Assembly: GCA_020444475.1 (NCBI GenBank)
Contig: JAHLKV010000003.1
Coordinates: 372,001-436,000 of the forward strand
Length of the DNA: 64,000 nt
Source of the DNA: a bacterium
GTDB lineage: Bacteria; Zixibacteria; MSB-5A5; GN15; FEB-12
Direction: 5' to 3'
The stretch's first letter is position 1; each line of letters begins with the position of its first letter. Both the position numbers and the translations under genes were made by a program. Positions 1 through 64,000 of the stretch are shown here, in pieces. The notes below the pieces were generated by a model. That model did no database searches and had not been told where the DNA came from. It saw only the letters and a program-made list of their open reading frames with translations.

Positions 1-530
1 TACTTCGCAGCGAAGGCTTCCCATTGAGCTGTGTTGTAAGTCGTTGTATCAGTTTTCAGCGAATCAATCAAGGGACCAACGTCAGACAGCATTAGCTGCA
101 CCTGATTACCGACGAAGACCTCTGGGTCGCCGACGAACTGGATCGCCGCAACTTCAAAGCTCTGGGATACCACCGTGTTAGCTGCGGTGAACACTAGGGA
201 GTACGTGCCATCCGCGAAGTCGGGCACCATGAAGCCGAAACCTCCCGGAACGGCGACCAATGTGACTGAGTCGCCCCCGAAAGTCCCTAAGATGTTCTGA
301 TCAAAGGTATGGTCCGAGGTCACATCCAATAACACGAGCTGATTTGGGCTCACAGCCGTCGCCGAGTACTCAAACTCTGGAATCTCGGGCGTCACCGAAG
401 AAGACCCGGTGCCACTGCCGGTGGGATCATTGCCCGAACATCCAAAACATACAAAGATAGCAAAGTAGAACAGAAAGAGATAAGCAGGGATCTTCCCTTT
501 TGATAGAAATGATTTTCGGGTAGTGCCCAT
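1..530 (-). CDS. putative secreted lipoprotein, 3' end cut by window edge
   Basis: The frame is open from an ATG at 528-530 to the left edge, so at least 176 residues are present and the C-terminus is missing. The N-terminus has a basic start, a hydrophobic stretch and a lipobox ending in VCFGC, followed by a Gly/Ser/Thr-rich linker, which is typical of an exported lipoprotein. The rest looks like beta-sandwich repeats (AVSPNQLVLLDVTSD, then VFVGNQVQLMLSD), similar to Ig/IPT-like modules. I do not recognise a specific family. A sigma-70-like promoter lies about 50 bases upstream, so the gene probably forms its own unit downstream of tRNA-Leu. Confidence 0.75.
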   Translation of the reverse strand, partial: MGTTRKSFLSKGKIPAYLFLFYFAIFVCFGCSGNDPTGSGTGSSSVTPEIPEFEYSATAVSPNQLVLLDVTSDHTFDQNILGTFGGDSVTLVAVPGGFGFMVPDFADGTYSLVFTAANTVVSQSFEVAAIQFVGDPEVFVGNQVQLMLSDVGPLIDSLKTDTTTYNTAQWEAFAAK

Positions 531-582
531 AGTTTTCCCCCGAGGTCACAAGAGGATTTTGGTCTTTTGTGGATTAGTATCA

Positions 583-611
583 CAGATACGCGCGGAATAC
601 GGCTTTGTCAA
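583..611 (-). promoter_or_regulatory. sigma-70-like promoter of the left-edge lipoprotein
   Basis: On the minus strand there is TTGACA (606-611), a 17-base spacer and TATCTG (583-588). The predicted start, near 576, leaves a leader of about 45 bases before the ATG at 530. The call is by motif only. Confidence 0.6.
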
Positions 612-723
612 GACTTTATTGACCCATGATATCCATAAGAACACCGGCCCGATTGTCTCTGGGCTTTCCTTGGGAGGTTGCTTCGACGGGCAGATTTCGC
701 CGGTGCGAGCAGGCATAAAAAAA

Positions 724-807
724 TGCCGAAGGTGGGATTCGAACCCACACGCCCGTACAGGCACTGCGCCCTGAACACAGCGTGTCTACCAGTTTCACCA
801 CTTCGGC
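724..807 (-). tRNA. tRNA-Leu (anticodon CAG)
   Basis: The minus strand folds as a class II tRNA. It has acceptor GCCGAAG/CTTCGGC, a D-arm with GGTAGAC, an anticodon arm CTGTG-TTCAGGG-CGCAG giving CAG, a long variable arm and the T-arm GGGTTCGAATCCC. The discriminator is A and no CCA is encoded. The 3' end runs straight into seven T residues, which probably help end the transcript. Confidence 0.95.
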
Positions 808-856
808 ATTATCAAGTCTGTTGGTGCAGACCGCAAATCCGGTCCGCAGGGACACC

Positions 857-884
857 AATATACCCGCTAAGCGAAAAAAGGCAA
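857..884 (-). promoter_or_regulatory. promoter of tRNA-Leu
   Basis: On the minus strand there is TTGCCT (879-884), a 16-base spacer and TATATT (857-862). The predicted start is about 44 bases upstream of the tRNA 5' end. Confidence 0.55.
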
Positions 885-1146
885 TCAGATTTTTGACCAC
901 CTTCCCTACCCATGAGGTTCACATTCCCCGCCGTCGAACACGCACGCCGGGCGTCCAAAACCACCCCACCCCCAACTGCCACCAGACCGTTGCACAAGAA
1001 CTTACCGCACCCTCCGTGGGTTATCACATCCACTATCCTCTATTGCTCCCCATTCACCCTCCGCCGCGCTCTGCGATCGCTTGTGTATATTTTCCCAAAC
1101 ACGTCCATTTTCATTACCACACCAAACACGCCAACCGCTTAAGCGC
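885..1146. other. gene-free stretch, nothing recognised
   Basis: This stretch lies between the tRNA-Leu promoter and the promoter at 1147. Short open frames exist on both strands, but none has a ribosome site, a domain or composition like the neighbouring genes. I see no repeat or structured RNA. Confidence 0.5.
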
Positions 1147-1174
1147 TTGACATTTACGACTCACATCATATCTT
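1147..1174 (+). promoter_or_regulatory. promoter of the S1 protease gene, with long leader
   Basis: TTGACA (1147-1152), a 16-base spacer and TATCTT (1169-1174). The predicted start near 1181 would give a leader of about 310 bases before the ATG at 1494. No other gene in this orientation lies between them. Confidence 0.5.
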
Positions 1175-1180
1175 AACTTC

Positions 1181-1493
1181 GTTGGCTTGGCGATAGAAGC
1201 GCTACCGGAGACTCGGTCTCAGGAGCACACTCGGTCTTATCTGAAGAACCACATTTACGATCGTTGTGAGGACGCCGGGCACGGCACTGAGCAAAACGAA
1301 AAAGCGCTCACGCTCAGCCTGCCGGCCGGGGTAGATGACAATTCAGGTTCTCCCGAACAACGCCGAATGACGCCTCATCCTGCAGAACCGCTTTTCCGGA
1401 CATCACACCTCAGACTCGGAATCAAAACGAATGTCAACGGACGTTAGGTCATAGAAACGAGTAACCAGAAACCCATAAACATGTAAGGTACCT
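1181..1493 (+). other. predicted 310-base 5' leader of the S1 protease mRNA
   Basis: The region between the promoter at 1147 and the protease start has no convincing gene; an open frame from a TTG at 1187 lacks a ribosome site and a recognisable product. I looked for GEMM-type cyclic-di-GMP riboswitch motifs and did not find them. The function of the leader is unknown. Confidence 0.3.
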
Positions 1494-4400
1494 ATGAAAA
1501 TCCGGAGCGCTATTGGATTGCTGCTGGCTTTCATGCTTGTCACGGGGACGGCATTCGGCCAGATCAGCCATGGGGGCGAACCTGCCAGTTTCTCAAATCC
1601 ACTGAAGGCGTCGGTTGACGCTCACTTGATGCCTTCGATAAACGTCGATGAACTTCGCGCCGAAGACGCGCTCGAGGGGAAGGACGTGCCCCAGCGATTC
1701 GGCTGGCCGTTCGAAGTCGACTTTACGCTTACCAACTCCGGCACCTGGGACACGCTGTCCAACGGCGACCGCGTCTGGCGGCTGCGAATCGCCTCGCAGG
1801 GTGCCTACTCGATAAACCTGCTGTTCGACCGATTCGACATCCCGCGCGGCGCCCGGTTGTTCGTTTACAACACCGAGAAAACGCACGTTATCGGCTCCTT
1901 CACTTCGCAGAATATGAAGGTCGACAAGAAGTTTGCGACCCAGCCGGTTGAGGGCGAACAGATCATCGTCGAATACTACGAACCGTACCTCGTGCGTGGA
2001 AAGGGCGAAATCGAAATCTCGACTGTCGTCCACGCCTACCGCGACCTCTTCAATCGGCACAAGGACAAAGGTTTCGGCGACTCCGGCTCGTGCAACAACA
2101 ACGTGCACTGCCCTGAAGCTGCTGACTGGCAGGACGAAGTCCGTTCGGTTGCTATGATCATCAACCAGAACGGCAGCCGCTGGTGCTCGGGATCCATGGT
2201 GAACAACGTCCGCCAGGACCTCGCACCGTACTTCCTGACCGCCAATCACTGTCTTACCGGAGTCGAGTCGCAGTGGGTCTTTGTCTTCAACTACGAAAGC
2301 CCCAACTGCACCAACATCGACGGTCCGCTCAACCAGACCATCACCGGCGGCACGGTGCTCGGTAACAGCTCGACGTCGGACTACGGCCTGATCGAGCTCT
2401 CGGTCGACGTGCCTGAATCGTACAACGCCTACTTCAACGGCTGGTCGGCGATCGATGTCGCAGCGACCTCCGCGGTCGGTATTCACCACCCGGCCGGTGA
2501 TATCAAGAAGATCTCGTGGGAAAACGATCCGCTGGCGTCCACCGCTTATCTCGGCGCCCCCGGCTCCGGTGACACCCACTGGCGGGTGTTCGACTGGGAC
2601 GACGGCACCACCGAAGGGGGTTCGTCGGGCTCGCCGCTCTACGACCAGAACCACCGCGTGGTCGGCCAGCTGCACGGCGGCTACGCTGCCTGCGGCAACG
2701 ACGATGAGGACTGGTACGGAAAATTCTCCCGTTCCTGGACCCTCGGCCTGAGCGCCATTCTGGATCCCGACAACACCGGCGCCCTGACGCTTGACGGCCG
2801 CGACGGTACCGGAGTGTCGATCGCCCATGAACCGCTTATGGATCAGCTCGATACGCTCAACGCCTACGAAGTGCTCTGTACGATCACCTCCAGCGCCGCG
2901 CCGCTCGACATGAGCTCGCTGTACCTGCACTACGATGTCGGCAGCGGGTATGTCGATGAGGCCCTGAGCGCAACCGGCGGCACCGACGAATATCACGCCT
3001 TCATCCCGCCGCAGTCACCCGGCACCGAGATCGACTACTTCATCACGGCGGCCGATACGGCCGGCGAAGCTGACACGGCCGGTGTCTTCACCTTCCGTGT
3101 GTCCGACTACGGCCTAAGCCTGGTGGCGGTCTCGAACACCGGCACCGGTGCGGTCGATGACACCATCTGGTACGAGCTGACGGTTCGCAACGAAGGTATC
3201 TTCAGCGACGACTACAACCTTTCGGTCAGCGGCAACGCCTGGACCACGACTATCTTCGATGCCTCCGGCACCACGCCGATCTCGTCGACCGGCACTCTGG
3301 TTTCCGGCGATTCGCTGATGATGATGGTCTCGGTCGAAATTCCTTCGTCGTTCTTCGGCGATGCCGACACGGCGACAATCACCGCTGCCTCGACCGGCAG
3401 TGCCGCCGCCGAGTCACTCGACCTGATCACAACCTCGGCCGGCGAGCCGCTTTCCCTGCCGTTCTATGAGACTTTCCCGTCCAGCACGATCGACATCGGC
3501 AAATGGGTTGTTGTGAGCGGCGCCACCTCGAGCACCGCTTCGCTGAATCCGCCGAGCGCTCCCTATGCCGGTCAGTTTAACGGCAGTCCGAGCGGCTCGG
3601 ATACGCTCATGTCACAGGCGATCGACCTGAGTGGTGCCTCGGATATCGCCCTTATCTACTCCTACCAACGGACCGGCGGTGGTGAATCTCCCGATGCCGG
3701 CGATGATCTCTTCATTGAGTACATGAACTCGTCGGCCAACTGGGTCCTGGTGAATCAGTACCTCGGCTCCGGCGCCGACATGACGACGTTTGAGGAAGTC
3801 ACGTATTTCCTGCCGCCCGATGCCTACCACTCCGGCTTCCGCATCCGTATTCGCAATACCGCGACATCGGGCGCCTTTGACGACTGGTTCGTCGACAACA
3901 TCTCGATCGATGTCAACTTCCCGCCGGACATCAGTGTCTCTCCGCTCAGCGTGAGCGAGAACCTCGCGCAGGGTGACACCGCCTCACAGATGTTGTACGT
4001 CAACAACGTCGGTCTGGGCGGTCTGACGTTCACGGCCGAAGTACAGGCGGCGTTCAAGAGCAATGACACGTTCGAGCGCCTCAAAGCGATGGGGCTCGTG
4101 CAGCCTGCTTATCCGACGAGTTATCCTGAAGGGATGAATGAGATCGAAGTCGGCAAGGGCGAAGTGGATCCGCGGATCGGCTTCGATGTCACCAAGGACG
4201 CCGGTGGTCCCGACGCCTTCGGCTATCTCTGGATCGACTCCGACGAGCCGGGCGGACCGTCGTTCTCATGGTCCAGTATCGCCGGCTCAGGCACCGATAT
4301 CGTCGGCGGCATGATCGACGACACCGCTCTGGGACCGATCCAGCTCGGCTTCGCCTTCCCATTCTACGGCAACAGCTACAGTGAAATCTGGGTCGGCTCC

Positions 4401-5216
4401 AACGGCATCATCGGATTCGACTCCACCAACATGCGCTCGCTGAGCAATGTCGCGATTCCGACCGGTGGGACACCCAACAACATCATCGCCTGGTTCTGGG
4501 ATGATCTCAATCCGAAAGACCCCAACAACCCGGGCGCCCATGTCTATGTCGACACCAGTGGCGGCCAGTGCGTCATTCAGTTCACCAATTACCCTGAATA
4601 CTCGGCCGCCGCGGGCGACGTAATCAACGCTCAGGTGATTCTCGAATCCGACGGCACGATCACCATCAAGTACCTGTCGGTGGCGCCGGGTCTGGATCTG
4701 ACCTCAAGCACCATCGGTATCGAAAACGACGCCGGCAACGACGGTCTGCAGGTCGTGTTCAACAGCGGTTCCTACCTGCACGATTCGCTCACGGTCGTCT
4801 TCTACTCGCCATACCAGTGGCTGACCATGGATCACGGTGGTGGTGTGCTGGCCGGTGGCGGCTCAGACAGCCTCAAGCTGTCGTTTGCCACGGCCGGGCT
4901 CGATGACGGCACGTACGACGCCAACGTCATCGTCTCGAGCAACGACCCGGACTCCCCGGAGATCATCGTGCCCGTCCAGTTGACCGTCAGCTCCGGTCCG
5001 CAGTATGTCTGTGGCGATATCAATAACAACGGTGAAGGACCGGACTTGTCCGATTTGATCTACCTGGTCAACTATCTGTTCCTCGGTGGCCCGGCGCCTC
5101 AGGTGCTCGCGGCCTGCAATGTGAACGGATCGGTTGATACTAATCCGGATCTTTCTGATTTGATTTATCTGGTGAACTACCTGTTTAACGGCGGTCCGGC
5201 GCCAAACTGTCCGTAG
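1494..5216 (+). CDS. secreted trypsin-like serine protease with C-terminal dockerin
   Basis: The predicted product is a 1240-residue exported endopeptidase. Residues 1-23 are a signal peptide ending in AFGQ. The protease core resembles lysyl endopeptidases and other S1 proteases, with His252 in TANHC, Asp296 in SDYGLIEL and Ser378 in GGSSGSPL. Beta-sandwich modules follow, including a MAM-like domain at roughly 650-810 with FDDWFVDNISI. The last 70 residues are a dockerin-type doublet: two copies of DLSDLIYLVNYLF separated by a linker containing CNVNG. The ATG follows AAGGTACCT, a modest ribosome site. The protein probably acts outside the cell and may attach to a cohesin-like partner. Cleavage specificity cannot be read from the sequence. 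A strong terminator follows. Confidence 0.9.
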   Translation: MKIRSAIGLLLAFMLVTGTAFGQISHGGEPASFSNPLKASVDAHLMPSINVDELRAEDALEGKDVPQRFGWPFEVDFTLTNSGTWDTLSNGDRVWRLRIASQGAYSINLLFDRFDIPRGARLFVYNTEKTHVIGSFTSQNMKVDKKFATQPVEGEQIIVEYYEPYLVRGKGEIEISTVVHAYRDLFNRHKDKGFGDSGSCNNNVHCPEAADWQDEVRSVAMIINQNGSRWCSGSMVNNVRQDLAPYFLTANHCLTGVESQWVFVFNYESPNCTNIDGPLNQTITGGTVLGNSSTSDYGLIELSVDVPESYNAYFNGWSAIDVAATSAVGIHHPAGDIKKISWENDPLASTAYLGAPGSGDTHWRVFDWDDGTTEGGSSGSPLYDQNHRVVGQLHGGYAACGNDDEDWYGKFSRSWTLGLSAILDPDNTGALTLDGRDGTGVSIAHEPLMDQLDTLNAYEVLCTITSSAAPLDMSSLYLHYDVGSGYVDEALSATGGTDEYHAFIPPQSPGTEIDYFITAADTAGEADTAGVFTFRVSDYGLSLVAVSNTGTGAVDDTIWYELTVRNEGIFSDDYNLSVSGNAWTTTIFDASGTTPISSTGTLVSGDSLMMMVSVEIPSSFFGDADTATITAASTGSAAAESLDLITTSAGEPLSLPFYETFPSSTIDIGKWVVVSGATSSTASLNPPSAPYAGQFNGSPSGSDTLMSQAIDLSGASDIALIYSYQRTGGGESPDAGDDLFIEYMNSSANWVLVNQYLGSGADMTTFEEVTYFLPPDAYHSGFRIRIRNTATSGAFDDWFVDNISIDVNFPPDISVSPLSVSENLAQGDTASQMLYVNNVGLGGLTFTAEVQAAFKSNDTFERLKAMGLVQPAYPTSYPEGMNEIEVGKGEVDPRIGFDVTKDAGGPDAFGYLWIDSDEPGGPSFSWSSIAGSGTDIVGGMIDDTALGPIQLGFAFPFYGNSYSEIWVGSNGIIGFDSTNMRSLSNVAIPTGGTPNNIIAWFWDDLNPKDPNNPGAHVYVDTSGGQCVIQFTNYPEYSAAAGDVINAQVILESDGTITIKYLSVAPGLDLTSSTIGIENDAGNDGLQVVFNSGSYLHDSLTVVFYSPYQWLTMDHGGGVLAGGGSDSLKLSFATAGLDDGTYDANVIVSSNDPDSPEIIVPVQLTVSSGPQYVCGDINNNGEGPDLSDLIYLVNYLFLGGPAPQVLAACNVNGSVDTNPDLSDLIYLVNYLFNGGPAPNCP

Positions 5217-5242
5217 AAGAGCCCGGAAGTCAGCTATTTGTA

Positions 5243-5273
5243 CGGAGGGGTGGTTGGAAAAACCGCCCCTCCG
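5243..5273 (+). terminator. intrinsic terminator after the S1 protease gene
   Basis: A long GC-rich hairpin has arms CGGAGGGGTGGTT and AACCGCCCCTCCG around a short A-rich loop. It is followed by an AT-rich tract (ATATATATTTC) rather than a clean T-run. Confidence 0.7.
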
Positions 5274-5327
5274 ATATATATTTCAAGATGACTACGGCTC
5301 TCACCTGATATCGAAAGGACAGACATC

Positions 5328-7892
5328 GTGACGCACCGACTCACTGCACCGGTCTTACTCGCCCTACTGGTGCTGGTTTGCAGCATTGGAGCAACCGCGG
5401 CTCCGTCGGAGGAAACCTACCTCCAGCTCACTATCGATTCCCGAAAAGACCTGTCCGTGCTGACGAAGTTGATATCGATCGACAATGTGGTCGGTGATAC
5501 CGTCTTTGCCTACGCCAACGAACAGCAATTGGCAAAACTGGATGCCGCAGGGTATCTTTACACCCCGCTGCCCCATCCGTCGTCACTTGCCGAAGTGACC
5601 ATGTCCTCCACCACTAAAGACATCCAGGAGTGGGACTCCTACCCCACCTACCCGGCATACGTAACCATGATGGAGGATTTTGTCACCAACTACCCGTCCC
5701 TGTGCGTGCTCGACACCATCGGCACTTCAGTGCAGGGCCGACTTCTCCTGGTTCTCAAGATATCCGATAACCCGTCCGTCAACGAGGCTGAACCGGAAGT
5801 CCTGTATACTTCATCGATGCATGGCGACGAGACGGCCGGTTACGTCCTGACCCTCCGCCTGGCGGACTCGCTTCTCTCTACCTACGGCATCGACCCGGTC
5901 ATGACCGCTCTCGTGGACAACCTGGAGATCTATATCAACCCGCTGGCCAACCCCGACGGCACCTACTGGGGCGGCAACACCTCCGTCTCCGGCGCTCGTC
6001 GCTACAACGCCAACGGCATCGACCTCAACCGGAACTTCCCGGACCCCGAAGACGGTCAGCACCCCGACGGCAACGCCTGGCAGCCGGAAAACATTGCCTG
6101 GATGAACTGGGCCGCCGACCACAACTGTGTCCTCTCCGCGAACTTCCACGGCGGTGCAGAGGTCTTCAACTATCCCTGGGACACCTGGTCGCAGCGACAC
6201 GCCGACGACGCCTGGTGGCAGCTGGTCGGTCACGAATGGTGCGACACGGCACAGACCTACTCGCCATCGGGATACATTGACGGCTTCAACGACGGCATTA
6301 CCAATGGCTACGACTGGTACGAAGTCGCCGGTGGCCGTCAGGACTACTTCGGTTATTTCCACGGTGGCCGCGAAGTCACTTTGGAGATTTCCGACACCAA
6401 GCTCCTCTCCGCCTCCCAGCTGCCGGCCTGGTGGGAATACAATCGGCGCTCGCTCGTTAACTACCTCGAGCAGGCCTATCACGGCATCCGGGGTATCGTA
6501 ACCGACATTAATACCAGCGATCCGCTGGCTGCCACCATCCGCGTCCTTGGACACGATATCGACAACTCCGAGGTCAAGACCAATCCCGTCAACGGCGACT
6601 ACTATCGCATGATCAAGGGCGGCACCTGGACGCTGGAGTTCAGTTCGCCCGGCTACTACTCCGATACGGTGTCGAGTGTCACGGTAACCGACTATGGTTC
6701 GTACTCGCTCGACGTCCAACTCACACCGCTTCCCAATGAGCCGCTCCTCGTCTTCTCGTCGCAGGACGCCGGTCTCGTCTCGAGCGGTGAGAGCGTACCG
6801 TTCAAGATCGCCCTGACCAACCTGGGTGCGGGCAATGCCAACAACGTTCAGGGTACGCTCTCGTGCGCGGATACGTTGATCGCGGTCACCACCGCCTCTG
6901 CAACGTACCCGACCATCACCGCACTCGGTGGCACCCAGCTTTCCACGACGAACTATGTGATGGAAGTCGATCCGGCAACCCCGGACGAGTACGAAGTCGC
7001 GTTTGAGTTGCTGGTGACTGCCGACGGTGGTTATGCCGACACGCTCTCGTTTTCGATGATGCTCAATGCGCTCGTCGAAGACTTCGAATCCGGTGACTTC
7101 GCCACGTTCGCATGGACGTTCGACGGTAACGCGAACTGGTTCACAACCACCGCTCAGACGTACTCCGGGAACTATGCCTCGCAGTCGGGCGATGTAAGTG
7201 ACAATCAATCCAGCGGGATGGAAGTTACTTTTTCGGGTCTCGATGCCGACACGATCTCGTTCTGGTACAAGGTCTCATCGGAAAGCGGCTGGGACTACCT
7301 GCGCTTCTTCATCGACGACATCGAACAGGACAGCTGGTCAGGCGAGGTTGACTGGACGAAGGCTGCCTTCCCCACCGACAGCGGTACCCACACTTTCCGC
7401 TGGGCCTATACGAAGGACGGCAGTCAATCGAACGGCTCCGACGCCGGCTGGGTCGATCTGATCGACTGGCCGAAAGCGAACCAGGCGCCTGATGCCGACG
7501 GCGACGGGTTTGCCGACGATGTCGACAACTGTCCGGGCGTGCACAATCCGCTGCAGATCGACGAGGACTCCGATGGTTTCGGCAACCTCTGCGACAACTG
7601 CCCCTCGGTGTCCAACCCGGATCAGAAGGACGACAACGAAAACGGCATCGGCGATGCCTGCGAATGCTGTCAGGGGCTGGCGGGAAATGTCAACGCCGAT
7701 AGCGAGGACGTTACCGATCTGTCGGATCTGATTTACCTCGTCAATTATCTCTTCCTCGGCGGCCCCGCGCCGACCTGCGTGGAGGAAGCCAACACCAACG
7801 GCGATGTTGGCGGCACGGTTGATCTGTCAGACCTGATCTATCTCGTCAACTACCTCTTCCTCGCCGGTCCGGCTCCCGCGACCTGCTTGTAG
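5328..7892 (+). CDS. secreted M14 zinc carboxypeptidase with thrombospondin-3 repeats and dockerin
   Basis: The product is 854 residues and begins at GTG after GAAAGGAC. A signal peptide covers about 1-25. The M14 peptidase domain (about 100-385) has zinc ligands His165 and Glu168 in MHGDE and His274 in NFHGG, the substrate-binding stretch DLNRNFPD, and catalytic Glu353 in VTLEIS. It should remove C-terminal residues from peptides outside the cell. A carboxypeptidase-regulatory-like beta domain follows (about 388-465), then beta modules and calcium-binding thrombospondin type-3 repeats (DADGDGFADDVDNCPG). The protein ends with the dockerin doublet, which contains two DLSDLIYLVNYLFL units. Its tail matches that of the upstream protease, so both probably share the same display system. 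Confidence 0.92.
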   Translation: MTHRLTAPVLLALLVLVCSIGATAAPSEETYLQLTIDSRKDLSVLTKLISIDNVVGDTVFAYANEQQLAKLDAAGYLYTPLPHPSSLAEVTMSSTTKDIQEWDSYPTYPAYVTMMEDFVTNYPSLCVLDTIGTSVQGRLLLVLKISDNPSVNEAEPEVLYTSSMHGDETAGYVLTLRLADSLLSTYGIDPVMTALVDNLEIYINPLANPDGTYWGGNTSVSGARRYNANGIDLNRNFPDPEDGQHPDGNAWQPENIAWMNWAADHNCVLSANFHGGAEVFNYPWDTWSQRHADDAWWQLVGHEWCDTAQTYSPSGYIDGFNDGITNGYDWYEVAGGRQDYFGYFHGGREVTLEISDTKLLSASQLPAWWEYNRRSLVNYLEQAYHGIRGIVTDINTSDPLAATIRVLGHDIDNSEVKTNPVNGDYYRMIKGGTWTLEFSSPGYYSDTVSSVTVTDYGSYSLDVQLTPLPNEPLLVFSSQDAGLVSSGESVPFKIALTNLGAGNANNVQGTLSCADTLIAVTTASATYPTITALGGTQLSTTNYVMEVDPATPDEYEVAFELLVTADGGYADTLSFSMMLNALVEDFESGDFATFAWTFDGNANWFTTTAQTYSGNYASQSGDVSDNQSSGMEVTFSGLDADTISFWYKVSSESGWDYLRFFIDDIEQDSWSGEVDWTKAAFPTDSGTHTFRWAYTKDGSQSNGSDAGWVDLIDWPKANQAPDADGDGFADDVDNCPGVHNPLQIDEDSDGFGNLCDNCPSVSNPDQKDDNENGIGDACECCQGLAGNVNADSEDVTDLSDLIYLVNYLFLGGPAPTCVEEANTNGDVGGTVDLSDLIYLVNYLFLAGPAPATCL

Positions 7893-7917
7893 AAGAGTCA
7901 CAGCATAGAATGCCCGG

Positions 7918-7949
7918 AGCCTCCGGCCTGATCGCCGGGGGCTCTTTTT
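7918..7949 (+). terminator. intrinsic terminator after the carboxypeptidase gene
   Basis: A 10-bp stem, AGCCTCCGGC/GCCGGGGGCT, with loop CTGATC is followed by CTTTTT. Confidence 0.85.
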
Positions 7950-7968
7950 GTCAGCCTCGCATTCACCT

Positions 7969-7998
7969 TTGACATTGGCACAGCCCGACGGTTTCTTT
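7969..7998 (+). promoter_or_regulatory. promoter of the symporter gene, nearly leaderless
   Basis: TTGACA (7969-7974) is followed 17-18 bases later by a pyrimidine-rich TTTCTTT at the -10 place (7992-7998). The start codon at 8003 falls at about the predicted transcription start, and no ribosome site is present. Confidence 0.45.
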
Positions 7999-8002
7999 CG
8001 CT

Positions 8003-9406
8003 ATGGTCTATTTCTGGGCTACGCTCACCTATCTCGTCCTCCTGATAATCGTCGGTGCCTGGCGAAGCACCGTCGTGAAATCGCAAGACGACTTCATGGT
8101 CGCCGGACGGCGACTCAGTGCGAACGTGCTGGTGGGAACGCTCCTCGCCACCTGGATAGGGTCGGGATCAATCATCGCCGGCGCCGGGCTGGCCTATGAA
8201 AAGGGAATCTCGGCCATCTGGTTCGACATCGGGGTCTGGATCGCCATCGTGATCCTCTATCTGATCGCCGGCCGCGTGCGGAAGTTCGCACAATACACCG
8301 TCCCCGACATTCTCGAAGCTCGCTACAATCGATACGCCCGCGTGCTGGCAACAATCGTTACTATCATTGCCTACACGGCGATCGTCAGCTACCAGTTCCG
8401 AGCCGGCGGTATGGTGCTCAACCTCGTCACCGGCTTACCAGTCGATACCGGCATGGTTCTCACCGCCCTGTTTGTCATCGGCTACACCATGCTGGCCGGA
8501 ATGATCTCGGTCGCCTACACCGATGTCGTCAACGGCATCATCATGATCCTCGGTCTCGTCATCGCGCTCCCATTCATGCTCAACAATATTAATGGCTGGG
8601 AAGGTCTCTCGACCGCCCTGCCCGCGTCGCATCTGGAACCGCTCGGGAACATGACACTCATCGAAGCCCTCGGTTATACTCTGCCGACCCTCTTGCTGCT
8701 CCTCGGCGAATCGGGCATGTATCAGCGGTTCTTCTCGGCGCGCGATGAACGCACCGCAAAGCGCGCGGTCGTCGGCTGGATTTTCGGCACCATCTTCCTC
8801 GAGACGCTGATCATCGTGCTCGGTATCGTCGGACACGGGCTCTACAGCGACATCGACCCAGAAATGGTCATTCTCCACTCCGTGAAAAACTCCCTGCCGA
8901 TCGCAGTCGGTTGCCTCGCGCTCGCGGCAATCGTTGCCGTCATCGTCTCCACCGCAGATTCGTTTCTCCTCGTGCCATCAACCAACTTCATGCGCGATAT
9001 CTACCAGCGCTTCATCAATCCCCACGCGTCACAGCAACAGATGGTCCACCTCTCACGTGTGGTGGTTGTCATCCTCGGCATCGTCGCCTTCCTCCAGCTT
9101 CGCTTCTTCGAATCCGTGCTTGAAATGGCGCTCTACGCCTACACCATGTACGGCGTCGCCATCACACCCGCCCTGCTGGCCTGCTTCTTCTGGAAGCGCG
9201 CGACCACCGCCGGCGGTGTCTGCTCCATACTGGGCGGCATGATCGTCACACTCGTCTGGGAAACAGCCGGTCAACCACTCGAACTGCCGACTGTCTACCC
9301 GGCACTGTCTGTTTCACTGTCGCTGCTCGTGGTGGTGAGTCTTCTCGGAGCGAAACCGAGCCGCACGCAGTGGCAACCCTTTTTCGAAGATGCATTGTCC
9401 GACTAA
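8003..9406 (+). CDS. sodium:solute symporter family protein
   Basis: The 467-residue polytopic inner-membrane protein has about a dozen hydrophobic segments. Family features are the early SQDDFMVAGRRLSANVLVGT, then TWIGSGSIIAGAGLAYEKG and the VADSFLL-like ISTADSFLL stretch near residue 320. Members of this family (SSF/SLC5 type) import small solutes such as proline, pantothenate or sugars with Na+. The substrate cannot be assigned. The gene follows a terminator and has its own promoter. No Shine-Dalgarno precedes the ATG, and the TTGACA-type promoter ends only a few bases before it, so the mRNA is probably leaderless. Confidence 0.88.
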   Translation: MVYFWATLTYLVLLIIVGAWRSTVVKSQDDFMVAGRRLSANVLVGTLLATWIGSGSIIAGAGLAYEKGISAIWFDIGVWIAIVILYLIAGRVRKFAQYTVPDILEARYNRYARVLATIVTIIAYTAIVSYQFRAGGMVLNLVTGLPVDTGMVLTALFVIGYTMLAGMISVAYTDVVNGIIMILGLVIALPFMLNNINGWEGLSTALPASHLEPLGNMTLIEALGYTLPTLLLLLGESGMYQRFFSARDERTAKRAVVGWIFGTIFLETLIIVLGIVGHGLYSDIDPEMVILHSVKNSLPIAVGCLALAAIVAVIVSTADSFLLVPSTNFMRDIYQRFINPHASQQQMVHLSRVVVVILGIVAFLQLRFFESVLEMALYAYTMYGVAITPALLACFFWKRATTAGGVCSILGGMIVTLVWETAGQPLELPTVYPALSVSLSLLVVVSLLGAKPSRTQWQPFFEDALSD

Positions 9407-9488
9407 GTGGTCGGTTGCGTGTTCAATGGAACTTCTCGCGACGACGAGCGTTTTCTATAGGACATAGCCTAGTAAAGGATTGTGCGTT

Positions 9489-10166
9489 GTGACCGATGTG
9501 AACTATATGCCCTTTGCGATAAAAGACTGCACGCTGATCACCCGGATGGCGGGTATATCGACAGCTATGAATCTGCGGGAGTTGCAGGAGCGGATCCGTA
9601 TCTGCCCCGAAGAATGCCTGTTTCATCATTTCAGCGAGACCGTGATTCGACCGACTTTCGACGATCCCGAGTTCCACAACGACTTCGCCGTCTGGGCCCG
9701 GCGCCAGCTGCGCGACCGCGTCCTCGCCGAACGACTCGGCATCATCAATCCGTACAAACTCGACAGCCTGGAGGAACTTCGCGATGTCGTCCTTGATGTA
9801 CTCGAGGAACGTCTCTCCGAAGTCAACCACATTCCCTGGGCGCCGCCCGGACAGGACTTCCAGTTCATGCAGGCCGTGACGGTCGTCTTCGACACCGGTA
9901 TCACCCTCGATACACCGCAGCAACTGTGTGATCAGCTGCCGCACATGTCCCTGAGCTCGATCTATTACCATTTCGTCGAGGCCCGTCGTCGCGGTGACGA
10001 CAAACTCGACGACTTCACGCTCTGGCTGCAGGGATTCGGCGACGGTATCTCACCTATCACCGATGCTCTCCGCGGCGTGGAGTTCTACTTCGTCTCACTG
10101 TGGGAACTACAGAAGCGATTGGTCAGTGCTGTGAAAACCGCCTTACCGGAGTGCGCTCATGACTAG
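9489..10166 (+). CDS. DUF5752-like protein of trehalose operons
   Basis: The product is about 225 residues, soluble and rich in acidic and aromatic residues, with no signal peptide. It matches my recollection of the DUF5752 type often found beside trehalose synthase genes (LRELQERIRICPEECLFHHF; DFTLWLQGFGDGI). Function is unknown; a role tied to the glycosyltransferase is an inference from position. I chose GTG at 9489 because AAAGGA lies about 9 bases upstream; a TTG at 9480 would sit on top of it. The last 8 bases overlap the next gene, so translation is probably coupled. Confidence 0.7.
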   Translation: MTDVNYMPFAIKDCTLITRMAGISTAMNLRELQERIRICPEECLFHHFSETVIRPTFDDPEFHNDFAVWARRQLRDRVLAERLGIINPYKLDSLEELRDVVLDVLEERLSEVNHIPWAPPGQDFQFMQAVTVVFDTGITLDTPQQLCDQLPHMSLSSIYYHFVEARRRGDDKLDDFTLWLQGFGDGISPITDALRGVEFYFVSLWELQKRLVSAVKTALPECAHD

Positions 10167-11397
10167 AACGCTGGTCGACTACGAAGCGGTCGTTGGCGCT
10201 GATGCTATCTCTCAGCTCCGGCAGGCAGCCCGCGATCTCAAAGGCGCCACCGTCGTGCACGTCAATTCCACGCGCGAAGGTGGTGGTGTCGCCGAGATCC
10301 TCTCCTGGCTGGTTCCGCTCATGAATGACCTCGGACTCGAAACCCGCTGGGAAGTTATCGAGGGCCACGGTGAGTTTTTTAACGTCACCAAGATGTTCCA
10401 CAACGGTCTGCAGGGCAATCAGGTCGTCCTTACCTCCCGGCACACCGACGTTTACGAAAAGACGGTCTCCGACAACTACGAACGCCTTCGCCCGCTGCTC
10501 GAATCGGCCGACTTCGTCTTCATCCACGATCCGCAGCCGGCCCATCTGCTCGCGCTGTGTCCGAACCGCAAGGGGAAATGGATCTGGCGCTGTCATATCG
10601 ATGCCAGCCATCCCAACCGCAAGGTCTGGAACTATATCCGCTCGCAGGTGCGCGGCTATGATGCCTCGATCTTTTCGATGCCGCAGTTCGCCCAGCGCCT
10701 CGAGCACCCGCAGTTTATCATCGCACCCAGCATCGATCCTCTCTCGGACAAGAACGTCGATCTGCCCGATGAAGAAATCAGTAAGGCCCTCGATACCCAC
10801 AACATCGATCCCGAGAGACCGATTCTGACTCAGATTTCACGATTCGATCGCTTCAAGGACCCGGTCGGCGTCATTCGCGCCTTCCAGCTGCTGAACGGAA
10901 CTGTCGATGCCCAGTTGGTCCTGGCCGGTGGTGGCGCCACTGACGATCCTGAGGGCGCTGTAGTACTCGAAGAAGTCCGTGAGGCGGCCAACGGCAACAA
11001 GCTGGTGCATATTCTCGAATTGCCCCCCGATGCGCACCGCACCATCAACGCCCTGCAGCGCGCTTCGGCCATCATTCTGCAGAAATCGCTGCAGGAAGGG
11101 TTTGGTCTGACCGTCACCGAAGCGATGTGGAAAGGCAAACCCGTTATCGGCGGCAATGTCGGCGGTATTCGGCTCCAGGTGCACAATCATCACACCGGTT
11201 TCCTGGTCGACACCCCCGAAGGGGCCGCCCTGCGCTTGCGCGAGCTGATGAGTCGTCCGGAGAAAATGCACACAATCGGCCGTACCGCCCGTAAGTTCGT
11301 GCTCGATAACTTCCTGCTCAACCGTCACCTGCGTGAGTACCTCACTCTTATGCTCGGACTCCGCCGGGGACTTGCCAATCATCTCATGACCGATTAG
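10159..11397 (+). CDS. treT: trehalose synthase, glycosyltransferase TreT-like (GT4)
   Basis: The 412-residue product has two Rossmann-type halves. The N-terminal part carries the TreT-like signature VHVNSTREGGGVAEIL. The C-terminal part has the GT4 nucleotide-sugar motif EGFGLTVTEAMWKGKPV beginning near residue 313. Enzymes of this family make trehalose in one reversible step from nucleotide-diphosphate glucose and glucose. The start ATG overlaps the stop of the DUF5752-like gene. OtsB and OtsA follow, so this operon holds two separate routes to the same sugar. Donor preference (UDP- or ADP-glucose) cannot be told from the sequence. A related GT4 activity such as sucrose or trehalose phosphorylase-like chemistry is a weaker alternative. 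Confidence 0.82.
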   Translation: MTRTLVDYEAVVGADAISQLRQAARDLKGATVVHVNSTREGGGVAEILSWLVPLMNDLGLETRWEVIEGHGEFFNVTKMFHNGLQGNQVVLTSRHTDVYEKTVSDNYERLRPLLESADFVFIHDPQPAHLLALCPNRKGKWIWRCHIDASHPNRKVWNYIRSQVRGYDASIFSMPQFAQRLEHPQFIIAPSIDPLSDKNVDLPDEEISKALDTHNIDPERPILTQISRFDRFKDPVGVIRAFQLLNGTVDAQLVLAGGGATDDPEGAVVLEEVREAANGNKLVHILELPPDAHRTINALQRASAIILQKSLQEGFGLTVTEAMWKGKPVIGGNVGGIRLQVHNHHTGFLVDTPEGAALRLRELMSRPEKMHTIGRTARKFVLDNFLLNRHLREYLTLMLGLRRGLANHLMTD

Positions 11398-11406
11398 ATT
11401 GGCCGG

Positions 11407-12192
11407 ATGCAGATACTCTCTCCCCGATTCGACAGATCAACATTCTTCACCTCCGTCTCCGAAAGTGCGAAAAGCCTCTTGCTGCTCGACTACGACGGTA
11501 CCCTCGCCCCCTTCCGTCCGGAAAGAACACAGGCGGTACCATACGAGGGCGTGCGCGAGCGGCTCACCAGGCTGATCGCCTCGAAGAATACCCGAGTCGT
11601 GATCGTCTCCGGCCGGTGGACCAAAGACCTCATCCCCCTCATCGGACTCGATAAACTGCCTGAAATCTGGGGCTGTCACGGCGCCGAACGCCTCAGCGCC
11701 GACGGTGCCTACTCGATTACGCCCTTGCCGGAACATGTCGTAGCCGGACTGGTCGCCGCCGAGGACTGGGCGCGAGCCGAAGGGCTGGAGTCGTACTGTG
11801 AACGCAAACCTATCAGCGTGGCCTTCCACTGGCGCGGTCTGCCCGCCGCCACCGCCGAAGACATCAAGCGACGTGTCACGATACACTTCTCGCACGCGGT
11901 AGGGACGCCGTCGCTCGAACTGAAGAACTTCGACGGCGGCCTTGAACTCAAATACACCGATATCACCAAAGCCCGCGCCGTCAGGAGCCTTCTGGGAGAA
12001 GTGTCCGACAACACGCCACTGGCGTATCTCGGCGATGACATGACCGATGAAGATGCGTTTGCGGCGCTTGACGGTCGCGGTGTCCGCGTGCTGGTGCGGA
12101 AAGAACTTCGTCCCACCGCCGCTGATCTCTGGATTGTCCCGCCCACAGAGCTGCTCGAGTTTCTCGACGACTGGCTCGGCGCGACCGAATGA
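11407..12192 (+). CDS. otsB: trehalose-6-phosphate phosphatase
   Basis: The 261-residue HAD-superfamily protein has DYDGT with Asp28 (nucleophile) and Asp30, SGR at motif II, and GDDMTDEDAF with Asp210/211/214 for Mg2+. These are the usual signs of OtsB, which dephosphorylates trehalose 6-phosphate. It starts nine bases after the TreT-like gene and is followed by otsA, its partner in the pathway. The length is normal for the family. Confidence 0.93.
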   Translation: MQILSPRFDRSTFFTSVSESAKSLLLLDYDGTLAPFRPERTQAVPYEGVRERLTRLIASKNTRVVIVSGRWTKDLIPLIGLDKLPEIWGCHGAERLSADGAYSITPLPEHVVAGLVAAEDWARAEGLESYCERKPISVAFHWRGLPAATAEDIKRRVTIHFSHAVGTPSLELKNFDGGLELKYTDITKARAVRSLLGEVSDNTPLAYLGDDMTDEDAFAALDGRGVRVLVRKELRPTAADLWIVPPTELLEFLDDWLGATE

Positions 12193-12317
12193 TCCGTTAG
12201 CACCGCGTTTGGCGTTTTCGGCTTTTCCTTGCCCTGCCTCCGGCGAAGTCGTACCTTACTGTACTTATCCCAATGCGATGCACTGCCTATCGCACGTAAG
12301 CAGAATCTGGAGTGTTC

Positions 12318-13787
12318 ATGGATATATCACCGAACCAACTGGTAGTCGTCTCAAATCGACTCCCGGTCGCCATATACAAAGACGATGCTGATGAATGGCA
12401 TGTGAAGTCCAGCCCCGGCGGACTGGTCACGGCGCTCGACCCGATTATGCGACAATCAAAAGGCGTATGGATCGGCTGGCCCGGATGCAGCTCCGAAGCG
12501 CCCGCCGAGCAACTGCTCATCTCTCACTCAGAAGAAAAGCAGTATACGCTTGTCCCGGTGCCCGTTACCGAAAAGGAAATTGCGAAATACTACCGCGGTT
12601 TCTCCAACCGCACTATCTGGCCGCTCTTCCACGACCTGCTCGGCTACTTCTCCTTCGACCTCGACAACTGGCGTGTCTATCTCGAAGTAAACAAGCGGTT
12701 CGCGGAAATCACCGCCAGGTCAATCGATGACCATGCGTTCCTCTGGATCCACGACTATCAACTGATCTATGTCGGGCACTTTCTGCGCGAAATGGGAGTT
12801 AAGCACAAGCTGAACTTCTTCCTGCATATCCCCTTTCCGTCGGTTGACCTCTTCCGCCGCCTCCCCTGGAATCAGGACCTGCTGCAGGCGATGCTCAAGT
12901 ACGACCATCTCGGTTTTCAGACGCCCGCCGATCGACGCAATTTCATCTCGTGTGTGAAATGGCTGCTCCCCGAAGCCAAACGTGTTGTCCACAAGCGCCA
13001 GTCGGTGATCAAGTACGACGGTCGCGAGATCCTGCTTGGCTACTATCCCATTTCCATAGATTTCAAGGAATTCAACGATCTCGCCAAAACCAAGGAAGTC
13101 TCCGAAGCCGTCTGGTATCTACGAGAAAACACCAAGGCCAAATCGATCGTCCTCGGCCTCGACCGTCTCGACTACACCAAAGGCATCCCGGAACGATTCC
13201 TCGCGTTCGAGCGCATGCTCGAAAAATACCCGGACACTGCCGGGGAGTTGTCGCTGCTGCAGGTCGTCATCCCGTCCCGTTTGAACGTTCCCGACTATCA
13301 AGACCTCAAAAGTCAGCTCGACGGTCTTGCCGGACGAATCAACGCCCGCTTCTCGCGCCAGGGCTGGACTCCCATCGACTACCAGTTCCGCGAGCTCGAC
13401 CGCGTCCAATTGGTCGGACACTATCTGGCCTGCGATATCGCGCTCGTGACTCCGCTGCGCGACGGCATGAACCTGGTCGCAAAAGAGTACTGCGCGGGGA
13501 ATATCCACAACGACGGCGTGTTGATTCTCTCGGAGTTCGCCGGCGCCGCGCCGCAACTCGCAAAAGGCGCCCTTATGGTCAATCCGTTCGATCTCGAGGG
13601 AACCGCCGATGCCATCTACGCCGCGTATCTTATGCCGAAAGAGGAACGTCAGCGCCGCATGCGAACACTTCGCTCCGAAGTAAAACGACACGATGTCAAA
13701 CACTGGGTGGATTGGTTCCTCGGATCGAAGCAGTTGGAGAAACTGGATCGCCTGACGGCCCGGCCAATCGAGAGCACGCGAACCTAA
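12318..13787 (+). CDS. otsA: alpha,alpha-trehalose-phosphate synthase
   Basis: The 489-residue GT20 enzyme joins a nucleotide-glucose to glucose 6-phosphate. Visible motifs are VVVSNRLPV at the start, [47 protein letters not shown] and the donor-site [15 protein letters not shown] chose ATG 12318 because GGAG ends 5 bases before it; a GTG at 12312 overlaps that site. The gene is 125 bases from otsB, so it may also have its own promoter, though none is clear. Its stop codon abuts the stop of the convergent SGNH gene with no spacer. Confidence 0.95.
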
Positions 13788-15302
13788 CTAGTTCGCTTCG
13801 GCAGCGTTGAAGTCCGACGCTATTTCCCGCCCCAACGCCCGCGCGATCAACTGGTGACCGCGAGCGGTCGGATGGCAATGATCTACAAACAACGCCTCCC
13901 CGCCCGATGTCGCGAAGATCGCCGGCAGATCGATCACCCGTACATTGGGCAACGTCGCCAGTCGTTGCAATCGCTCCACATATCCTCGCTTGATCCGCAG
14001 CGAGTAGTAGTCCGCCTGCAAAGCGGAGTCAAGCCAGATATATGCCGAGGATGAACTGCCGATGTGGGTCGTCAACGAATCCGGTCCGGCCGAAAGTGCC
14101 ACAATGCCCCTGTTAAACAGAATCGGCGACCCGGCCGCATTCACCTCGACGCTGGAATCGCCGCCATGCAAGTCAACGAATACTCCCCTCGCCGTCTCCA
14201 GACAAAGAGCTGCCGAATCGAACACGCCCGCCGACCAGTAAGAAACACCGAGATTATTCCATCCGACCGCATCTCCGGGCTGTGCCTCCAATCGCCGCCG
14301 CACACCGGCCCGATACTCTTCGGCAGGGAGTGTGTCGCTCGGCGCTGAGGCCCATACCGCCCGAGTAATGCGATCCCCTTCGCCATACAGCACGCGAAAT
14401 CGCGCCGGGCTGAGACAGTAGTGTATGTTTCGCTGAAGTACCTCACGCATGCGCTCCGGCAGAAGAATCTCTCCATCCTCATCGGTGACATGCCTGAAAA
14501 TCCGAAACTGCAGACCGGCCGGCCACAGGAGCGGTACCGGCGGCTCGCACACATACAGCCGACAATCGCGGCTCGCACAAAAAGCGGCAATAGTGCGCAC
14601 ATTCTCTTCGAATCTCTCCGGCGATACGCGCACCACCAACGCGGAGTCCGATTCACTCCGGTCGTCCTTCGCCAGCATAGACCGGAGAACACGATAGAGA
14701 GACAGGTGCGATGCCGCTCGGCGAAGACCCACCAGACGCTGCATCTCCAGCAGGCGATTATCGCTCACGGGACCGGATACCGAGGCATCGTTATTCCCAC
14801 AGTAAAGCACCACGGCATCGGGATCAAGGTCATCCCCGCGCAGTTCCACCAGCCGACGGATCTGCTCCGAAGAGTAACCGCTCACCGCAGCGTTGAGAAC
14901 CTCGATCGGCAGGTCCTCTCCCAGCGAAGATCGAAGCTCCAGCGGAAGCAACGCCGCGAATGTCTCTTTTCGGGAACGAAGTCCCAACCCCACCGGTGAG
15001 GAATCGCCGAGCACCACAATGCGAAAGACGCCCGGCGCCTTCGGCCTCAGCTCATCGCCAATGAAGTGATCATGATTAGTCTTGATGAGAGGATTGTCGA
15101 GATCGGCTTTAAACCGCCACAGCAGGGCAGGATCGGGTTCGTGCCAATCAAAGAGCTCGGAGAAAAACCTCGTCTGCCATCCCGGCGCAAGAGACTCCTC
15201 CGAAGAAGGCGCGAGCGATCTCTCAATCACTCGCGCGCCACCTTCAAGGACACCCAGCCCGATCAGCGTACCGATCAGGGCAAATACTATCTTACGCCCC
15301 AT
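13788..15302 (-). CDS. membrane-anchored SGNH/GDSL-family hydrolase
   Basis: The 504-residue protein begins with a single hydrophobic segment (about 5-22) that should anchor or export it. The hydrolase blocks are VVLGDSSPVG (nucleophile Ser), NAAVSGYSSEQ (Gly block), YCGNND (Asn block) and VDHCHPTARGH (Asp/His block), which is a full SGNH set. Proteins of this type deacylate or deacetylate lipids and glycans; the substrate is unknown. A middle stretch (about 330-390) with GWNNLGVSYWSAGVFDSAALCLETA resembles a TPR unit. The next gene on this strand lies 68 bases upstream. Confidence 0.8.
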   Translation of the reverse strand: MGRKIVFALIGTLIGLGVLEGGARVIERSLAPSSEESLAPGWQTRFFSELFDWHEPDPALLWRFKADLDNPLIKTNHDHFIGDELRPKAPGVFRIVVLGDSSPVGLGLRSRKETFAALLPLELRSSLGEDLPIEVLNAAVSGYSSEQIRRLVELRGDDLDPDAVVLYCGNNDASVSGPVSDNRLLEMQRLVGLRRAASHLSLYRVLRSMLAKDDRSESDSALVVRVSPERFEENVRTIAAFCASRDCRLYVCEPPVPLLWPAGLQFRIFRHVTDEDGEILLPERMREVLQRNIHYCLSPARFRVLYGEGDRITRAVWASAPSDTLPAEEYRAGVRRRLEAQPGDAVGWNNLGVSYWSAGVFDSAALCLETARGVFVDLHGGDSSVEVNAAGSPILFNRGIVALSAGPDSLTTHIGSSSSAYIWLDSALQADYYSLRIKRGYVERLQRLATLPNVRVIDLPAIFATSGGEALFVDHCHPTARGHQLIARALGREIASDFNAAEAN

Positions 15303-15370
15303 GGGATCTCAGAATCGTCCGCATTCTCACTGAATATCGAACGACGTCAATTGATTCTGCAATCGTTGCT

Positions 15371-16393
15371 TTACGGATTCGACTGCGGCGCGGCTCCACC
15401 CGGCATTCCCGGCATCTGCTGCGGCATGTAGCCTTCAGGAATCTCAAACTTCAACGAATCAACCGATTCATTCCTCACCGCCGTAACCTCCGAGGTCATC
15501 GACAACATCTGGAAATGCCCGGTCGGCGCCGGCATACTGGTCGCCTGGGCATACATCCGCGCCAGACTGAGGACGATCGATACCATGTCCTGCTGAGAGA
15601 GGCTGTCCGATGTCTGCGCAGTCGGGTCACTGGTCGTAGCCGCCTCCATCACGATCGACGTCTGAATCGGTACGCCGTCGAGGGAGTTGATCTCATCGGC
15701 AACATCAGAAAACGCATGCGCCATCTGGCCGAAGAACGACAACAGAATATTCGCCAGCCAGTTCGGATCGACACCCAGTGCATCCATCACCGACCGCGTC
15801 TCCGCGATAATCATCTCCGCCTGCGGGAAGTCCCTGGAGTACCAGACATCGGTCTTGAGAAAAACCGAATCCGTCGCCAACTGATCGCTCGACCCGGTAA
15901 TCAAAATCTCCATCTTCTGGCAGGGAAAGCCGTTGATCGTCTTCTGCTCGACACTGTCATTGACAACCACCGACCAATGGGAATTCGTGAACAGCTTGAC
16001 ACCCGGCGATGCTCCACCCGATGTATCGAGTGACGCGAACTGCTGCCGCATGCGTTCGAAATTGCTGCGGATGGAACCTAACGGCATTTCGACATAGCTG
16101 CTGTCACCCTCCGGCGGAAGCAGCCACATCACGCCCTTGTCAAGACGAATGATCGTGCTGTTCTCCTGCGTAACGGTGCTGTCGCCCGTCATGGTCGGGC
16201 TGGACATCTCCACCATCGTGTGAACCGCCTGCCTGCCTTCGGCATAGTACTGCGTCTGGGTGACCGTGCCGCTGAACACACCGGGGACCTCGATACTGGC
16301 CGTCTGGTCGACCACGACATCCTTCCCGGTCTCGGAACTGCTGCAGGCCAGCGCCAGAGCCGCCGCAGCCACAACGAAAAGCCGTTTTGTCAT
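15371..16393 (-). CDS. putative lipoprotein, DUF4412-like
   Basis: The 340-residue lipoprotein has the lipobox LALACS at about 14-19. The mature part contains TIIRLDKGVMWLLPPEGDSS and KTINGFPCQKMEILITG, resembling the LolA-like fold of DUF4412 proteins (read state of a secreted beta sheet, then a helical part). The C-terminus is rich in Met, Pro and Gly. Function is unknown. A good site AAGGAG precedes the ATG, and a promoter lies about 20-50 bases upstream. The family call is from pattern memory. Confidence 0.7.
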   Translation of the reverse strand: MTKRLFVVAAAALALACSSSETGKDVVVDQTASIEVPGVFSGTVTQTQYYAEGRQAVHTMVEMSSPTMTGDSTVTQENSTIIRLDKGVMWLLPPEGDSSYVEMPLGSIRSNFERMRQQFASLDTSGGASPGVKLFTNSHWSVVVNDSVEQKTINGFPCQKMEILITGSSDQLATDSVFLKTDVWYSRDFPQAEMIIAETRSVMDALGVDPNWLANILLSFFGQMAHAFSDVADEINSLDGVPIQTSIVMEAATTSDPTAQTSDSLSQQDMVSIVLSLARMYAQATSMPAPTGHFQMLSMTSEVTAVRNESVDSLKFEIPEGYMPQQMPGMPGGAAPQSNP

Positions 16394-16419
16394 GCAATCA
16401 CTCCTTAAAGGTTTTGGCT

Positions 16420-16448
16420 AACATAGGACCGTTGTCGTCGGCCGCCAA
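16420..16448 (-). promoter_or_regulatory. promoter of the lipoprotein gene
   Basis: On the minus strand there is TTGGCG (16443-16448), a 17-base spacer and TATGTT (16420-16425). The leader would be about 20 bases and contains AAGGAG. Confidence 0.55.
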
Positions 16449-16469
16449 GCACTTTGTCTGAAAACCACG

Positions 16470-17213
16470 TTATCGGAGCTTCTCTGCCACGGCCATGATC
16501 TCCATCTCGTCCAGCTGCGGACGGCGGCGGTTCCACTGCCCCGCTGTTCCGCCCCATACATGCAGCTCTCGGAAACCGGTCTGCCGCAGCATAAGGATCA
16601 GCTCCGATGGCACATAACCGCGTTCCCAGCCGATACGTTGTGACGTGCCGCCGGGAACGGCCTCCACCTCACACAGCTGGGCGAGCGAGACAGGATCGAA
16701 TACACCCTTGTCGATATCCTCCTCCTGATGCAGCCGAATGGTCCGACACGCATTCAGCACGGTCAGTATCAACCGACCGCCCGGCTGCAAACAGCGGCTG
16801 ATACAGTGCAGAATACGCATCCCCTGGTCAAACGGGTCATGACCGGCACTCAGCAGCCCGAACGCCCCTTCGCATAAACACAGGGCACCATCGTAACGGC
16901 GGCCGGTCGAAAAGCTGGTGGCGTCAGCCTGAAGCCACTCGACCTGTACGTGAGATTGCTCGGCTGCTGCACGGGCCTGCGCCAGCATTCCGGAAGAGAT
17001 ATCCAGCCCGGTGACTTCATATCCACGGCCAGCCAGTTCGATCGCATGGCGGCCCACCCCGCACCCGACATCAATCAGCGGCGCCTGATCGCGGACACAA
17101 AGCTCCTGCAGAACAAAATCGACCTCGGATACGGTGTTCGTGGTGAACTCATTCTGCAGATAGTATGGCGCGTGTTGATCAAAAAACGACGCCCACTTGT
17201 TCTCTTCATCCAT
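16470..17213 (-). CDS. class I SAM-dependent methyltransferase
   Basis: The 247-residue soluble protein has the SAM-binding motif LIDVGCGVGRHAIELA, followed by VTGLDISSGML (the acidic residue that binds ribose), QADATSF and LQPGGRLILTV. The substrate is unknown; small-molecule methylation is likely from the general type. I chose ATG 17213 (protein begins MDEENKW) because AAAGGGGA sits six bases upstream. A longer frame to 17291 lacks a site. Confidence 0.85.
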   Translation of the reverse strand: MDEENKWASFFDQHAPYYLQNEFTTNTVSEVDFVLQELCVRDQAPLIDVGCGVGRHAIELAGRGYEVTGLDISSGMLAQARAAAEQSHVQVEWLQADATSFSTGRRYDGALCLCEGAFGLLSAGHDPFDQGMRILHCISRCLQPGGRLILTVLNACRTIRLHQEEDIDKGVFDPVSLAQLCEVEAVPGGTSQRIGWERGYVPSELILMLRQTGFRELHVWGGTAGQWNRRRPQLDEMEIMAVAEKLR

Positions 17214-17333
17214 AGTGTATCCCCTTTCCATTTGGCATCCGCTCCCGGTCTCACACCTTTCCCCCCACGGCTCGACAACCCGGATCGACACGGGTAAATA
17301 ACACTATTCCCGACGGGTGAACAACGGATAGAA

Positions 17334-17367
17334 ATAGAAAGGCCGCCCGCAATGAAGCGGACGGCCT
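17334..17367 (-). terminator. intrinsic terminator of the sigma factor gene
   Basis: Read on the minus strand, an 11-bp stem AGGCCGTCCGC/GCGGGCGGCCT with loop TTCATT is followed by TTCTATTTC. The stem sequence recurs in the terminator at 37383. Confidence 0.8.
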
Positions 17368-17392
17368 GGCAAAGACGTCGTGTTGAGTCGAA

Positions 17393-18247
17393 TCAGTTGA
17401 GGTACGCCCGAAGCGATTTGCTTCGTGAGGCGTGCCGCAGGCGGCGAATCGCCTTCTCCTTGATCTGCCGAACGCGTTCGCGGGTCAGCGAGAAACGAGC
17501 GCCTATCTCTTCCAGCGTCAGCGCCTTCTCGTGATTCAACCCGAAATACAGGTTGATCACCTCGGCCTCACGCGGCGTCAGGGTATCCAGCGCCTTCTCG
17601 ATTTCCACGCGTAACGACTGACTTAGAAGCGCCTCGTCCGGCGACGGCTGGAACTCATCCTCCAGCACATCGATCAACGAATTATCCTCCGATACGGAGA
17701 ACGGCGCATCGAGCGACAGATGCGAATTCGATATCTTTAGCGTGTCGGCAACTTCGCCTTCCGATAGCTCCAGCTCCTTGGCGATCTCTTCGGGCGAGGG
17801 CTCTCGTCCCAGACCTTGCTCCAGACGGCTGGATATCTTGCCGATCTTGTGGAGGGTGCCGACCCGGTTCAGCGGCAACCGGACAATTCGACTCTGCTCG
17901 GCCAGCGCCTGCAAAATCGCCTGTCGAATCCACCATACAGCGTAACTGATGAACTTGAAACCACGGGTTTCATCAAAACGTTTGGCTGCCTTGATTAGAC
18001 CGATATTCCCTTCATTGATAAGGTCGGCCAGTGACAGCCCCTGATTTTGGTACTGCTTGGCTACCGACACCACAAAACGCAGATTGGCCTTTGTTAATTT
18101 CTCCAGGGCCTTCTTGTCACCCTGCTTGATACGTCGAGCCAACCGCACTTCTTCGTCGGCAGTAATGAGAGGTGTTTCCCCGATCTCGCGAAGATAAAGA
18201 TCGAGCGACCGATCCTCGTCGCGATATTTTAGGGATTGCTTAGCCAC
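17393..18247 (-). CDS. rpoD: RNA polymerase primary-type sigma factor (short RpoD/SigA)
   Basis: The 284-residue factor has region 1.2 ([16 protein letters not shown]), region 2 ([49 protein letters not shown]), region 3 ([14 protein letters not shown]) and region 4 with the helix-turn-helix [20 protein letters not shown]. It lacks region 1.1 and the long insert after 1.2, as in the 280-290-residue primary sigma factors of Bacteroidetes. It is therefore probably the housekeeping factor that reads the TTGACA/TAnnnT promoters in this window. It starts at GTG, with GGAAGGAG about 13 bases upstream. The HtrA gene lies upstream on the same strand. Confidence 0.9.
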
Positions 18248-18352
18248 GTTTGTCAGCTAACTCCTTCCGTAACAGTGACTCCACCAGTATGCGCAGACTC
18301 CCGACCGGGCGCCCGACGCATCCGTCTTCCTCACCTGGTTATGTGTATCGTC

Positions 18353-19858
18353 CTAGGGACGGATGACTTTCCGCGCAATCGAGCCGTCAGGCTCCTGTAC
18401 GATAAACGGTATGTGAGTACGCGAACGCTCCAACTCACCGGCTTGTTCCCGTACATCACCAAGCGTCGATACCGGTTCGTTATTCACCTGCAGGATGATC
18501 GTCCCTTCCGTTATCGAGGCCCGATCAGCCGCCGTCCCGGGATATACCCGGATAACATACAACCCCTCCACATGCTGGATCCCGATATCGCGGGCCATCT
18601 GCGGAGTAAAAGAAACCAGCGCCATACCCAGCCATTCGGTCGTCGGAACTTCGTCCGGCGATCCCGGCTGCTGCTCCAGCGAAGCGAGGAACTGGTCCCG
18701 ATCGACAACCGTCGTCCGAAGCCGTTTCGCCTCGCCATCGCGAACCACGTCGACCGGCACCGACTGCCCGGCCCGGACCGTCGAAACCAGTACGGAAAAC
18801 TGGTTGGTATTGACAACATCTTTGTCGTTGAACTTCACCACCACATCACCACCGCGGATTCCAGCCACTTCGGCCGGCGAATTGGCGAACACCGAATCGA
18901 TCATCACGCCCTGCACGGCGTGCAGCCCCTGACGCTTGGCCTCCCGCTCGGTCAGATTGGAGAGCCAGACACCCAGCCAGCCGCGCGTCGCCCGGCCGCT
19001 CTGGATAAGATCCGGCACGATCGCCCGCGCCAGGTTGATCGGAATCGCAAAGCCGATTCCAACCGATGAACCGGTGGGCGACGAAATCGCCGCGTTGACA
19101 CCGATACACTCGCCGCGAAGGTTCAGCAGCGGACCACCCGAGTTGCCGGGGTTGATCGAAGCATCGGTCTGGATGTAGTTCTGGTACCGCGGCGTGTCCG
19201 CTCCGAACCGAAGATTGGTGCGCCCTTTGGCCGAAATAACACCGACCGTAACCGTCCGATCCAGCCCCTGCTGCGGAAACGGATTGCCAATCGCTATCGC
19301 CCAGTCCCCGACCTTCAATTCCTCCGAGTCGCCAAACGGAATCGTCGTGATCTCTTCCTCGGGGTCTACCTTAAGCACCGCAAGATCGGTCTCTCGGTCG
19401 CTGCCGACTACCGTCGCGTCGTATTCGTAACCGGTCGAAGTGCGCACCACTACCGACACAGCGTCCTCGATAACATGGTTGTTCGTCAGGATATAACCGT
19501 CTTCCCGGAAGAAAAAGCCCGAACCCGACGATGAACCGTAACCGCGACCGTGGAAGTACCACGGCACGTCGTCATCGTGCGTCCGAGCCGATATATTCAC
19601 CACCGCATTCTGGACCTGCTCAACCACCGCCACGAACGGAGATTCCATCTCCCCGTTGCGCTCCACCAGCGGATAGGCGCCGGTCTGCCCGATATTCAAC
19701 GGAATATCGGCCACCGAACGCGGCGTCAGGTCGATCTGCGACGCCAGAATGAGGCCGAAAACCACGCAAACTACGGCGACGACGCCAATCGAAAGTACGT
19801 TCTTTTTGGCAGTGCGGCGGGAGTTATGTGGATCTGAAGAGAAGGGGTGCTCGCCCAA
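18353..19858 (-). CDS. membrane-anchored HtrA/DegS-like serine protease with two PDZ domains
   Basis: The 501-residue protein has an N-terminal membrane segment (about 20-40) and then an S1C protease domain with His128 in TNNHVI, Asp158 in ETDLAVLKV and Ser240 in NPGNSGGPL. Two PDZ domains follow (about 291-385 and 405-500). Family members degrade misfolded envelope proteins or cleave regulatory targets in the periplasm. It starts at TTG with GGAGGAA upstream and has the best promoter in the window (19887-19915). It is distinct from the HtrA pair at 34.4-37.2 kb, being the only one of the three with a membrane anchor. Confidence 0.93.
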   Translation of the reverse strand: MGEHPFSSDPHNSRRTAKKNVLSIGVVAVVCVVFGLILASQIDLTPRSVADIPLNIGQTGAYPLVERNGEMESPFVAVVEQVQNAVVNISARTHDDDVPWYFHGRGYGSSSGSGFFFREDGYILTNNHVIEDAVSVVVRTSTGYEYDATVVGSDRETDLAVLKVDPEEEITTIPFGDSEELKVGDWAIAIGNPFPQQGLDRTVTVGVISAKGRTNLRFGADTPRYQNYIQTDASINPGNSGGPLLNLRGECIGVNAAISSPTGSSVGIGFAIPINLARAIVPDLIQSGRATRGWLGVWLSNLTEREAKRQGLHAVQGVMIDSVFANSPAEVAGIRGGDVVVKFNDKDVVNTNQFSVLVSTVRAGQSVPVDVVRDGEAKRLRTTVVDRDQFLASLEQQPGSPDEVPTTEWLGMALVSFTPQMARDIGIQHVEGLYVIRVYPGTAADRASITEGTIILQVNNEPVSTLGDVREQAGELERSRTHIPFIVQEPDGSIARKVIRP

Positions 19859-19886
19859 TCATTTCCTCCGACAGACTTAGCTTCGC

Positions 19887-19915
19887 AATATACTTACCCT
19901 CGAGAGGGCTGTCAA
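19887..19915 (-). promoter_or_regulatory. near-consensus promoter of the HtrA gene
   Basis: On the minus strand there is TTGACA (19910-19915), a 17-base spacer and TATATT (19887-19892). The spacer contains an inverted repeat, CCCTC-TC-GAGGG, which could be a repressor site. The predicted start is about 22 bases before the TTG start codon. Confidence 0.75.
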
Positions 19916-20101
19916 CATTAATTACGGTGCAACCTCGTGCTTTTTATAACGATACCGGCAGCGAAACGATTCATATTTCTGACGCTTTCTGCCTTATTTC
20001 CTCAGTTGGCACGTCGCTTTTCCCGGCACATAGTTTATACGATCACACAACGCCTGAATTCAGACGAGTTTTGTTTCAAGCAAACCCACTGCCGGGCCGT
20101 A

Positions 20102-20130
20102 TTGACTTTTTACCAACACCACTCTACTTT
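20102..20130 (+). promoter_or_regulatory. promoter of the aldolase/folate operon, nearly leaderless
   Basis: TTGACT (20102-20107), a 17-base spacer and TACTTT (20125-20130). The predicted start is about 20137, only 3-4 bases before the ATG at 20141, and no Shine-Dalgarno is present. Confidence 0.6.
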
Positions 20131-20140
20131 CTATCCTACC

Positions 20141-20797
20141 ATGAATTCTCCGCTTACATTCGCCGAACAACTGATAAACGCCGGAAGAAGACTCGACACC
20201 AAAGGATTCATCGCCGGCTCCGATGGAAATATCTCCGTCCGCACCGAGGACGGTTCGATCCTGATTACGCCGTCAGGACTGCCCAAAGGACGCCTCGTTC
20301 ATGACGATCTCGTGACCGTTGATCTCGACGGCAAGCAACTGGCGGGAGAACACAAAGCGTCTTCGGAAATGGCCATGCATCTATTCGCCTGCCGACAAAG
20401 GCCCGATATCCGCGCCTGCGTCCATTCGCACCCGCCGTTCGCGACCGCGTCGGCCGTCGCCGGACGCCACCTGCCGTCGGATATCCTCCCCGAAGTAGCG
20501 GTCTTTGTCGGCCCGATCGCCTTGACCGAGTACGCGCCCCCCGGCACCGAAGCCGTCCCGCAGTCGCTGGCGCCGTTTATCGCCGATCACAACGCCTTTC
20601 TGCTGCGCAACCACGGTCTTCTGACGATCGGTCGGACGCTCGATGAAGCCATGAACCGCCACGAAACGGTTGAACAGTTCGCCCGGATATATCATCTCGC
20701 GCTGCAGATGGGAGAAATCGGGAGAATCCCCGAAGATGATGTTGTCAGACTCGAAGAAATACGCCGCAGGCTGACCGAGCGGCCGGACCGACCGTGA
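20141..20797 (+). CDS. class II aldolase/adducin family protein
   Basis: The 218-residue protein is of FucA/AraD type. It has GNISVRTEDGSILITPSG near the phosphate-binding end, the catalytic acid region KASSEMAMHL (Glu), zinc ligands His-x-His in CVHSHPPFATA, and a third His in LLRNHGLLTIG. Such enzymes use Zn2+ for retro-aldol cleavage or epimerisation of sugar phosphates. A pathway is not evident. The upstream open frame to 19937 runs through the promoter and is not coding. It is the first gene of an operon that continues through panB. Confidence 0.88.
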   Translation: MNSPLTFAEQLINAGRRLDTKGFIAGSDGNISVRTEDGSILITPSGLPKGRLVHDDLVTVDLDGKQLAGEHKASSEMAMHLFACRQRPDIRACVHSHPPFATASAVAGRHLPSDILPEVAVFVGPIALTEYAPPGTEAVPQSLAPFIADHNAFLLRNHGLLTIGRTLDEAMNRHETVEQFARIYHLALQMGEIGRIPEDDVVRLEEIRRRLTERPDRP

Positions 20798-20810
20798 GGA
20801 GTACCGAACG

Positions 20811-21992
20811 ATGGTGATCACAAAAGTTCAGCTCGAAAAAGCCAATCGGCTCTTTCAGATGCCGCCCGGCCTCATGTCGTTCGTACGCTCCGAAGAGCGG
20901 AAGGGCCTGCTTCGCCGCGACGACCTGATCGATCTGGCATCCTTCACCTGGCCGGCGGCGCCCGAAGGGAAAGCCCCGAACGCCGCCGCCTTCGAGCCGG
21001 CCGGTCGCGACCAACTCGCTGAATTGCGCGAAGAACTGGCCGCCTGGCTGAACGCCCGCCACGGCTGCCGTATCGCTGCCGATCGTGAGATTTTTATCGG
21101 CGGCTCTATCACCGCCCTCGTCACCATGCTTGCTCTGGCCTTTCTCGACAACGGCGATATTGCCTTCGTCCCGGAACTCGGCCTTCCCAGTTATCGACAG
21201 GCCGTTACCAGCGCCGGCGCCGAACCGGTCAGTTATACCATCTCTGCCAAAACCGGCTGGCTGCCCGACTTCGAGCGTCTCGGAACTCGCCTGGGGCGGG
21301 TCGCCCGACTGGCCTTCATCAACTCACCGCACAATCCAACCGGCCGCGAACTCTCCGAGCAGGAAATGGCCGGTCTCATCTGGACCGCCAGTCGTGAAAA
21401 CCTGCTGGTGGTCAACGATGCCGCGTATCAATCGATCGCCGAAAGACCGCCCATCTCGCTTCTGTCGATCTCCGGCGGGTCTCGGGTAGGCCTGGAGTTG
21501 CACTCCTTCGCCTACTCGCTTGGTCTTCCCCGTCTTCCTTTCGGCTTCGCCCTCGGCAACCGCGAAGCGATCACCACGCTCAAGCAGGTCTCCCGGCTTG
21601 TCCCGACCACCTTCCCGGCCGGATACGTCCAAATGGCGGTTGAGGCCATTCGCGCCTATCCGAACCCGACCATCCGCGCCGCCCGGCAGCAGATCGCCCG
21701 CACCGCCGACCGCGCCCGGGCACTGATGGAACTGCTCGACCTCGAAGAATCAACCCGACGGACGATTCCCTTTCTATGGGCGAGAATACCGTCTCGCCGA
21801 AGCGCGACTGCGCTCGCCCGACAGCTGTTCCGCCGCCACCGCATCCTGACTATCCCCGGCACCGATTTCGGCGACAGTGGCGAAGGCTACCTGCGCCTTT
21901 CACTGACAGCCGGAGAGCAGGCCTACGATGAAGCGGTCTCACGGATCAAAAAACGGCGGCTGATCCGCCCCAGGAAGAGAGGCTCGGAATGA
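20811..21992 (+). CDS. fold-type I aminotransferase-like protein lacking the catalytic lysine
   Basis: The 393-residue protein is clearly of the class I/II aminotransferase type, closest in pattern to LL-diaminopimelate and aspartate aminotransferases. Kept residues are Asn175 in NSPHNPTG, Asp203 and Tyr206 in VVNDAAYQSI, and the carboxylate-binding Arg in GYLRLSL near the C-terminus. The stretch where the family has HS(F/L)SKT...GWRxGFAxGN reads HSFAYSLGLPRLPFGFALGN, so the PLP Schiff-base lysine is Tyr235 and the following Trp-Arg is Leu-Pro. Normal transamination should be impossible. The frame is intact and lies in an operon with a 4-base overlap to folB. Function is unknown. Confidence 0.8.
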   Translation: MVITKVQLEKANRLFQMPPGLMSFVRSEERKGLLRRDDLIDLASFTWPAAPEGKAPNAAAFEPAGRDQLAELREELAAWLNARHGCRIAADREIFIGGSITALVTMLALAFLDNGDIAFVPELGLPSYRQAVTSAGAEPVSYTISAKTGWLPDFERLGTRLGRVARLAFINSPHNPTGRELSEQEMAGLIWTASRENLLVVNDAAYQSIAERPPISLLSISGGSRVGLELHSFAYSLGLPRLPFGFALGNREAITTLKQVSRLVPTTFPAGYVQMAVEAIRAYPNPTIRAARQQIARTADRARALMELLDLEESTRRTIPFLWARIPSRRSATALARQLFRRHRILTIPGTDFGDSGEGYLRLSLTAGEQAYDEAVSRIKKRRLIRPRKRGSE

Positions 21993-22390
21993 GCGATGTT
22001 ATCCGCATGGGAGGGCTGTCGTTCTACGGCTATCATGGCGTGACGGCGGCCGAGAAAGAGACCGGGCGCGTTTTTGAGATCGACTGCGAAATGGAAGTCG
22101 ACCTCGCTCCCCCCGGTAAATCGGATCGCCTCAAAGACACCGTCGACTACTATCGCGTCTATCAGGTTATCCGCGAGTCGGTCGAAGGAACCGCCTTCTC
22201 ACTGCTGGAGGGACTCGCCAATCGCATCGCCACGAATATTCTTGACATGTTTCCCGTCTACCGGGTAACTTTGAAAGTCCGTAAATTGCACCCGCCAATC
22301 CCCGGGCAAGTGAAGTACATCGAAGTCGAAGTCACCCGCCTTCAGGGGGATACGGCCAAACTGACCGATCCCGACAACCAGCCGACATAA
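21989..22390 (+). CDS. folB: dihydroneopterin aldolase
   Basis: The 133-residue T-fold protein catalyses 7,8-dihydroneopterin to 6-hydroxymethyl-dihydropterin plus glycolaldehyde in folate synthesis. Visible residues are Glu22 in HGVTAAEKETG, Glu74 in SLLEGLA (pterin anchor) and Lys99 in KLHPPIPG (catalytic). The ATG overlaps the previous stop (ATGA), so translation is coupled to the aminotransferase-like gene. FolK, the next enzyme of the pathway, follows after ten bases. Confidence 0.93.
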   Translation: MSDVIRMGGLSFYGYHGVTAAEKETGRVFEIDCEMEVDLAPPGKSDRLKDTVDYYRVYQVIRESVEGTAFSLLEGLANRIATNILDMFPVYRVTLKVRKLHPPIPGQVKYIEVEVTRLQGDTAKLTDPDNQPT

Positions 22391-22400
22391 GGGAGTAGCA

Positions 22401-22910
22401 ATGGCTGAAACAGTATATCTTCTGCTGGGCTCCAATCTGGGAAATCGGGAGCGCTATCTCGAGACGGCCCTCGCCAAACTGGCTGAACTCGAAGGGTTCG
22501 AAATCATCGCCACCTCGCCGATCTATCTCTCCGATGCTGTCGAGATGAAGGGGGACAGCCCCTCCTTCCTGAATCAGGTCGTAAAGGGCGACTACCAGTA
22601 TCCCCCGCACGAACTTCTCCACAGCATCGAGAAGATCGAAGCCGATTTGGGGCGCACCGACAAAGGCAACAAGCAGTCCCGCGGGATCGATATCGATATC
22701 CTCCTGTTCGGAGAACGGATCGTCGAGCTCGAGGACCTGCAGATTCCGCACAAGGCCCTGCTGCAGCGTCCGTTCGCAATCATTCCGCTGGTGACAATCG
22801 ACCCGGACATCACCGATCCGCGCACCGGCAAGACACTCGAGAGCTTTGTCGACGATCGCAAGCGCGAAAGCGTCCTGCTGTACAAAGATCATGTCGCACG
22901 CAACGTCTGA
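22401..22910 (+). CDS. folK: 6-hydroxymethyl-7,8-dihydropterin pyrophosphokinase
   Basis: The 169-residue enzyme transfers pyrophosphate from ATP to the FolB product. The family marks LLLGSNLGNRERYLETAL at the start and RGIDIDILLFG in the middle (metal-binding Asp pair) are present, as is HKALLQRPFAIIPL. It overlaps the next gene by 20 bases. No folP or folE gene is visible in the window. Confidence 0.95.
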   Translation: MAETVYLLLGSNLGNRERYLETALAKLAELEGFEIIATSPIYLSDAVEMKGDSPSFLNQVVKGDYQYPPHELLHSIEKIEADLGRTDKGNKQSRGIDIDILLFGERIVELEDLQIPHKALLQRPFAIIPLVTIDPDITDPRTGKTLESFVDDRKRESVLLYKDHVARNV

Positions 22911-23553
22911 GCCGAAATACATAGCGGTCGAAGGCGTCATCGGCGTCGGCAAAACCACCTTCGCCGATATGTTGGCGGAATGCCTCGAGGCGGAGATCAT
23001 TCGCGAAGAAGTCCTCGAAAACCCCTTCCTGGTCGACTTCTACAAGAACCGCAAAAGGCACGCCTTCTCGTGTCAGCTCTTCTTCCTGATCTCTCGCTTC
23101 CAGCAGCAGCAGCAACTCATGGTCCGTGACCTCTTCGCCCAGCGAATCATCGCCGACTACCTCTTCGCCAAGGACCAGATCTTTGCCTCGGTCAATCTCT
23201 CCGAGCGGGAGCTGGCTCTTTACGACAAAATCGCACCCGTGCTCGCGCAGAACATCCCCCGACCGGATCTCGTCATCTACCTGCAGGCATCAACCTCGAC
23301 TCTGCTGCAGCGCATCAAAAAACGAAACCTGCCCTTCGAGCGATCGATTGACAGCGACTATATAGAGAGTGTCAACAAAGCCTACGACTATTTCTTCTTC
23401 CACTACAATGATACTCCACTACTGGTCGTCAAAACCGATGATATCGACTTCGTCAACAACCCGCGGCAATTCGACGACCTGATCGACCAGATTCAAAAGC
23501 CCATCAACGGCAAGATCTACTATGTTCCTTCGGGTGAACTTACCGGAAAGTGA
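22891..23553 (+). CDS. deoxynucleoside kinase (dAdo/dGuo kinase type)
   Basis: The 220-residue P-loop kinase has GVIGVGKTTF near residues 15-24, VLENPFLVDFYKN, the lid-type RIKKRNLPFERSID, and a closing DIDFVNN. It phosphorylates deoxyribonucleosides for salvage. I chose ATG 22891, inside the end of folK, because the P-loop normally lies close to the N-terminus. The 20-base overlap with folK fits the close pairing of these two functions that I recall from Bacteroidetes-like genomes. Substrate choice is not readable. Confidence 0.88.
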   Translation: MSHATSEPKYIAVEGVIGVGKTTFADMLAECLEAEIIREEVLENPFLVDFYKNRKRHAFSCQLFFLISRFQQQQQLMVRDLFAQRIIADYLFAKDQIFASVNLSERELALYDKIAPVLAQNIPRPDLVIYLQASTSTLLQRIKKRNLPFERSIDSDYIESVNKAYDYFFFHYNDTPLLVVKTDDIDFVNNPRQFDDLIDQIQKPINGKIYYVPSGELTGK

Positions 23554-23559
23554 TCAGCT

Positions 23560-24381
23560 ATGTCCTCGATCAAAAAGCGCAGCAAGACGACCGTCCAGAC
23601 GCTCATCCGAATGAAAGCCAGGGGCGAAAAGATCACCATCCTTACCGCCTACGACTACTTCACGGCCCGACTGCTCGATCAGGCCGGCATCGACTCGATT
23701 CTCGTCGGTGACTCGGCCAGCAACGTCATCCACGGACATCAAACGACGATTCCGATGACTATGGACATTATGCTCGCCCACGTCGCGGCCGTCGCACGGG
23801 GCACCGAGCGCGCTCTTGTCATCGCCGACATGCCTTTCCTCTCTTATCAGCCTTCCACCGAGACAGCCATCATCAACGCCGGTCGCTTCCTCAAGGAGGC
23901 CGGAGCCGAAGCCGTAAAAATGGAAGGTGGATTGGAGATGGTCCCGACGGTCAAACGGGTGATAGAATGCGGCATCCCGGTGATGGGACATATCGGACTC
24001 ACCCCGCAGTCGATCCATCGCTTCGGCGGCCCCAAGGTGCAGGGACGCAGAGAGCGCTCCAAAGCCTACCTGCTCGATTCCGCCCAGGCACTGCAAACCG
24101 CCGGCTGCTTCGCGATTGTCCTCGAGTTGATCAGCGCCGAGGTTGCTTCCGAGATTACGGGTTCTCTCAAGACAACCGCCACCATAGGCATCGGCGCCGG
24201 CGCCGGATGCGACGGCCAGGTGCTGGTCATCAACGATATGCTCGGCCTCCGCGATGACTCCTTCAAACCGAAATTCCTGCGTGAATACGCCGACCTGAAG
24301 CCGACCATCTCCGACGCTGTCACCCGCTATATCAGCGAGGTTCGCACCGGCAAGTATCCATCCGATGACGAGTCATACTGA
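23560..24381 (+). CDS. panB: 3-methyl-2-oxobutanoate hydroxymethyltransferase
   Basis: The 273-residue PanB makes ketopantoate from 2-oxoisovalerate and methylene-tetrahydrofolate, the first step of pantothenate synthesis. It has ILTAYDYFTARLLDQAGID, VGDSASNVIHG with a metal Asp, AVKMEGG with the substrate Lys, and LELISAEVA with the catalytic Glu. Being last in the folate operon is sensible because it consumes a folate cofactor. The start lies six bases after the kinase stop. Confidence 0.96.
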   Translation: MSSIKKRSKTTVQTLIRMKARGEKITILTAYDYFTARLLDQAGIDSILVGDSASNVIHGHQTTIPMTMDIMLAHVAAVARGTERALVIADMPFLSYQPSTETAIINAGRFLKEAGAEAVKMEGGLEMVPTVKRVIECGIPVMGHIGLTPQSIHRFGGPKVQGRRERSKAYLLDSAQALQTAGCFAIVLELISAEVASEITGSLKTTATIGIGAGAGCDGQVLVINDMLGLRDDSFKPKFLREYADLKPTISDAVTRYISEVRTGKYPSDDESY

Positions 24382-24435
24382 CGAAGTTAGACAAACGGCG
24401 CGTGTTTCTCCGGCGACCTTCTCCTCCCTTTTCGG

Positions 24436-24465
24436 TTGACAATCAGGGTCGATGTGGCCCATATT
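24436..24465 (+). promoter_or_regulatory. candidate promoter of the MscS gene
   Basis: TTGACA (24436-24441) is followed 18 bases later by CATATT (24460-24465). The leader to the ATG at 24623 would be about 150 bases, with nothing recognised in it. Confidence 0.4.
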
Positions 24466-24622
24466 CGTCACGGCTGAAAGGACTAACGGGAGCAGTTGTG
24501 ATAAGGGGATGTCTCGTCGATGCTGGTTTGTGGGATTTCTCGGCGTGACACACGGGCCTATCTCTTCTTCGCTGACTCATATCCAACTGGCATGCTCCAA
24601 AGAGAGATGAAAGGAATAGGCT

Positions 24623-25438
24623 ATGCAGGAGTATTTTGACGTCATCAAGGACTGGGCCGCGCTGTACGGACTGAAAGTCATCGGCGCAATAGCGATATTC
24701 ATTATCGGACGACTTGTCATCAGGATCATCGCCAGCACTTTCCGCGGTGTCCTGGATCGCGCCGGTACCGATCCGACGCTCACGAAATTCGTCATTGCCC
24801 TGACGCGTATCGCGCTGCTCACCTTCGTGATCATTGCCGCGCTCGGCACGCTCGGGGTCCAAACGGCGTCGTTCATAGCCATCATCGGTGCCGCCGGTCT
24901 GGCCGTCGGCTTCGCCCTCCAGGGCTCGCTCGCCAATTTCGCATCCGGCGTGATGCTCATCATCTTCCGACCCATGAAGGTCGGTGACTACGTCGAGGCC
25001 GGCGGTGCCTCGGGTTCGGTCGAAGAGATCCACATCTTCAACACCATCCTGAAGTCACCGGACAACCGCAAGATTATCGTCCCCAACGGCAAAATTACCA
25101 GTGACACGATCACCAACTATTCGGCCAACGAGAACCGACGCATCGATCTCGTCTTCGGCATCGGCTATGGTGACGACATCAAGAAGGCCAAAGACATTCT
25201 TGTCGCTTTGTGCAAAGAAGACAGCCGTATTCTCGAAGAACCCGCGACTACCGTCGCGGTATCAGAACTCGGCGACAGTTCGGTCAACTTCGTCTGTCGC
25301 CCATGGGTCAAGACGGCCGACTACTGGGCTGTCTTCTTCGATCTGACGGAAAAGGTGAAGCTGACGTTCGATCGGGAAGGTATCTCGATTCCCTTCCCGC
25401 AGCGCGACGTGCACCTCTTCCAGGAAACCGGATCATAA
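24623..25438 (+). CDS. mscS: small-conductance mechanosensitive channel, MscS family
   Basis: The 271-residue protein has three membrane segments (about 15-35, 55-80 and 85-110). The pore-lining third helix carries the Gly/Ala pattern GAAGLAVGFALQGSLANFASG. The beta domain with VGDYVEAGG and PNGKITSDTITNYS and the alpha/beta cytoplasmic domain follow. It opens on membrane tension to release solutes after osmotic downshock. The length matches simple MscS proteins. It is followed by mscL. Confidence 0.93.
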   Translation: MQEYFDVIKDWAALYGLKVIGAIAIFIIGRLVIRIIASTFRGVLDRAGTDPTLTKFVIALTRIALLTFVIIAALGTLGVQTASFIAIIGAAGLAVGFALQGSLANFASGVMLIIFRPMKVGDYVEAGGASGSVEEIHIFNTILKSPDNRKIIVPNGKITSDTITNYSANENRRIDLVFGIGYGDDIKKAKDILVALCKEDSRILEEPATTVAVSELGDSSVNFVCRPWVKTADYWAVFFDLTEKVKLTFDREGISIPFPQRDVHLFQETGS

Positions 25439-25578
25439 CAACGAATACACTGAGGGCGAAACTTGTAGGGAGCTGCCTGTGCTCCTGATCGGCAGGTTCG
25501 GTACATTCGGCGCAAACGAACGGATTCGTCCCTCTTTTTGTCCGGGATAGCCATCGTCCTTCTACAAGGAGCTTTGTC

Positions 25579-26043
25579 ATGGGAATGATGAAGGAGTTTA
25601 AGGAATTCGCAGTGAAAGGCAACGTCGTTGATATGGCCGTAGGCATTATCATCGGCGCCGCTTTCGGGACAATCGTCAAGTCGCTCGTCGCCGACGTCAT
25701 CATGCCGCCGATCGGCCTGCTGCTCGGCAATGTCGACTTCTCGAACCTGTTCGTTGTCCTCAAGCAGGGGGCAACCGCCGGTCCGTACCCGACCCTGACC
25801 GACGCCACCGCCGCCGGTGCTGTGACGCTCAACTACGGCATGTTTATCAACACCGTGGTCAGCTTCATCATCGTGGCCTTCGCCGTCTTCATGGTCATAC
25901 GCAACATCAATAAACTGAAACGGGAGAAGGAAGCGCCGCCGGCCGCCCCGACCACTCGGGAATGTCCGCACTGCCTGTCGACCATCCCCATCAAAGCCAA
26001 ACGCTGTGCGCACTGCACGCAGGCCGTAGACGCCGCTGCCTGA
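25579..26043 (+). CDS. mscL: large-conductance mechanosensitive channel with C-terminal zinc ribbon
   Basis: The 154-residue MscL has the N-terminal helix and first membrane span ([31 protein letters not shown]), a periplasmic loop, and the second span ([21 protein letters not shown]). The usual cytoplasmic helix after [10 protein letters not shown] is replaced or extended by a treble-clef type ribbon, with Cys129-x2-Cys132 and Cys143-x2-Cys146 (CPHC...CAHC). Canonical MscL ends in a plain helical bundle, so a metal-binding tail is unusual. A good site AAGGAG precedes the ATG. A palindromic terminator follows. Confidence 0.93.
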
Positions 26044-26075
26044 CGAAGGCTCGTCGCTACGCGCAAGTACCCGCT

Positions 26076-26107
26076 AAATCCGGGGCCGCCGGCGGCCCCG
26101 GATTTCC
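26076..26107 (+). terminator. palindromic intrinsic terminator after mscL
   Basis: A perfect inverted repeat has arms AAATCCGGGGCCGCC and its complement meeting without a spacer, followed by TTTCC. Confidence 0.75.
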
Positions 26108-26126
26108 TGCTTGTGCCCGGTGGACT

Positions 26127-26156
26127 TTGACTACACTATTGGGAAAACACTACTAA
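26127..26156 (+). promoter_or_regulatory. promoter of the DUF3078 gene
   Basis: TTGACT (26127-26132), an 18-base spacer and TACTAA (26151-26156). The predicted leader is about 18 bases and contains GAGGA before the ATG at 26180. Confidence 0.5.
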
Positions 26157-26179
26157 CCGCACAATCGAACGAGGATCAC

Positions 26180-27121
26180 ATGGGAAAAGGTCTTGGTCGC
26201 ACGCTGGCGCTGACCGCACTCTGTGCTGTCATGCTGGCCGGAGGTGTCGCCGCGCAGGATGCCGACGACACCCTCTATCTCTGGAAAAAGAACGTGGTCT
26301 GGGACTTCACCGCCACGCAGACCTCATATAACGAGGCCTGGGTTGGGGGCGAAGTCGGTTCCTTCTCCTGGCAGACAAACCTCAACGGTATGGCCCAGCG
26401 CCAGTTTTCTCCTATCTTCCACTTCAAGAGCACGCTGAAAACCTCTTTCGGCATGACCAGCACGCAGGACGAAGAAACGGGCGATTGGAGCAAGCCGCGC
26501 AAATCAACCGATCTGATCGATTGGGAAAACGTCGGCAGCTTCACCATGCACAAGTTCGTCGATCCCTATGTCGCGTTCAGACTAGAGTCGCAGTTCTACG
26601 ACGGTCGTTACAACAACCGCCTCTTCGGCACCACCTATTCAACCAACAAGCTCTGGTTCTCGCCGATGAAGCTGACCGAGTCCGCCGGTGGTACCCGCAA
26701 GCTGTATGAAAGAGAGGACGACTTCGTCACCAGCCGGCTCGGTTTCGGCTTCCGCCAGATCATGCAGTCGTTCATCGACACCACCGATGTCGAACTGCCA
26801 CAGGTCGACTCCACCTTCACCGACGGCGGCTTTGAGTCCGTTACCGATGCTGTCCTGACGCTTTCCGATAAGATGCAGTACACCGGCAAGCTGTCCTTGT
26901 ACAAGGCTATCTTCTTTTCAGAGTCGGACAAAGTGAAAGGAACGGAGCAGGAAAACGACTGGAAGGCGATCGATGTTAACTTCGAGAACATCATCACTGC
27001 CAAGGTCTCGAAAATAGTCGCCGTCAGTCTCTACGTGCAGCTACTTTACGACAAACAGGTCGAGAAAAAAGGCCGCCTCAAACAAACCCTCGCCCTCGGC
27101 CTGACCTATACGTTGCTGTAA
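26180..27121 (+). CDS. DUF3078 family outer-membrane protein
   Basis: The 313-residue exported protein has a signal peptide (about 1-25, cut after VAAQ). The mature part is made of alternating aromatic/polar strands, starting LYLWKKNVVWDFTATQTSYNEAW, and ends in a hydrophobic strand (LKQTLALGLTYTLL), as expected of an outer-membrane beta-barrel. This matches DUF3078, whose role is unknown. I chose ATG 26180 with GAGGATCAC upstream; the longer frame from 26111 overlaps the promoter. Confidence 0.8.
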   Translation: MGKGLGRTLALTALCAVMLAGGVAAQDADDTLYLWKKNVVWDFTATQTSYNEAWVGGEVGSFSWQTNLNGMAQRQFSPIFHFKSTLKTSFGMTSTQDEETGDWSKPRKSTDLIDWENVGSFTMHKFVDPYVAFRLESQFYDGRYNNRLFGTTYSTNKLWFSPMKLTESAGGTRKLYEREDDFVTSRLGFGFRQIMQSFIDTTDVELPQVDSTFTDGGFESVTDAVLTLSDKMQYTGKLSLYKAIFFSESDKVKGTEQENDWKAIDVNFENIITAKVSKIVAVSLYVQLLYDKQVEKKGRLKQTLALGLTYTLL

Positions 27122-27149
27122 CTCGGAGGCTGTTACGAAAGCACAATGA

Positions 27150-27178
27150 AAAAGGGCCTCGCACTGCGAGGCCCTTTT
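27150..27178. terminator. bidirectional terminator between convergent genes
   Basis: The stem AAAAGGGCCTCGC/GCGAGGCCCTTTT has a three-base loop (ACT). The flanking A and T runs let it work for the DUF3078 gene on plus and the kinase gene on minus. Confidence 0.85.
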
Positions 27179-27207
27179 GTCAGCATCTTGTCGCGAACAT
27201 GTAACGT

Positions 27208-28914
27208 CTACCCAAACACCCCTGCCGCCCACAAAATCAACGCCACAATCACCAGCATACCCCCGGCGGCGGCAGGTATAAGCCAAACCGGGAGCTGCTT
27301 CTTCGTCTGCACCGGCGTCTGGGCGCGAAGCTCTCGCTGACGGCGCGCTGCTTCCTCGCGCTCGACAAAATCATCCCAGTCGGAGAGAAACTCCTCGCAC
27401 GCCTTGTAGCGATAGGTCACCCGTATCGCCAGCAGCTTGGTCAGCATCGTCCGAATATCCTCCGGAATCAGCATCTTCACATCGTCCAGGCGGAGATTGT
27501 CACCGGCGTCGTACTGCGGATTCCGCCCCGTCACCATCCGGTGCAGCATCACGCCCATACCGTAAATATCCCCCTGCTTGGACTGCTTGTGCTCGGGCGG
27601 CGAGTACCAGTTCTTTTTGTTGGGCGAATCGTAGTGAATCGGCATCCCGAAATCGGAAATCTTCGGCGTGTCGCTTTTGTCGAACAGGATATTCGACGGC
27701 CGGATGTTGCCGTGCACGATATTGTTCTTGTGCGCGAAATCCAGACCCGATGCCACCTGCGTCACCAGCTCCATCGCCGGGCGCCAGTCGTACTTGCGCA
27801 CCATCCGATCCGCCAGCGAACCACCCTGCGCATACTCACAGACGATTACCGTGTTGCGGCCGGTCCCGCCCGAACCGAAGATGTTGATGATGTTCTTGTG
27901 CTTCAGCGAGGTAAGCAGCTTCGCTTCCTTGCGCCCCGCCTCCCCCTTGCTGTGCTTCTTTATCACATACAGCTGCTTGGTGACTTTGTGCTCGACCAGG
28001 ATGGTCGACGAGTGCCTCGTCTCTTTGATCGTATCCAGATGACGGCACTTGCCGATAAACGATCCCGACCCTGACAGCGAGAATTCCTGCCCCGGCTCCT
28101 TGTGCTCGCTCTCCAGCGTTCCAATCGCTTCCAGCAGTGCGTCTTTCAATTCCACCGCCGTCTGGTATCTCCCCGACGGATCATCCGCCAGACAGCGCTC
28201 GATTATTGCATCAAACGATGAATTGAGCTCGGGATTCAACTCCGACGGCATCTTGAACCGACCCTGGGGTTTGCGCCCGACCAGGATCTCGTAGATCATG
28301 ATGCCGGTGGCATAGATGTCGGTCGTCTGATCGACATTGGTCGAACTGACCTTCTGTTCCGGTGACATGTACGCCACTGTCCCCATAATCACATCGGCCG
28401 CCGTCATGTCCGTCTCGGCCCGGCCGATTATCTGGGCGATACCGAAATCGGCCACCCGGGGGTTGCCCTGTCGATCGATAAGGATATTGGCCGGCTTGAT
28501 ATCGCGATGAATCACGCCGTTCTTGTGCGCATAGTCGAGCGCCTTGCAGACCTGCGCCAGCATCTCCAGCTTCACCTTCAGGCTGATCTTGTCGGAATCG
28601 ATCACCTCGCGCATCGATGTCCCATCGACATACTCCATCACGAAGTAGTACCGATTCCCCGCCTGTCCCTTGTCGATCACGTGGACGATATTGGGATGGT
28701 TCAGCCGGGCGATTACCATCGACTCCAATTCGAACCGACGGACTATCTCCGGCTCGTTGGAAAGTGCGGCCGAAAGAATCTTGATCGCCACATCGCGGTT
28801 CAGCGATTCCTGCCGACCCCGATATATCTCCGCGATCCCGCCCTGACCGATCTTGCCGGTCAGCACGTACTCGCCGATCTTGACCTGTTTGGGCGCTTGA
28901 GCTGTCGTTGTCAT
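27208..28914 (-). CDS. membrane protein with tandem Ser/Thr kinase and pseudokinase domains
   Basis: The 568-residue protein has two protein-kinase folds and one C-terminal membrane span (about 544-565). The first domain (about 14-265) is complete: GQGGIAEIYRG, Lys45 in VAIK, HRDIKPANIL with catalytic Asp138, and DFGIA with Asp156. The second (about 287-530) keeps VIKK and DFG (Asp421) but has HGNIRPSNIL where HRD should be, so the catalytic Asp is Asn403 and it is probably inactive. The kinase should phosphorylate Ser/Thr in cytoplasmic proteins. I chose ATG 28914; an in-frame TTG at 28932 lies inside the T-run of the upstream terminator. No clear ribosome site is present. Confidence 0.88.
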   Translation of the reverse strand: MTTTAQAPKQVKIGEYVLTGKIGQGGIAEIYRGRQESLNRDVAIKILSAALSNEPEIVRRFELESMVIARLNHPNIVHVIDKGQAGNRYYFVMEYVDGTSMREVIDSDKISLKVKLEMLAQVCKALDYAHKNGVIHRDIKPANILIDRQGNPRVADFGIAQIIGRAETDMTAADVIMGTVAYMSPEQKVSSTNVDQTTDIYATGIMIYEILVGRKPQGRFKMPSELNPELNSSFDAIIERCLADDPSGRYQTAVELKDALLEAIGTLESEHKEPGQEFSLSGSGSFIGKCRHLDTIKETRHSSTILVEHKVTKQLYVIKKHSKGEAGRKEAKLLTSLKHKNIINIFGSGGTGRNTVIVCEYAQGGSLADRMVRKYDWRPAMELVTQVASGLDFAHKNNIVHGNIRPSNILFDKSDTPKISDFGMPIHYDSPNKKNWYSPPEHKQSKQGDIYGMGVMLHRMVTGRNPQYDAGDNLRLDDVKMLIPEDIRTMLTKLLAIRVTYRYKACEEFLSDWDDFVEREEAARRQRELRAQTPVQTKKQLPVWLIPAAAGGMLVIVALILWAAGVFG

Positions 28915-28930
28915 CGGTTTGTGGATTCCC

Positions 28931-28969
28931 AAAAAAAAGCCAGAGACAGCCTTCTCTGGCTGTCTCTGG
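28931..28969 (-). terminator. intrinsic terminator between the cohesin-like gene and the kinase gene
   Basis: Read on the minus strand, a 12-bp stem CCAGAGACAGCC/GGCTGTCTCTGG with a six-base loop is followed by C and eight T residues. The kinase ATG is only 17 bases after the T-run. Confidence 0.9.
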
Positions 28970-28996
28970 TTTCATCGGCAGAGATGACAATTCTGT

Positions 28997-29842
28997 TTAT
29001 TTGACAAACGTCATTTTTTTCGTCACCGAACCGTCCGGATGACTCAACCGGTAAAAATAGACCCCGCTGGGGCGATCCGAAGCATCAAACGTGACCTGAT
29101 GGATACCCGCCTCCATACGCCGATCGACCAGTCTGGATACCTCCTGTCCCAGGATGTTGTAGACCGACAGCGATACCCGACCCGCCGTCGGCAGCGAGAA
29201 CTCGATCACCGTGCTCGGGTTGAACGGGTTCGGATAATTCTGCGCCAGCGCGAAATCGGTCGGCAGACCGGTCGGCCCGAGATCATCGCCGACCCCGGTC
29301 GATACCCGCACGAACACCTGCCCGGATTCAAAACCCGGAAGCAGTGTCCGAGCGTCCGGGGTGCTGAACTCAACCCGCCGCCATTTGTGAAAGACACCCC
29401 CGAATAGTGAGTCTACATTGACGGAGTCTACTTCGTACGTTCCAGGCGCGAGGGGATCGGCCATGACAAAGAAGGCCTTGCAGATGAGTCCCGAAACGGT
29501 ATCGATCCCCACCGGCGGTGTCGCGCTTATTGGCGGTACCACGCTGATTATCCAGCCATCGGAGTACGGATCGTAGTTCACCTGCGCGGAGAAACCGGCG
29601 GGGACAATCGTCTCAACAAACGACACCGAGTCCAACGTCATAGCGGCATCGTTGAATCTGATAGGAATCATCATCCCCGAAATCAGATCGTTGTTTCCAG
29701 CCAGACGGATTGGAACCACCACCTGCACGCCCGGCTCGCCATCAACCGAGTCGATAACCACCGATCCAGTGTACTGGGCAATCGCCGACCCGGTGGTCAG
29801 GATGCCGACCGCGAGAAATATCATCATGAGCTTTCTGGTCAT
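28997..29842 (-). CDS. secreted cohesin-like domain protein with type IX sorting C-terminal domain
   Basis: The 281-residue protein has a signal peptide (about 1-22, cut after AIAQ). The middle part (about 23-165) looks like a cohesin-type beta sandwich: GEPGVQVVVPIRLAG, then MMIPIRFNDAAMTLDSVSF, then CKAFFVMADPLAPGTY. The C-terminal 85 residues (LAQNYPNPFNPSTVIEFSLP to VTKKMTFVK) are the FlgD-like sorting domain of type IX secretion. If truly a cohesin it could bind the dockerin doublets in this window; this is inference. I chose ATG 29842, eight bases after GGAAAGGT, and a promoter fits this start. Confidence 0.75.
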   Translation of the reverse strand: MTRKLMMIFLAVGILTTGSAIAQYTGSVVIDSVDGEPGVQVVVPIRLAGNNDLISGMMIPIRFNDAAMTLDSVSFVETIVPAGFSAQVNYDPYSDGWIISVVPPISATPPVGIDTVSGLICKAFFVMADPLAPGTYEVDSVNVDSLFGGVFHKWRRVEFSTPDARTLLPGFESGQVFVRVSTGVGDDLGPTGLPTDFALAQNYPNPFNPSTVIEFSLPTAGRVSLSVYNILGQEVSRLVDRRMEAGIHQVTFDASDRPSGVYFYRLSHPDGSVTKKMTFVK

Positions 29843-29890
29843 ATCAAGTACCTTTCCGTTCAGCTCAACCGTTCTTTCCAATTCCAGAGA

Positions 29891-29920
29891 CAGATAGTGA
29901 AACCTGTCAGGCAGGATCAA
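29891..29920 (-). promoter_or_regulatory. promoter of the cohesin-like gene
   Basis: On the minus strand there is TTGATC (29915-29920), an 18-base spacer and TATCTG (29891-29896). The leader is about 40 bases. The rest of the intergenic region to 30146 shows nothing further. Confidence 0.5.
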
Positions 29921-30146
29921 GTGCAACGGCCGTGCCGAACCGGGATACGGGGTAATCCGGAGTATGCAGAGAATATACAACCCGACAAACTCCGCGTAAA
30001 CCGTTTTCTGGCATGACCCTACGGTGCAAGTTCGGCGCTTGAACAGGTCGCGACTAACCGAGCGCCGCTAAATCATGCAGACGTCTATCCGCAGACCGTT
30101 GCATAGTGGCAGCCGCGACAGGCCCGGATCGCCATCTTTGGAAAGG

Positions 30147-30174
30147 TTGACAAAACTGCGACTGACCATAAATT
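30147..30174 (+). promoter_or_regulatory. promoter of the secreted paralogue pair
   Basis: TTGACA (30147-30152), a 16-base spacer and TAAATT (30169-30174). The predicted start near 30181 supports translation from ATG 30220 rather than from GTG 30175. Confidence 0.6.
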
Positions 30175-30219
30175 GTGAAGAGAAACACAAGTGAATCATC
30201 CCATAAAGCTGGGGGAGCT

Positions 30220-32712
30220 ATGACTATTCGCCTTCATTTACTGACGGTCTGCACGGCAGTGCTGCTGACCGCCACGCTTTCGTTCGCCCTGCCACCCACC
30301 GATCGCGAAGCGGCAATCACCGCCACCGACATCAACAGCATCGACAACACAACCTACATCGACGCCAACGCGATTCTGATGTTCGTCACCAACCACGGCA
30401 ATTTCGGGCGCGACCTCGCCGATGTGTTCGGCAATGACTACGGCACGTACTATCCGTACACCGGCACTGCCAACATTTACAATGGATCGAACACGCGCTC
30501 CCCTCTCTACGCGGCCGGCCTCTGGCTGGGAGGCAAGGTCAACGGCGATATCCGTGTCGCAATCTCCGAATACTCCAGTGAGTACGCCCCCGGCCCAATG
30601 TACGGAGGCACCTACCAGGCCGACAACCCCGACTTCAAAGTCTACAAGCTCTATCGCGACAGCCTCGCCGACAACCCGAACAACGACTACCTTAACTGGC
30701 CCCAAGATCAGGGCGCTCCGGTCGACGCGTTGGGAAACCCGCTCATGATCGGTGAACAGATGCTCTGGACCGTCTTCAACGACGCCAGCCCTTCACAGCA
30801 CACGAACGACGCCGGTGAGACCGATCCGCTCGGAGTCGAAGTTCGCATGACCACCTGGGAGGTCACCGGCACCACGCTGGATACGATCTACATCGATGTC
30901 TCCGAAACCGCCGCTCACACCGGTCCGTCGCACGGCGTGGTTGAAATCTGGTCGGTCGGGCAACCTGTCTACCCGTCGGATCATTACGAAGTTACATTCA
31001 CTGATACGTTCCTGGTGGATGGTGAGGACACTGTCCATAGTCTCTGGAACCTCGACAACATCACACGCGACCAGCGACTCCTGTCGAATCAGCGAGAACC
31101 ATGGGGCGACGACGACCCCAGCATCGTTCAGGGCTTCAAGATAAACGTCGTGCCGTTGCCAACCGGCATCGCTGCCATCGAAGAGATCGCGACCGACACC
31201 GGCGCTATCACCCCACCTGACGACGTAGCATATTCGCTTAACTCGTCCGGAGACTGGTACGTCTCTTCCGATGCAGGATCCGACTTTTCGAGGATGAACT
31301 GGCGAGGCAGAGTCGGCGCCTCCGATTGGGAAATCCGGTTCACGGCGACCGGCTCCGAGTACTACAACTGGAGCGGTGACGGCAAGTTTGCAGATCGTGC
31401 CCCGTTTGAAGTCTGGAATATCGGCGAAGGTACTCCCGATGACACCACCGACGACAGGCGCATTTTCTTCTCGATCCTTGACGATGATGCCAGCGGCGGC
31501 TGGAGTTGGGGTGACCGCATCTATCCCTGGGAAGTCGAGTACTTCGAGCCTGCCCCGGACAACGCTGCGACCTTGTATGTCTTCGATGAAGACTTCCGCA
31601 TCGGCCGCATCATTTTCCGTGACTTCTCCGGAGCGCTCTCGGCGCCGGCCGAAGGGACCGTTGTCAGGTTTGCCACCTACAAAGACTTCTACAACACCTC
31701 GGCAGACACCTTCTCCTTCACTCCGCCCGTCCCCGACTGGTATACCATCAGCGATGGCCAGCAGAGCACAGTCGTTTATCTGCAGTACGAGCTATTCAAC
31801 AAGGGCGGAAATCAGATCGACAGCATGTTTGTGAGCATCTGGGCCGATCCAGATATCGGCGGCGCCGGCGATGACTTCTATGGGTGCGATTCCATACTCG
31901 ATATCATCTACGCGTACAACGCCGACAACAACGATGAGCAATATGGCGCCAGCCCGCCGGCAGCAGGCTTCCGAGTGCTGTACGGTCCCCGCGTACCGGG
32001 TAGTATCGCCGATACCGCGTTCTACTTCGGTCAGTTCTACCCCGGATTCGACAACCTCGGAATGACAGCTACCAACAAGTACATAAACGGCCTTGACCCG
32101 AACAACCACATCGAGACGTTCCGCTACATGAAAGGACTATACGCCGACGGCTCTCCATACACATATAACATGCAACCGACTACGTATGTCCATTCCGGCA
32201 ATCCCCTCACTGGCACCGGCGACCTCGACATCGCCCCCGCCGACCGTCGCATGATGGGCTCGATGGGACCAATCACCATGATGCCCGGTGACAGTCAATA
32301 CGTCCTCGTCATGTTCGCCGTTGGACAGGGCACCGATCGCCTCTCCTCGATCTCCCAGATGTATAACGTCATGTCGGCCTTCCCGAACATCCCCACCGAC
32401 ATCGGTGACAACCACCCCGAGGCGGCTCTCCCCGGTGACTTCTCGCTCGCCCAGAACTACCCCAATCCGTTCAACCCGACTACCACCATCAGCTACTCCC
32501 TACCGCGACAGAGCGAAGTCGAGTTGATTGTGTTGAACGTTCTGGGGCAGAAAGTGGTCACATTAGTCGATGAAACGAAACCGGCCGGTACATGGAACGT
32601 AGTATGGGATGGTAGCAACAGCCACGGCGAGAAGGTCGCCAGCGGCGTTTACTTCTACCGATTGGTTACCGACGGTCAGACGCAGTCACGGAAGATGATC
32701 TTGCTCAAGTAA
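30220..32712 (+). CDS. large secreted protein with type IX sorting domain, paralogue 1
   Basis: The 830-residue exported protein has a signal peptide (about 1-24) and a C-terminal sorting domain (AQNYPNPFNPTTTISYSLP to SRKMILLK). The N-terminal 210 residues (NAILMFVTNHGNFGRDLADVFG, YAAGLWLGGKVNGDIRVAISEYSSE) and the part after residue 510 match the next gene closely. Residues 214-510 form an insertion missing from the paralogue. I do not recognise a catalytic domain; a cell-surface structural or adhesive role is possible. The ATG follows GGGGGAG. Confidence 0.8.
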   Translation: MTIRLHLLTVCTAVLLTATLSFALPPTDREAAITATDINSIDNTTYIDANAILMFVTNHGNFGRDLADVFGNDYGTYYPYTGTANIYNGSNTRSPLYAAGLWLGGKVNGDIRVAISEYSSEYAPGPMYGGTYQADNPDFKVYKLYRDSLADNPNNDYLNWPQDQGAPVDALGNPLMIGEQMLWTVFNDASPSQHTNDAGETDPLGVEVRMTTWEVTGTTLDTIYIDVSETAAHTGPSHGVVEIWSVGQPVYPSDHYEVTFTDTFLVDGEDTVHSLWNLDNITRDQRLLSNQREPWGDDDPSIVQGFKINVVPLPTGIAAIEEIATDTGAITPPDDVAYSLNSSGDWYVSSDAGSDFSRMNWRGRVGASDWEIRFTATGSEYYNWSGDGKFADRAPFEVWNIGEGTPDDTTDDRRIFFSILDDDASGGWSWGDRIYPWEVEYFEPAPDNAATLYVFDEDFRIGRIIFRDFSGALSAPAEGTVVRFATYKDFYNTSADTFSFTPPVPDWYTISDGQQSTVVYLQYELFNKGGNQIDSMFVSIWADPDIGGAGDDFYGCDSILDIIYAYNADNNDEQYGASPPAAGFRVLYGPRVPGSIADTAFYFGQFYPGFDNLGMTATNKYINGLDPNNHIETFRYMKGLYADGSPYTYNMQPTTYVHSGNPLTGTGDLDIAPADRRMMGSMGPITMMPGDSQYVLVMFAVGQGTDRLSSISQMYNVMSAFPNIPTDIGDNHPEAALPGDFSLAQNYPNPFNPTTTISYSLPRQSEVELIVLNVLGQKVVTLVDETKPAGTWNVVWDGSNSHGEKVASGVYFYRLVTDGQTQSRKMILLK

Positions 32713-32751
32713 TGTCGCGGTCACACACCGCGAGGAAAGGGGTGTCCGGGC

Positions 32752-34365
32752 ATGAGAAGTGCCAAGACGTTTTTGTTCGCAGGGATTCTGGCGATCCTCC
32801 TGATTCAAACCGGAGCCCCGCGCCCGCAGCAGCCGGAAGCCGCCACGGCCGGCGACACTCAGACTGACACCGATGTTACTACCTACATCGCGGCGAACAA
32901 CCTCCTGATGTTTGTCACCAACACCGGCTTCCTTGCCAAGGATGTCGCCGGGGTCTTCGGCTACGACATCGGTTTTTTCTATCCGTTCACAACGGTCGAT
33001 GACATCACCATGGGCGTCAATACCACCTCCGCACTCTACGCCGCCGGCATCTGGGTGGGCGGACTGGTGAACGATTCAATCCGCATCGGTATGGCCCAGT
33101 ACTCATCGGAGTTCTGGCCCGGGCCGATGTCCGGCGGCTCGTTTGACCCCAACGGCGACACCGAGCCGACCTACCGCGTCTACAAACTCCATTCCGACAG
33201 CCTCGCCGGCAACCCGAACAGCGACTACACCAACTGGCCCACCGCGCAGGGCGCGCCCGTCGACGGTCTCGGCCATCCGGCCATCCGGGGCGATCAACTG
33301 CTCTGGTCGGTCTTCAACGATGCCAACCCGGCGACCCACACGATCCTCGGCGGCAAGACCGATCCAGTAGGCGTTGAGATTCAGCAGATGGTCTGGGCAT
33401 CCGATGATCCCGGCCAGGAAAACGTCATCTTCGTCCAGTACACTATCTTCAACCGCAGCTCGAATATCGTCGACAGCTGTTTCGTGACTTTCTGGATGGA
33501 CCCCGACCTGGGCTGGGCCGAAGACGACCTGGTCGGTTGCGACAGCGCGGACAACATCATATTCTGCTACAACGCGGACAACGACGATGGTCAGTATGGC
33601 ACGACCCCGCCGGCAATCGGTGTACGAATGATTCGCGGTCCACTTCTCCCGTCGACCGGCGACACCGCTGTCTTTGATCGCACCACCGTCCCCGACTACA
33701 AGAATCTCGACTTCTTCTCAGTGGCCGCCTACCCGACGGGCGCCGATCCGGCCGACTCGTTGGAGTCATGGAATGTCATGCGCGGACTCGATGTCAGCGG
33801 CGCGGCCATCATCAACCCGATATCCACGCAGCCCTCGCGTTTCGAGTTTACCGGAGATCCGGTCAGCGCCACCGGCTGGCTCGATTCATCACCGGCCGAT
33901 CGCGCTATTATTGCGACAGCCGGACCGTTTACGTTCAACCCCGGCGACAGTCAGTGCGTGCTCTACAAGATCGCCGTGGGTCAGGCCGGCGACAGACTCA
34001 GTTCACTCACCAACCTTCGTTCCGTTCTTCTCAGTGAAGCCGGGTCGCCGACCGGCCTCGACGACCGCTACGATAACGAACTGCCGCGCTCTTTCGCCCT
34101 GATGCAGAACTACCCCAATCCCTTCAACCCCGAGACCATAATACGCTACTCGCTACCGACCGCGTCGACCGTGACCATCACCATCCACAACATCCTCGGC
34201 CGACAGGTCGCCACACTGATCGACTCCTACCAGTCGGCCGGCACGCACGATGTAGTTTGGAACGGCACCAACCTGTACGGCGAACAGGTGGCCAGCGGCG
34301 TATATTTCTACCGCCTCAAGACAGAACAGGGTGTCGATTCACGAAAGATGATTCTGCTCCGATAG
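32752..34365 (+). CDS. large secreted protein with type IX sorting domain, paralogue 2
   Basis: The 537-residue protein is a paralogue of the upstream gene without the middle insertion. The shared landmarks are ANNLLMFVTNTGFLAKDVAGVFG, YAAGIWVGGLVNDSIRIGMAQYSSE and the CYNADNDDGQYG block. It has an N-terminal hydrophobic export signal and ends in the sorting domain (MQNYPNPFNPETIIRYSLP to SRKMILLR). It begins 39 bases after the first paralogue, with GGAAAGGGG upstream, so the two are probably co-transcribed. Function is unknown. Confidence 0.8.
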   Translation: MRSAKTFLFAGILAILLIQTGAPRPQQPEAATAGDTQTDTDVTTYIAANNLLMFVTNTGFLAKDVAGVFGYDIGFFYPFTTVDDITMGVNTTSALYAAGIWVGGLVNDSIRIGMAQYSSEFWPGPMSGGSFDPNGDTEPTYRVYKLHSDSLAGNPNSDYTNWPTAQGAPVDGLGHPAIRGDQLLWSVFNDANPATHTILGGKTDPVGVEIQQMVWASDDPGQENVIFVQYTIFNRSSNIVDSCFVTFWMDPDLGWAEDDLVGCDSADNIIFCYNADNDDGQYGTTPPAIGVRMIRGPLLPSTGDTAVFDRTTVPDYKNLDFFSVAAYPTGADPADSLESWNVMRGLDVSGAAIINPISTQPSRFEFTGDPVSATGWLDSSPADRAIIATAGPFTFNPGDSQCVLYKIAVGQAGDRLSSLTNLRSVLLSEAGSPTGLDDRYDNELPRSFALMQNYPNPFNPETIIRYSLPTASTVTITIHNILGRQVATLIDSYQSAGTHDVVWNGTNLYGEQVASGVYFYRLKTEQGVDSRKMILLR

Positions 34366-34384
34366 CACGATAGCGCCACAAATG

Positions 34385-34419
34385 AAAAGGGCGAGTGTGA
34401 ATCCACACTCGCCCTTTTT
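34385..34419. terminator. bidirectional terminator between convergent genes
   Basis: The stem AAAAGGGCGAGTGTG/CACACTCGCCCTTTTT has loop AATC. The core GGGCGAGTG is shared with the terminator at 56032. Confidence 0.9.
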
Positions 34420-34439
34420 GCATTCACTGTCACTCGACA

Positions 34440-35876
34440 TCATTCAGTCTTGACGTTTACGAACATCGTCTTGTTGTTCCGCCAGACAAAAAAGACAACC
34501 TCCGAAGGATCCTTCTCCAACAATGCTTCGAGCGCAACTTTCGCTTCGTCTACCGAGTTCACTTCCGAGGCGCCGATTCGCTGAACCACGTCACCGATTC
34601 GCAAACCGCCGATATTCGCCAGACCGCCGGGTTCCAACTCGGACACCACGACGCCGCTGAACTCTTCCGGCTCGACATTGTACAGCATGTAATCGGTGAA
34701 TACCAGGTCGCGAACCTTGATCTCGAGCTTGTCATTCTCGTATTCCTCGGCATCGGTAGCCGCGATTGGCGCCTTGCCGAGTATGGCGGTGACATTGGTG
34801 GTGTCAACCAGATCGTCGCCGGTCCGAATCACCGTAAACTCCACCGGTGTATCCGGTCCCATCTCTGAAATGCGACGCTGGAAAACGGGCAGTTTTTCCT
34901 CGGTGTCGACCTCGATAGCCTGACCGTTGACATCGATCAGAATATCACCGACCTTCAGGCCGGCCACATCAGCTGGCGAGCCGGTCATGACTTCGTTAAC
35001 GATTATGCCACCACCGGCTTCGATATTGAAAAACTCCTGAATGTCCCTGGTCAGCGCCTGAAGCGTAATTCCCAGCCAGCCGCGCACAATCTGTCCTTTC
35101 ACCGGCGGGTCGGCCACTAACTGGGCAATCTTGTCGGCGCCGATCAGGCCCATGATCGGGAAATCATCGCCACCGAAAGAACGCATCGAACCATCCGCAC
35201 TCCCCGATGCCGGATCAGGAAGCATACCCAGTACGCCGAGCGGATTGAGATTCTGATCGAACAGCACCGAGACCAGCTCGTGCGGTCCGAAACCGACGAT
35301 CATCGGAAACTTCTCTGGCATCTCGATCACCGTCGACACCATGCCGATATCGGCCCCGACTCGAGGCGATACGAACTCCGGCAGCAGATAGTACAGCGCC
35401 ACCCAGTCCCCGGTGCTCAGGCTTGCCTTATTGCTGAACTTGCAGTAAGGAAACTCGGTGCCGGTCGAGTCTACAATCCTTGCCATCCCGATCTTCGTAT
35501 ACCGGTCGTTCCCGATATACTCTCCTTCGTACGTGGTGGAGCCATCGAGCGTCTTGAATTCGATCCGCGTCGGCGTCGACTTGATCGAAAACGAAGAAAA
35601 CGTATTGAACGGATCGGATAAATCGAGCGTCGTCCCATCGAATACCACCAGCCCGTCCTTGCTTACCACCGTCGCCAGCAACGTGATCTCCTGCTCCGTC
35701 GTCTGCATCCCGAACGACAACTCGAGCTTCATTTCCATCACCAGGCTGTACTGCTCGACCTGCTTGCTGAGACGTCCGAAATCGAAATCGGTCGTTATCG
35801 CATTCGCCGGGGAGGCCGCCGCACCAAGGCCGAGGATCGCCAGCGCAACCGCAACTATGACACTTCTACCCTTCAA
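34440..35876 (-). CDS. HtrA-like protein without catalytic triad, two PDZ domains
   Basis: The 478-residue protein has a signal peptide (ending near SPANA), an N-terminal beta region of HtrA protease layout, and two PDZ domains (about 275-370 and 390-478; AGGGIIVNEVMTGSPADVAGLKVGDILIDVNG-like carboxylate loops). The expected NxHV becomes GLVVFDGTT, and no GNSGG motif exists, so it should not be a protease. It starts at TTG 35874-35876 inside the end of the active HtrA gene (11-base overlap) with GAGGAT just upstream, so the two are translated together. A role as a binding partner or regulator of the active protease is inference. Confidence 0.75.
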   Translation of the reverse strand: MKGRSVIVAVALAILGLGAAASPANAITTDFDFGRLSKQVEQYSLVMEMKLELSFGMQTTEQEITLLATVVSKDGLVVFDGTTLDLSDPFNTFSSFSIKSTPTRIEFKTLDGSTTYEGEYIGNDRYTKIGMARIVDSTGTEFPYCKFSNKASLSTGDWVALYYLLPEFVSPRVGADIGMVSTVIEMPEKFPMIVGFGPHELVSVLFDQNLNPLGVLGMLPDPASGSADGSMRSFGGDDFPIMGLIGADKIAQLVADPPVKGQIVRGWLGITLQALTRDIQEFFNIEAGGGIIVNEVMTGSPADVAGLKVGDILIDVNGQAIEVDTEEKLPVFQRRISEMGPDTPVEFTVIRTGDDLVDTTNVTAILGKAPIAATDAEEYENDKLEIKVRDLVFTDYMLYNVEPEEFSGVVVSELEPGGLANIGGLRIGDVVQRIGASEVNSVDEAKVALEALLEKDPSEVVFFVWRNNKTMFVNVKTE

Positions 35877-37236
35877 GCGTATCCTCCTCGTTCTTGTCCA
35901 GATTGAGTACCACCAGACGGATTGCGCCACCACGACGGGTTGTCAGAAGTATCTTCCCCGTCTGCTCCGACAATTCACCATAGCGCGTGATGAAGTCACC
36001 GAGATCCTGCACCGGCACCTTGTTGATCTGCGTGATCACATCCCCCGAGCGAAGCCCGCCCACATCAGCGGAACTCACCCGCTTGACACCGGTCACGAAC
36101 ACGCCCAGCGAATCGCGAAGCTGATTGTCGATCTTCATCTGCCGGGTGATTCCTTTCACCGTGAAACCCCAGTCTGAGACTTCGAAATCCTCCCCCTGCA
36201 GATCACCAAGCTCGCGCGTCGTCACCGTAAACGTGTATTCTTCTTCATCGCGAAGCACCGTCAGCGTGATCTCGCTGCCGGACGGACGCGAGGCGATATT
36301 GTTGTAGAACACGGGAAGCTCTTCGAGAAAACGGGCCGACACCGGCTCGCCGTCAACCGACAGGATAATATCACCGGCCTTTATGAAGCTCTCCTCCGCC
36401 GGGGAACCGGGATCGATCGAAGAAACCAGCACGCCGCGATTGCGATCGGAACCGAAATAGTCCTCCAGCTCCTGAAGCGCCTGGCAGTGCACGCCGATCC
36501 AGCTGCGATGCACTTTGCCGTCGGCGATGATCGCCTCGGTCACCCTCTTGACGATATTTATGGGAATAGCGAACCCGATATTGTTTGCGAACAACGTCGC
36601 CCGCGAGTTGATCCCTATCACGCGACCGTCGAGATCAACCAGCGGCCCGCCCGAGTTGCCCGGATTGATCGCCGCATCGGTCTGTATCCACAAATTGTAT
36701 CGCCCTGTCCGCTCCCCACTGGGAAGACGTACATCGGAACTAAAATACCGATCCTTCGTTGATACCACCCCCGAAGAAACGGAGCGCGACAGCGACAGCG
36801 GCGACCCCATCGCCAGCACCTGCTCTCCAACCTGGACGGAATCGGAATTGCCGAACTCGGCTACCGGAATCCCGTCGGGATGATTGCTCAGATCGAGCTT
36901 GATAACAGCGATATCGGTCGGCGGATCACCACCCACGTACTCGGCCTGCACCTGCTCCTTATCCCACAGCGTACAGATTATCCGGGCGGCCTTGCCGGCG
37001 ACATGATAATTCGTCACCACATAGCCGTCGGGATGGAAAATGACTCCCGATCCGATAACAGCCTGTTTCTTCAGCTCACCGGTGTTGTAATCCTTCACCA
37101 CCGGCTGTATGTGCACGAGCGCCGGATAGACCCGGTCCCGGGCGCGGTAGATCTTTTCCTGCGTTGCCTGCGACCGCGCCTGTCCGGCCAGCATCAACAC
37201 CGACAAAGCTGCAGTCACCACCAGTATTCGTTTCAT
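35866..37236 (-). CDS. periplasmic HtrA-type serine protease with two PDZ domains
   Basis: The 456-residue protein has a signal peptide (about 1-22), an S1C domain with His78 in TNYHVA, Asp108 in PTDIAVIK and Ser195 in NPGNSGGPL, and two PDZ domains (about 245-340 and 345-440). It should degrade or check folding of envelope proteins. It is the first gene of a two-gene unit with the inactive homologue, after the terminator of the ECF sigma block. AAGGAG lies before the ATG. Confidence 0.92.
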   Translation of the reverse strand: MKRILVVTAALSVLMLAGQARSQATQEKIYRARDRVYPALVHIQPVVKDYNTGELKKQAVIGSGVIFHPDGYVVTNYHVAGKAARIICTLWDKEQVQAEYVGGDPPTDIAVIKLDLSNHPDGIPVAEFGNSDSVQVGEQVLAMGSPLSLSRSVSSGVVSTKDRYFSSDVRLPSGERTGRYNLWIQTDAAINPGNSGGPLVDLDGRVIGINSRATLFANNIGFAIPINIVKRVTEAIIADGKVHRSWIGVHCQALQELEDYFGSDRNRGVLVSSIDPGSPAEESFIKAGDIILSVDGEPVSARFLEELPVFYNNIASRPSGSEITLTVLRDEEEYTFTVTTRELGDLQGEDFEVSDWGFTVKGITRQMKIDNQLRDSLGVFVTGVKRVSSADVGGLRSGDVITQINKVPVQDLGDFITRYGELSEQTGKILLTTRRGGAIRLVVLNLDKNEEDTLEG

Positions 37237-37264
37237 GTAGTCTCCTTACAGGTCAGCCTATCGC

Positions 37265-37294
37265 TTTATAACGCCGGACACTCGGTTTGGTTCA
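37265..37294 (-). promoter_or_regulatory. candidate promoter of the HtrA pair, possibly ECF-type
   Basis: On the minus strand, TATAAA (37265-37270) sits about 20 bases before the predicted leader. No TTGAC is present; instead TGAACC precedes it, followed about 16 bases later by CGTTATA, similar to the GAAC/CGTT layout of ECF promoters. The assignment is weak. Confidence 0.3.
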
Positions 37295-37382
37295 TTGGCT
37301 CAGGGAGAACGCCCGGTCTGTAGTCAGTATATGGACGGTATCGACCGACAAACAAGCTTTGAAACACCCGGCAACCGGAACC

Positions 37383-37416
37383 AGAAAGGCCGCCCGACAG
37401 AAGCGCCGGACGGCCT
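37383..37416 (-). terminator. intrinsic terminator of the ECF sigma block
   Basis: Read on the minus strand, the hairpin AGGCCGTCCGG...GTCGGGCGGCCT is followed by TTCTGG. It shares its stem with the terminator at 17334. Confidence 0.75.
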
Positions 37417-37441
37417 AAGTCATTTCTGCAGTCACGTTCGA

Positions 37442-38299
37442 CTAACGGGCTCGAATATCAACCGATCCCATCCCGACATCGAGCCGGATCGTCAACCGAT
37501 CCCTGGCATCCTCAAACCCCGCGGTCTCCCAGATGCCCGACGACACCTTGCGAACATCGAGATCGTCGAAATCGACCGATGAAAACCAGCCGCTGTCGTC
37601 GGTCTCGATCCGCACCGCATACCCCTCCGGAACGACAATGTCAGCCGACCCCATCCCGATATCGAAATCAGCCACCGACTCACCGTGCAGTTCGCCGCGA
37701 AAGTCGACATCAAGCGACGCCGCTCCGCAATCGACACTCAAGTACTCGAAATTGGCATTCCCCAGCTTGTTGAACTCAATGGAAGAGGCTCCGACATCGA
37801 TACTGATCTCGCGCAACCGCTCCGGGTTCGGCTTCGAAAACTCCACCAGCCCCGATGCCGCCCCGATATCCATCTTCAACTCGGTCAACGGCACCCCCCC
37901 CAGATCGATCTCCGCATCACAGGCGCCGATCTCGAAATGCAGCTCAGTCGGAAGCTTGTCCGTCAGCGTCAGCTCCCACGAATTCTCAATGTTGTCGACA
38001 TTGCCACGCTTGCGAAGGTCACTCTCCAGATAAAGCTCACCTACTCCGTCGCGAACATGGTAACTAACATCGTACGCAACCTTGTCCGGCTCATACGTGA
38101 CGTTCAGGATGGCAGCTTCGTCGATACTCGCCGGCCGAATGAGGAGCTCACCGGCGCCAAACTCACATTCGATATACAGCGACCTGGCATCCTGCGCATC
38201 AACCTTCTCCGTCGCTTTCTCGATTTCCCCCGCCATCGCAACGCTGCCCGCCAGCATCAGAAACAGCCCTGCGGCAAGGCACAGCTTTCCTCGCATCAT
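37442..38299 (-). CDS. exported toast-rack/LiaF-like beta-solenoid protein
   Basis: The 285-residue protein has a signal peptide ending near AMAGE. The mature part alternates short beta strands with recurring units (IECEFGAGELLIRP, MDIGAASGLVEFSK, IDVGASSIEFNKLG, VDCGAASLDVDF, FDIGMGSADIVVP, LDVGMGSVDIRAR), the right-handed beta pattern of toast-rack and DUF4097-like proteins linked to envelope stress. I chose ATG 38299, about seven bases after AGAGAGG. It is the last gene of the block led by the ECF sigma factor and is followed by a terminator. Confidence 0.75.
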   Translation of the reverse strand: MMRGKLCLAAGLFLMLAGSVAMAGEIEKATEKVDAQDARSLYIECEFGAGELLIRPASIDEAAILNVTYEPDKVAYDVSYHVRDGVGELYLESDLRKRGNVDNIENSWELTLTDKLPTELHFEIGACDAEIDLGGVPLTELKMDIGAASGLVEFSKPNPERLREISIDVGASSIEFNKLGNANFEYLSVDCGAASLDVDFRGELHGESVADFDIGMGSADIVVPEGYAVRIETDDSGWFSSVDFDDLDVRKVSSGIWETAGFEDARDRLTIRLDVGMGSVDIRAR

Positions 38300-38357
38300 C
38301 AATACACCTCTCTTCGTATTGTTACTACTCCCACCCTCTTGTGTACGAAAAAAACGA

Positions 38358-39710
38358 CTAATCGTTGCCTGGAGAAAGCGGCGACGATCCCGGGGGGCGG
38401 TGCGAAGGTGGTGGCGTGGGGGGCGGCCCGACTACGGGCGGCGCCTTGGGAATCGGCGGCGGCTCGGGAGGGCTTTCGGGGTGGACGGCCTGACGGTCGC
38501 GATAGCTGACATACGGTCGGAATCCGAACCGCGTCAAAAACGCCGCCCCCAGACCCGAACAGACCGGATACAAACTTCCCGCCGTCACCAGTACCAGCAG
38601 GACCGTTCCAATCGTGTTCGTCGTCGGATCGGGCGAACCGAACAAAAACGCTACCAGCAGCCAGGTTGCCGCAAACAGCGTCACACCCAGCAGCGACTGG
38701 AACATCAGCGACTGCTTCCGTCCGAACAACCGAAGCATCAGTCGGTTAATAACGCGATTGCCGAACGTGATCACACCCAGCGAAATAGCAGCCAGATAAG
38801 CGAACGGGATGGCCACCGAAATGACAATACCAATAATCGTGACCGCAAAGACAATCATCGCCGGTCCCATCAACAGCAACAGGAGCAGACCAAGCGCGAA
38901 ACTTCGAAGTTGATAGCTGCTGACACACGACTGGATATTTCGGAACTGGCGAGGCGCCAGTGAGACCAGCACAAACGTGAAGACCAGCCAGAAGGCAAAT
39001 ACGCCGATTACCACCCACATATATTCGGCGGAGATATCCTGCAACACCCGCATCGGATTGCTCGTCTCGGAAATCTCACCCAGAACGATCCCCCCCTCTT
39101 CGACATCGATCTCCGGCGCATAAATGCTGCCGTCAACCCGCCCGTGCGGCGTCACCAGCACCCGCTGCAACGATCGAATATTCCCCTTCACCCATCCCTG
39201 AACCACCACCCTGCCGGTGGCGTTGATGTCGCCGGTCACGACATTCTCGTAACTGACATTGACGTACGAGGCTACCGCTTTCAGCTCCAGCGTATCGGTA
39301 CACCGCTCGTTTACCGGACGACCGATATCGGCATCGGGCAGATCCCCCCCCGGCAAATCACCCTCCACGAACTCATCCGTCTGGAAATCATAGCTCCACC
39401 GGTTGCCCAGCGTGTCATAGGCGATCACGCGCTCGGGAGACAACTCGATCTCATTGAACAGGACCTCCCCCGGCTTGGTACGACGAGCCTTCGATGAATC
39501 GGAAAACCACTCCACACTCCCTGTATCTTCGGGAGCGGGACTAAACTCAATTTCTGCGTTGGAGGATTCGGCAGCCTCGGCAGAGACTGAAACCGAGGCG
39601 GGCGCCGGTGCGTCTGATTCGGCCGGAGCCGCCAGTGCCATACCGGCCGCTGGCAGCAAGACAACTGCAGAGAAAACGAGTATGCGCGCTACATCCTGCA
39701 TCCTGGCCAC
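38358..39710 (-). CDS. exported polymer-forming (bactofilin-like) domain protein with membrane segments
   Basis: The 450-residue protein has a signal peptide, a Ser/Ala/Glu-rich linker, and a beta-helical polymer-forming region (about 155-215: VVTGDINATGRVVVQGWVKGN, GRVDGSIYAPEIDVEEGG). About four or five membrane spans follow (about 230-400) and a proline-rich tail (PPPIPKAPPVVGPPPTPPP). The layout suggests an envelope scaffold whose beta-helix faces the periplasm. The start could be GTG 39710 or ATG 39701; AGGA upstream fits either. It lies between the DUF4097-like and toast-rack-like genes in the ECF block. Confidence 0.75.
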   Translation of the reverse strand: MARMQDVARILVFSAVVLLPAAGMALAAPAESDAPAPASVSVSAEAAESSNAEIEFSPAPEDTGSVEWFSDSSKARRTKPGEVLFNEIELSPERVIAYDTLGNRWSYDFQTDEFVEGDLPGGDLPDADIGRPVNERCTDTLELKAVASYVNVSYENVVTGDINATGRVVVQGWVKGNIRSLQRVLVTPHGRVDGSIYAPEIDVEEGGIVLGEISETSNPMRVLQDISAEYMWVVIGVFAFWLVFTFVLVSLAPRQFRNIQSCVSSYQLRSFALGLLLLLLMGPAMIVFAVTIIGIVISVAIPFAYLAAISLGVITFGNRVINRLMLRLFGRKQSLMFQSLLGVTLFAATWLLVAFLFGSPDPTTNTIGTVLLVLVTAGSLYPVCSGLGAAFLTRFGFRPYVSYRDRQAVHPESPPEPPPIPKAPPVVGPPPTPPPSHRPPGSSPLSPGND

Positions 39711-39750
39711 ATCCTATGCGACCCGCGCGGGAACAGTCCCGTTCGGTCGA

Positions 39751-40716
39751 TCAGAACTGGGCGACGGTCACGTCGCCCGATCCCGAAACGAGGTTTACGT
39801 TGACACCGCCGACTCCGAATCGTCCCACCACTCCCTGGCGTGAATACTTCTCGATCGAAATCGGCACGTCCGTCTGAATCTCTCCCAGCTCGGAAGAGAT
39901 ATGAAGCAGCCCCGACGCCGTCACCGGGACCAGAAATTCTATATTGCCCGACTGGGTTTCCACGAAGAAATCCCGGTTGCTCTCAAGATTGGTGCGGATC
40001 GTCACCGGTCCGGTCCGCGTCACGATATCCAGCGCCCCGGTCTCCTGAAGTATGTCGATCTTCGCCGACAGCGACTTCACCCGCACATCCCCCTCAACCC
40101 ACTTCAGTGCAATCTCACCAAGTGGCTGACGCACCTCAACCGGCCCGAACAACAACTCCCCTTTGGTCGATCCGGAGCCGTTGTCTATCTGGATCTCCCC
40201 CTGGACGGTGTTCAGATCGATAGCGCCGTCGGAACACGAAATCGTCACGTCGCCGGTGACATTGTTGATCCTGATCGGGCCCGACGTACTCGTGATGATC
40301 AGATTGGTCCGCTCGGGTACCGTGATATGAAACTCCACGACCCCTTCGGCAGTGCGATTGCCGTTGCCGATCAGCTTATCCCAGAAGTCCGGATTGTAGT
40401 CGGCGATTTTGAGATATGCCGTCGTAAGGTCGATCCGGTCGTCGGACTCCTCGGTCTTCAACTTGATATGATCCGCCACGATCGCCGCCTGATCCATCCC
40501 GACCGCATCGACCACCTTCACCAGCTCGACCTCAATCCGATCGGTCGGCTCGCCGGTGATACTGATACTGCCGGAGACAATCGTCAGAGCCAGCGTGACA
40601 GGGCCGTCCGGCTCGAACGTCTCGTGCTGCGTAAACCGATGCTCCTTGGCTATCGCGGGAGAGAGAAGCAGAAGCGACGCCAGCAGCGGAACAACAAAAA
40701 TCCTGCGCATGCTCAC
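39751..40716 (-). CDS. exported DUF4097-type beta-repeat protein
   Basis: The 321-residue protein has a signal peptide ending near AIAKE. The mature part has repeats of the DUF4097 beta-solenoid kind: VSGSISITGE, TSGPIRINNVTGDVTISCSDGAIDLNTVQG, TGPVTIRTNL, SGNIEFLVPV and GSGDVTVAQF. Function is not known; such proteins often sit beside sigma or anti-sigma genes. It starts 23 bases after the ECF sigma stop. No membrane anti-sigma factor is present, so this protein or the next may have that role (inference). Confidence 0.78.
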   Translation of the reverse strand: MSMRRIFVVPLLASLLLLSPAIAKEHRFTQHETFEPDGPVTLALTIVSGSISITGEPTDRIEVELVKVVDAVGMDQAAIVADHIKLKTEESDDRIDLTTAYLKIADYNPDFWDKLIGNGNRTAEGVVEFHITVPERTNLIITSTSGPIRINNVTGDVTISCSDGAIDLNTVQGEIQIDNGSGSTKGELLFGPVEVRQPLGEIALKWVEGDVRVKSLSAKIDILQETGALDIVTRTGPVTIRTNLESNRDFFVETQSGNIEFLVPVTASGLLHISSELGEIQTDVPISIEKYSRQGVVGRFGVGGVNVNLVSGSGDVTVAQF

Positions 40717-40739
40717 CTATCCTGATGCCGGCGGGGTGG

Positions 40740-41300
40740 TTAGAGGTGTCGAAGCTTCTTCTTGAGCAGCTCGCGGGCACGGAATATCCGCGCTTTGACC
40801 GTCCCGACCGGTATACCAAGTAAGTCGGCGATTTCCTCGTATGATTTATCTTCCTTGTGACGGAAGACAATCACCTCCTGGTACTTCTTCGGCAACGAGT
40901 TGATCGCCTCTTCGATACTGAAGCGCTGCTCTTTGCGGACCAGGTCCCGCTCCGGATGATACGAATAGTCCGGAACTTCGATCTCCAGCGTCCCATCTCG
41001 AGTCTCCATCGGCCGATCGAGCGACAGCGCCTGAATCCGGCGCTTGCGAAGATAATCGATCGATGCGTTTGCGGCGATCTTGTACAGCCAGGTGGAGAAG
41101 CGATACTCCGAACGATAGCTGGCCAGGGACGAAAACGCTTTCATGAACGTCTCTTGCACGAGATCGTTCGCCGCCTCGTCATTGCGGACTATCTTATTGA
41201 TGATATGAAAGATAGCCGCCTTGTGCTGATTCACGAGGGCGGTGTAGGCCTTTTGGTCTCCGGCCAGCGCACTGGCTATAAGCTTCTCGTCGTCGTGCAA
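40740..41300 (-). CDS. ECF-type RNA polymerase sigma factor
   Basis: The 186-residue factor has region 2 (DLVQETFMKAFSSLASYRSEYRFSTWLYKIAANASIDYLRKR) and region 4 (LPKKYQEVIVFRHKEDKSYEEIADLLGIPVGTVKARIFRARELL) and no region 3, so it is an RpoE-like ECF factor. It starts at TTG with AAGG upstream. It leads a block of three exported beta-rich proteins, which suggests control of an envelope response. The cognate anti-sigma factor is not obvious. Confidence 0.92.
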   Translation of the reverse strand: MHDDEKLIASALAGDQKAYTALVNQHKAAIFHIINKIVRNDEAANDLVQETFMKAFSSLASYRSEYRFSTWLYKIAANASIDYLRKRRIQALSLDRPMETRDGTLEIEVPDYSYHPERDLVRKEQRFSIEEAINSLPKKYQEVIVFRHKEDKSYEEIADLLGIPVGTVKARIFRARELLKKKLRHL

Positions 41301-41426
41301 AAAAGACCTTCTTCAGATACGGGTCGCCAAATCATCCGGTTTCAGTATTCCGGCCAATATAACCATTTGTACCGCATAGATAAATCAAAAATCAGGAGGG
41401 GCCCGAGACTCCCCCGGGTCCAGGCC

Positions 41427-41903
41427 TCAGCTGTTTACGTACGACTGGTTGTACGTCTTTCGACGATCATGACTGCGCAAGTCAATCCCATGCTCCAAGT
41501 ACGCCTTCAGGTTCGTCAGGAAAAACACCCAACCGGTCTTGCAGCCCATGTGCATGTGCACCCGAGACTTCGGCGAAGTCGACATGCCGCTCTGCTCCAA
41601 CTCGCAGATCGTTTTCTTCCCGGCCTTCCGGATCCGCACCGTCACCGTCTCTCCTTTGTCGCCGAAAGTGAAAACTACTTTGTTTGGCTTGCGAAACTCC
41701 AGGAACTTCATATCGGCGATATCACCTCCCAGAAACTCAAGATAGTACCTCCCGCCCTTTTTCGGCTCCGACTCGGCCTTTTCGGGAAACCACGCCTGCA
41801 CTTCGTCCGATTCCGTCCAGGCACGGAAGACGCGCGCGGGCGATGCTGCTATCTCAATCCGCAAGACGAACCTGGTCCAGTCATACGAGAAGGGTATCGG
41901 CAT
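41427..41903 (-). CDS. SRPBCC/AHSA1 domain protein
   Basis: The 158-residue cytoplasmic protein has the START-like helix-grip pattern of AHSA1 homologues: IEIAASPARVFRAWTESDEVQAWFP near the N-terminus, then GGRYYLEF and KTGWVFFLTNLKAYLEHG in the long C-terminal helix. These proteins bind small hydrophobic ligands or act in stress responses; no specific ligand can be given. GAGGAA lies about nine bases before the ATG. It is upstream of the ECF gene on the same strand, 126 bases away. Confidence 0.85.
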   Translation of the reverse strand: MPIPFSYDWTRFVLRIEIAASPARVFRAWTESDEVQAWFPEKAESEPKKGGRYYLEFLGGDIADMKFLEFRKPNKVVFTFGDKGETVTVRIRKAGKKTICELEQSGMSTSPKSRVHMHMGCKTGWVFFLTNLKAYLEHGIDLRSHDRRKTYNQSYVNS

Positions 41904-42095
41904 CTTGTCGTTCCTCGTTTTGTATTCATGTCGGAGAGTAGACCTCGCAGAGTTCGGCCGACGCCCCGCCAGCGCCTGCCATATGGTGTCAAATTTTACA
42001 CAATCTTCACAGCGGGTACAAGAGAAAAGCCCGCAGCCTGTTATCAGCCGCCAGCCTCCTGCCTATTAATACAAATAGAATTATCGGGTGAAAGA

Positions 42096-42857
42096 GTGAT
42101 ATACGACTATCCAAAGTACTACGAAGCTGCTTTCTCGTTCCGGGATATAGCCGCCGAGACGGCCTTTATCGCCCACGCCATCGATCGCTATTCGGCCGTC
42201 CCGGTCGAACGAGTCCTCGAAATAGCCTGCGGACCCGCCCCCCACGCCGGTGAGCTGATCCGCCGTGGCTATGCCTACACCGGCATGGACATCAACAGCA
42301 CCATGCTCGAATACGCCGGCATCGCCTGGAAACACCTCAAACCGGAACCGACCTTCTTCAAGGCCAACATGGTCCGGTTCGACTCACGCTTCAAGGCCGA
42401 TTTCGTCTTCGTCATGCTCGGATCGCTCTACCTGAACTCCATCGAAGAAATGCAGTCCCACTTCGACTCCGTCGCCTCGGCCCTCACCCCGGGCGGCCTG
42501 TACTTCCTCGACTGCTGCATCCAGTTCAGCGACATGATGGTCCCCGTCCACTCCAACCGGGTAGTTACCGGCGACCGCGACATATCCATCCAATCCGCGT
42601 TCGACATCAGACTCATCGATCCGGCCAGGCAGATCTACGAAGAGATTTGGCGGGTCGATGTCGATGACAACGGCAAGCACCACACCTTTGAGATGGTCGA
42701 ACACAACAAGGCGATCTACCCGCAGGAGTTCTTGCTGTTCATCAATCAGCACCCCGCCTTCGACTTCGTCGGCTGGTGGGAAGATTGGGACTTCAACCGA
42801 CCCATCACCGTCGGCTGCAACCCCACCCGACCGCTGGCTCTGATCCGTCGCGTCTGA
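42096..42857 (+). CDS. class I SAM-dependent methyltransferase
   Basis: The 253-residue protein begins at GTG 42096 (MIYDYPKYYEAAF). The SAM motifs are VLEIACGPAPHAGELIRRG, YTGMDINSTML and LTPGGLYFLDC. The N-terminal YDYPKYYEAAF is typical of small-molecule methyltransferases. The same frame is open for a further 1.2 kb upstream, but that part lies opposite the ECF and SRPBCC genes and has no coding character. No strong ribosome site is visible. The substrate is unknown. Confidence 0.82.
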   Translation: MIYDYPKYYEAAFSFRDIAAETAFIAHAIDRYSAVPVERVLEIACGPAPHAGELIRRGYAYTGMDINSTMLEYAGIAWKHLKPEPTFFKANMVRFDSRFKADFVFVMLGSLYLNSIEEMQSHFDSVASALTPGGLYFLDCCIQFSDMMVPVHSNRVVTGDRDISIQSAFDIRLIDPARQIYEEIWRVDVDDNGKHHTFEMVEHNKAIYPQEFLLFINQHPAFDFVGWWEDWDFNRPITVGCNPTRPLALIRRV

Positions 42858-42893
42858 GCATCCGGGTCACGACGCAAATCCTCTCTTTTTCCT

Positions 42894-42923
42894 TTGACAT
42901 TCGATTCCGCCCGCACCTAACTG
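42894..42923 (+). promoter_or_regulatory. promoter of the EamA transporter gene, nearly leaderless
   Basis: TTGACA (42894-42899), an 18-base spacer and TAACTG (42918-42923). The predicted start is within about five bases of the ATG at 42934, and no ribosome site is present. Confidence 0.5.
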
Positions 42924-42933
42924 TCTCCATCCT

Positions 42934-43824
42934 ATGGCGCTCTCGCACAAACAAACCCTGATCTTCGCCGACCTCGGCCTGCTCTACGCGGCCGCCATCT
43001 GGGGCGCGACCTTCTTCATCGTAAAGGACGCCCTCTCCGGTATCGACCCGGTCACCATGGTCGCCTACCGCTTTCTCATCGCCGGCGGTCTCCTGCTGAT
43101 CTACGTCCTGGTCAGCAAACGTCCCCTCTTCGACAATATCAAGTACTCCATCCCCCTCGCCGTCATGCTCTGGTTTCTCTACGTCCCCCAGACGCTCGGC
43201 CTGAAATACACCACCGCCTCCAACTCCGGCTTCATCACCGGACTTTTTGTCGCCTTTGTGCCGCTCTTCCTCTTGACCATCTTCAGACGAAAACCGACGG
43301 TGATGGAAATTATCGCTTCGGTGGTTTCGCTGTTGGGACTCTGGATCCTCACCGGCGGAATGCAGTACATCAATCTGGGGGACATGTTGACCCTGGTCAC
43401 CGCGGTCGCTTACGCCCTGCACCTGCTCTACGCCGACCGGTACATGAAACGCGGCTTCGACCCCTATGTCTTCTCCTGCCAGCAGTTCCTTATCAACGGC
43501 CTGCTGGCCCTGGTGACCTCGCTCGCTGTTGGCCTGCCGCTGGAGATAACGACCAACCATGCCTTCTGGACCGTCATCTTCCTCGCCGTCTTCCCCACCC
43601 TCACTGCCTTCGTCATTCAAATGGTAGCCCAGAAGATCACGTCACCACTCAGAGTCTCTCTGATCTTTGCCCTGGAGCCGGTCTTCGCCGCAGCCTTCGC
43701 CTGGACTATCGGAGGCGAACAATTCGTCCTGCGGCGCGCCGCCGGCGGATTGCTGATAGCAGCGGCTCTCGCCCTCTCCGGACTTCCCACCCCCGCCTTC
43801 CTGAAGAAAAAGAAAAACGGCTGA
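42934..43824 (+). CDS. EamA/DMT-family transporter
   Basis: The 296-residue inner-membrane protein has ten hydrophobic segments arranged as two EamA repeats. Marks are LLYAAAIWGATFFIVKDALSGIDP in the first repeat and the end of the second, SLIFALEPVFAAAFAWTIGGE. Family members export or import amino acids, nucleosides or other metabolites; the substrate is unknown. The gene has its own TTGACA-type promoter. Its 3' end overlaps the terminator of the convergent lipoprotein gene. Confidence 0.9.
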   Translation: MALSHKQTLIFADLGLLYAAAIWGATFFIVKDALSGIDPVTMVAYRFLIAGGLLLIYVLVSKRPLFDNIKYSIPLAVMLWFLYVPQTLGLKYTTASNSGFITGLFVAFVPLFLLTIFRRKPTVMEIIASVVSLLGLWILTGGMQYINLGDMLTLVTAVAYALHLLYADRYMKRGFDPYVFSCQQFLINGLLALVTSLAVGLPLEITTNHAFWTVIFLAVFPTLTAFVIQMVAQKITSPLRVSLIFALEPVFAAAFAWTIGGEQFVLRRAAGGLLIAAALALSGLPTPAFLKKKKNG

Positions 43825-43841
43825 AGCGTTCGCTCCAGCCG
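43806..43841 (-). terminator. intrinsic terminator of the lipoprotein gene
   Basis: Read on the minus strand, the hairpin CGGCTGGAGCG/CGCTTCAGCCG has a two-base loop and one mismatch and is followed by TTTTTCTTTTTC. It lies over the last codons of the EamA gene. Confidence 0.75.
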
Positions 43842-43849
43842 CATAAACG

Positions 43850-44935
43850 TCATTTGATCGAATTGTTGTCGCCGACATCGACTTCGAGATGGTCGAGCAG
43901 GGTGCAGTCGACTTTCCACTCACCGGACATCGGAAGCTCCGTTTCGTCGGGCGGCAGCTCAAAACTTCCGAACTCTCCTCTCAACGTCCCACCGTTTCCG
44001 GAGCCGTCCGCCCACGCAAATGTCCCGGAGAAGAGACCGTGACTTGAGCCACACAACGGACACATACGGGAGTCGTCAAACCACCAGTCGCCCGCAAGAT
44101 ACGCAATGATATTGTCCGTATGGATACCCGTCACCCAGCCGGTGAACGTGCGCTCGCCGGCGGCCGTCGCCGAAAACGATCCGAATACATGCCCCTGCGG
44201 AGTGCCGTTGCGCGATGTCCACACCGCCGTGATGCTTCCCTGTTGCCGGTCGTTGCTCTCCTGCACCCACTTCCCGACTATCGTCCCGCGCTGGCAGAAG
44301 TTATCGAGCGGCAGCCGGTGCGAATGGATAATCACGCCGTTGTGCTCGTTCACTTGATAGAACCTTGTCAACGAGGCCAGCTCCTCGACATAGAGATTTG
44401 TACTGAAAGGACCGGTCTCGATACTGAGTGTCGGCGCCGCAAAGTAGTAGATGCCGCGCTTGTAGAAGACGATTACCGTAACACCGTCGAAATCGTCGCC
44501 GTGCGTCTCAGATATCCACGGCACCCACACCGGAGCGTCAACCGGAATGATCGAATCCACACCGGGTTCAAAACTGATCGCCTCGAACGCCTCGGCGAAG
44601 CCTTCGAAGTTGATCCGAAGTGTTCCCGTCCAATCGGTTGTATCCGGATTCGGTTCGGCCGTATTAAACGTATGGCCCCACACCAGGGTGACCGCATAGA
44701 TATCGTACGATGTGTCATGCACCGAAGGCAGGTAGTCCGGCCAGTCGTACATGTCGATCGCATCATACGATGGATACTCCGGACTGAGGAACGGCTGCAG
44801 TGAGGGCAGCGCGGCCACTCCGTGGCCCGGCGCCGGCTCTATGGCCGAGTCCGAATTCGACGGTGACTGCCGGCTGCTGCACGACAGACCCAACGCAGCG
44901 ACCATGACTATGATGAGGAGAAGCCACTTTCTCAT
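43850..44935 (-). CDS. putative lipoprotein of unknown function
   Basis: The 361-residue lipoprotein has the lipobox LGLSCS at about 16-21 and a Ser/Pro-rich linker. The mature part is mainly beta strands with many Trp, Gly and Asp residues (VTLVWGHTFN, WTGTLRINFEG, GTFAWADGSGNGGTLRGEFGS). A CPLC-x-S pair in SRMCPLCGSSHGLFSG may bind metal or form a disulfide. I do not recognise a family. It is followed by its own terminator. Confidence 0.7.
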   Translation of the reverse strand: MRKWLLLIIVMVAALGLSCSSRQSPSNSDSAIEPAPGHGVAALPSLQPFLSPEYPSYDAIDMYDWPDYLPSVHDTSYDIYAVTLVWGHTFNTAEPNPDTTDWTGTLRINFEGFAEAFEAISFEPGVDSIIPVDAPVWVPWISETHGDDFDGVTVIVFYKRGIYYFAAPTLSIETGPFSTNLYVEELASLTRFYQVNEHNGVIIHSHRLPLDNFCQRGTIVGKWVQESNDRQQGSITAVWTSRNGTPQGHVFGSFSATAAGERTFTGWVTGIHTDNIIAYLAGDWWFDDSRMCPLCGSSHGLFSGTFAWADGSGNGGTLRGEFGSFELPPDETELPMSGEWKVDCTLLDHLEVDVGDNNSIK

Positions 44936-45082
44936 GATATCACCACTTTTGCTGACAATAAACGATTGGCATACGCGACGGCCCTGGAGCGAGAGAAGCG
45001 GAACGCGCGGTGTGTGACCGGACCGGCTTCACTACTCACAAACTAATCATTCGTCGGCAGTCATACAAGAGCCAACCCCGGC

Positions 45083-45934
45083 TTACTCCGAAATCGCCTT
45101 GTAAACCGCCGATAGATCTTCCCGCCCGAGGCCCTGCTTCCGGGCCAGACCAAACAATTCCCGCGCCGTACTTCCGGTAAACAGCGGCCGCTCGATCTGC
45201 CGCGCCAAATCCTGCAAGTAAAACAGATCCTTGTAGATAGCGTCGACACTGAAGTGCGCCGGATACTCCCGGTTCAGCAGGTTCGACCGCTTGGCCTTCA
45301 ACACCAGGCTGCTCCCGGCGCCCGCCGCGAGAACATCCAGAGCCACTTCCCGGTCCAGACCGGCCGCCTCAGCCAGCGCCAGCGATTCGGCAAGCCCGGT
45401 CATGAAAACACCGAGCACCATATTGTTGATCAGCTTCATGCGCGATGCCAGCCCCGGCTCCCTGAGATAGAAGATTGTCGTACCGATCAAATCGAGCAGC
45501 GGCAGCGCCGCACCGTAGGCATCCTCGTCACCACTCACGGCAATCGTCAGCGTCCCGCTCGCCGCCGGCAAAACACTCCCCAGCACCGGCGCCTCAACAT
45601 AACTCGCCCCTACCTGCCCCAGCAGATCATAAAAGCCGAGCACGCTCTCGAAATGGTTGGTGGTCGTGTCTATTACCAGCTTCCCCTCACACGCGCCGGC
45701 CAGCAGACCTTGCTCACCGGTGATCACGTCGAACACGGCATCGGAGTCGAACAGGTTCAGAATCACCGTGTCGCAGCGCGAAATGACATCCGCCGGACTC
45801 TCGCCGGCCTCTGCCTTGATCGTGTCACATTTGGCCCGCGTCCGATTCCACACCAGCAACTCCGTATGCTTGGCGATCAACCGACCCGCCATGGCGCGCC
45901 CCAGATTGCCCAGGCCAATAAATCCTACCGGCAT
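45083..45934 (-). CDS. NAD(P)-dependent beta-hydroxyacid dehydrogenase
   Basis: The 283-residue enzyme is of the 3-hydroxyisobutyrate / 2-hydroxy-3-oxopropionate dehydrogenase type. It has the Rossmann start VGFIGLGNLGRAMAGRL, the substrate-site loop GSVLPAASGTLTIAVSGD, and catalytic Lys in KLINNMVLG. The residue after the second strand (LLVWNRTRAK) fits NADPH binding. The substrate could be a small 3-hydroxyacid or succinic semialdehyde. I chose ATG 45934, about seven bases after GGAGA. Confidence 0.9.
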   Translation of the reverse strand: MPVGFIGLGNLGRAMAGRLIAKHTELLVWNRTRAKCDTIKAEAGESPADVISRCDTVILNLFDSDAVFDVITGEQGLLAGACEGKLVIDTTTNHFESVLGFYDLLGQVGASYVEAPVLGSVLPAASGTLTIAVSGDEDAYGAALPLLDLIGTTIFYLREPGLASRMKLINNMVLGVFMTGLAESLALAEAAGLDREVALDVLAAGAGSSLVLKAKRSNLLNREYPAHFSVDAIYKDLFYLQDLARQIERPLFTGSTARELFGLARKQGLGREDLSAVYKAISE

Positions 45935-46120
45935 GTATATTCTCCATAGTTGTGGGATTCGCGACCCATCAAGTAAGTTCTCTGTCGGCAATTAGACAAG
46001 CCCGAAACACCGCCCGGCGATTCGACCGATTGCTCAGTCTCAACCGAACACCCCGATAGAACGCTGCTCCGTTTAAGTCGCGGCCCGCCTCTCACTCGGA
46101 ACAGACCTCAACAATCATAA

Positions 46121-48769
46121 TTACGGACATGCTTCAGGCGCGGGTCCCCCCAGGAACAGGTAGTTCACCAGATAGATTAGATCCGACAGATCGACATCAC
46201 CGTTTTCATCACCGTTCACATTCCCGACCCCCGGGCAGGCCAGGTCAGGACCCTGGAGGAACAGGTGGTTCGCGAGATAGATCAGGTCAGACAAGTCGAT
46301 TGACTCGCCCGGATCCGAATTGACGTTGCCGGTACCGGAAGTACAGCAGCACGCATTCCCCACGCCGTCGCGATTGTTATCCGCCTGATCCGGATTGGAT
46401 ACCCCCGGACAGTTGTCGCACAGGTCGGGCCATCCGTCACTGTCGTCGTCGGCTCCCGCAGGACAGGGCAGCACCGCCGTATACATGGAGTTGCCGTGTG
46501 TACCGATCACCATGGTTCGCGACACGGGATCAAAATCCAGGTCTACAGCCACCCGTGTCGGAAGTCCGGAGCCCAGCACCTCCCAATGCTGACCGAGATT
46601 CGAGGTGAAGAACACACCATAGTCGGTTGCCACATATAGTGTCGAATCGCCGCCCGGATCTATGACGATGTCATTCACCGGCCCCTCGGGCAGATCCCCG
46701 TGAATGTCCTCCCAGGTCGCTCCGAAGTCCGTCGTACGGAAAACGTGCGGTAGATAGCTGTCATCTCGATACCCGGACAGGGTCACGCAGGCGCCGGCGC
46801 TTGACCGTGGATCGGTCGCCACACTGGTCACCCAACGCACCGGCAATACGGCGCTGACCTTCGTCCAGGTAGCAGCTCGATCCTGAGTGACCCACACGTT
46901 CCCATCGTCTGTACCGACCCAGATCACATCGCTGTCGACCGGGGATACACTGATCCTGGAAATCTTCCCATACCGCGTGCGATTTCCCTCCGGATGAGGC
47001 CAATTCGAGAGATCACCGCTGACCGGACTCCAGGATTCTGCCCCGTCTTCGGTCCGATAAACCCGTTGCGATCCGATATACAGCACGTTGTGATTCTGAG
47101 GATCGAGCGTGAATGGTGTATCCCAGTCAAAGCGGTCAGTGTCGCTGAGCCCGCTTGTACGCCGGTAGAAGTGTTCTCCCCCGTCGGTAGACTTGTGAAA
47201 ATTCGCATAGAAACCCTCGGCGTACAGGATTGCACTGTCAACGGGATCGTAGGCTATGTGGAAACCGTCCCCTCCCAATATCTTCTCATAGCTCCCCGGG
47301 GCACTCGATGTCCCTCGGAGGGTACCGTTGTCTTGAGAGCCGCCCATCAGTTCACCGGGATTGTTTGGATTAATGGCAGTGTGATAAAATTGGATGATTG
47401 GCATATTCTCACAGTGACGCCAATTCTCACCATGATCCTCAGAGATGTACACACCACCATCGGACGCCAGATAGAAACGATCCGGGGCGTTCGCATGAAT
47501 AATCAGATCATGATAATCAAAATGCGTCTCTTTACTGTAGTCGGTCCAGGTCTCCGAACCATCCGTAGACTTCATGAGAGCTACGCCCAGTGCGAAAACT
47601 TCTTCGGGGTTATTCGGATGCGTTCGAATCTGTCCGAAATACCAGGCGAAACCGCCCCAGGCAAGGGGAAAGTATGCGGGCGTGGGAAACCGGTACCAAC
47701 CATCACCGAGATCGTCACTTCGATAGATTCCTGTCCAATCATACTTACTGGAATACAATGCATAAACAGTGTTCGAACCCGAGGCTATCCACACTCCTAT
47801 TCTTCCTACGCCCGTTGTGTCGGCGTCGGGCAGACCGACTGTCAGTTCGGTCCACGTTGATCCATGGTCCGTGGAGCGGAAGAGACCACTGTTATTCCCC
47901 TCGTACTTGATACTGGCACTAGAGCAATACCGCTCCCACATCGCAGCGAACAGCGTACCAGTGCTTGGTTGATAGGAAAGATCGATGCACCCGGTGGTGT
48001 CGTCCAAATAGAGAGATTGTTCCCAAGTCTGCCCCCCATCGAAGGAGCGATAGACTCCCCGCTCTGGATTTGTTCCCCACTGCCGTCCCATTGCGGCCAC
48101 GAACATGGTATCGGGCCTGAGTGGATCAATCACGATGCGAGCTATCTGATTACTCTCCGCCAAACCGACCGGCGTCCACGTCGCCCCACCATCGTCGGAG
48201 CGGAAGATACCCTTGCCACCCCAGGCGTATGGTGCGCCGTTGGCTTCGCCCGTCCCGCAATAAACAACATTCGGATTGTTCGGATGAATCGCAAGGGCGC
48301 CAATCGACGCGATCCCTTCATCATCGAAAATCGACTCCCAGGTCATCCCCCGATCGACCGACTTGTACAATCCTCCGCTGGCCGAACCCGCGTAGACTAC
48401 GTCAGGAAACGACGGATGCACTGCGAGAGCGGCGACCCGGCCGACTATATTCGTAGGGCCGGCCTGCTGCCAGACAACCAGGTTCCGCGACTTAGTCGAA
48501 GATTCCGCTCGAAGGCGATTTGCCTGCGCCGACGCGCGTTCAAACTCAGACCCTGGAATACTGTCAAGGGGCGCCATCCGCTGAAACATGAACCACTCAC
48601 TCGGACGGGCTTTGCGGTGCGCCCGGGCGACCGGATCGGCGTTTTCGAATTTTGCTTTGAAAGGCTTGACCCAGTCTGCGGGATCAGCAACGTCGCCGCG
48701 AAACACAGCCCAACCCAGCCCCAGCAGAATAAAGGCCACCGCAGCTAAAACCAAAAATCTCCCGGGCAT
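46121..48769 (-). CDS. secreted sortilin/BNR-type beta-propeller protein with dockerin
   Basis: The 882-residue protein has an N-terminal hydrophobic signal or anchor, then a propeller with about ten Asp-boxes (SxDxGxTW: SVDRGMTW, SDDGGATW, SFDGGQTW, STDHGSTW, SEDHGENW, TTDFGATW and others), as in Vps10/sortilin and the BNR family. Thrombospondin type-3 repeats (DDDSDGWPDLCDNCPG) and a dockerin doublet (two DLSDLIYLxNxLFL units) complete it. It may bind or hydrolyse surface or extracellular polymers; catalytic residues are not clear. I chose ATG 48769 with GGAGGGAG upstream. Confidence 0.88.
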   Translation of the reverse strand: MPGRFLVLAAVAFILLGLGWAVFRGDVADPADWVKPFKAKFENADPVARAHRKARPSEWFMFQRMAPLDSIPGSEFERASAQANRLRAESSTKSRNLVVWQQAGPTNIVGRVAALAVHPSFPDVVYAGSASGGLYKSVDRGMTWESIFDDEGIASIGALAIHPNNPNVVYCGTGEANGAPYAWGGKGIFRSDDGGATWTPVGLAESNQIARIVIDPLRPDTMFVAAMGRQWGTNPERGVYRSFDGGQTWEQSLYLDDTTGCIDLSYQPSTGTLFAAMWERYCSSASIKYEGNNSGLFRSTDHGSTWTELTVGLPDADTTGVGRIGVWIASGSNTVYALYSSKYDWTGIYRSDDLGDGWYRFPTPAYFPLAWGGFAWYFGQIRTHPNNPEEVFALGVALMKSTDGSETWTDYSKETHFDYHDLIIHANAPDRFYLASDGGVYISEDHGENWRHCENMPIIQFYHTAINPNNPGELMGGSQDNGTLRGTSSAPGSYEKILGGDGFHIAYDPVDSAILYAEGFYANFHKSTDGGEHFYRRTSGLSDTDRFDWDTPFTLDPQNHNVLYIGSQRVYRTEDGAESWSPVSGDLSNWPHPEGNRTRYGKISRISVSPVDSDVIWVGTDDGNVWVTQDRAATWTKVSAVLPVRWVTSVATDPRSSAGACVTLSGYRDDSYLPHVFRTTDFGATWEDIHGDLPEGPVNDIVIDPGGDSTLYVATDYGVFFTSNLGQHWEVLGSGLPTRVAVDLDFDPVSRTMVIGTHGNSMYTAVLPCPAGADDDSDGWPDLCDNCPGVSNPDQADNNRDGVGNACCCTSGTGNVNSDPGESIDLSDLIYLANHLFLQGPDLACPGVGNVNGDENGDVDLSDLIYLVNYLFLGGPAPEACP

Positions 48770-48900
48770 GGCGATCACTCCCTCCATCGTGTTCGATCAT
48801 GAATACCGGCAAGCTACCCTCCCTACGTGAATGATAACCTGATTCTGGTTCTTTCAAAGCAGTTTCCTCCCGCCTCACCACCCATTCTCCCTGCACCCAT

Positions 48901-48915
48901 TCAAATCAGATTTGA
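48901..48915. promoter_or_regulatory. candidate operator palindrome
   Basis: TCAAATC-A-GATTTGA is a perfect 7-1-7 inverted repeat that ends one base before the -35 element of the phosphatidyltransferase promoter. Confidence 0.35.
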
Positions 48916-48916
48916 G

Positions 48917-48946
48917 TTGTCCGTCAGAACGAATAGTGTGTACAAT
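48917..48946 (+). promoter_or_regulatory. promoter of the phosphatidyltransferase gene
   Basis: TTGTCC (48917-48922), an 18-base spacer and TACAAT (48941-48946). The predicted start is about 48952, and AGGGAG precedes the ATG at 48964. Confidence 0.55.
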
Positions 48947-48963
48947 ACGCAGGGAGAAAAACC

Positions 48964-49611
48964 ATGAGTTCAACATTGTCTTTGCCGAACATCGTGACCA
49001 TCACCCGCCTTCTGCTCGTCTTCGTGGTGGTCATTCTCGTTTACGGACAGACCGTCCTCGACGGCCTCCTTGCCGCCTTCTTCGCCGTCCTGATCATCAT
49101 CGGCGACTGGCTCGATGGACACCTTGCCCGCAAACTCGACCAGGCCAGCACCCTCGGCAGCGTCCTCGATATCGCCGCCGACCGCATTCTCGAGACCGTT
49201 ATGTGGATCATCCTCGCCGACATCGGCCTCATCCCCATCTGGATCCCCATCGTCGTCATCTCACGCGGCATCCTCACCGACAGCATTCGAGGATTCGTCC
49301 TCCAATTCGGGTACGCCGGGTTCGGCGAAAAAACACTGCAGAAGTCGAAACTCGGCAAGTTCCTCACCGGGTCGCCGATCATGCGCTCCGGCTACGCCAT
49401 CCTCAAAGCCTTTACCTTCGGCTGGCTGCTCCTGCTGGCGGCTATCGACAACGTCCTCATCCGCTGGAAACACTTCGAACCCTCCTGGCTCGACACCGCC
49501 TTCCAAATCGGCTACTGGGCCGCCGTCGCCGCCGCCATCGTCTGTCTTGTGCGTGGTGTGCCGGTCGTCATCGAAGGCATCGCGATTATCCGCGAGAAAG
49601 CCGACAACTAA
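48964..49611 (+). CDS. CDP-alcohol phosphatidyltransferase (PgsA-like)
   Basis: The 215-residue inner-membrane enzyme has about six membrane segments. The family motif is complete: DWLDGHLARKLDQAS followed by LGSVLDIAADRI (D-x2-DG-x2-AR-x8-G-x3-D-x3-D). It joins a CDP-diacylglycerol with an alcohol, most likely glycerol 3-phosphate, to make phosphatidylglycerol phosphate, but other alcohols are possible. A HAD-type phosphatase follows four bases later and could remove the phosphate. Confidence 0.88.
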   Translation: MSSTLSLPNIVTITRLLLVFVVVILVYGQTVLDGLLAAFFAVLIIIGDWLDGHLARKLDQASTLGSVLDIAADRILETVMWIILADIGLIPIWIPIVVISRGILTDSIRGFVLQFGYAGFGEKTLQKSKLGKFLTGSPIMRSGYAILKAFTFGWLLLLAAIDNVLIRWKHFEPSWLDTAFQIGYWAAVAAAIVCLVRGVPVVIEGIAIIREKADN

Positions 49612-49615
49612 CCGC

Positions 49616-50320
49616 ATGGTCGTGCTGTGGGACATCGACGGAACGCTGGTGCGCTCCAGCCTCGAACGGTACTTCTTCGCCTACCTGCGCCAACACCACC
49701 CCAGCGTCTCCGCACTCAGCACGATCCTGCACGTCCTGCACAACGGTCTCGCATCATGGCCGCCGGTCTGGTACAAAATGAAGGTCGCCTACCTCCGCGG
49801 ACTGACCGTCGACGAAGTCGATGACTACTTCGCACGCTGCTGGTCCGAACGGATAGAGAACAACCTCTTTCCCGGCTGCACCGGCGCCGTACAACAACTC
49901 CGAGATCGGCACATCCGCCAGGTCCTCCTCACCGGCGGACCGCGCCCGCTCGCGAAACGAGTGGCGCAACACCTCGGTGTCGATGACCTGATCGCCTCCG
50001 ACCCCGTCATCACAAACAGCTGCTACACCGGCGCAGTCACCGAGCCTCACCCCCGCGGCAAAAGAAAGGTCGCCTTCGCGGACCGATGGCTTCGGCAGAA
50101 CAAACTCGGCTGGAACCAGACTGTCGCCCTCGGCAATCACCTCGACGATCGCTACCTTCTCGAACGTGCCACCATTGCCGTCGCCGTCAACCCCGACAAC
50201 CAACTGCGCCAGCTTGCCGACAGAAAAGGCTGGCCGTGCATCGACCCCGGCAGCACCAACTCGGCCGATAATCTGGTTCGCCTCATTCTATCCGCCGAAA
50301 CGCCGAAGACCGGCACATGA
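49616..50320 (+). CDS. HAD-IB family phosphatase
   Basis: The 234-residue protein has DIDGT at the N-terminus (nucleophile and acid Asp), LLTGGPRPLAKRVAQHLG (motif II Thr), and GNHLDDRYLLERA (Mg2+ Asp) followed by AVNPDNQLRQLADRKGW, the usual end of HAD-IB proteins. It starts four bases after the PgsA-like gene, so a phosphatidylglycerophosphate phosphatase role is plausible but inferred from position. A longer frame upstream overlaps the phosphatidyltransferase gene and is not coding. Confidence 0.85.
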   Translation: MVVLWDIDGTLVRSSLERYFFAYLRQHHPSVSALSTILHVLHNGLASWPPVWYKMKVAYLRGLTVDEVDDYFARCWSERIENNLFPGCTGAVQQLRDRHIRQVLLTGGPRPLAKRVAQHLGVDDLIASDPVITNSCYTGAVTEPHPRGKRKVAFADRWLRQNKLGWNQTVALGNHLDDRYLLERATIAVAVNPDNQLRQLADRKGWPCIDPGSTNSADNLVRLILSAETPKTGT

Positions 50321-50390
50321 AACTTCCCGGTCCTCCTCGCGTATGCTGAACCCAGGAAGAGGTCTGTAACATCGATATCGTGGAGGCAAT

Positions 50391-51674
50391 ATGAAGACGT
50401 TCGCGGCTGCCGTCCTGTTCATTCTCGCGCTTGGTGTCGCTGCGCCTGCGCAGCAGCCAGATCCAAACGCGCTAGTCCGCGAAGCGGGCGCGGCCTACCA
50501 GCAACAGGACTATCAAACGTTCGTCGAGAAAACCGAAGCCGCCCGCCGTATCATTCCCAACAACGCCGTGATCATGTACAACCTCGCCTGCGGCTACGCC
50601 CTTACCGGAAAACCGGATCGGGCGATGGAACTACTGACAGCACTCACCCGACGAAAGATCGACTTCGGCGCCGCCAACGACCCGGACTTCACCTCGCTCC
50701 ACGATCGCGATGACTTCAAGGACCTGATCAGACGACTCGACACCATGTTCACCCCCATCAACACCAGCGAACTGATCTTTGCAACACAGCAGGTCGATAT
50801 GATCCCTGAAGGCATGGCGATTGACCCGCGCTCCGGCGACATATACTTCGGCAGCATGCGCTCCGGTGAGATATTCCTTGTCGACCGCGCTGGACAACTC
50901 TCACGCTTCGCCTCCGTGGCAGACTCACTTCAGCTCAGCAGCCTCGGCATGGAAGTCGACACCATCCGCAACCTCCTCTGGGCTCTCGGCACCTCGTCGC
51001 AGCAACACGCCGGCTTCCGCCACGACGCACCGAATCAGGCCGCCCTCTTCGCCTTCGACCTTACCTCCGCAGCCACGACGCACTTCCATCCCTGGACCGA
51101 CGTACCAACCGGATTCGGCTACAACGATCTCACCGTCACAACGAACGGTGACATACATATAGGAGGAAACGCCGTCTATCACCTGCCGGCGGGAGGCAGC
51201 ACCGTTCAACAACTCTCCTTCGAGCCAACCTTAGTCGGTGTCAACGGCCTCTCGTTCTCCGAAGATGAACGCTACCTGTTCGTTTCATCGTATGGTCGTG
51301 GTCTGGCGCGAATAGAGCTGAGGACCATGGAATGGGCATATCTCGGATCAGCCGATACGGTCGAACTGGCGGGAATCGATGGCTTGTATTATCGAGAAGG
51401 GTCGTTATTCGCCATCCAGAACGGGGTGCAGCCCTGGCGGGCCATCCGCTTTGATCTCAACGAGGCGCGTGATTCGATCATTAACTTCGAACTGCTGGAG
51501 TTCAAGAACGACAGCCTCACCGTTGCCACCACCGGCGGGTTGTACGGTGACTGGTTCTATTATGTCGCCACCGGTCCGGCCCCCACGCCGATACCATCTC
51601 ACCTGCCAACACACACACATCGAGTCCTCGGAAAGACGACAATCATGCGTGCACCGATGAACCCGGAACCCTGA
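50391..51674 (+). CDS. exported TPR plus beta-propeller (SMP-30-like) protein
   Basis: The 427-residue protein has a signal peptide (about 1-20, cut after PAQ). A short TPR-like part (about 28-115: NAVIMYNLACGYALTGKPDRAMELL) is followed by a six-bladed-propeller-like part (DMIPEGMAIDPRSGDIYFGS, GVNGLSFSEDERYLFVSSYG, LAGIDGLYYREGSLFAIQNG) of SMP-30/gluconolactonase pattern. Substrate and role are unknown. It follows the HAD gene by 70 bases and may share its transcript. Confidence 0.75.
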   Translation: MKTFAAAVLFILALGVAAPAQQPDPNALVREAGAAYQQQDYQTFVEKTEAARRIIPNNAVIMYNLACGYALTGKPDRAMELLTALTRRKIDFGAANDPDFTSLHDRDDFKDLIRRLDTMFTPINTSELIFATQQVDMIPEGMAIDPRSGDIYFGSMRSGEIFLVDRAGQLSRFASVADSLQLSSLGMEVDTIRNLLWALGTSSQQHAGFRHDAPNQAALFAFDLTSAATTHFHPWTDVPTGFGYNDLTVTTNGDIHIGGNAVYHLPAGGSTVQQLSFEPTLVGVNGLSFSEDERYLFVSSYGRGLARIELRTMEWAYLGSADTVELAGIDGLYYREGSLFAIQNGVQPWRAIRFDLNEARDSIINFELLEFKNDSLTVATTGGLYGDWFYYVATGPAPTPIPSHLPTHTHRVLGKTTIMRAPMNPEP

Positions 51675-51688
51675 CGACCGGACTGGGA

Positions 51689-52099
51689 TCAGTCACGCTC
51701 ATCGATATCGACCAGTCGCCCCTTCTCCCAGTCTTCGCCAAGAACTGACAAGCCGCAGGCGTCGGCGTCGGCGACAAAGTCCTCAGGCACCGCGATCGTA
51801 TAACCGCCGCCAATCGGTCTGAACGATGATAGTCCCATTTGTCCGGTAAGACCAAAATGACCCGTGCCACAAATTGTCACAACCGGAATATGGTTGTCTC
51901 GAAGCACTTCCTCTATCATGTCGGCATACTCCGACGACGACAGCCGGGCCAGTGCCACCCAGTTGTCGTACACAACACCATCCTCGCCTCTCGGGAAATC
52001 AGCCGGATCGGCAAGTGAAGCCACCAGCTTCACATTACAGTCAGGACACAAGCCCGTCCCGACTTCATACTCATACCTGCACTTGGGACAAAACGGCAT
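51689..52099 (-). CDS. DUF2007-like protein with zinc ribbon
   Basis: The 136-residue protein starts with a zinc-ribbon CPKC-x12-CPDC. The rest (WVALARLSSSEYADMIEEVLRDNHIPVV, then YTIAVPEDFVADADA) matches the DUF2007 'putative signal transducing' type. Function is unknown. The gene converges on the propeller gene (14-base gap) and has no visible terminator. Confidence 0.78.
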   Translation of the reverse strand: MPFCPKCRYEYEVGTGLCPDCNVKLVASLADPADFPRGEDGVVYDNWVALARLSSSEYADMIEEVLRDNHIPVVTICGTGHFGLTGQMGLSSFRPIGGGYTIAVPEDFVADADACGLSVLGEDWEKGRLVDIDERD

Positions 52100-52529
52100 A
52101 ACCCTGCCTTAGATTAAGGTACGTTTCGCTCTCTTTCACGAAAGTACGCTCCACCGTCCACATTATTCAAGCGCTTTCGTGTTCCCATCTGAAACAGCGG
52201 CCGCACTCGCCAGCCCTGTGCACCAGCTGTACAGTGACACCAGCCCGTCCCTTCGAATCCCGGTTCAACGGGCGTGAGGACTCCAGTTTCGTCGAACGAC
52301 GACGATACTAAGTATAGTGCCCGTCAACACCGGCATGCGGGTCTCGTCGGCCCGCAAAATGGACCATTTGCGACACTTTACAAGCTGAGCGACAGCGTAT
52401 CGACTGACAGGTCGTCACTGTTCATGCTGGTGTTGATCGACGGACTTCGTAAGCAGCACACCTGGACGAGACACGATACAGTCAGCGCAAAGTGAACCTA
52501 AACTCTCAAGAGCGCGAGGGGACAAAGTC
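52100..52529. other. divergent intergenic region, little recognised
   Basis: This 430-base region separates the DUF2007-like gene from the solute-binding protein gene. No open frame with a ribosome site is seen. A T-arm-like TTCGAATCCCGG near 52250 has no partner arms, so no tRNA is present. No convincing -35/-10 pair could be placed for the solute-binding protein gene. Confidence 0.5.
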
Positions 52530-53804
52530 ATGGTACGTTTTCGCATTACGGCAATCGCCTGCCTCTGCTTGATGCTGGCGGCCGGCCTGACGTTCGGTTC
52601 CGAGACGGTTAAGATCGGACTCAATTACCCTGAAACGGGACCGTACAGCGTACAGGGACAGGATCAATTCCGGGCCGCTACACTGGCGGTCGAAGAGATC
52701 AATGCGGCCGGCGGCATTCTCGGCAAGCAGGTCGAATTGGTTACCCGCGACTCCAAGTCGAATCCGGACGTCTCGGTCAATAACGTCAACGACCTTATCG
52801 ACAACCAGAACGTCAAAATGGTCTTCGGCGGATCATCGAGCGGCGTTGCTGTCGCGGTCGGCGACCTCTGCCAGCAGAAAGCCGTTCCGTTCTTCGGAAC
52901 ACTCACCTACTCTACCGCGACCACCGGGACCAAAGCACACCGCTACACCTTCCGCGAATGCTACGACTCGTGGATGGCCGCCAAGGCTCTCGCCGAGTAC
53001 CTGAAAACCAACTTCCCCAACAAGAAGTACATGTATATCACTTCCGATTATACCTGGGGATGGACCACCGAAGCTTCCATGCGACGCTTCACCGGAACGG
53101 AAGACGCCTATGAACACAAAGGCGTGCTTACTCCTCTCGGCACCGAAGACTACGGCAAGCAGCTGGCCCTCGCCAAGATGCTGAAACCCGACGTCCTCGT
53201 GCTCGTGCTGTTTGGCAACGACATGGTCAACGCCATCCGGCAGGCCACCAACCTCGGGCTCAAAACCAGCTGCCAGATCGTCGTGCCGAACCTCACGCTC
53301 GGTATGGCCGAAGGCGGCGGTCCGAAGGTCATGGAAGGCGTCGTGGGCGCCCTGCCCTGGTGCTGGCAGATCCCCTACAAGTACGACTACTCCGGCGGCA
53401 AGAAATTCGTCGAGACCTACGCCGCAAAATACAACCGCTACCCCAGCACGTCCGGCGCCTCAGCCTACACTATTCTCCATGAATACAAGGCGGCCGTCGA
53501 ACGGGCCGGGAGTTTCAGCGGTTCCAAGGTTGTCACGGCGCTCGAAGGACACACCTACCGTCTGCTCAAAGACGAGCAGACCTGGCGCGCCTTCGACCAC
53601 CAGTCCGTACAGACCGTCTATGCGGTCAAGTGCAAGCCACAGGCCGAGGTCCTCAAGGACAAATACAAACTCGACTACTTCGAGATCATGAGCAGCCTCT
53701 CCGGAGATAAGGCCGCTATCAGTGCCGAAGAGTGGCAGGCCGTTCGACGCCAGAACAACCTCGCCGTCGAACTCGAACCGCTCAACACCGTGGCAGCGGA
53801 ATAA
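52530..53804 (+). CDS. ABC-type solute-binding protein, branched-chain amino acid/amide class, without permease
   Basis: The 424-residue periplasmic protein has a signal peptide (about 1-24, cut after TFGS). It is of the LivK/UrtA type: VKIGLNYPETGPYSVQGQDQFRAATLAVEEINAAGGILGKQVELV, then GGSSSGVAVAVGDLC and KYMYITSDYTWGWTTEASM. Its ligand is probably an amino acid, amide or similar small molecule. No permease or ATPase gene is near. Instead a chemoreceptor gene follows after 86 bases, so it may serve as a sensor for it. Confidence 0.88.
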   Translation: MVRFRITAIACLCLMLAAGLTFGSETVKIGLNYPETGPYSVQGQDQFRAATLAVEEINAAGGILGKQVELVTRDSKSNPDVSVNNVNDLIDNQNVKMVFGGSSSGVAVAVGDLCQQKAVPFFGTLTYSTATTGTKAHRYTFRECYDSWMAAKALAEYLKTNFPNKKYMYITSDYTWGWTTEASMRRFTGTEDAYEHKGVLTPLGTEDYGKQLALAKMLKPDVLVLVLFGNDMVNAIRQATNLGLKTSCQIVVPNLTLGMAEGGGPKVMEGVVGALPWCWQIPYKYDYSGGKKFVETYAAKYNRYPSTSGASAYTILHEYKAAVERAGSFSGSKVVTALEGHTYRLLKDEQTWRAFDHQSVQTVYAVKCKPQAEVLKDKYKLDYFEIMSSLSGDKAAISAEEWQAVRRQNNLAVELEPLNTVAAE

Positions 53805-53813
53805 GGAGGCGCC

Positions 53814-53897
53814 ATGAAGGCATTATCTCCCGTCACCTCAGGGGGAGCGGCCCCGCTTAAGAAGCGTCCGCCCGGGGAGGGAGGTAAACGATGCTGA
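53814..53897 (+). CDS. possible 27-residue leader peptide
   Basis: A 27-codon frame starts at an ATG five bases after AAGGAGG, the strongest ribosome site in the window, and ends seven bases inside the chemoreceptor gene (TGA overlaps its second and third codons). The product is [10 protein letters not shown]... with basic residues near the end (LKKR, GKRC). It could be a translated leader that couples the binding protein and the receptor, or a chance frame. I do not recognise it. Confidence 0.4.
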
Positions 53898-56005
53898 AAC
53901 TCAGTTCCTTGAAAATCAAGCATCAGATCCTCAGCGCCGGTGTTGTCAGCCTGGCTGTGGTCCTGGGAATCATCTGGTACTTCTATTCGTTTACCGGTGA
54001 CTCCCTGACTCAAAGCAGCTCGCGGCTGATCGGACTGACGACATCGCAATACGCTGACAAGGTCGAACGGAATATCGAATCCCGCTCCCGGCTCTTCGCC
54101 GAGTGGGCTCGTGAGGACGTCTTCGGCCTCTCAATTGAGTTTAACACCACCGCCGAACTGGGCGACAACTTCTCAGCGTGGATGAGGAACTCTGAAGGCT
54201 TCCTTCTGCTGGCCCTCACCGATCGCTCAGGGAAGGTGATCGAATACGCGTGGCATCCCGAATTCGCGGGTGCCAACGAACTCAAGGGGCGTCAGCTGCC
54301 CGAATTCGGCTCCGTCGACGGAGACAACGACCTTGATGTCACCTATGTCTCCAGTCCGGTCCTTGCCGAGATCGATCTGCCGAACCCGGCCACCTTTCTC
54401 TACCGACGCTGGGCGTATAGCTCGTCGGGAGACAGAATCGGCGCCTTCGTCGCCTACCTCGACAGACGTTCCCTCGACCGGGAACTTGAGAGCTGCGCCA
54501 CCACGCTGCGCGGTTTCGGCCTGCCTAACGCCTGCGTGGCGCTCGTTCTGGACGACCGGTCTACGGCGGCAGGCGAGGTCGGAATCAATACGACATGGTC
54601 ACCCGGGGACCGGAGTAACTGGTATTCGGCCATGCACACCGGAATCGACCGCGAAACCGTGGTCGTGGAGCTCGCCGAACAACCAACCTTCGTCGGTGGC
54701 CGAACGGTGCTCGATCCGTCCGCCACGCTCGGCAACGCAAACGCCAACAGCGATCTGACCTTTGGATGCGCGGTACCCGAATCCGACATTACCGCCCAAC
54801 TGCAAAAACAGGTCATCGGCATACTCGGTGTCGGCATCTTCTGCTCCCTGATGGTCGGTCTCCTGAGCTGGCTTATCGCGGGCCGTATTTCTCGACGCCT
54901 GAACAGTCTCGCTAAGGTCGCGACCGAAATGTCGCGCGGCGACATCGAGCACGAACTGACGGTGGACTCGGCCGACGAAGTCGGCGTGCTCTCCGGCGCC
55001 TTCATGCAGCTTCGCGACTACATCAACGAAATGGCCACCGTGGCACGAAGGATCTCCGAACACGATCTCACCGTCCGCGTTGAAGCGCGCTCGGAACGCG
55101 ACGTACTCGGTCGCTCCTTCTCGGTCATGGTCGGCAACCTCTCGTCGATTATCCGCCAGCTGACCGAAAACGCCCGCGAACTGAGCGGCGCCGCCGGCAC
55201 CATTGCCACCACCTCCGAACAGATGGCCAAAGGCGTCGGCGAACAAAAGGACAGGGTCGGTCAGATCTCGGCCGCCATCGAAGAAATGACCGCGACCATT
55301 GTCCAGAGCTCCACCAATGCCGAAGACGCGTCGCGCGCTTCACAGACCGCCTCCGATACCGCAACGTCGGGTGGCGATATCGTGCGCGATACCATTCACG
55401 GCATGCAGCAGATCGCCGAGGTCACCCGGCAGTCATCATCCTCCATTGCGAAACTGGCGTCGTCCGCCGATGAAATCGGACGGATCGTCGGCGTCATCGA
55501 CGACATCGCCGACCAAACCAACCTGCTCGCGCTCAACGCCGCTATCGAAGCGGCCCGGGCCGGCGAACAGGGACGCGGCTTTGCGGTGGTCGCCGATGAA
55601 GTTCGCAAACTCGCCGAACGAACCAGCTCCGCCACCGCCGAAATTGGCCAGATGATCCGGGGGATTCAGGAACAGACCGAAGAGGCTGTTTCGGCCACCG
55701 AAGCGGGCGTGCAGGAGATCGACAAGGGGCGAGCGCTGGCCGACAAAGCCGGCAACGCCCTCAACGAGATCGTCGGCGTCTCGCAGCAGGTGATGGAGAT
55801 GATCCGCCAGATCGCCTCCGCTTCCGTGCAGCAGACCGATGCCGCTGAGCAGATGTCGCAGTCGGTCCAGCTGATCGCCAGCAACAGCGAGAGCGCCGCC
55901 GAAGGCGCCAATCAGTCGGCAGCCGCCGCTGAACAACTGAATCGACAGGCCGACGGCCTGGAGAAAATCGTCTCGCAGTTCAAGCTGACTGTTGATAACG
56001 GCTGA
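53891..56005 (+). CDS. methyl-accepting chemotaxis protein
   Basis: The 704-residue receptor has one span (about 15-35), a periplasmic sensor of about 270 residues with a Cache-like look ([30 protein letters not shown]), a second span (about 304-328), then a HAMP domain and a signalling domain. The signalling tip contains [42 protein letters not shown], the conserved hairpin. It controls CheA activity in taxis or a related pathway. GGGAGGAGG-like purines precede the ATG. The solute-binding protein upstream may present its ligand to this sensor. Confidence 0.9.
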
Positions 56006-56031
56006 TCGTCCGCACATCGGACCAGCCTTCA

Positions 56032-56060
56032 GGGCGAGTGGCTCAACCACTCGCCCTTTT
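56032..56060 (+). terminator. intrinsic terminator after the chemoreceptor gene
   Basis: The stem GGGCGAGTGG/CCACTCGCCC has loop CTCAA and is followed by TTTTCTTT. The core is shared with the terminator at 34385. Confidence 0.88.
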
Positions 56061-56062
56061 CT

Positions 56063-56091
56063 TTGACTGCCAACCTTACCATACATTCCAC
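56063..56091 (+). promoter_or_regulatory. candidate promoter of the flavoprotein gene
   Basis: TTGACT (56063-56068) directly follows the terminator. No clean -10 is found; TTCCAC lies at the right distance (56086-56091). The layout resembles that at 7969, 20102 and 42894, and the ATG at 56109 has no ribosome site. Confidence 0.35.
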
Positions 56092-56108
56092 TTGAACCGA
56101 TCGGCGAC

Positions 56109-57377
56109 ATGAACCATACTTGGCAGAACCCAGAAACAACGAGACCATCAGTGCCGACCCAAATTGCCGTCATCGGCGGCGGCGCCGCCGGTATCTTTGC
56201 AGCCGTCACCACCGCCGAACACAACCCCTCGGCCGCCGTGACCGTGTTCGAAGCCACCGGCGAACCGCTCGACAAAGTGCGTATCTCCGGCGGCGGACGA
56301 TGCAACGTGACACACCATTGCTTCGATCCGGCTATCCTGATCGGCAACTATCCCCGGGGGGGCCGTGAATTACGAGGACCGTTCAGCCACTTTCAGCCGC
56401 GCGATACGATCGAATGGTTCGCACGCCGCGGCGTAACACTCAAAGCGGAGTCCGACGGCCGCATGTTCCCCACCACGGACTCATCGGCGACCATCATCAA
56501 CTGCCTGCTCGACTCCTCCCGCACGGCCGGCGTATCGATCAAACTGAACGCCCGCGTGAAGCATGTCGGTCTCGATGACTCCGGCTCATTTGTACTCAGT
56601 ACGCACGACTCCGGCCAACACCGTTTCGATCGCGTCCTCATCGCCACCGGCAACAGCCCGAACGGACACCGCTTCGCCGAAAGACTCGGACACACCATCG
56701 TCCCCGCCGTGCCGTCGCTGTTCACGTTCAAAGTAAACGACCCGCGTCTCTCCGGCCTCTCCGGCGTCAGCTTCGACCGGGTCGAAGCCACCCTGTATGC
56801 TGGCGAAACAGTGATGAGACAGACCGGCCCGATGCTGATCACCCACTGGGGTCTGAGCGGCCCGGCCATCCTCAAGCTTTCGGCCTGGGGCGCTCGCGCC
56901 CTGCACGACACCCGATACAAAGCTAGCCTCGAGATCAACTTCCTGCTGAACCGAGCACCCGACGACGTTTCCGCGGCGATCTCAGCCGAACGCACCGAAC
57001 ACGGCAAACGGAAGGTTCACGCCCACCCGCTCTTCAACCTCCCCCGCCGCTACTGGGAGCAGCTCACCGCTCACGCCGATATTGAAAAATCCACTACATG
57101 GAGTACTCTCTCCAAAACGCAAGCCACCTCACTCATCTCCGAACTAGCCGCGGCCCGCTTCGAGATCCGAGGTAAGGGTGTCTTCAAGGAAGAATTCGTG
57201 ACCTGCGGCGGTGTCTCCCTCCGCGAAATCGACTTCAGAACGATGCAGAGCAGAATCCGGCCGGGGCTTTTCTTCGCAGGTGAGATTCTCGACATCGACG
57301 GCGTCACCGGCGGCTTCAACTTCCAGTCCGCCTGGACCACCGGCTTCCTCGCCGGCCGCGCCATGGCCACTTTGTAG
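56109..57377 (+). CDS. HI0933/BaiN-like FAD-dependent oxidoreductase
   Basis: The 422-residue flavoprotein has the dinucleotide-binding start IAVIGGGAAGIFAAVTTAE, GGGRCNVTHHC (a signature of the HI0933 group), RVLIATGNSPNG, and the closing GLFFAGEILDIDGVTGGFNFQSAWTTGFLAGR. Members reduce or oxidise unknown small substrates. The first 16 residues before IAVIGG may be an extension. It sits alone between two terminators. Confidence 0.9.
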   Translation: MNHTWQNPETTRPSVPTQIAVIGGGAAGIFAAVTTAEHNPSAAVTVFEATGEPLDKVRISGGGRCNVTHHCFDPAILIGNYPRGGRELRGPFSHFQPRDTIEWFARRGVTLKAESDGRMFPTTDSSATIINCLLDSSRTAGVSIKLNARVKHVGLDDSGSFVLSTHDSGQHRFDRVLIATGNSPNGHRFAERLGHTIVPAVPSLFTFKVNDPRLSGLSGVSFDRVEATLYAGETVMRQTGPMLITHWGLSGPAILKLSAWGARALHDTRYKASLEINFLLNRAPDDVSAAISAERTEHGKRKVHAHPLFNLPRRYWEQLTAHADIEKSTTWSTLSKTQATSLISELAAARFEIRGKGVFKEEFVTCGGVSLREIDFRTMQSRIRPGLFFAGEILDIDGVTGGFNFQSAWTTGFLAGRAMATL

Positions 57378-57423
57378 GCGGCACTGCCCGCACGGCCCAT
57401 TTCGCAGCACACTGCGAAGACCG

Positions 57424-57461
57424 AAAAAAGGAGCCTTCCGCCCTGCGGCGAAAGGCTCCTT
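57424..57461 (-). terminator. intrinsic terminator of the C25 peptidase gene
   Basis: Read on the minus strand, arms AAGGAGCCTTT and AAGGCTCCTT enclose a GC-rich loop and are followed by six T residues. It may also end the convergent flavoprotein gene. Confidence 0.8.
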
Positions 57462-57518
57462 CTATCGCTGATTTCGTCTCTATGAAACGAAGAGAATATC
57501 AATACCGATAAGGCATCA

Positions 57519-60500
57519 TCACTTCAACAGGACCATCTTCCTCGTCTCGACGAAGTCGCCCGCCTTCAGACGATATAGATAGACCCCGCTGGCGTACTCG
57601 CCGGCATCCCACTCCAGCGAGTGATAGCCCGCAACCATGCGGCCATCAACCAGAGTCGTCACTTTCTCGCCGAGCACGTTGTAGATTTCGATCGTCACCT
57701 TCTGAGCTTCCGGCAGCGCAAAAGCAATGGTTGTGGTCGGATTGAACGGGTTTGGATAATTGGCGTAAAGTTCGTAACGGTCCGGCAACTGTCCGTCGGT
57801 GAGGTGGTAGACCGGTTCATACCGTCCGGTCGCAACCACGACAAAGTCTCTCGTCGAACCCGAAGCAACGGGCGTACCGATGTCGAACTGATACTCGACC
57901 ACGTCGCCTTTGCGGAGCACCAATGCTCCGTCATCGCCATACTCCGATGTTCCATCCCGTTTGCCTGACGTAACAACTTCAGCGACCGCATTCAGCCGCG
58001 TTACCACCGGCTGATCTTCAAGGACCACTCCCAACATCACGCAGTCGCTCCGGTAGCTGTTGTTCCAGGAGAGGCGAACGGTGAGTCCGCCGTCAGCGTA
58101 TGCCGCGCGGCTGATCGGGACCGCTGCCGTGTAGGCGCGAGTGCGGGAAGGAATGACCGCCGCCTCGACAAGCGTACCGCTCTCGGTCTGCAAAGCCACC
58201 TGTGTGTGGCTCAGCTCGACCGGATTACCATCCGTGAGCTTGGTGATGTTGCACAGATCCTTAATACCACCCGGCAGCAGCAACTCAGCGCCGTCACAGC
58301 CGGCCGGAGGATCGAACGTGATGTCAAGGTAGCCAGCGCCATTCGCTTCGAATGCTTCACCGTCCTGGGCGGCAAGAAGACCGGTCACATCCCGACCACT
58401 CTGATCGACAACCGAAACAGGCGCAACGGTCTCCTGATAAAGCTGAATGGAGCCATCGACACCGACCGCAACCTTGGAATCCGAAGAGTGATCGACCGTC
58501 ATGAGCCGGAAATCTTTCAGATAGGTAACTTCGTCCTCCATCTCCCGGAGTTGGAAGACAACCCGACCCGACTCCGCCGTCACATCCGATCCGACATGGT
58601 AGTAGTCGGTCACTATATCGCGGTAGTCCGACTGCTCGCACGCCGTCAGCAACGGGTTGTGCTCCACGAACTCACCATCCTGCTTCGCAAACAGCACCGG
58701 ACAGGACGGCGGCGGTATGTACGGTGTGCGGGTGTACGTTCGCTCGGTCGACCACTCTCCCCACGGCGTCATATCCCCTCTCGCGCGCACTTTCCACTTG
58801 AACGTCCCCACCGGGAGATACGGACTCACCGTCCAGCTCAACCCGTCGGTCTCACCGCGTGCGTGAACATGACCGTTTATGGAATTGGTGTCAATCACGA
58901 CCTGGTACTGGGTCGCGCCGGAAACTGCCTGCCACGCCAGCGTCGGATACGCCGACTGCGAAGAGGCGCCGTCGGCAGGAGAGGTCAGTATTGGCACGTC
59001 GACCAGCGGCTCGATTCCAATATGCACGTTCTCCAGATACCACACATCGAGGACAGTATCCCCGACCGGAGGCTCAGGGTCATCACCAGTCGGATAGTTG
59101 TTAACCGCCAGGGACGTAAAGCGAACCTGAAAACCAGGGTGCCTCCCATGCTCGGGAATCTCATACCGAATGCAACGGAACCTGTGATCCGGTTTCAAGA
59201 GCCGTTCGTGCCTGTTCACGTACGTCCAGTAGCCGGCATCGTTCAGGAAGTGAACTTCCAGGTCGTCACCGATCTCCGGCACATTGGCTGACCCGCCACA
59301 CTCTATCCAATATTCCAGGTAGTAGGTCTGTCCATCATCCGGAATGTCGATAGGCAGACTGGTCAATGTAGTACTGCATCCGCCGTGGAGAATACCACCC
59401 CTTGCCAACTGCATTGCGCCGGGCCAGCAGTTGGGAGTACCATAGTCTGCATCATCCACCGGCGAACAGTTGAACATCACGTCCCACTTCTGATCCGAAA
59501 GGAAAGCATCGCCGAAATACTCGGCGAACGGCAGCGGCTGCGTGACGCCTTCGGATACCGCTATAAGTACCACCTGGTCCGTATACTCCGCCCCGATACC
59601 GGATGTCGCAACTATTCCGAGCGTATCCGCATCGCCGACCGTCGCAGAACCTACATCCACTGCAACCTTGAAGGTGTAGCTTTCATCCATCTGCAACAGC
59701 GGGGATGCCATGATCTCCAACTGGCCGGTTGATTCATAGATACGAGTTGACCAGTCATCGTTGATCGCCGACAACTGATACGAGTCGTCGAGTATGCCTG
59801 CGTTGGTGACCGTCAGGTCGTACCACACCGTCTTACCGTAAAATCCCGCCTGCGCCGAGTCCTCAACTGCCAGGTCGACACCGAAAGCTATCACCTGAAG
59901 ACTGTATTCAGGTGTCATGTACTGGTCGTTGTTGGTGTTCTCGGCCAGGATTACGTACTGAATCAACTGCCCCGCGTACTGCAGGGGAAGGTACACTCCC
60001 CACCGACCGTCGCCAAGATCGGTCATAGGCAGGTTGTACCAGTGTTCACCTCCGTTGTTGCACCAGCGAACGGTGGCAGCCCCGTCCAGCGGATGGGAGC
60101 TGAAAACCTCACACTCAATCCAGTATCCCTGCGGTTCAAGCGGGTTCTCGATACAGTTTCGGGTGTCGGGAAGCGGCTCGGTCTCGATGAGCAGATCGTG
60201 CAAGACCGCAACCGACTCCTGAAGCGTCTCCCGATTGAATCCCGTTACGGTCAATACCGCATCGTTGCAGTACATCGGCACGCCCGGATCGAGCGGGATA
60301 TCGGCCAACCCGTTGGCATCGGTCACTGCGCTCCCCTGCAGTTCACTGCCGCAATACAAGGCACAAACTGCACCGGCGACCGGCTGGCTGGTGTTTGGAT
60401 CGGTAACCGTCACCGAATACACGGTCCCGTCCCACGGAACCGTTGTTGTATGCGAAGCCTGCAAAGGCTCCGGCACACCAGTACGGACCATAACTGATGG

Positions 60501-62195
60501 ATCACCAAACACGGTCCAGATCTCCGCGGCACGGACATCTCCGTACTCCGTCACCCGGCAAAGGGCGTTGAAAAAGAGTCCACCCAACGTCCTGTTTTGG
60601 CCCAGCATGAGGAGCGAAGCCACATGGTCCTGGCCAATCTGTCCGCCCGTCCAGCTGGACTGCCTCGATGACATCCAGACACCGACCGCACCTTCGGGAT
60701 TCCCTGACGGGTCCGCTTCCTTCAACCATCGCTCCGCAAAACACTCGCCCATATCATAGGCACCGTTTAGACAAGCCGCACTGACAATGAACGGCAACTT
60801 GCCGACGTTGTTGAGCTGATTGAAATAGTTCACGTTAAAATTGGTGGTCGCCCAGCCGCCCCAGGAACCGTGGCCGGCGTAGTTGACATACCCACGGCCG
60901 TCGTTGATCGCGTCTACAACCTCGGTGTACGGCGGATTGTATGAGTACGTCTCGTACAATGCGTCAACTACGTACCCGTGCAGCGTCAGGTACGTCACGA
61001 GAGCTTGCATATGAGACGTACTGCCCTGCTCGTAAGTGGCAATCCCCAGAGAGCGGGTCAACCAGTCGGCATTACCGTCATCCACCAGATCACGCTCGTA
61101 ATATATGCCGTGCTGTGCGATCCGGTTTATGTAGTACGCCTGATGGTCGGAAAACCGCCCCACGATTACATCCGGATAATTGTCAGTACCCGCCACCCGG
61201 CCGTAGATCGGGTCGCAAGGTCCTTCATAGCCGGAAAAGCCGCCGTAAGGCGCTCTGAACTCTGTTGCATCGCCGACCAGCAACACAAACGCAAGATTCG
61301 GATTGGCGTTGTATTCGTCGCGGATGTAATCATGGATCTGCGTTGTGTCGGCGCCGGGAGATACCTCCGACAGAAGAGCCAGCTTGACCTGAATCCCCTT
61401 CTGTTTCTTCCACTCGATGAAAGTATCCAATCCATCGACCAGCGCATCCGCCGCGATGATCAGCATATCCCCGACCTCGGACACATGAGGATACTTCGCT
61501 GTCGCCACCCCGTAATTAAGGAAGTGATTGCCATAAACCTCATCGAACGTCGCCACCATCGACTTCGGTTCCGTCACTGACATCGGGTCTCCACCTTCAG
61601 CCGTGATCTCCACTGTCATGGACAGCAGTGCCCGAAGTGCCTGGTCACTGGCCCGATACTGAAAGGGAAAAACCTCTACTGCCACACCGGAGAAATCGCG
61701 CAGGATGTACGGCTCGCCGACACGGACCGGAGTGTGCGGCCACCATTCATCCGACGAATACACCGGGCCGAATTCATACGGCACGGTTTGCGGATCTACC
61801 GTCCGAAGCAGGTTTCCCTTCGACGGCGCCACCGCCGTCTTGTCGAAGTCTCGGTACTCGACATCGGTCACTCGAATCGAGACCTTGCTGCCGACCGGTA
61901 CGATCAGCGAGTGCACCGGCGACGGAAGGTTTGGTTCACCTGACGATACGTGATTGTACTCACCACGACAAGTGACCTCATAGTAGGTTGTCTGATCAAT
62001 AGTTGTCGGACTCAAGTCAAAACCGACCAGCTCGACTCTCAGAACCGTACGATTGGGCTCCGAAGAAACGACGCTGACCTGCACGTCATTGCCGTCGGCT
62101 GTGGGGACTCCGATGTCCACACGCTCGGCCGACAGGCTTGCTGCGCACACCATACACGCGAACAGCACCAAGAACATCACATGACTGTGCTTCAT
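57519..62195 (-). CDS. gingipain-like C25 cysteine peptidase with type IX sorting domain
   Basis: The 1558-residue secreted protease has a signal peptide (about 1-23), a propeptide of roughly 200 residues, and a C25 domain (about 240-610) with His442 in NYAGHGSWGGW and Cys475 in SAACLNGAYD. Beta domains follow, including a MAM-like part and fibronectin-like parts (WQAVSGATQYQVVI). The C-terminal sorting domain (LYANYPNPFNPTTTIAFALP to TRKMVLLK) predicts export and surface attachment by type IX secretion. It should degrade extracellular proteins. The gene has its own terminator. A TAATAT-like -10 lies upstream but the promoter is unclear. Confidence 0.92.
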   Translation of the reverse strand: MKHSHVMFLVLFACMVCAASLSAERVDIGVPTADGNDVQVSVVSSEPNRTVLRVELVGFDLSPTTIDQTTYYEVTCRGEYNHVSSGEPNLPSPVHSLIVPVGSKVSIRVTDVEYRDFDKTAVAPSKGNLLRTVDPQTVPYEFGPVYSSDEWWPHTPVRVGEPYILRDFSGVAVEVFPFQYRASDQALRALLSMTVEITAEGGDPMSVTEPKSMVATFDEVYGNHFLNYGVATAKYPHVSEVGDMLIIAADALVDGLDTFIEWKKQKGIQVKLALLSEVSPGADTTQIHDYIRDEYNANPNLAFVLLVGDATEFRAPYGGFSGYEGPCDPIYGRVAGTDNYPDVIVGRFSDHQAYYINRIAQHGIYYERDLVDDGNADWLTRSLGIATYEQGSTSHMQALVTYLTLHGYVVDALYETYSYNPPYTEVVDAINDGRGYVNYAGHGSWGGWATTNFNVNYFNQLNNVGKLPFIVSAACLNGAYDMGECFAERWLKEADPSGNPEGAVGVWMSSRQSSWTGGQIGQDHVASLLMLGQNRTLGGLFFNALCRVTEYGDVRAAEIWTVFGDPSVMVRTGVPEPLQASHTTTVPWDGTVYSVTVTDPNTSQPVAGAVCALYCGSELQGSAVTDANGLADIPLDPGVPMYCNDAVLTVTGFNRETLQESVAVLHDLLIETEPLPDTRNCIENPLEPQGYWIECEVFSSHPLDGAATVRWCNNGGEHWYNLPMTDLGDGRWGVYLPLQYAGQLIQYVILAENTNNDQYMTPEYSLQVIAFGVDLAVEDSAQAGFYGKTVWYDLTVTNAGILDDSYQLSAINDDWSTRIYESTGQLEIMASPLLQMDESYTFKVAVDVGSATVGDADTLGIVATSGIGAEYTDQVVLIAVSEGVTQPLPFAEYFGDAFLSDQKWDVMFNCSPVDDADYGTPNCWPGAMQLARGGILHGGCSTTLTSLPIDIPDDGQTYYLEYWIECGGSANVPEIGDDLEVHFLNDAGYWTYVNRHERLLKPDHRFRCIRYEIPEHGRHPGFQVRFTSLAVNNYPTGDDPEPPVGDTVLDVWYLENVHIGIEPLVDVPILTSPADGASSQSAYPTLAWQAVSGATQYQVVIDTNSINGHVHARGETDGLSWTVSPYLPVGTFKWKVRARGDMTPWGEWSTERTYTRTPYIPPPSCPVLFAKQDGEFVEHNPLLTACEQSDYRDIVTDYYHVGSDVTAESGRVVFQLREMEDEVTYLKDFRLMTVDHSSDSKVAVGVDGSIQLYQETVAPVSVVDQSGRDVTGLLAAQDGEAFEANGAGYLDITFDPPAGCDGAELLLPGGIKDLCNITKLTDGNPVELSHTQVALQTESGTLVEAAVIPSRTRAYTAAVPISRAAYADGGLTVRLSWNNSYRSDCVMLGVVLEDQPVVTRLNAVAEVVTSGKRDGTSEYGDDGALVLRKGDVVEYQFDIGTPVASGSTRDFVVVATGRYEPVYHLTDGQLPDRYELYANYPNPFNPTTTIAFALPEAQKVTIEIYNVLGEKVTTLVDGRMVAGYHSLEWDAGEYASGVYLYRLKAGDFVETRKMVLLK

Positions 62196-62360
62196 GAGAA
62201 CTCCCTCCCAGGGGTTTGATGTGGGGATCCGATAAGAACACTATATTATGGGCAAATGTATCCACGGACGCAAGCACAAAGGCGATACCGGGTGACGGCG
62301 CCGTCACACACAGCAATGCCGGTACGGACGGGGGTACGTATAGAAAAACTGCAAAGGAAG

Positions 62361-62418
62361 GCGGAGGGAGTAGGACTCGAACCCACGGCACCTTGTGGTA
62401 CAACGGATTCAAGTCCGC
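62361..62418 (-). pseudogene. truncated tRNA-Ser (3' part only)
   Basis: On the minus strand, the T-arm GGGTTCGAGTCC, a variable arm with TACCACAAGGTGCC, and part of the anticodon arm match the intact tRNA-Ser at 63179 closely. The 5' half (acceptor, D-arm) is missing, and the anticodon loop around TGA is one base short (CTTGAA). It cannot make a working tRNA. Confidence 0.7.
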
Positions 62419-62482
62419 AGCGTACGAAACTGACATCTATCGCGGATTGAAGGAGGCCGAGACGAGATCGATTGGCAAGTAC

Positions 62483-63124
62483 TCACACGAACCGTGCAAC
62501 CGCCCTACTCACGTCGTCTCCCCGGCTCACAACCATGAAATGAGTCCCTCCCCGGACGACAACATCGGGGTTCACATATCGGACCGGCAACATGCGGTCG
62601 GCGTCACCGTGTATATGGATTACCTGTCCCACCGGCTCGCATCCGGGCCACCGAAGCAGTCTGTCGGCCGCCCATGAGGTAAACTCGAAATCGGTGTCGG
62701 CGAAAATCCGATTGAAAAGCAACACCTCGTCCGGCGCTGACACACCGTTAAACCAGCGAGCCAGAAACGCCGAACTCCGGGACAGATTCGCGGGAATGAT
62801 TCGATTGAGCCGCATCCTGCCGGCACATCGGAAATACCAGGGTAATTGACTCGGCGACTTCACGCTCGAAATCAGAACCGTCAGCTCGGAATGCACCAGT
62901 CGCGACAGTTCCAACGCCATCACACCCCCAAACGAAACACCAAGCAGAATGGGACGCGAATCCTGCGGGATCTGACACCGAAGTTTCCGCGCATAATCGG
63001 ACAGGGTATTGACGCGTTCGAACGATGTCCATTGGACCGTTGCCAGAGCGTATCCCGGAACGCGCAACCGTCCGAAGACTCGTTCGTCGGCGCCCAGGCC
63101 GCTGAGACAATAAATCGTCTTCAA
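62483..63124 (-). CDS. alpha/beta hydrolase
   Basis: The 213-residue protein has the hydrolase elbow [11 protein letters not shown] (nucleophile Ser), the acid Asp in [11 protein letters not shown] and the base His in GGTHFMVV. The lead strand [14 protein letters not shown] fits the oxyanion loop. The substrate is unknown. It starts at TTG. The gene lies between the truncated and the intact tRNA-Ser. Confidence 0.85.
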
Positions 63125-63178
63125 CTATCCCCCCGACCGCTGGACAGGAACTGATAATGGGATCTCTTCGGGAAAAAG

Positions 63179-63263
63179 CGGAGGAGGTAGGATTCGAACC
63201 CACGGTACCTTGCGGTACAACGGTTTTCAAGACCGCCGCTTTCGACCACTCAGCCACTCCTCC
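63179..63263 (-). tRNA. tRNA-Ser (anticodon TGA)
   Basis: The minus strand folds as a class II tRNA. It has acceptor GGAGGAG/CTCCTCC with discriminator G, a D-arm (GGCTGAGTGGTCGAAAGC), an anticodon arm GCGGT-CTTGAAA-ACCGT giving TGA, a long variable arm, and the T-arm GGGTTCGAATCC. No CCA is encoded. Confidence 0.95.
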
Positions 63264-63292
63264 GATGTCGAAGCTCTCTGCAGTGCGCCCCT

Positions 63293-63320
63293 AAATTACG
63301 CCCCCCGTCGGCCCCGTCAA
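63293..63320 (-). promoter_or_regulatory. promoter of tRNA-Ser
   Basis: On the minus strand there is TTGACG (63315-63320), a 16-base spacer and TAATTT (63293-63298). The predicted start is about 24 bases before the tRNA. Confidence 0.55.
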
Positions 63321-63368
63321 GTCTTTTGCCGCATTGACGGTGACTTCAGACAACCGCAAGGTCCGCTG

Positions 63369-64000
63369 TCAGGTTACCGTCAGTATCGTGAGATCATCCT
63401 CGGAAGGCCGCTCGCTAATATGACGACCGACATCGGCTATCACTGATTCGATGAGATCCTGACCGGTTACTTTCCCTGTTGCCACGATGGTGCGCAGGCG
63501 ATCGAATCCATACTCCTCATCCCGATCGTTTCGGGCCTCGATTACTCCGTCACTATAAAGGAAAAGCGTCGCTCCCGGTTGGCACGTGACTCGCTCGACC
63601 GGTCGCGCCTCACCCGACAGACACGGAGATACCACCGGGCCGCCGGAGGTCAGTTCTCTGATCTCTCCGGACGGCTCTCGAAGCAATCCGTATACGTGCC
63701 CGGCGTTGATGAACTCGACGGTGTTCGAGGCACGGTCCATTCGCACGCATATCATGGTCAGAAACTGATCGGCTCCAAAGGCGGACATATCCTGGCAGAC
63801 GTGACACGCCACCGATTGGGGAGCATACTCCTCAGAACGGGCTTTGTGGAAAGCTGACTTGACTACGGCCGTGAGCATGGCAGCCGAGGCACCGTGACCA
63901 ACCACGTCTGCCACCAGTACGGTGAGTCCATGTTGCCCCGACGACGCGTATTCAAAAAAATCTCCCGCCACTTGCTCACACGGACGATAGTAGGCTGCGA
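63369..64000 (-). CDS. SpoIIE/PP2C-type serine phosphatase, 5' end cut by window edge
   Basis: The frame is open to the right edge; 210 residues of the C-terminal phosphatase domain are seen. Motifs are YYRPCEQVAGDFFEY, VLVADVVGHGASAAML (metal Asp), FINAGHVYGLL, LFLYSDGVIEARN (Asp-Gly), and EDDLTILTV at the end. This fits RsbU/SpoIIE-like PP2C phosphatases, which reverse phosphorylation of anti-anti-sigma factors. The sensor domain lies outside the window. The first Met codon in the frame (GTG at 63971) is internal to the domain. Confidence 0.9.
   Translation of the reverse strand, partial: AAYYRPCEQVAGDFFEYASSGQHGLTVLVADVVGHGASAAMLTAVVKSAFHKARSEEYAPQSVACHVCQDMSAFGADQFLTMICVRMDRASNTVEFINAGHVYGLLREPSGEIRELTSGGPVVSPCLSGEARPVERVTCQPGATLFLYSDGVIEARNDRDEEYGFDRLRTIVATGKVTGQDLIESVIADVGRHISERPSEDDLTILTVT

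Follow-up and report, generated by a model that had tools for sequence, protein, structure and literature searches.

A lysine-less aminotransferase-like protein, very probably descended from DapL, in the folate/pantothenate operon of Zixibacteria

SPTLC1/LCB1 and GcvPA are fold type I subunits that lack the pyridoxal phosphate (PLP) lysine and are paired with a lysine-bearing paralogue. The genomes carrying the lysine-less DapL-like protein described here, which we refer to as pseudo-DapL, differ in that only 2 of 26 (G108 and G109) contain a lysine-bearing match of more than 430 bits to the DapL model, in both cases away from dapF. BacF of Bacillus subtilis (6l1n), which functions in bacilysin synthesis, differs in being a working PLP transaminase. 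DapL itself (TIGR03540/NF006756; PDB 2z1z) shares with pseudo-DapL its fold, a neighboring position in the tree, a place before folK or folB, and the pocket Asn, Asp, and Arg. However, pseudo-DapL lacks both the lysine and the phosphate-binding Arg, and it scores about 173 bits against the two DapL models, whose cut-offs are 507 and 593 (173.2 versus 593.25 bits for TIGR03540), which places it outside the DapL equivalog. According to the portion of the source cited here, Rv3778c of Mycobacterium tuberculosis is a PLP-fold protein without the conserved lysine and was judged likely noncatalytic (PMC12910592); it is distant kin of the cysteine desulfurases, not of DapL, and that portion names no folate operon.

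The window, meaning the whole 64,000-nucleotide stretch of DNA analyzed, carries the pseudo-DapL gene at positions 20811 to 21992 of the plus strand, on which all features given below also lie. Profile matches and alignments identify an intact frame of 393 amino acids that starts 13 bases past the end of the gene for a class II aldolase and shares 4 bases with folB at the stop/start junction (21989 to 21992), confirming the frame and overlap claimed in an earlier sequence-only reading. The protein belongs to the class I/II aminotransferase family by its fold and by a Pfam profile search, in which its match to PF00155 (Aminotran_1_2) reaches 127.5 bits against a curated cut-off of 19.7. Asn175 (codon at 21333 to 21335), Asp203 (21417 to 21419), Tyr206, and Arg362 (21894 to 21896; the Arg of GYLRLSL) are all present. 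By analogy with aspartate aminotransferase, we take Asn175 to be the PLP O3' Asn, Asp203 the pyridine-N Asp, and Arg362 the substrate-carboxylate Arg. The position of the PLP lysine is occupied by Tyr235 (21513 to 21515), as the sequence-only reading had recognized. It had also held that all other signature residues were kept, which is correct for Asn175, Asp203, Tyr206, and Arg362 and incorrect elsewhere: Pro243 (21537 to 21539) replaces the presumed phosphate-binding Arg at Lys+8, Leu125 (21183 to 21185) the presumed stacking Tyr, and Pro63 what we take to be the Tyr of the H-x-Y motif, and the G-S-K-x-G loop is changed.

The loss of the lysine extends far beyond the window. A search for relatives found 356 among 7,998 scored candidates, and 120 of these were aligned with the query; position 235 is Tyr in 118 of the 121 sequences, Thr in 2, His in 1, and Lys in none. 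Sequencing error or local decay as the source of Tyr235 is ruled out by these aligned sequences and by the dN/dS values given below. At the order level (n = 40; 39 relatives and the window's own copy), position 235 is Tyr, Phe, or Leu, Asp203 and Arg362 are invariant, and Asn175 is kept in 39. No substitute lysine is conserved in this order-level alignment, where the best Lys column is residue 4 (33/40, in a segment of low model confidence), and an alternative PLP lysine elsewhere in the protein was rejected on this ground. Across the Zixibacteria phylum, 120 of 132 genomes contain a match at E <= 1e-30, a count of genomes with a match in which family membership is established for part only; the best match is a lysine-bearing paralogue in G099 and G103. 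The 40 class-level loci fetched from the phylum list comprise 36 family members and 4 lysine-bearing DapL-like paralogues located outside the operon.

Among 76 family members, position 235 is Tyr in 31, Phe in 16, Thr in 10, Leu in 6, His in 4, and an alignment gap in 3, with Lys, Asp, and Ala once each and other residues in the remaining 3, although shared kinship means that these counts do not represent independent events. The family trait is the absence of lysine, and tyrosine is one substitute among several; the idea that the tyrosine itself matters is not supported, given the finding of Phe, Thr, Leu, and His within the family and of Met in L225, a Zixibacterial relative described below. 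The sequence-only reading had named lysine-bearing orthologues as evidence against its proposal. One occurs among the 76, in L116 (G101), and a further lysine-bearing protein, L251, is encoded in the same operon arrangement; the lysine is absent in the other 75. L116 has an Asp at the phosphate-Arg site and its congener L111 has Thr at position 235, and its lysine is likely a chance return because the phosphate Arg is missing. Open frames in the family rows listed reach at most 486 amino acids, and none indicates fusion to a folate gene.

We compared the PLP site of the 76 family members with that of 83 lysine-bearing enzymes. Both the lysine and the phosphate Arg are present in 83 of 83 lysine-bearing enzymes, and the phosphate Arg is retained in only 2 of the 76 family members. 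The Tyr of H-x-Y (76/83), the stacking Tyr (77/83), and the last Gly of the G-S-K-x-G loop (83/83) are each found in a minority of the family. Common to both groups are Asn175 (70/76), Asp203 (71/76), Glu229 (75/76), and Arg362 (76/76), and Tyr206 is retained in 49 of 76. Asp203 is replaced by Arg in four members, a form seen in family f17, and by Asn in one. Newly fixed in the family are Arg129 (64/76), His174 (73/76), Pro320 (70/76), and Arg329 (61/76). The PLP site has thus been taken apart beyond the loss of the lysine alone, and ordinary PLP binding is unlikely because the phosphate Arg and the other cup residues are mostly lost. The suggestion that the pocket is otherwise retained and may bind PLP is therefore not upheld, while the claim that the protein is not a usual transaminase agrees with the missing Lys and phosphate Arg. 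Lyase function without the lysine is also unlikely.

The operon begins with the class II aldolase gene (AldII; 20141 to 20797; PF00596, 170.2 bits), for which the ATG at 20141 was chosen as the start in an open frame extending back to a GTG at 19937. Downstream of the pseudo-DapL gene are folB, encoding dihydroneopterin aldolase (21989 to 22390; TIGR00525, 102.4 bits, cut-off 72.15), folK, encoding HPPK (22401 to 22910; TIGR01498, 108.3 bits, cut-off 54.1), a deoxynucleoside kinase gene (dNK; 22891 to 23553; PF01712, 144.2 bits), whose chosen ATG start at 22891 lies in an open frame beginning with a TTG at 22846, and panB, encoding ketopantoate hydroxymethyltransferase (23560 to 24381; TIGR00222, 303.1 bits, cut-off 207.55). 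Among the stretches fetched for 75 loci, FolB is found in 74, FolK in 73, dNK in 70, PanB in 67, and AldII in 60, several of the absences being contig ends. The order is nearly fixed, and most of the Zixibacteria examined carry the gene in their folate/pantothenate operon; the sequence-only reading had proposed a search for orthologues beside folB, and folB and folK adjoin the gene in nearly all loci fetched. The dNK gene lies between the pseudo-DapL gene and folB in L133 and L137 to L139 and otherwise mostly between folK and panB, AldII is further upstream in L128, and FolB is 5.5 kb away in L115. With start codons selected by script for proximity to the stop codon, the commonest spacing to folB in 74 loci is -4 (22 loci), followed by -8 (10 loci) and -1 (6 loci), and 9 of the 74, among the class-level loci, have at least 38 bases before folB.

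The gene is held by purifying selection, as the sequence-only reading had claimed. Of 12 pairs computed, the four with dS < 1 are usable and yield dN/dS values of 0.052, 0.096, 0.091, and 0.078; the eight others rest on dS > 1.5 (0.099, 0.094, 0.088, and 0.173) or are saturated (four pairs). Pseudo-DapL thus matches a pseudoenzyme in having lost a catalytic residue under purifying selection. Conserved residues of AldII, FolB, FolK, and PanB are retained across 60, 74, 73, and 67 loci, respectively, and presumably include the known catalytic ones; since these neighbors keep their active-site residues, the loss is specific to the pseudo-DapL gene. Two copies are broken, L181 (G129), which is split over two frames, and L168 (G079), which has an in-frame stop, and these represent recent breakage or assembly error.

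Two quick trees, built without the lysine-site columns and with SH-aLRT support, point to shared ancestry with DapL-like enzymes. The lysine-less proteins fall on one side of a branch with support of 99 (61 rows) or 100 (34 rows), the DapL-like lysine enzymes adjoin them, and the 61 lysine-less and 8 DapL-like rows separate from 9 other lysine-bearing paralogues with support of 100. A scan of a species-genome collection, in which the best 80 of 566 relatives were chosen with a bias toward genes like the query, produced 76 proteins with the lysine and 4 without it. The latter are L188, L189, and L225, whose records are named Zixibacterial, and L190, labeled "FCB group bacterium" and located in the same operon. 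Among these best 80, folK (18 loci) or folB (1 locus) directly follows the lysine-bearing DapL-like gene in 19 of the 76 loci, and these 19 belong to Nitrospirota, Thermodesulfobacteriota, Omnitrophota, Auribacterota, and other phyla. The loci with folK directly downstream are L191, L195, L197 to L200, L202, L203, L205, L207, L209, L212, L214, L218, L222, L226, L232, and L261; the order in L203 is DapL-FolK-PanB.

L225 carries Met at the lysine site, retains the phosphate Arg, precedes FolB-FolK-dNK-PanB, and is the lysine-less branch nearest to the lysine enzymes in the quick tree. The DapL-model scores, obtained for six of these proteins and the query, fall in the same order. L251, from an unclassified bacterium, encodes a lysine-bearing DapL followed by FolB-FolK-dNK-PanB, the same order as in the pseudo-DapL operon, and likely resembles the ancestor; in the tree, a long branch places it among other lysine enzymes and apart from the lysine-less group, which leaves room for convergence or transfer of its operon. 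L251 (463.0 bits) and the lysine-bearing L118 (441.8 bits) also score below 593.25, both on a partial frame. We infer that the lysine disappeared from an operon-bound dapL no later than the Zixibacterial ancestor. Pseudo-DapL is very probably a lysine-less descendant of a DapL-type enzyme rather than a normal transaminase, and descent from a dapL, a gene often found just before folK, is the likely reason for its position in a folate operon.

Twelve genomes have no match to pseudo-DapL at E <= 1e-30; FolB is found in nine of them, and no FolB match was found in G005, G053, and G125. In G083/G084 and G114/G115, AldII and the fol genes are present but leave no space for the pseudo-DapL gene, and a FolB-FolK-PanB stretch in G050 has neither AldII nor the pseudo-DapL gene. 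The contig stops short of the gene's place in G046 and G118, the end of the gene lies at a contig edge in G092, and the gene of G129 is the split copy noted above. The gene has thus been cleanly lost, with folB and folK retained, in at least two lineages, and operons of this kind indicate that FolB and FolK can do without pseudo-DapL. Dependence of pseudo-DapL on AldII was also rejected: AldII was not found in 15 of 75 stretches, some of them contig ends, and it occurs without the gene in the four genomes G083, G084, G114, and G115, so the two are not strictly coupled.

Profile matches in 26 genomes were used to survey the pathways. FolE is present in 23, DHPS in 26, and PanD in 25, and a role in filling a missing folate or pantothenate step was rejected on these counts; no FolE match was found in the window's own assembly, which is 79% complete. 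Replacement of PabC was rejected, with Aminotran_4 proteins present in 25 of 26 genomes and several beside a pabB-like gene. Six of the 26 genomes (G027, G036, G108, G109, G116, and G121), all with DHPS, have no match to the pabB model, a model that also detects trpE. A core catalytic step in folate or pantothenate synthesis is unlikely, because most of the tested steps already have an enzyme and some lineages dispense with the gene. Takeover of the diaminopimelate (DAP) pathway was likewise rejected. DapF has a match in 24 of 26 genomes (23 over the cut-off), and in 20 of the 24, dapF has another class I/II aminotransferase within 500 bases; the distance is 1.1 kb in G042, and G027, G108, and G109 have none. 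In L302 (G001), this aminotransferase scores best with PdxR-like aminotransferase domains, below the cut-off. As only a lead, the dapF-adjoining enzyme is a candidate for the DAP transaminase, and its presence would have released the operon copy from that function. The DapD_Ac model, the DapD form covered here, had no match over the cut-off in any of the 26 genomes.

We propose that pseudo-DapL is a DapL-descended, lysine-less, noncatalytic ligand-binding partner of FolB and FolK and not a transaminase, a reading whose chances we judge to be about even. An ancestral dapL would have been positioned before folB/folK and would have lost its lysine first, as suggested by the Met and intact cup Arg of L225, after which the phosphate cup would have decayed. 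The scaffold with Arg362, Asp203, and Asn175 would have been retained for a phosphate-free ligand, predicted to be carboxylate bearing or pterin-like, and with this ligand bound it is predicted to tune or scaffold the co-encoded folate enzymes. A phosphate-free ligand is suggested because the carboxylate Arg and the ring-binding Asp and Asn are kept without the cup, and joint action with the folate enzymes because of the constant neighbors and the tight folB junction. Against the partner reading stand the fol operons without the gene, the changed Asp203 in 5 of 76 members, the Lys in L116, and the lack of any folate-gene fusion among the family rows listed, and the pocket residues may have been retained for structural reasons alone. 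A more specific version, which we advance tentatively and consider rather doubtful, predicts a ligand sensor whose cup-less pocket binds pterin, folate, or an amino acid through Asp203, Asn175, and Arg362 and sets FolB-FolK output and, through the methylene-THF need of PanB, pantothenate synthesis; a class-wide family would then have been converted in place from a lysine-biosynthesis enzyme.

The invariance of Arg362, the newly fixed residues, and the operon shared with folB and folK are also consistent with a new PLP-free enzyme in which Arg362, Asp203, Asn175, and His174 catalyze a pterin or folate-intermediate step, and pairing of an Asp with the pterin ring is common in folate enzymes. Such an enzyme is nevertheless unlikely, as the FolE, DHPS, and PanD steps are mostly filled, clean losses occur beside intact folB/folK, and Asp203 is Arg in family f17. 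The same losses, the split copy of G129, and the short or overlapping folB junctions (script-picked starts) would fit a relic that has no biochemical function itself and is maintained through translational coupling to folB or because its fold stabilizes a neighbor. This, too, is improbable: coupling alone is insufficient to hold a protein sequence, 9 of 74 loci have the wider gap before folB, and the dN/dS of 0.05 to 0.10 in the four usable pairs and the newly fixed residues point to constraint on the protein. Finally, the protein could bind PLP or PMP in the absence of a Schiff-base lysine, as an enzyme or as a PLP sensor; in favor of this, one can cite the retention of Asn175, Asp203, and Tyr206 and, as far as the structure entries describe them, plant DapL Lys270 mutants crystallized as external aldimines. 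With the phosphate Arg, the H-x-Y Tyr, the G-S-K-x-G loop, and the stacking Tyr lost in most members, this is very unlikely for the family, though L225, judged by its phosphate Arg, could be a PLP binder.

The partner reading makes pseudo-DapL a candidate regulator or partner of folate synthesis, and L225 may serve as a living intermediate on a route by which a PLP enzyme could shed its lysine and then its cofactor cup yet persist class-wide in one operon. The source name "LL-diaminopimelate aminotransferase" is attached to 10 of the 120 listed relatives, and metabolic reconstructions of Zixibacteria may thus credit pseudo-DapL with a DAP transaminase activity that this gene is unlikely to supply. 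The analysis also points to an association of dapL-like genes with folK in other phyla, and among the open-access literature matches listed, we found nothing on a lysine-less DapL, a Zixibacterial folate operon, or dapL next to folK. The metal His and Glu residues of the AldII protein encoded at the head of the operon resemble those of FucA, its Ser-x-Glu and three of its His residues being conserved in 56 or more of 60 loci, and this putative aldolase could use the glycolaldehyde released by FolB.
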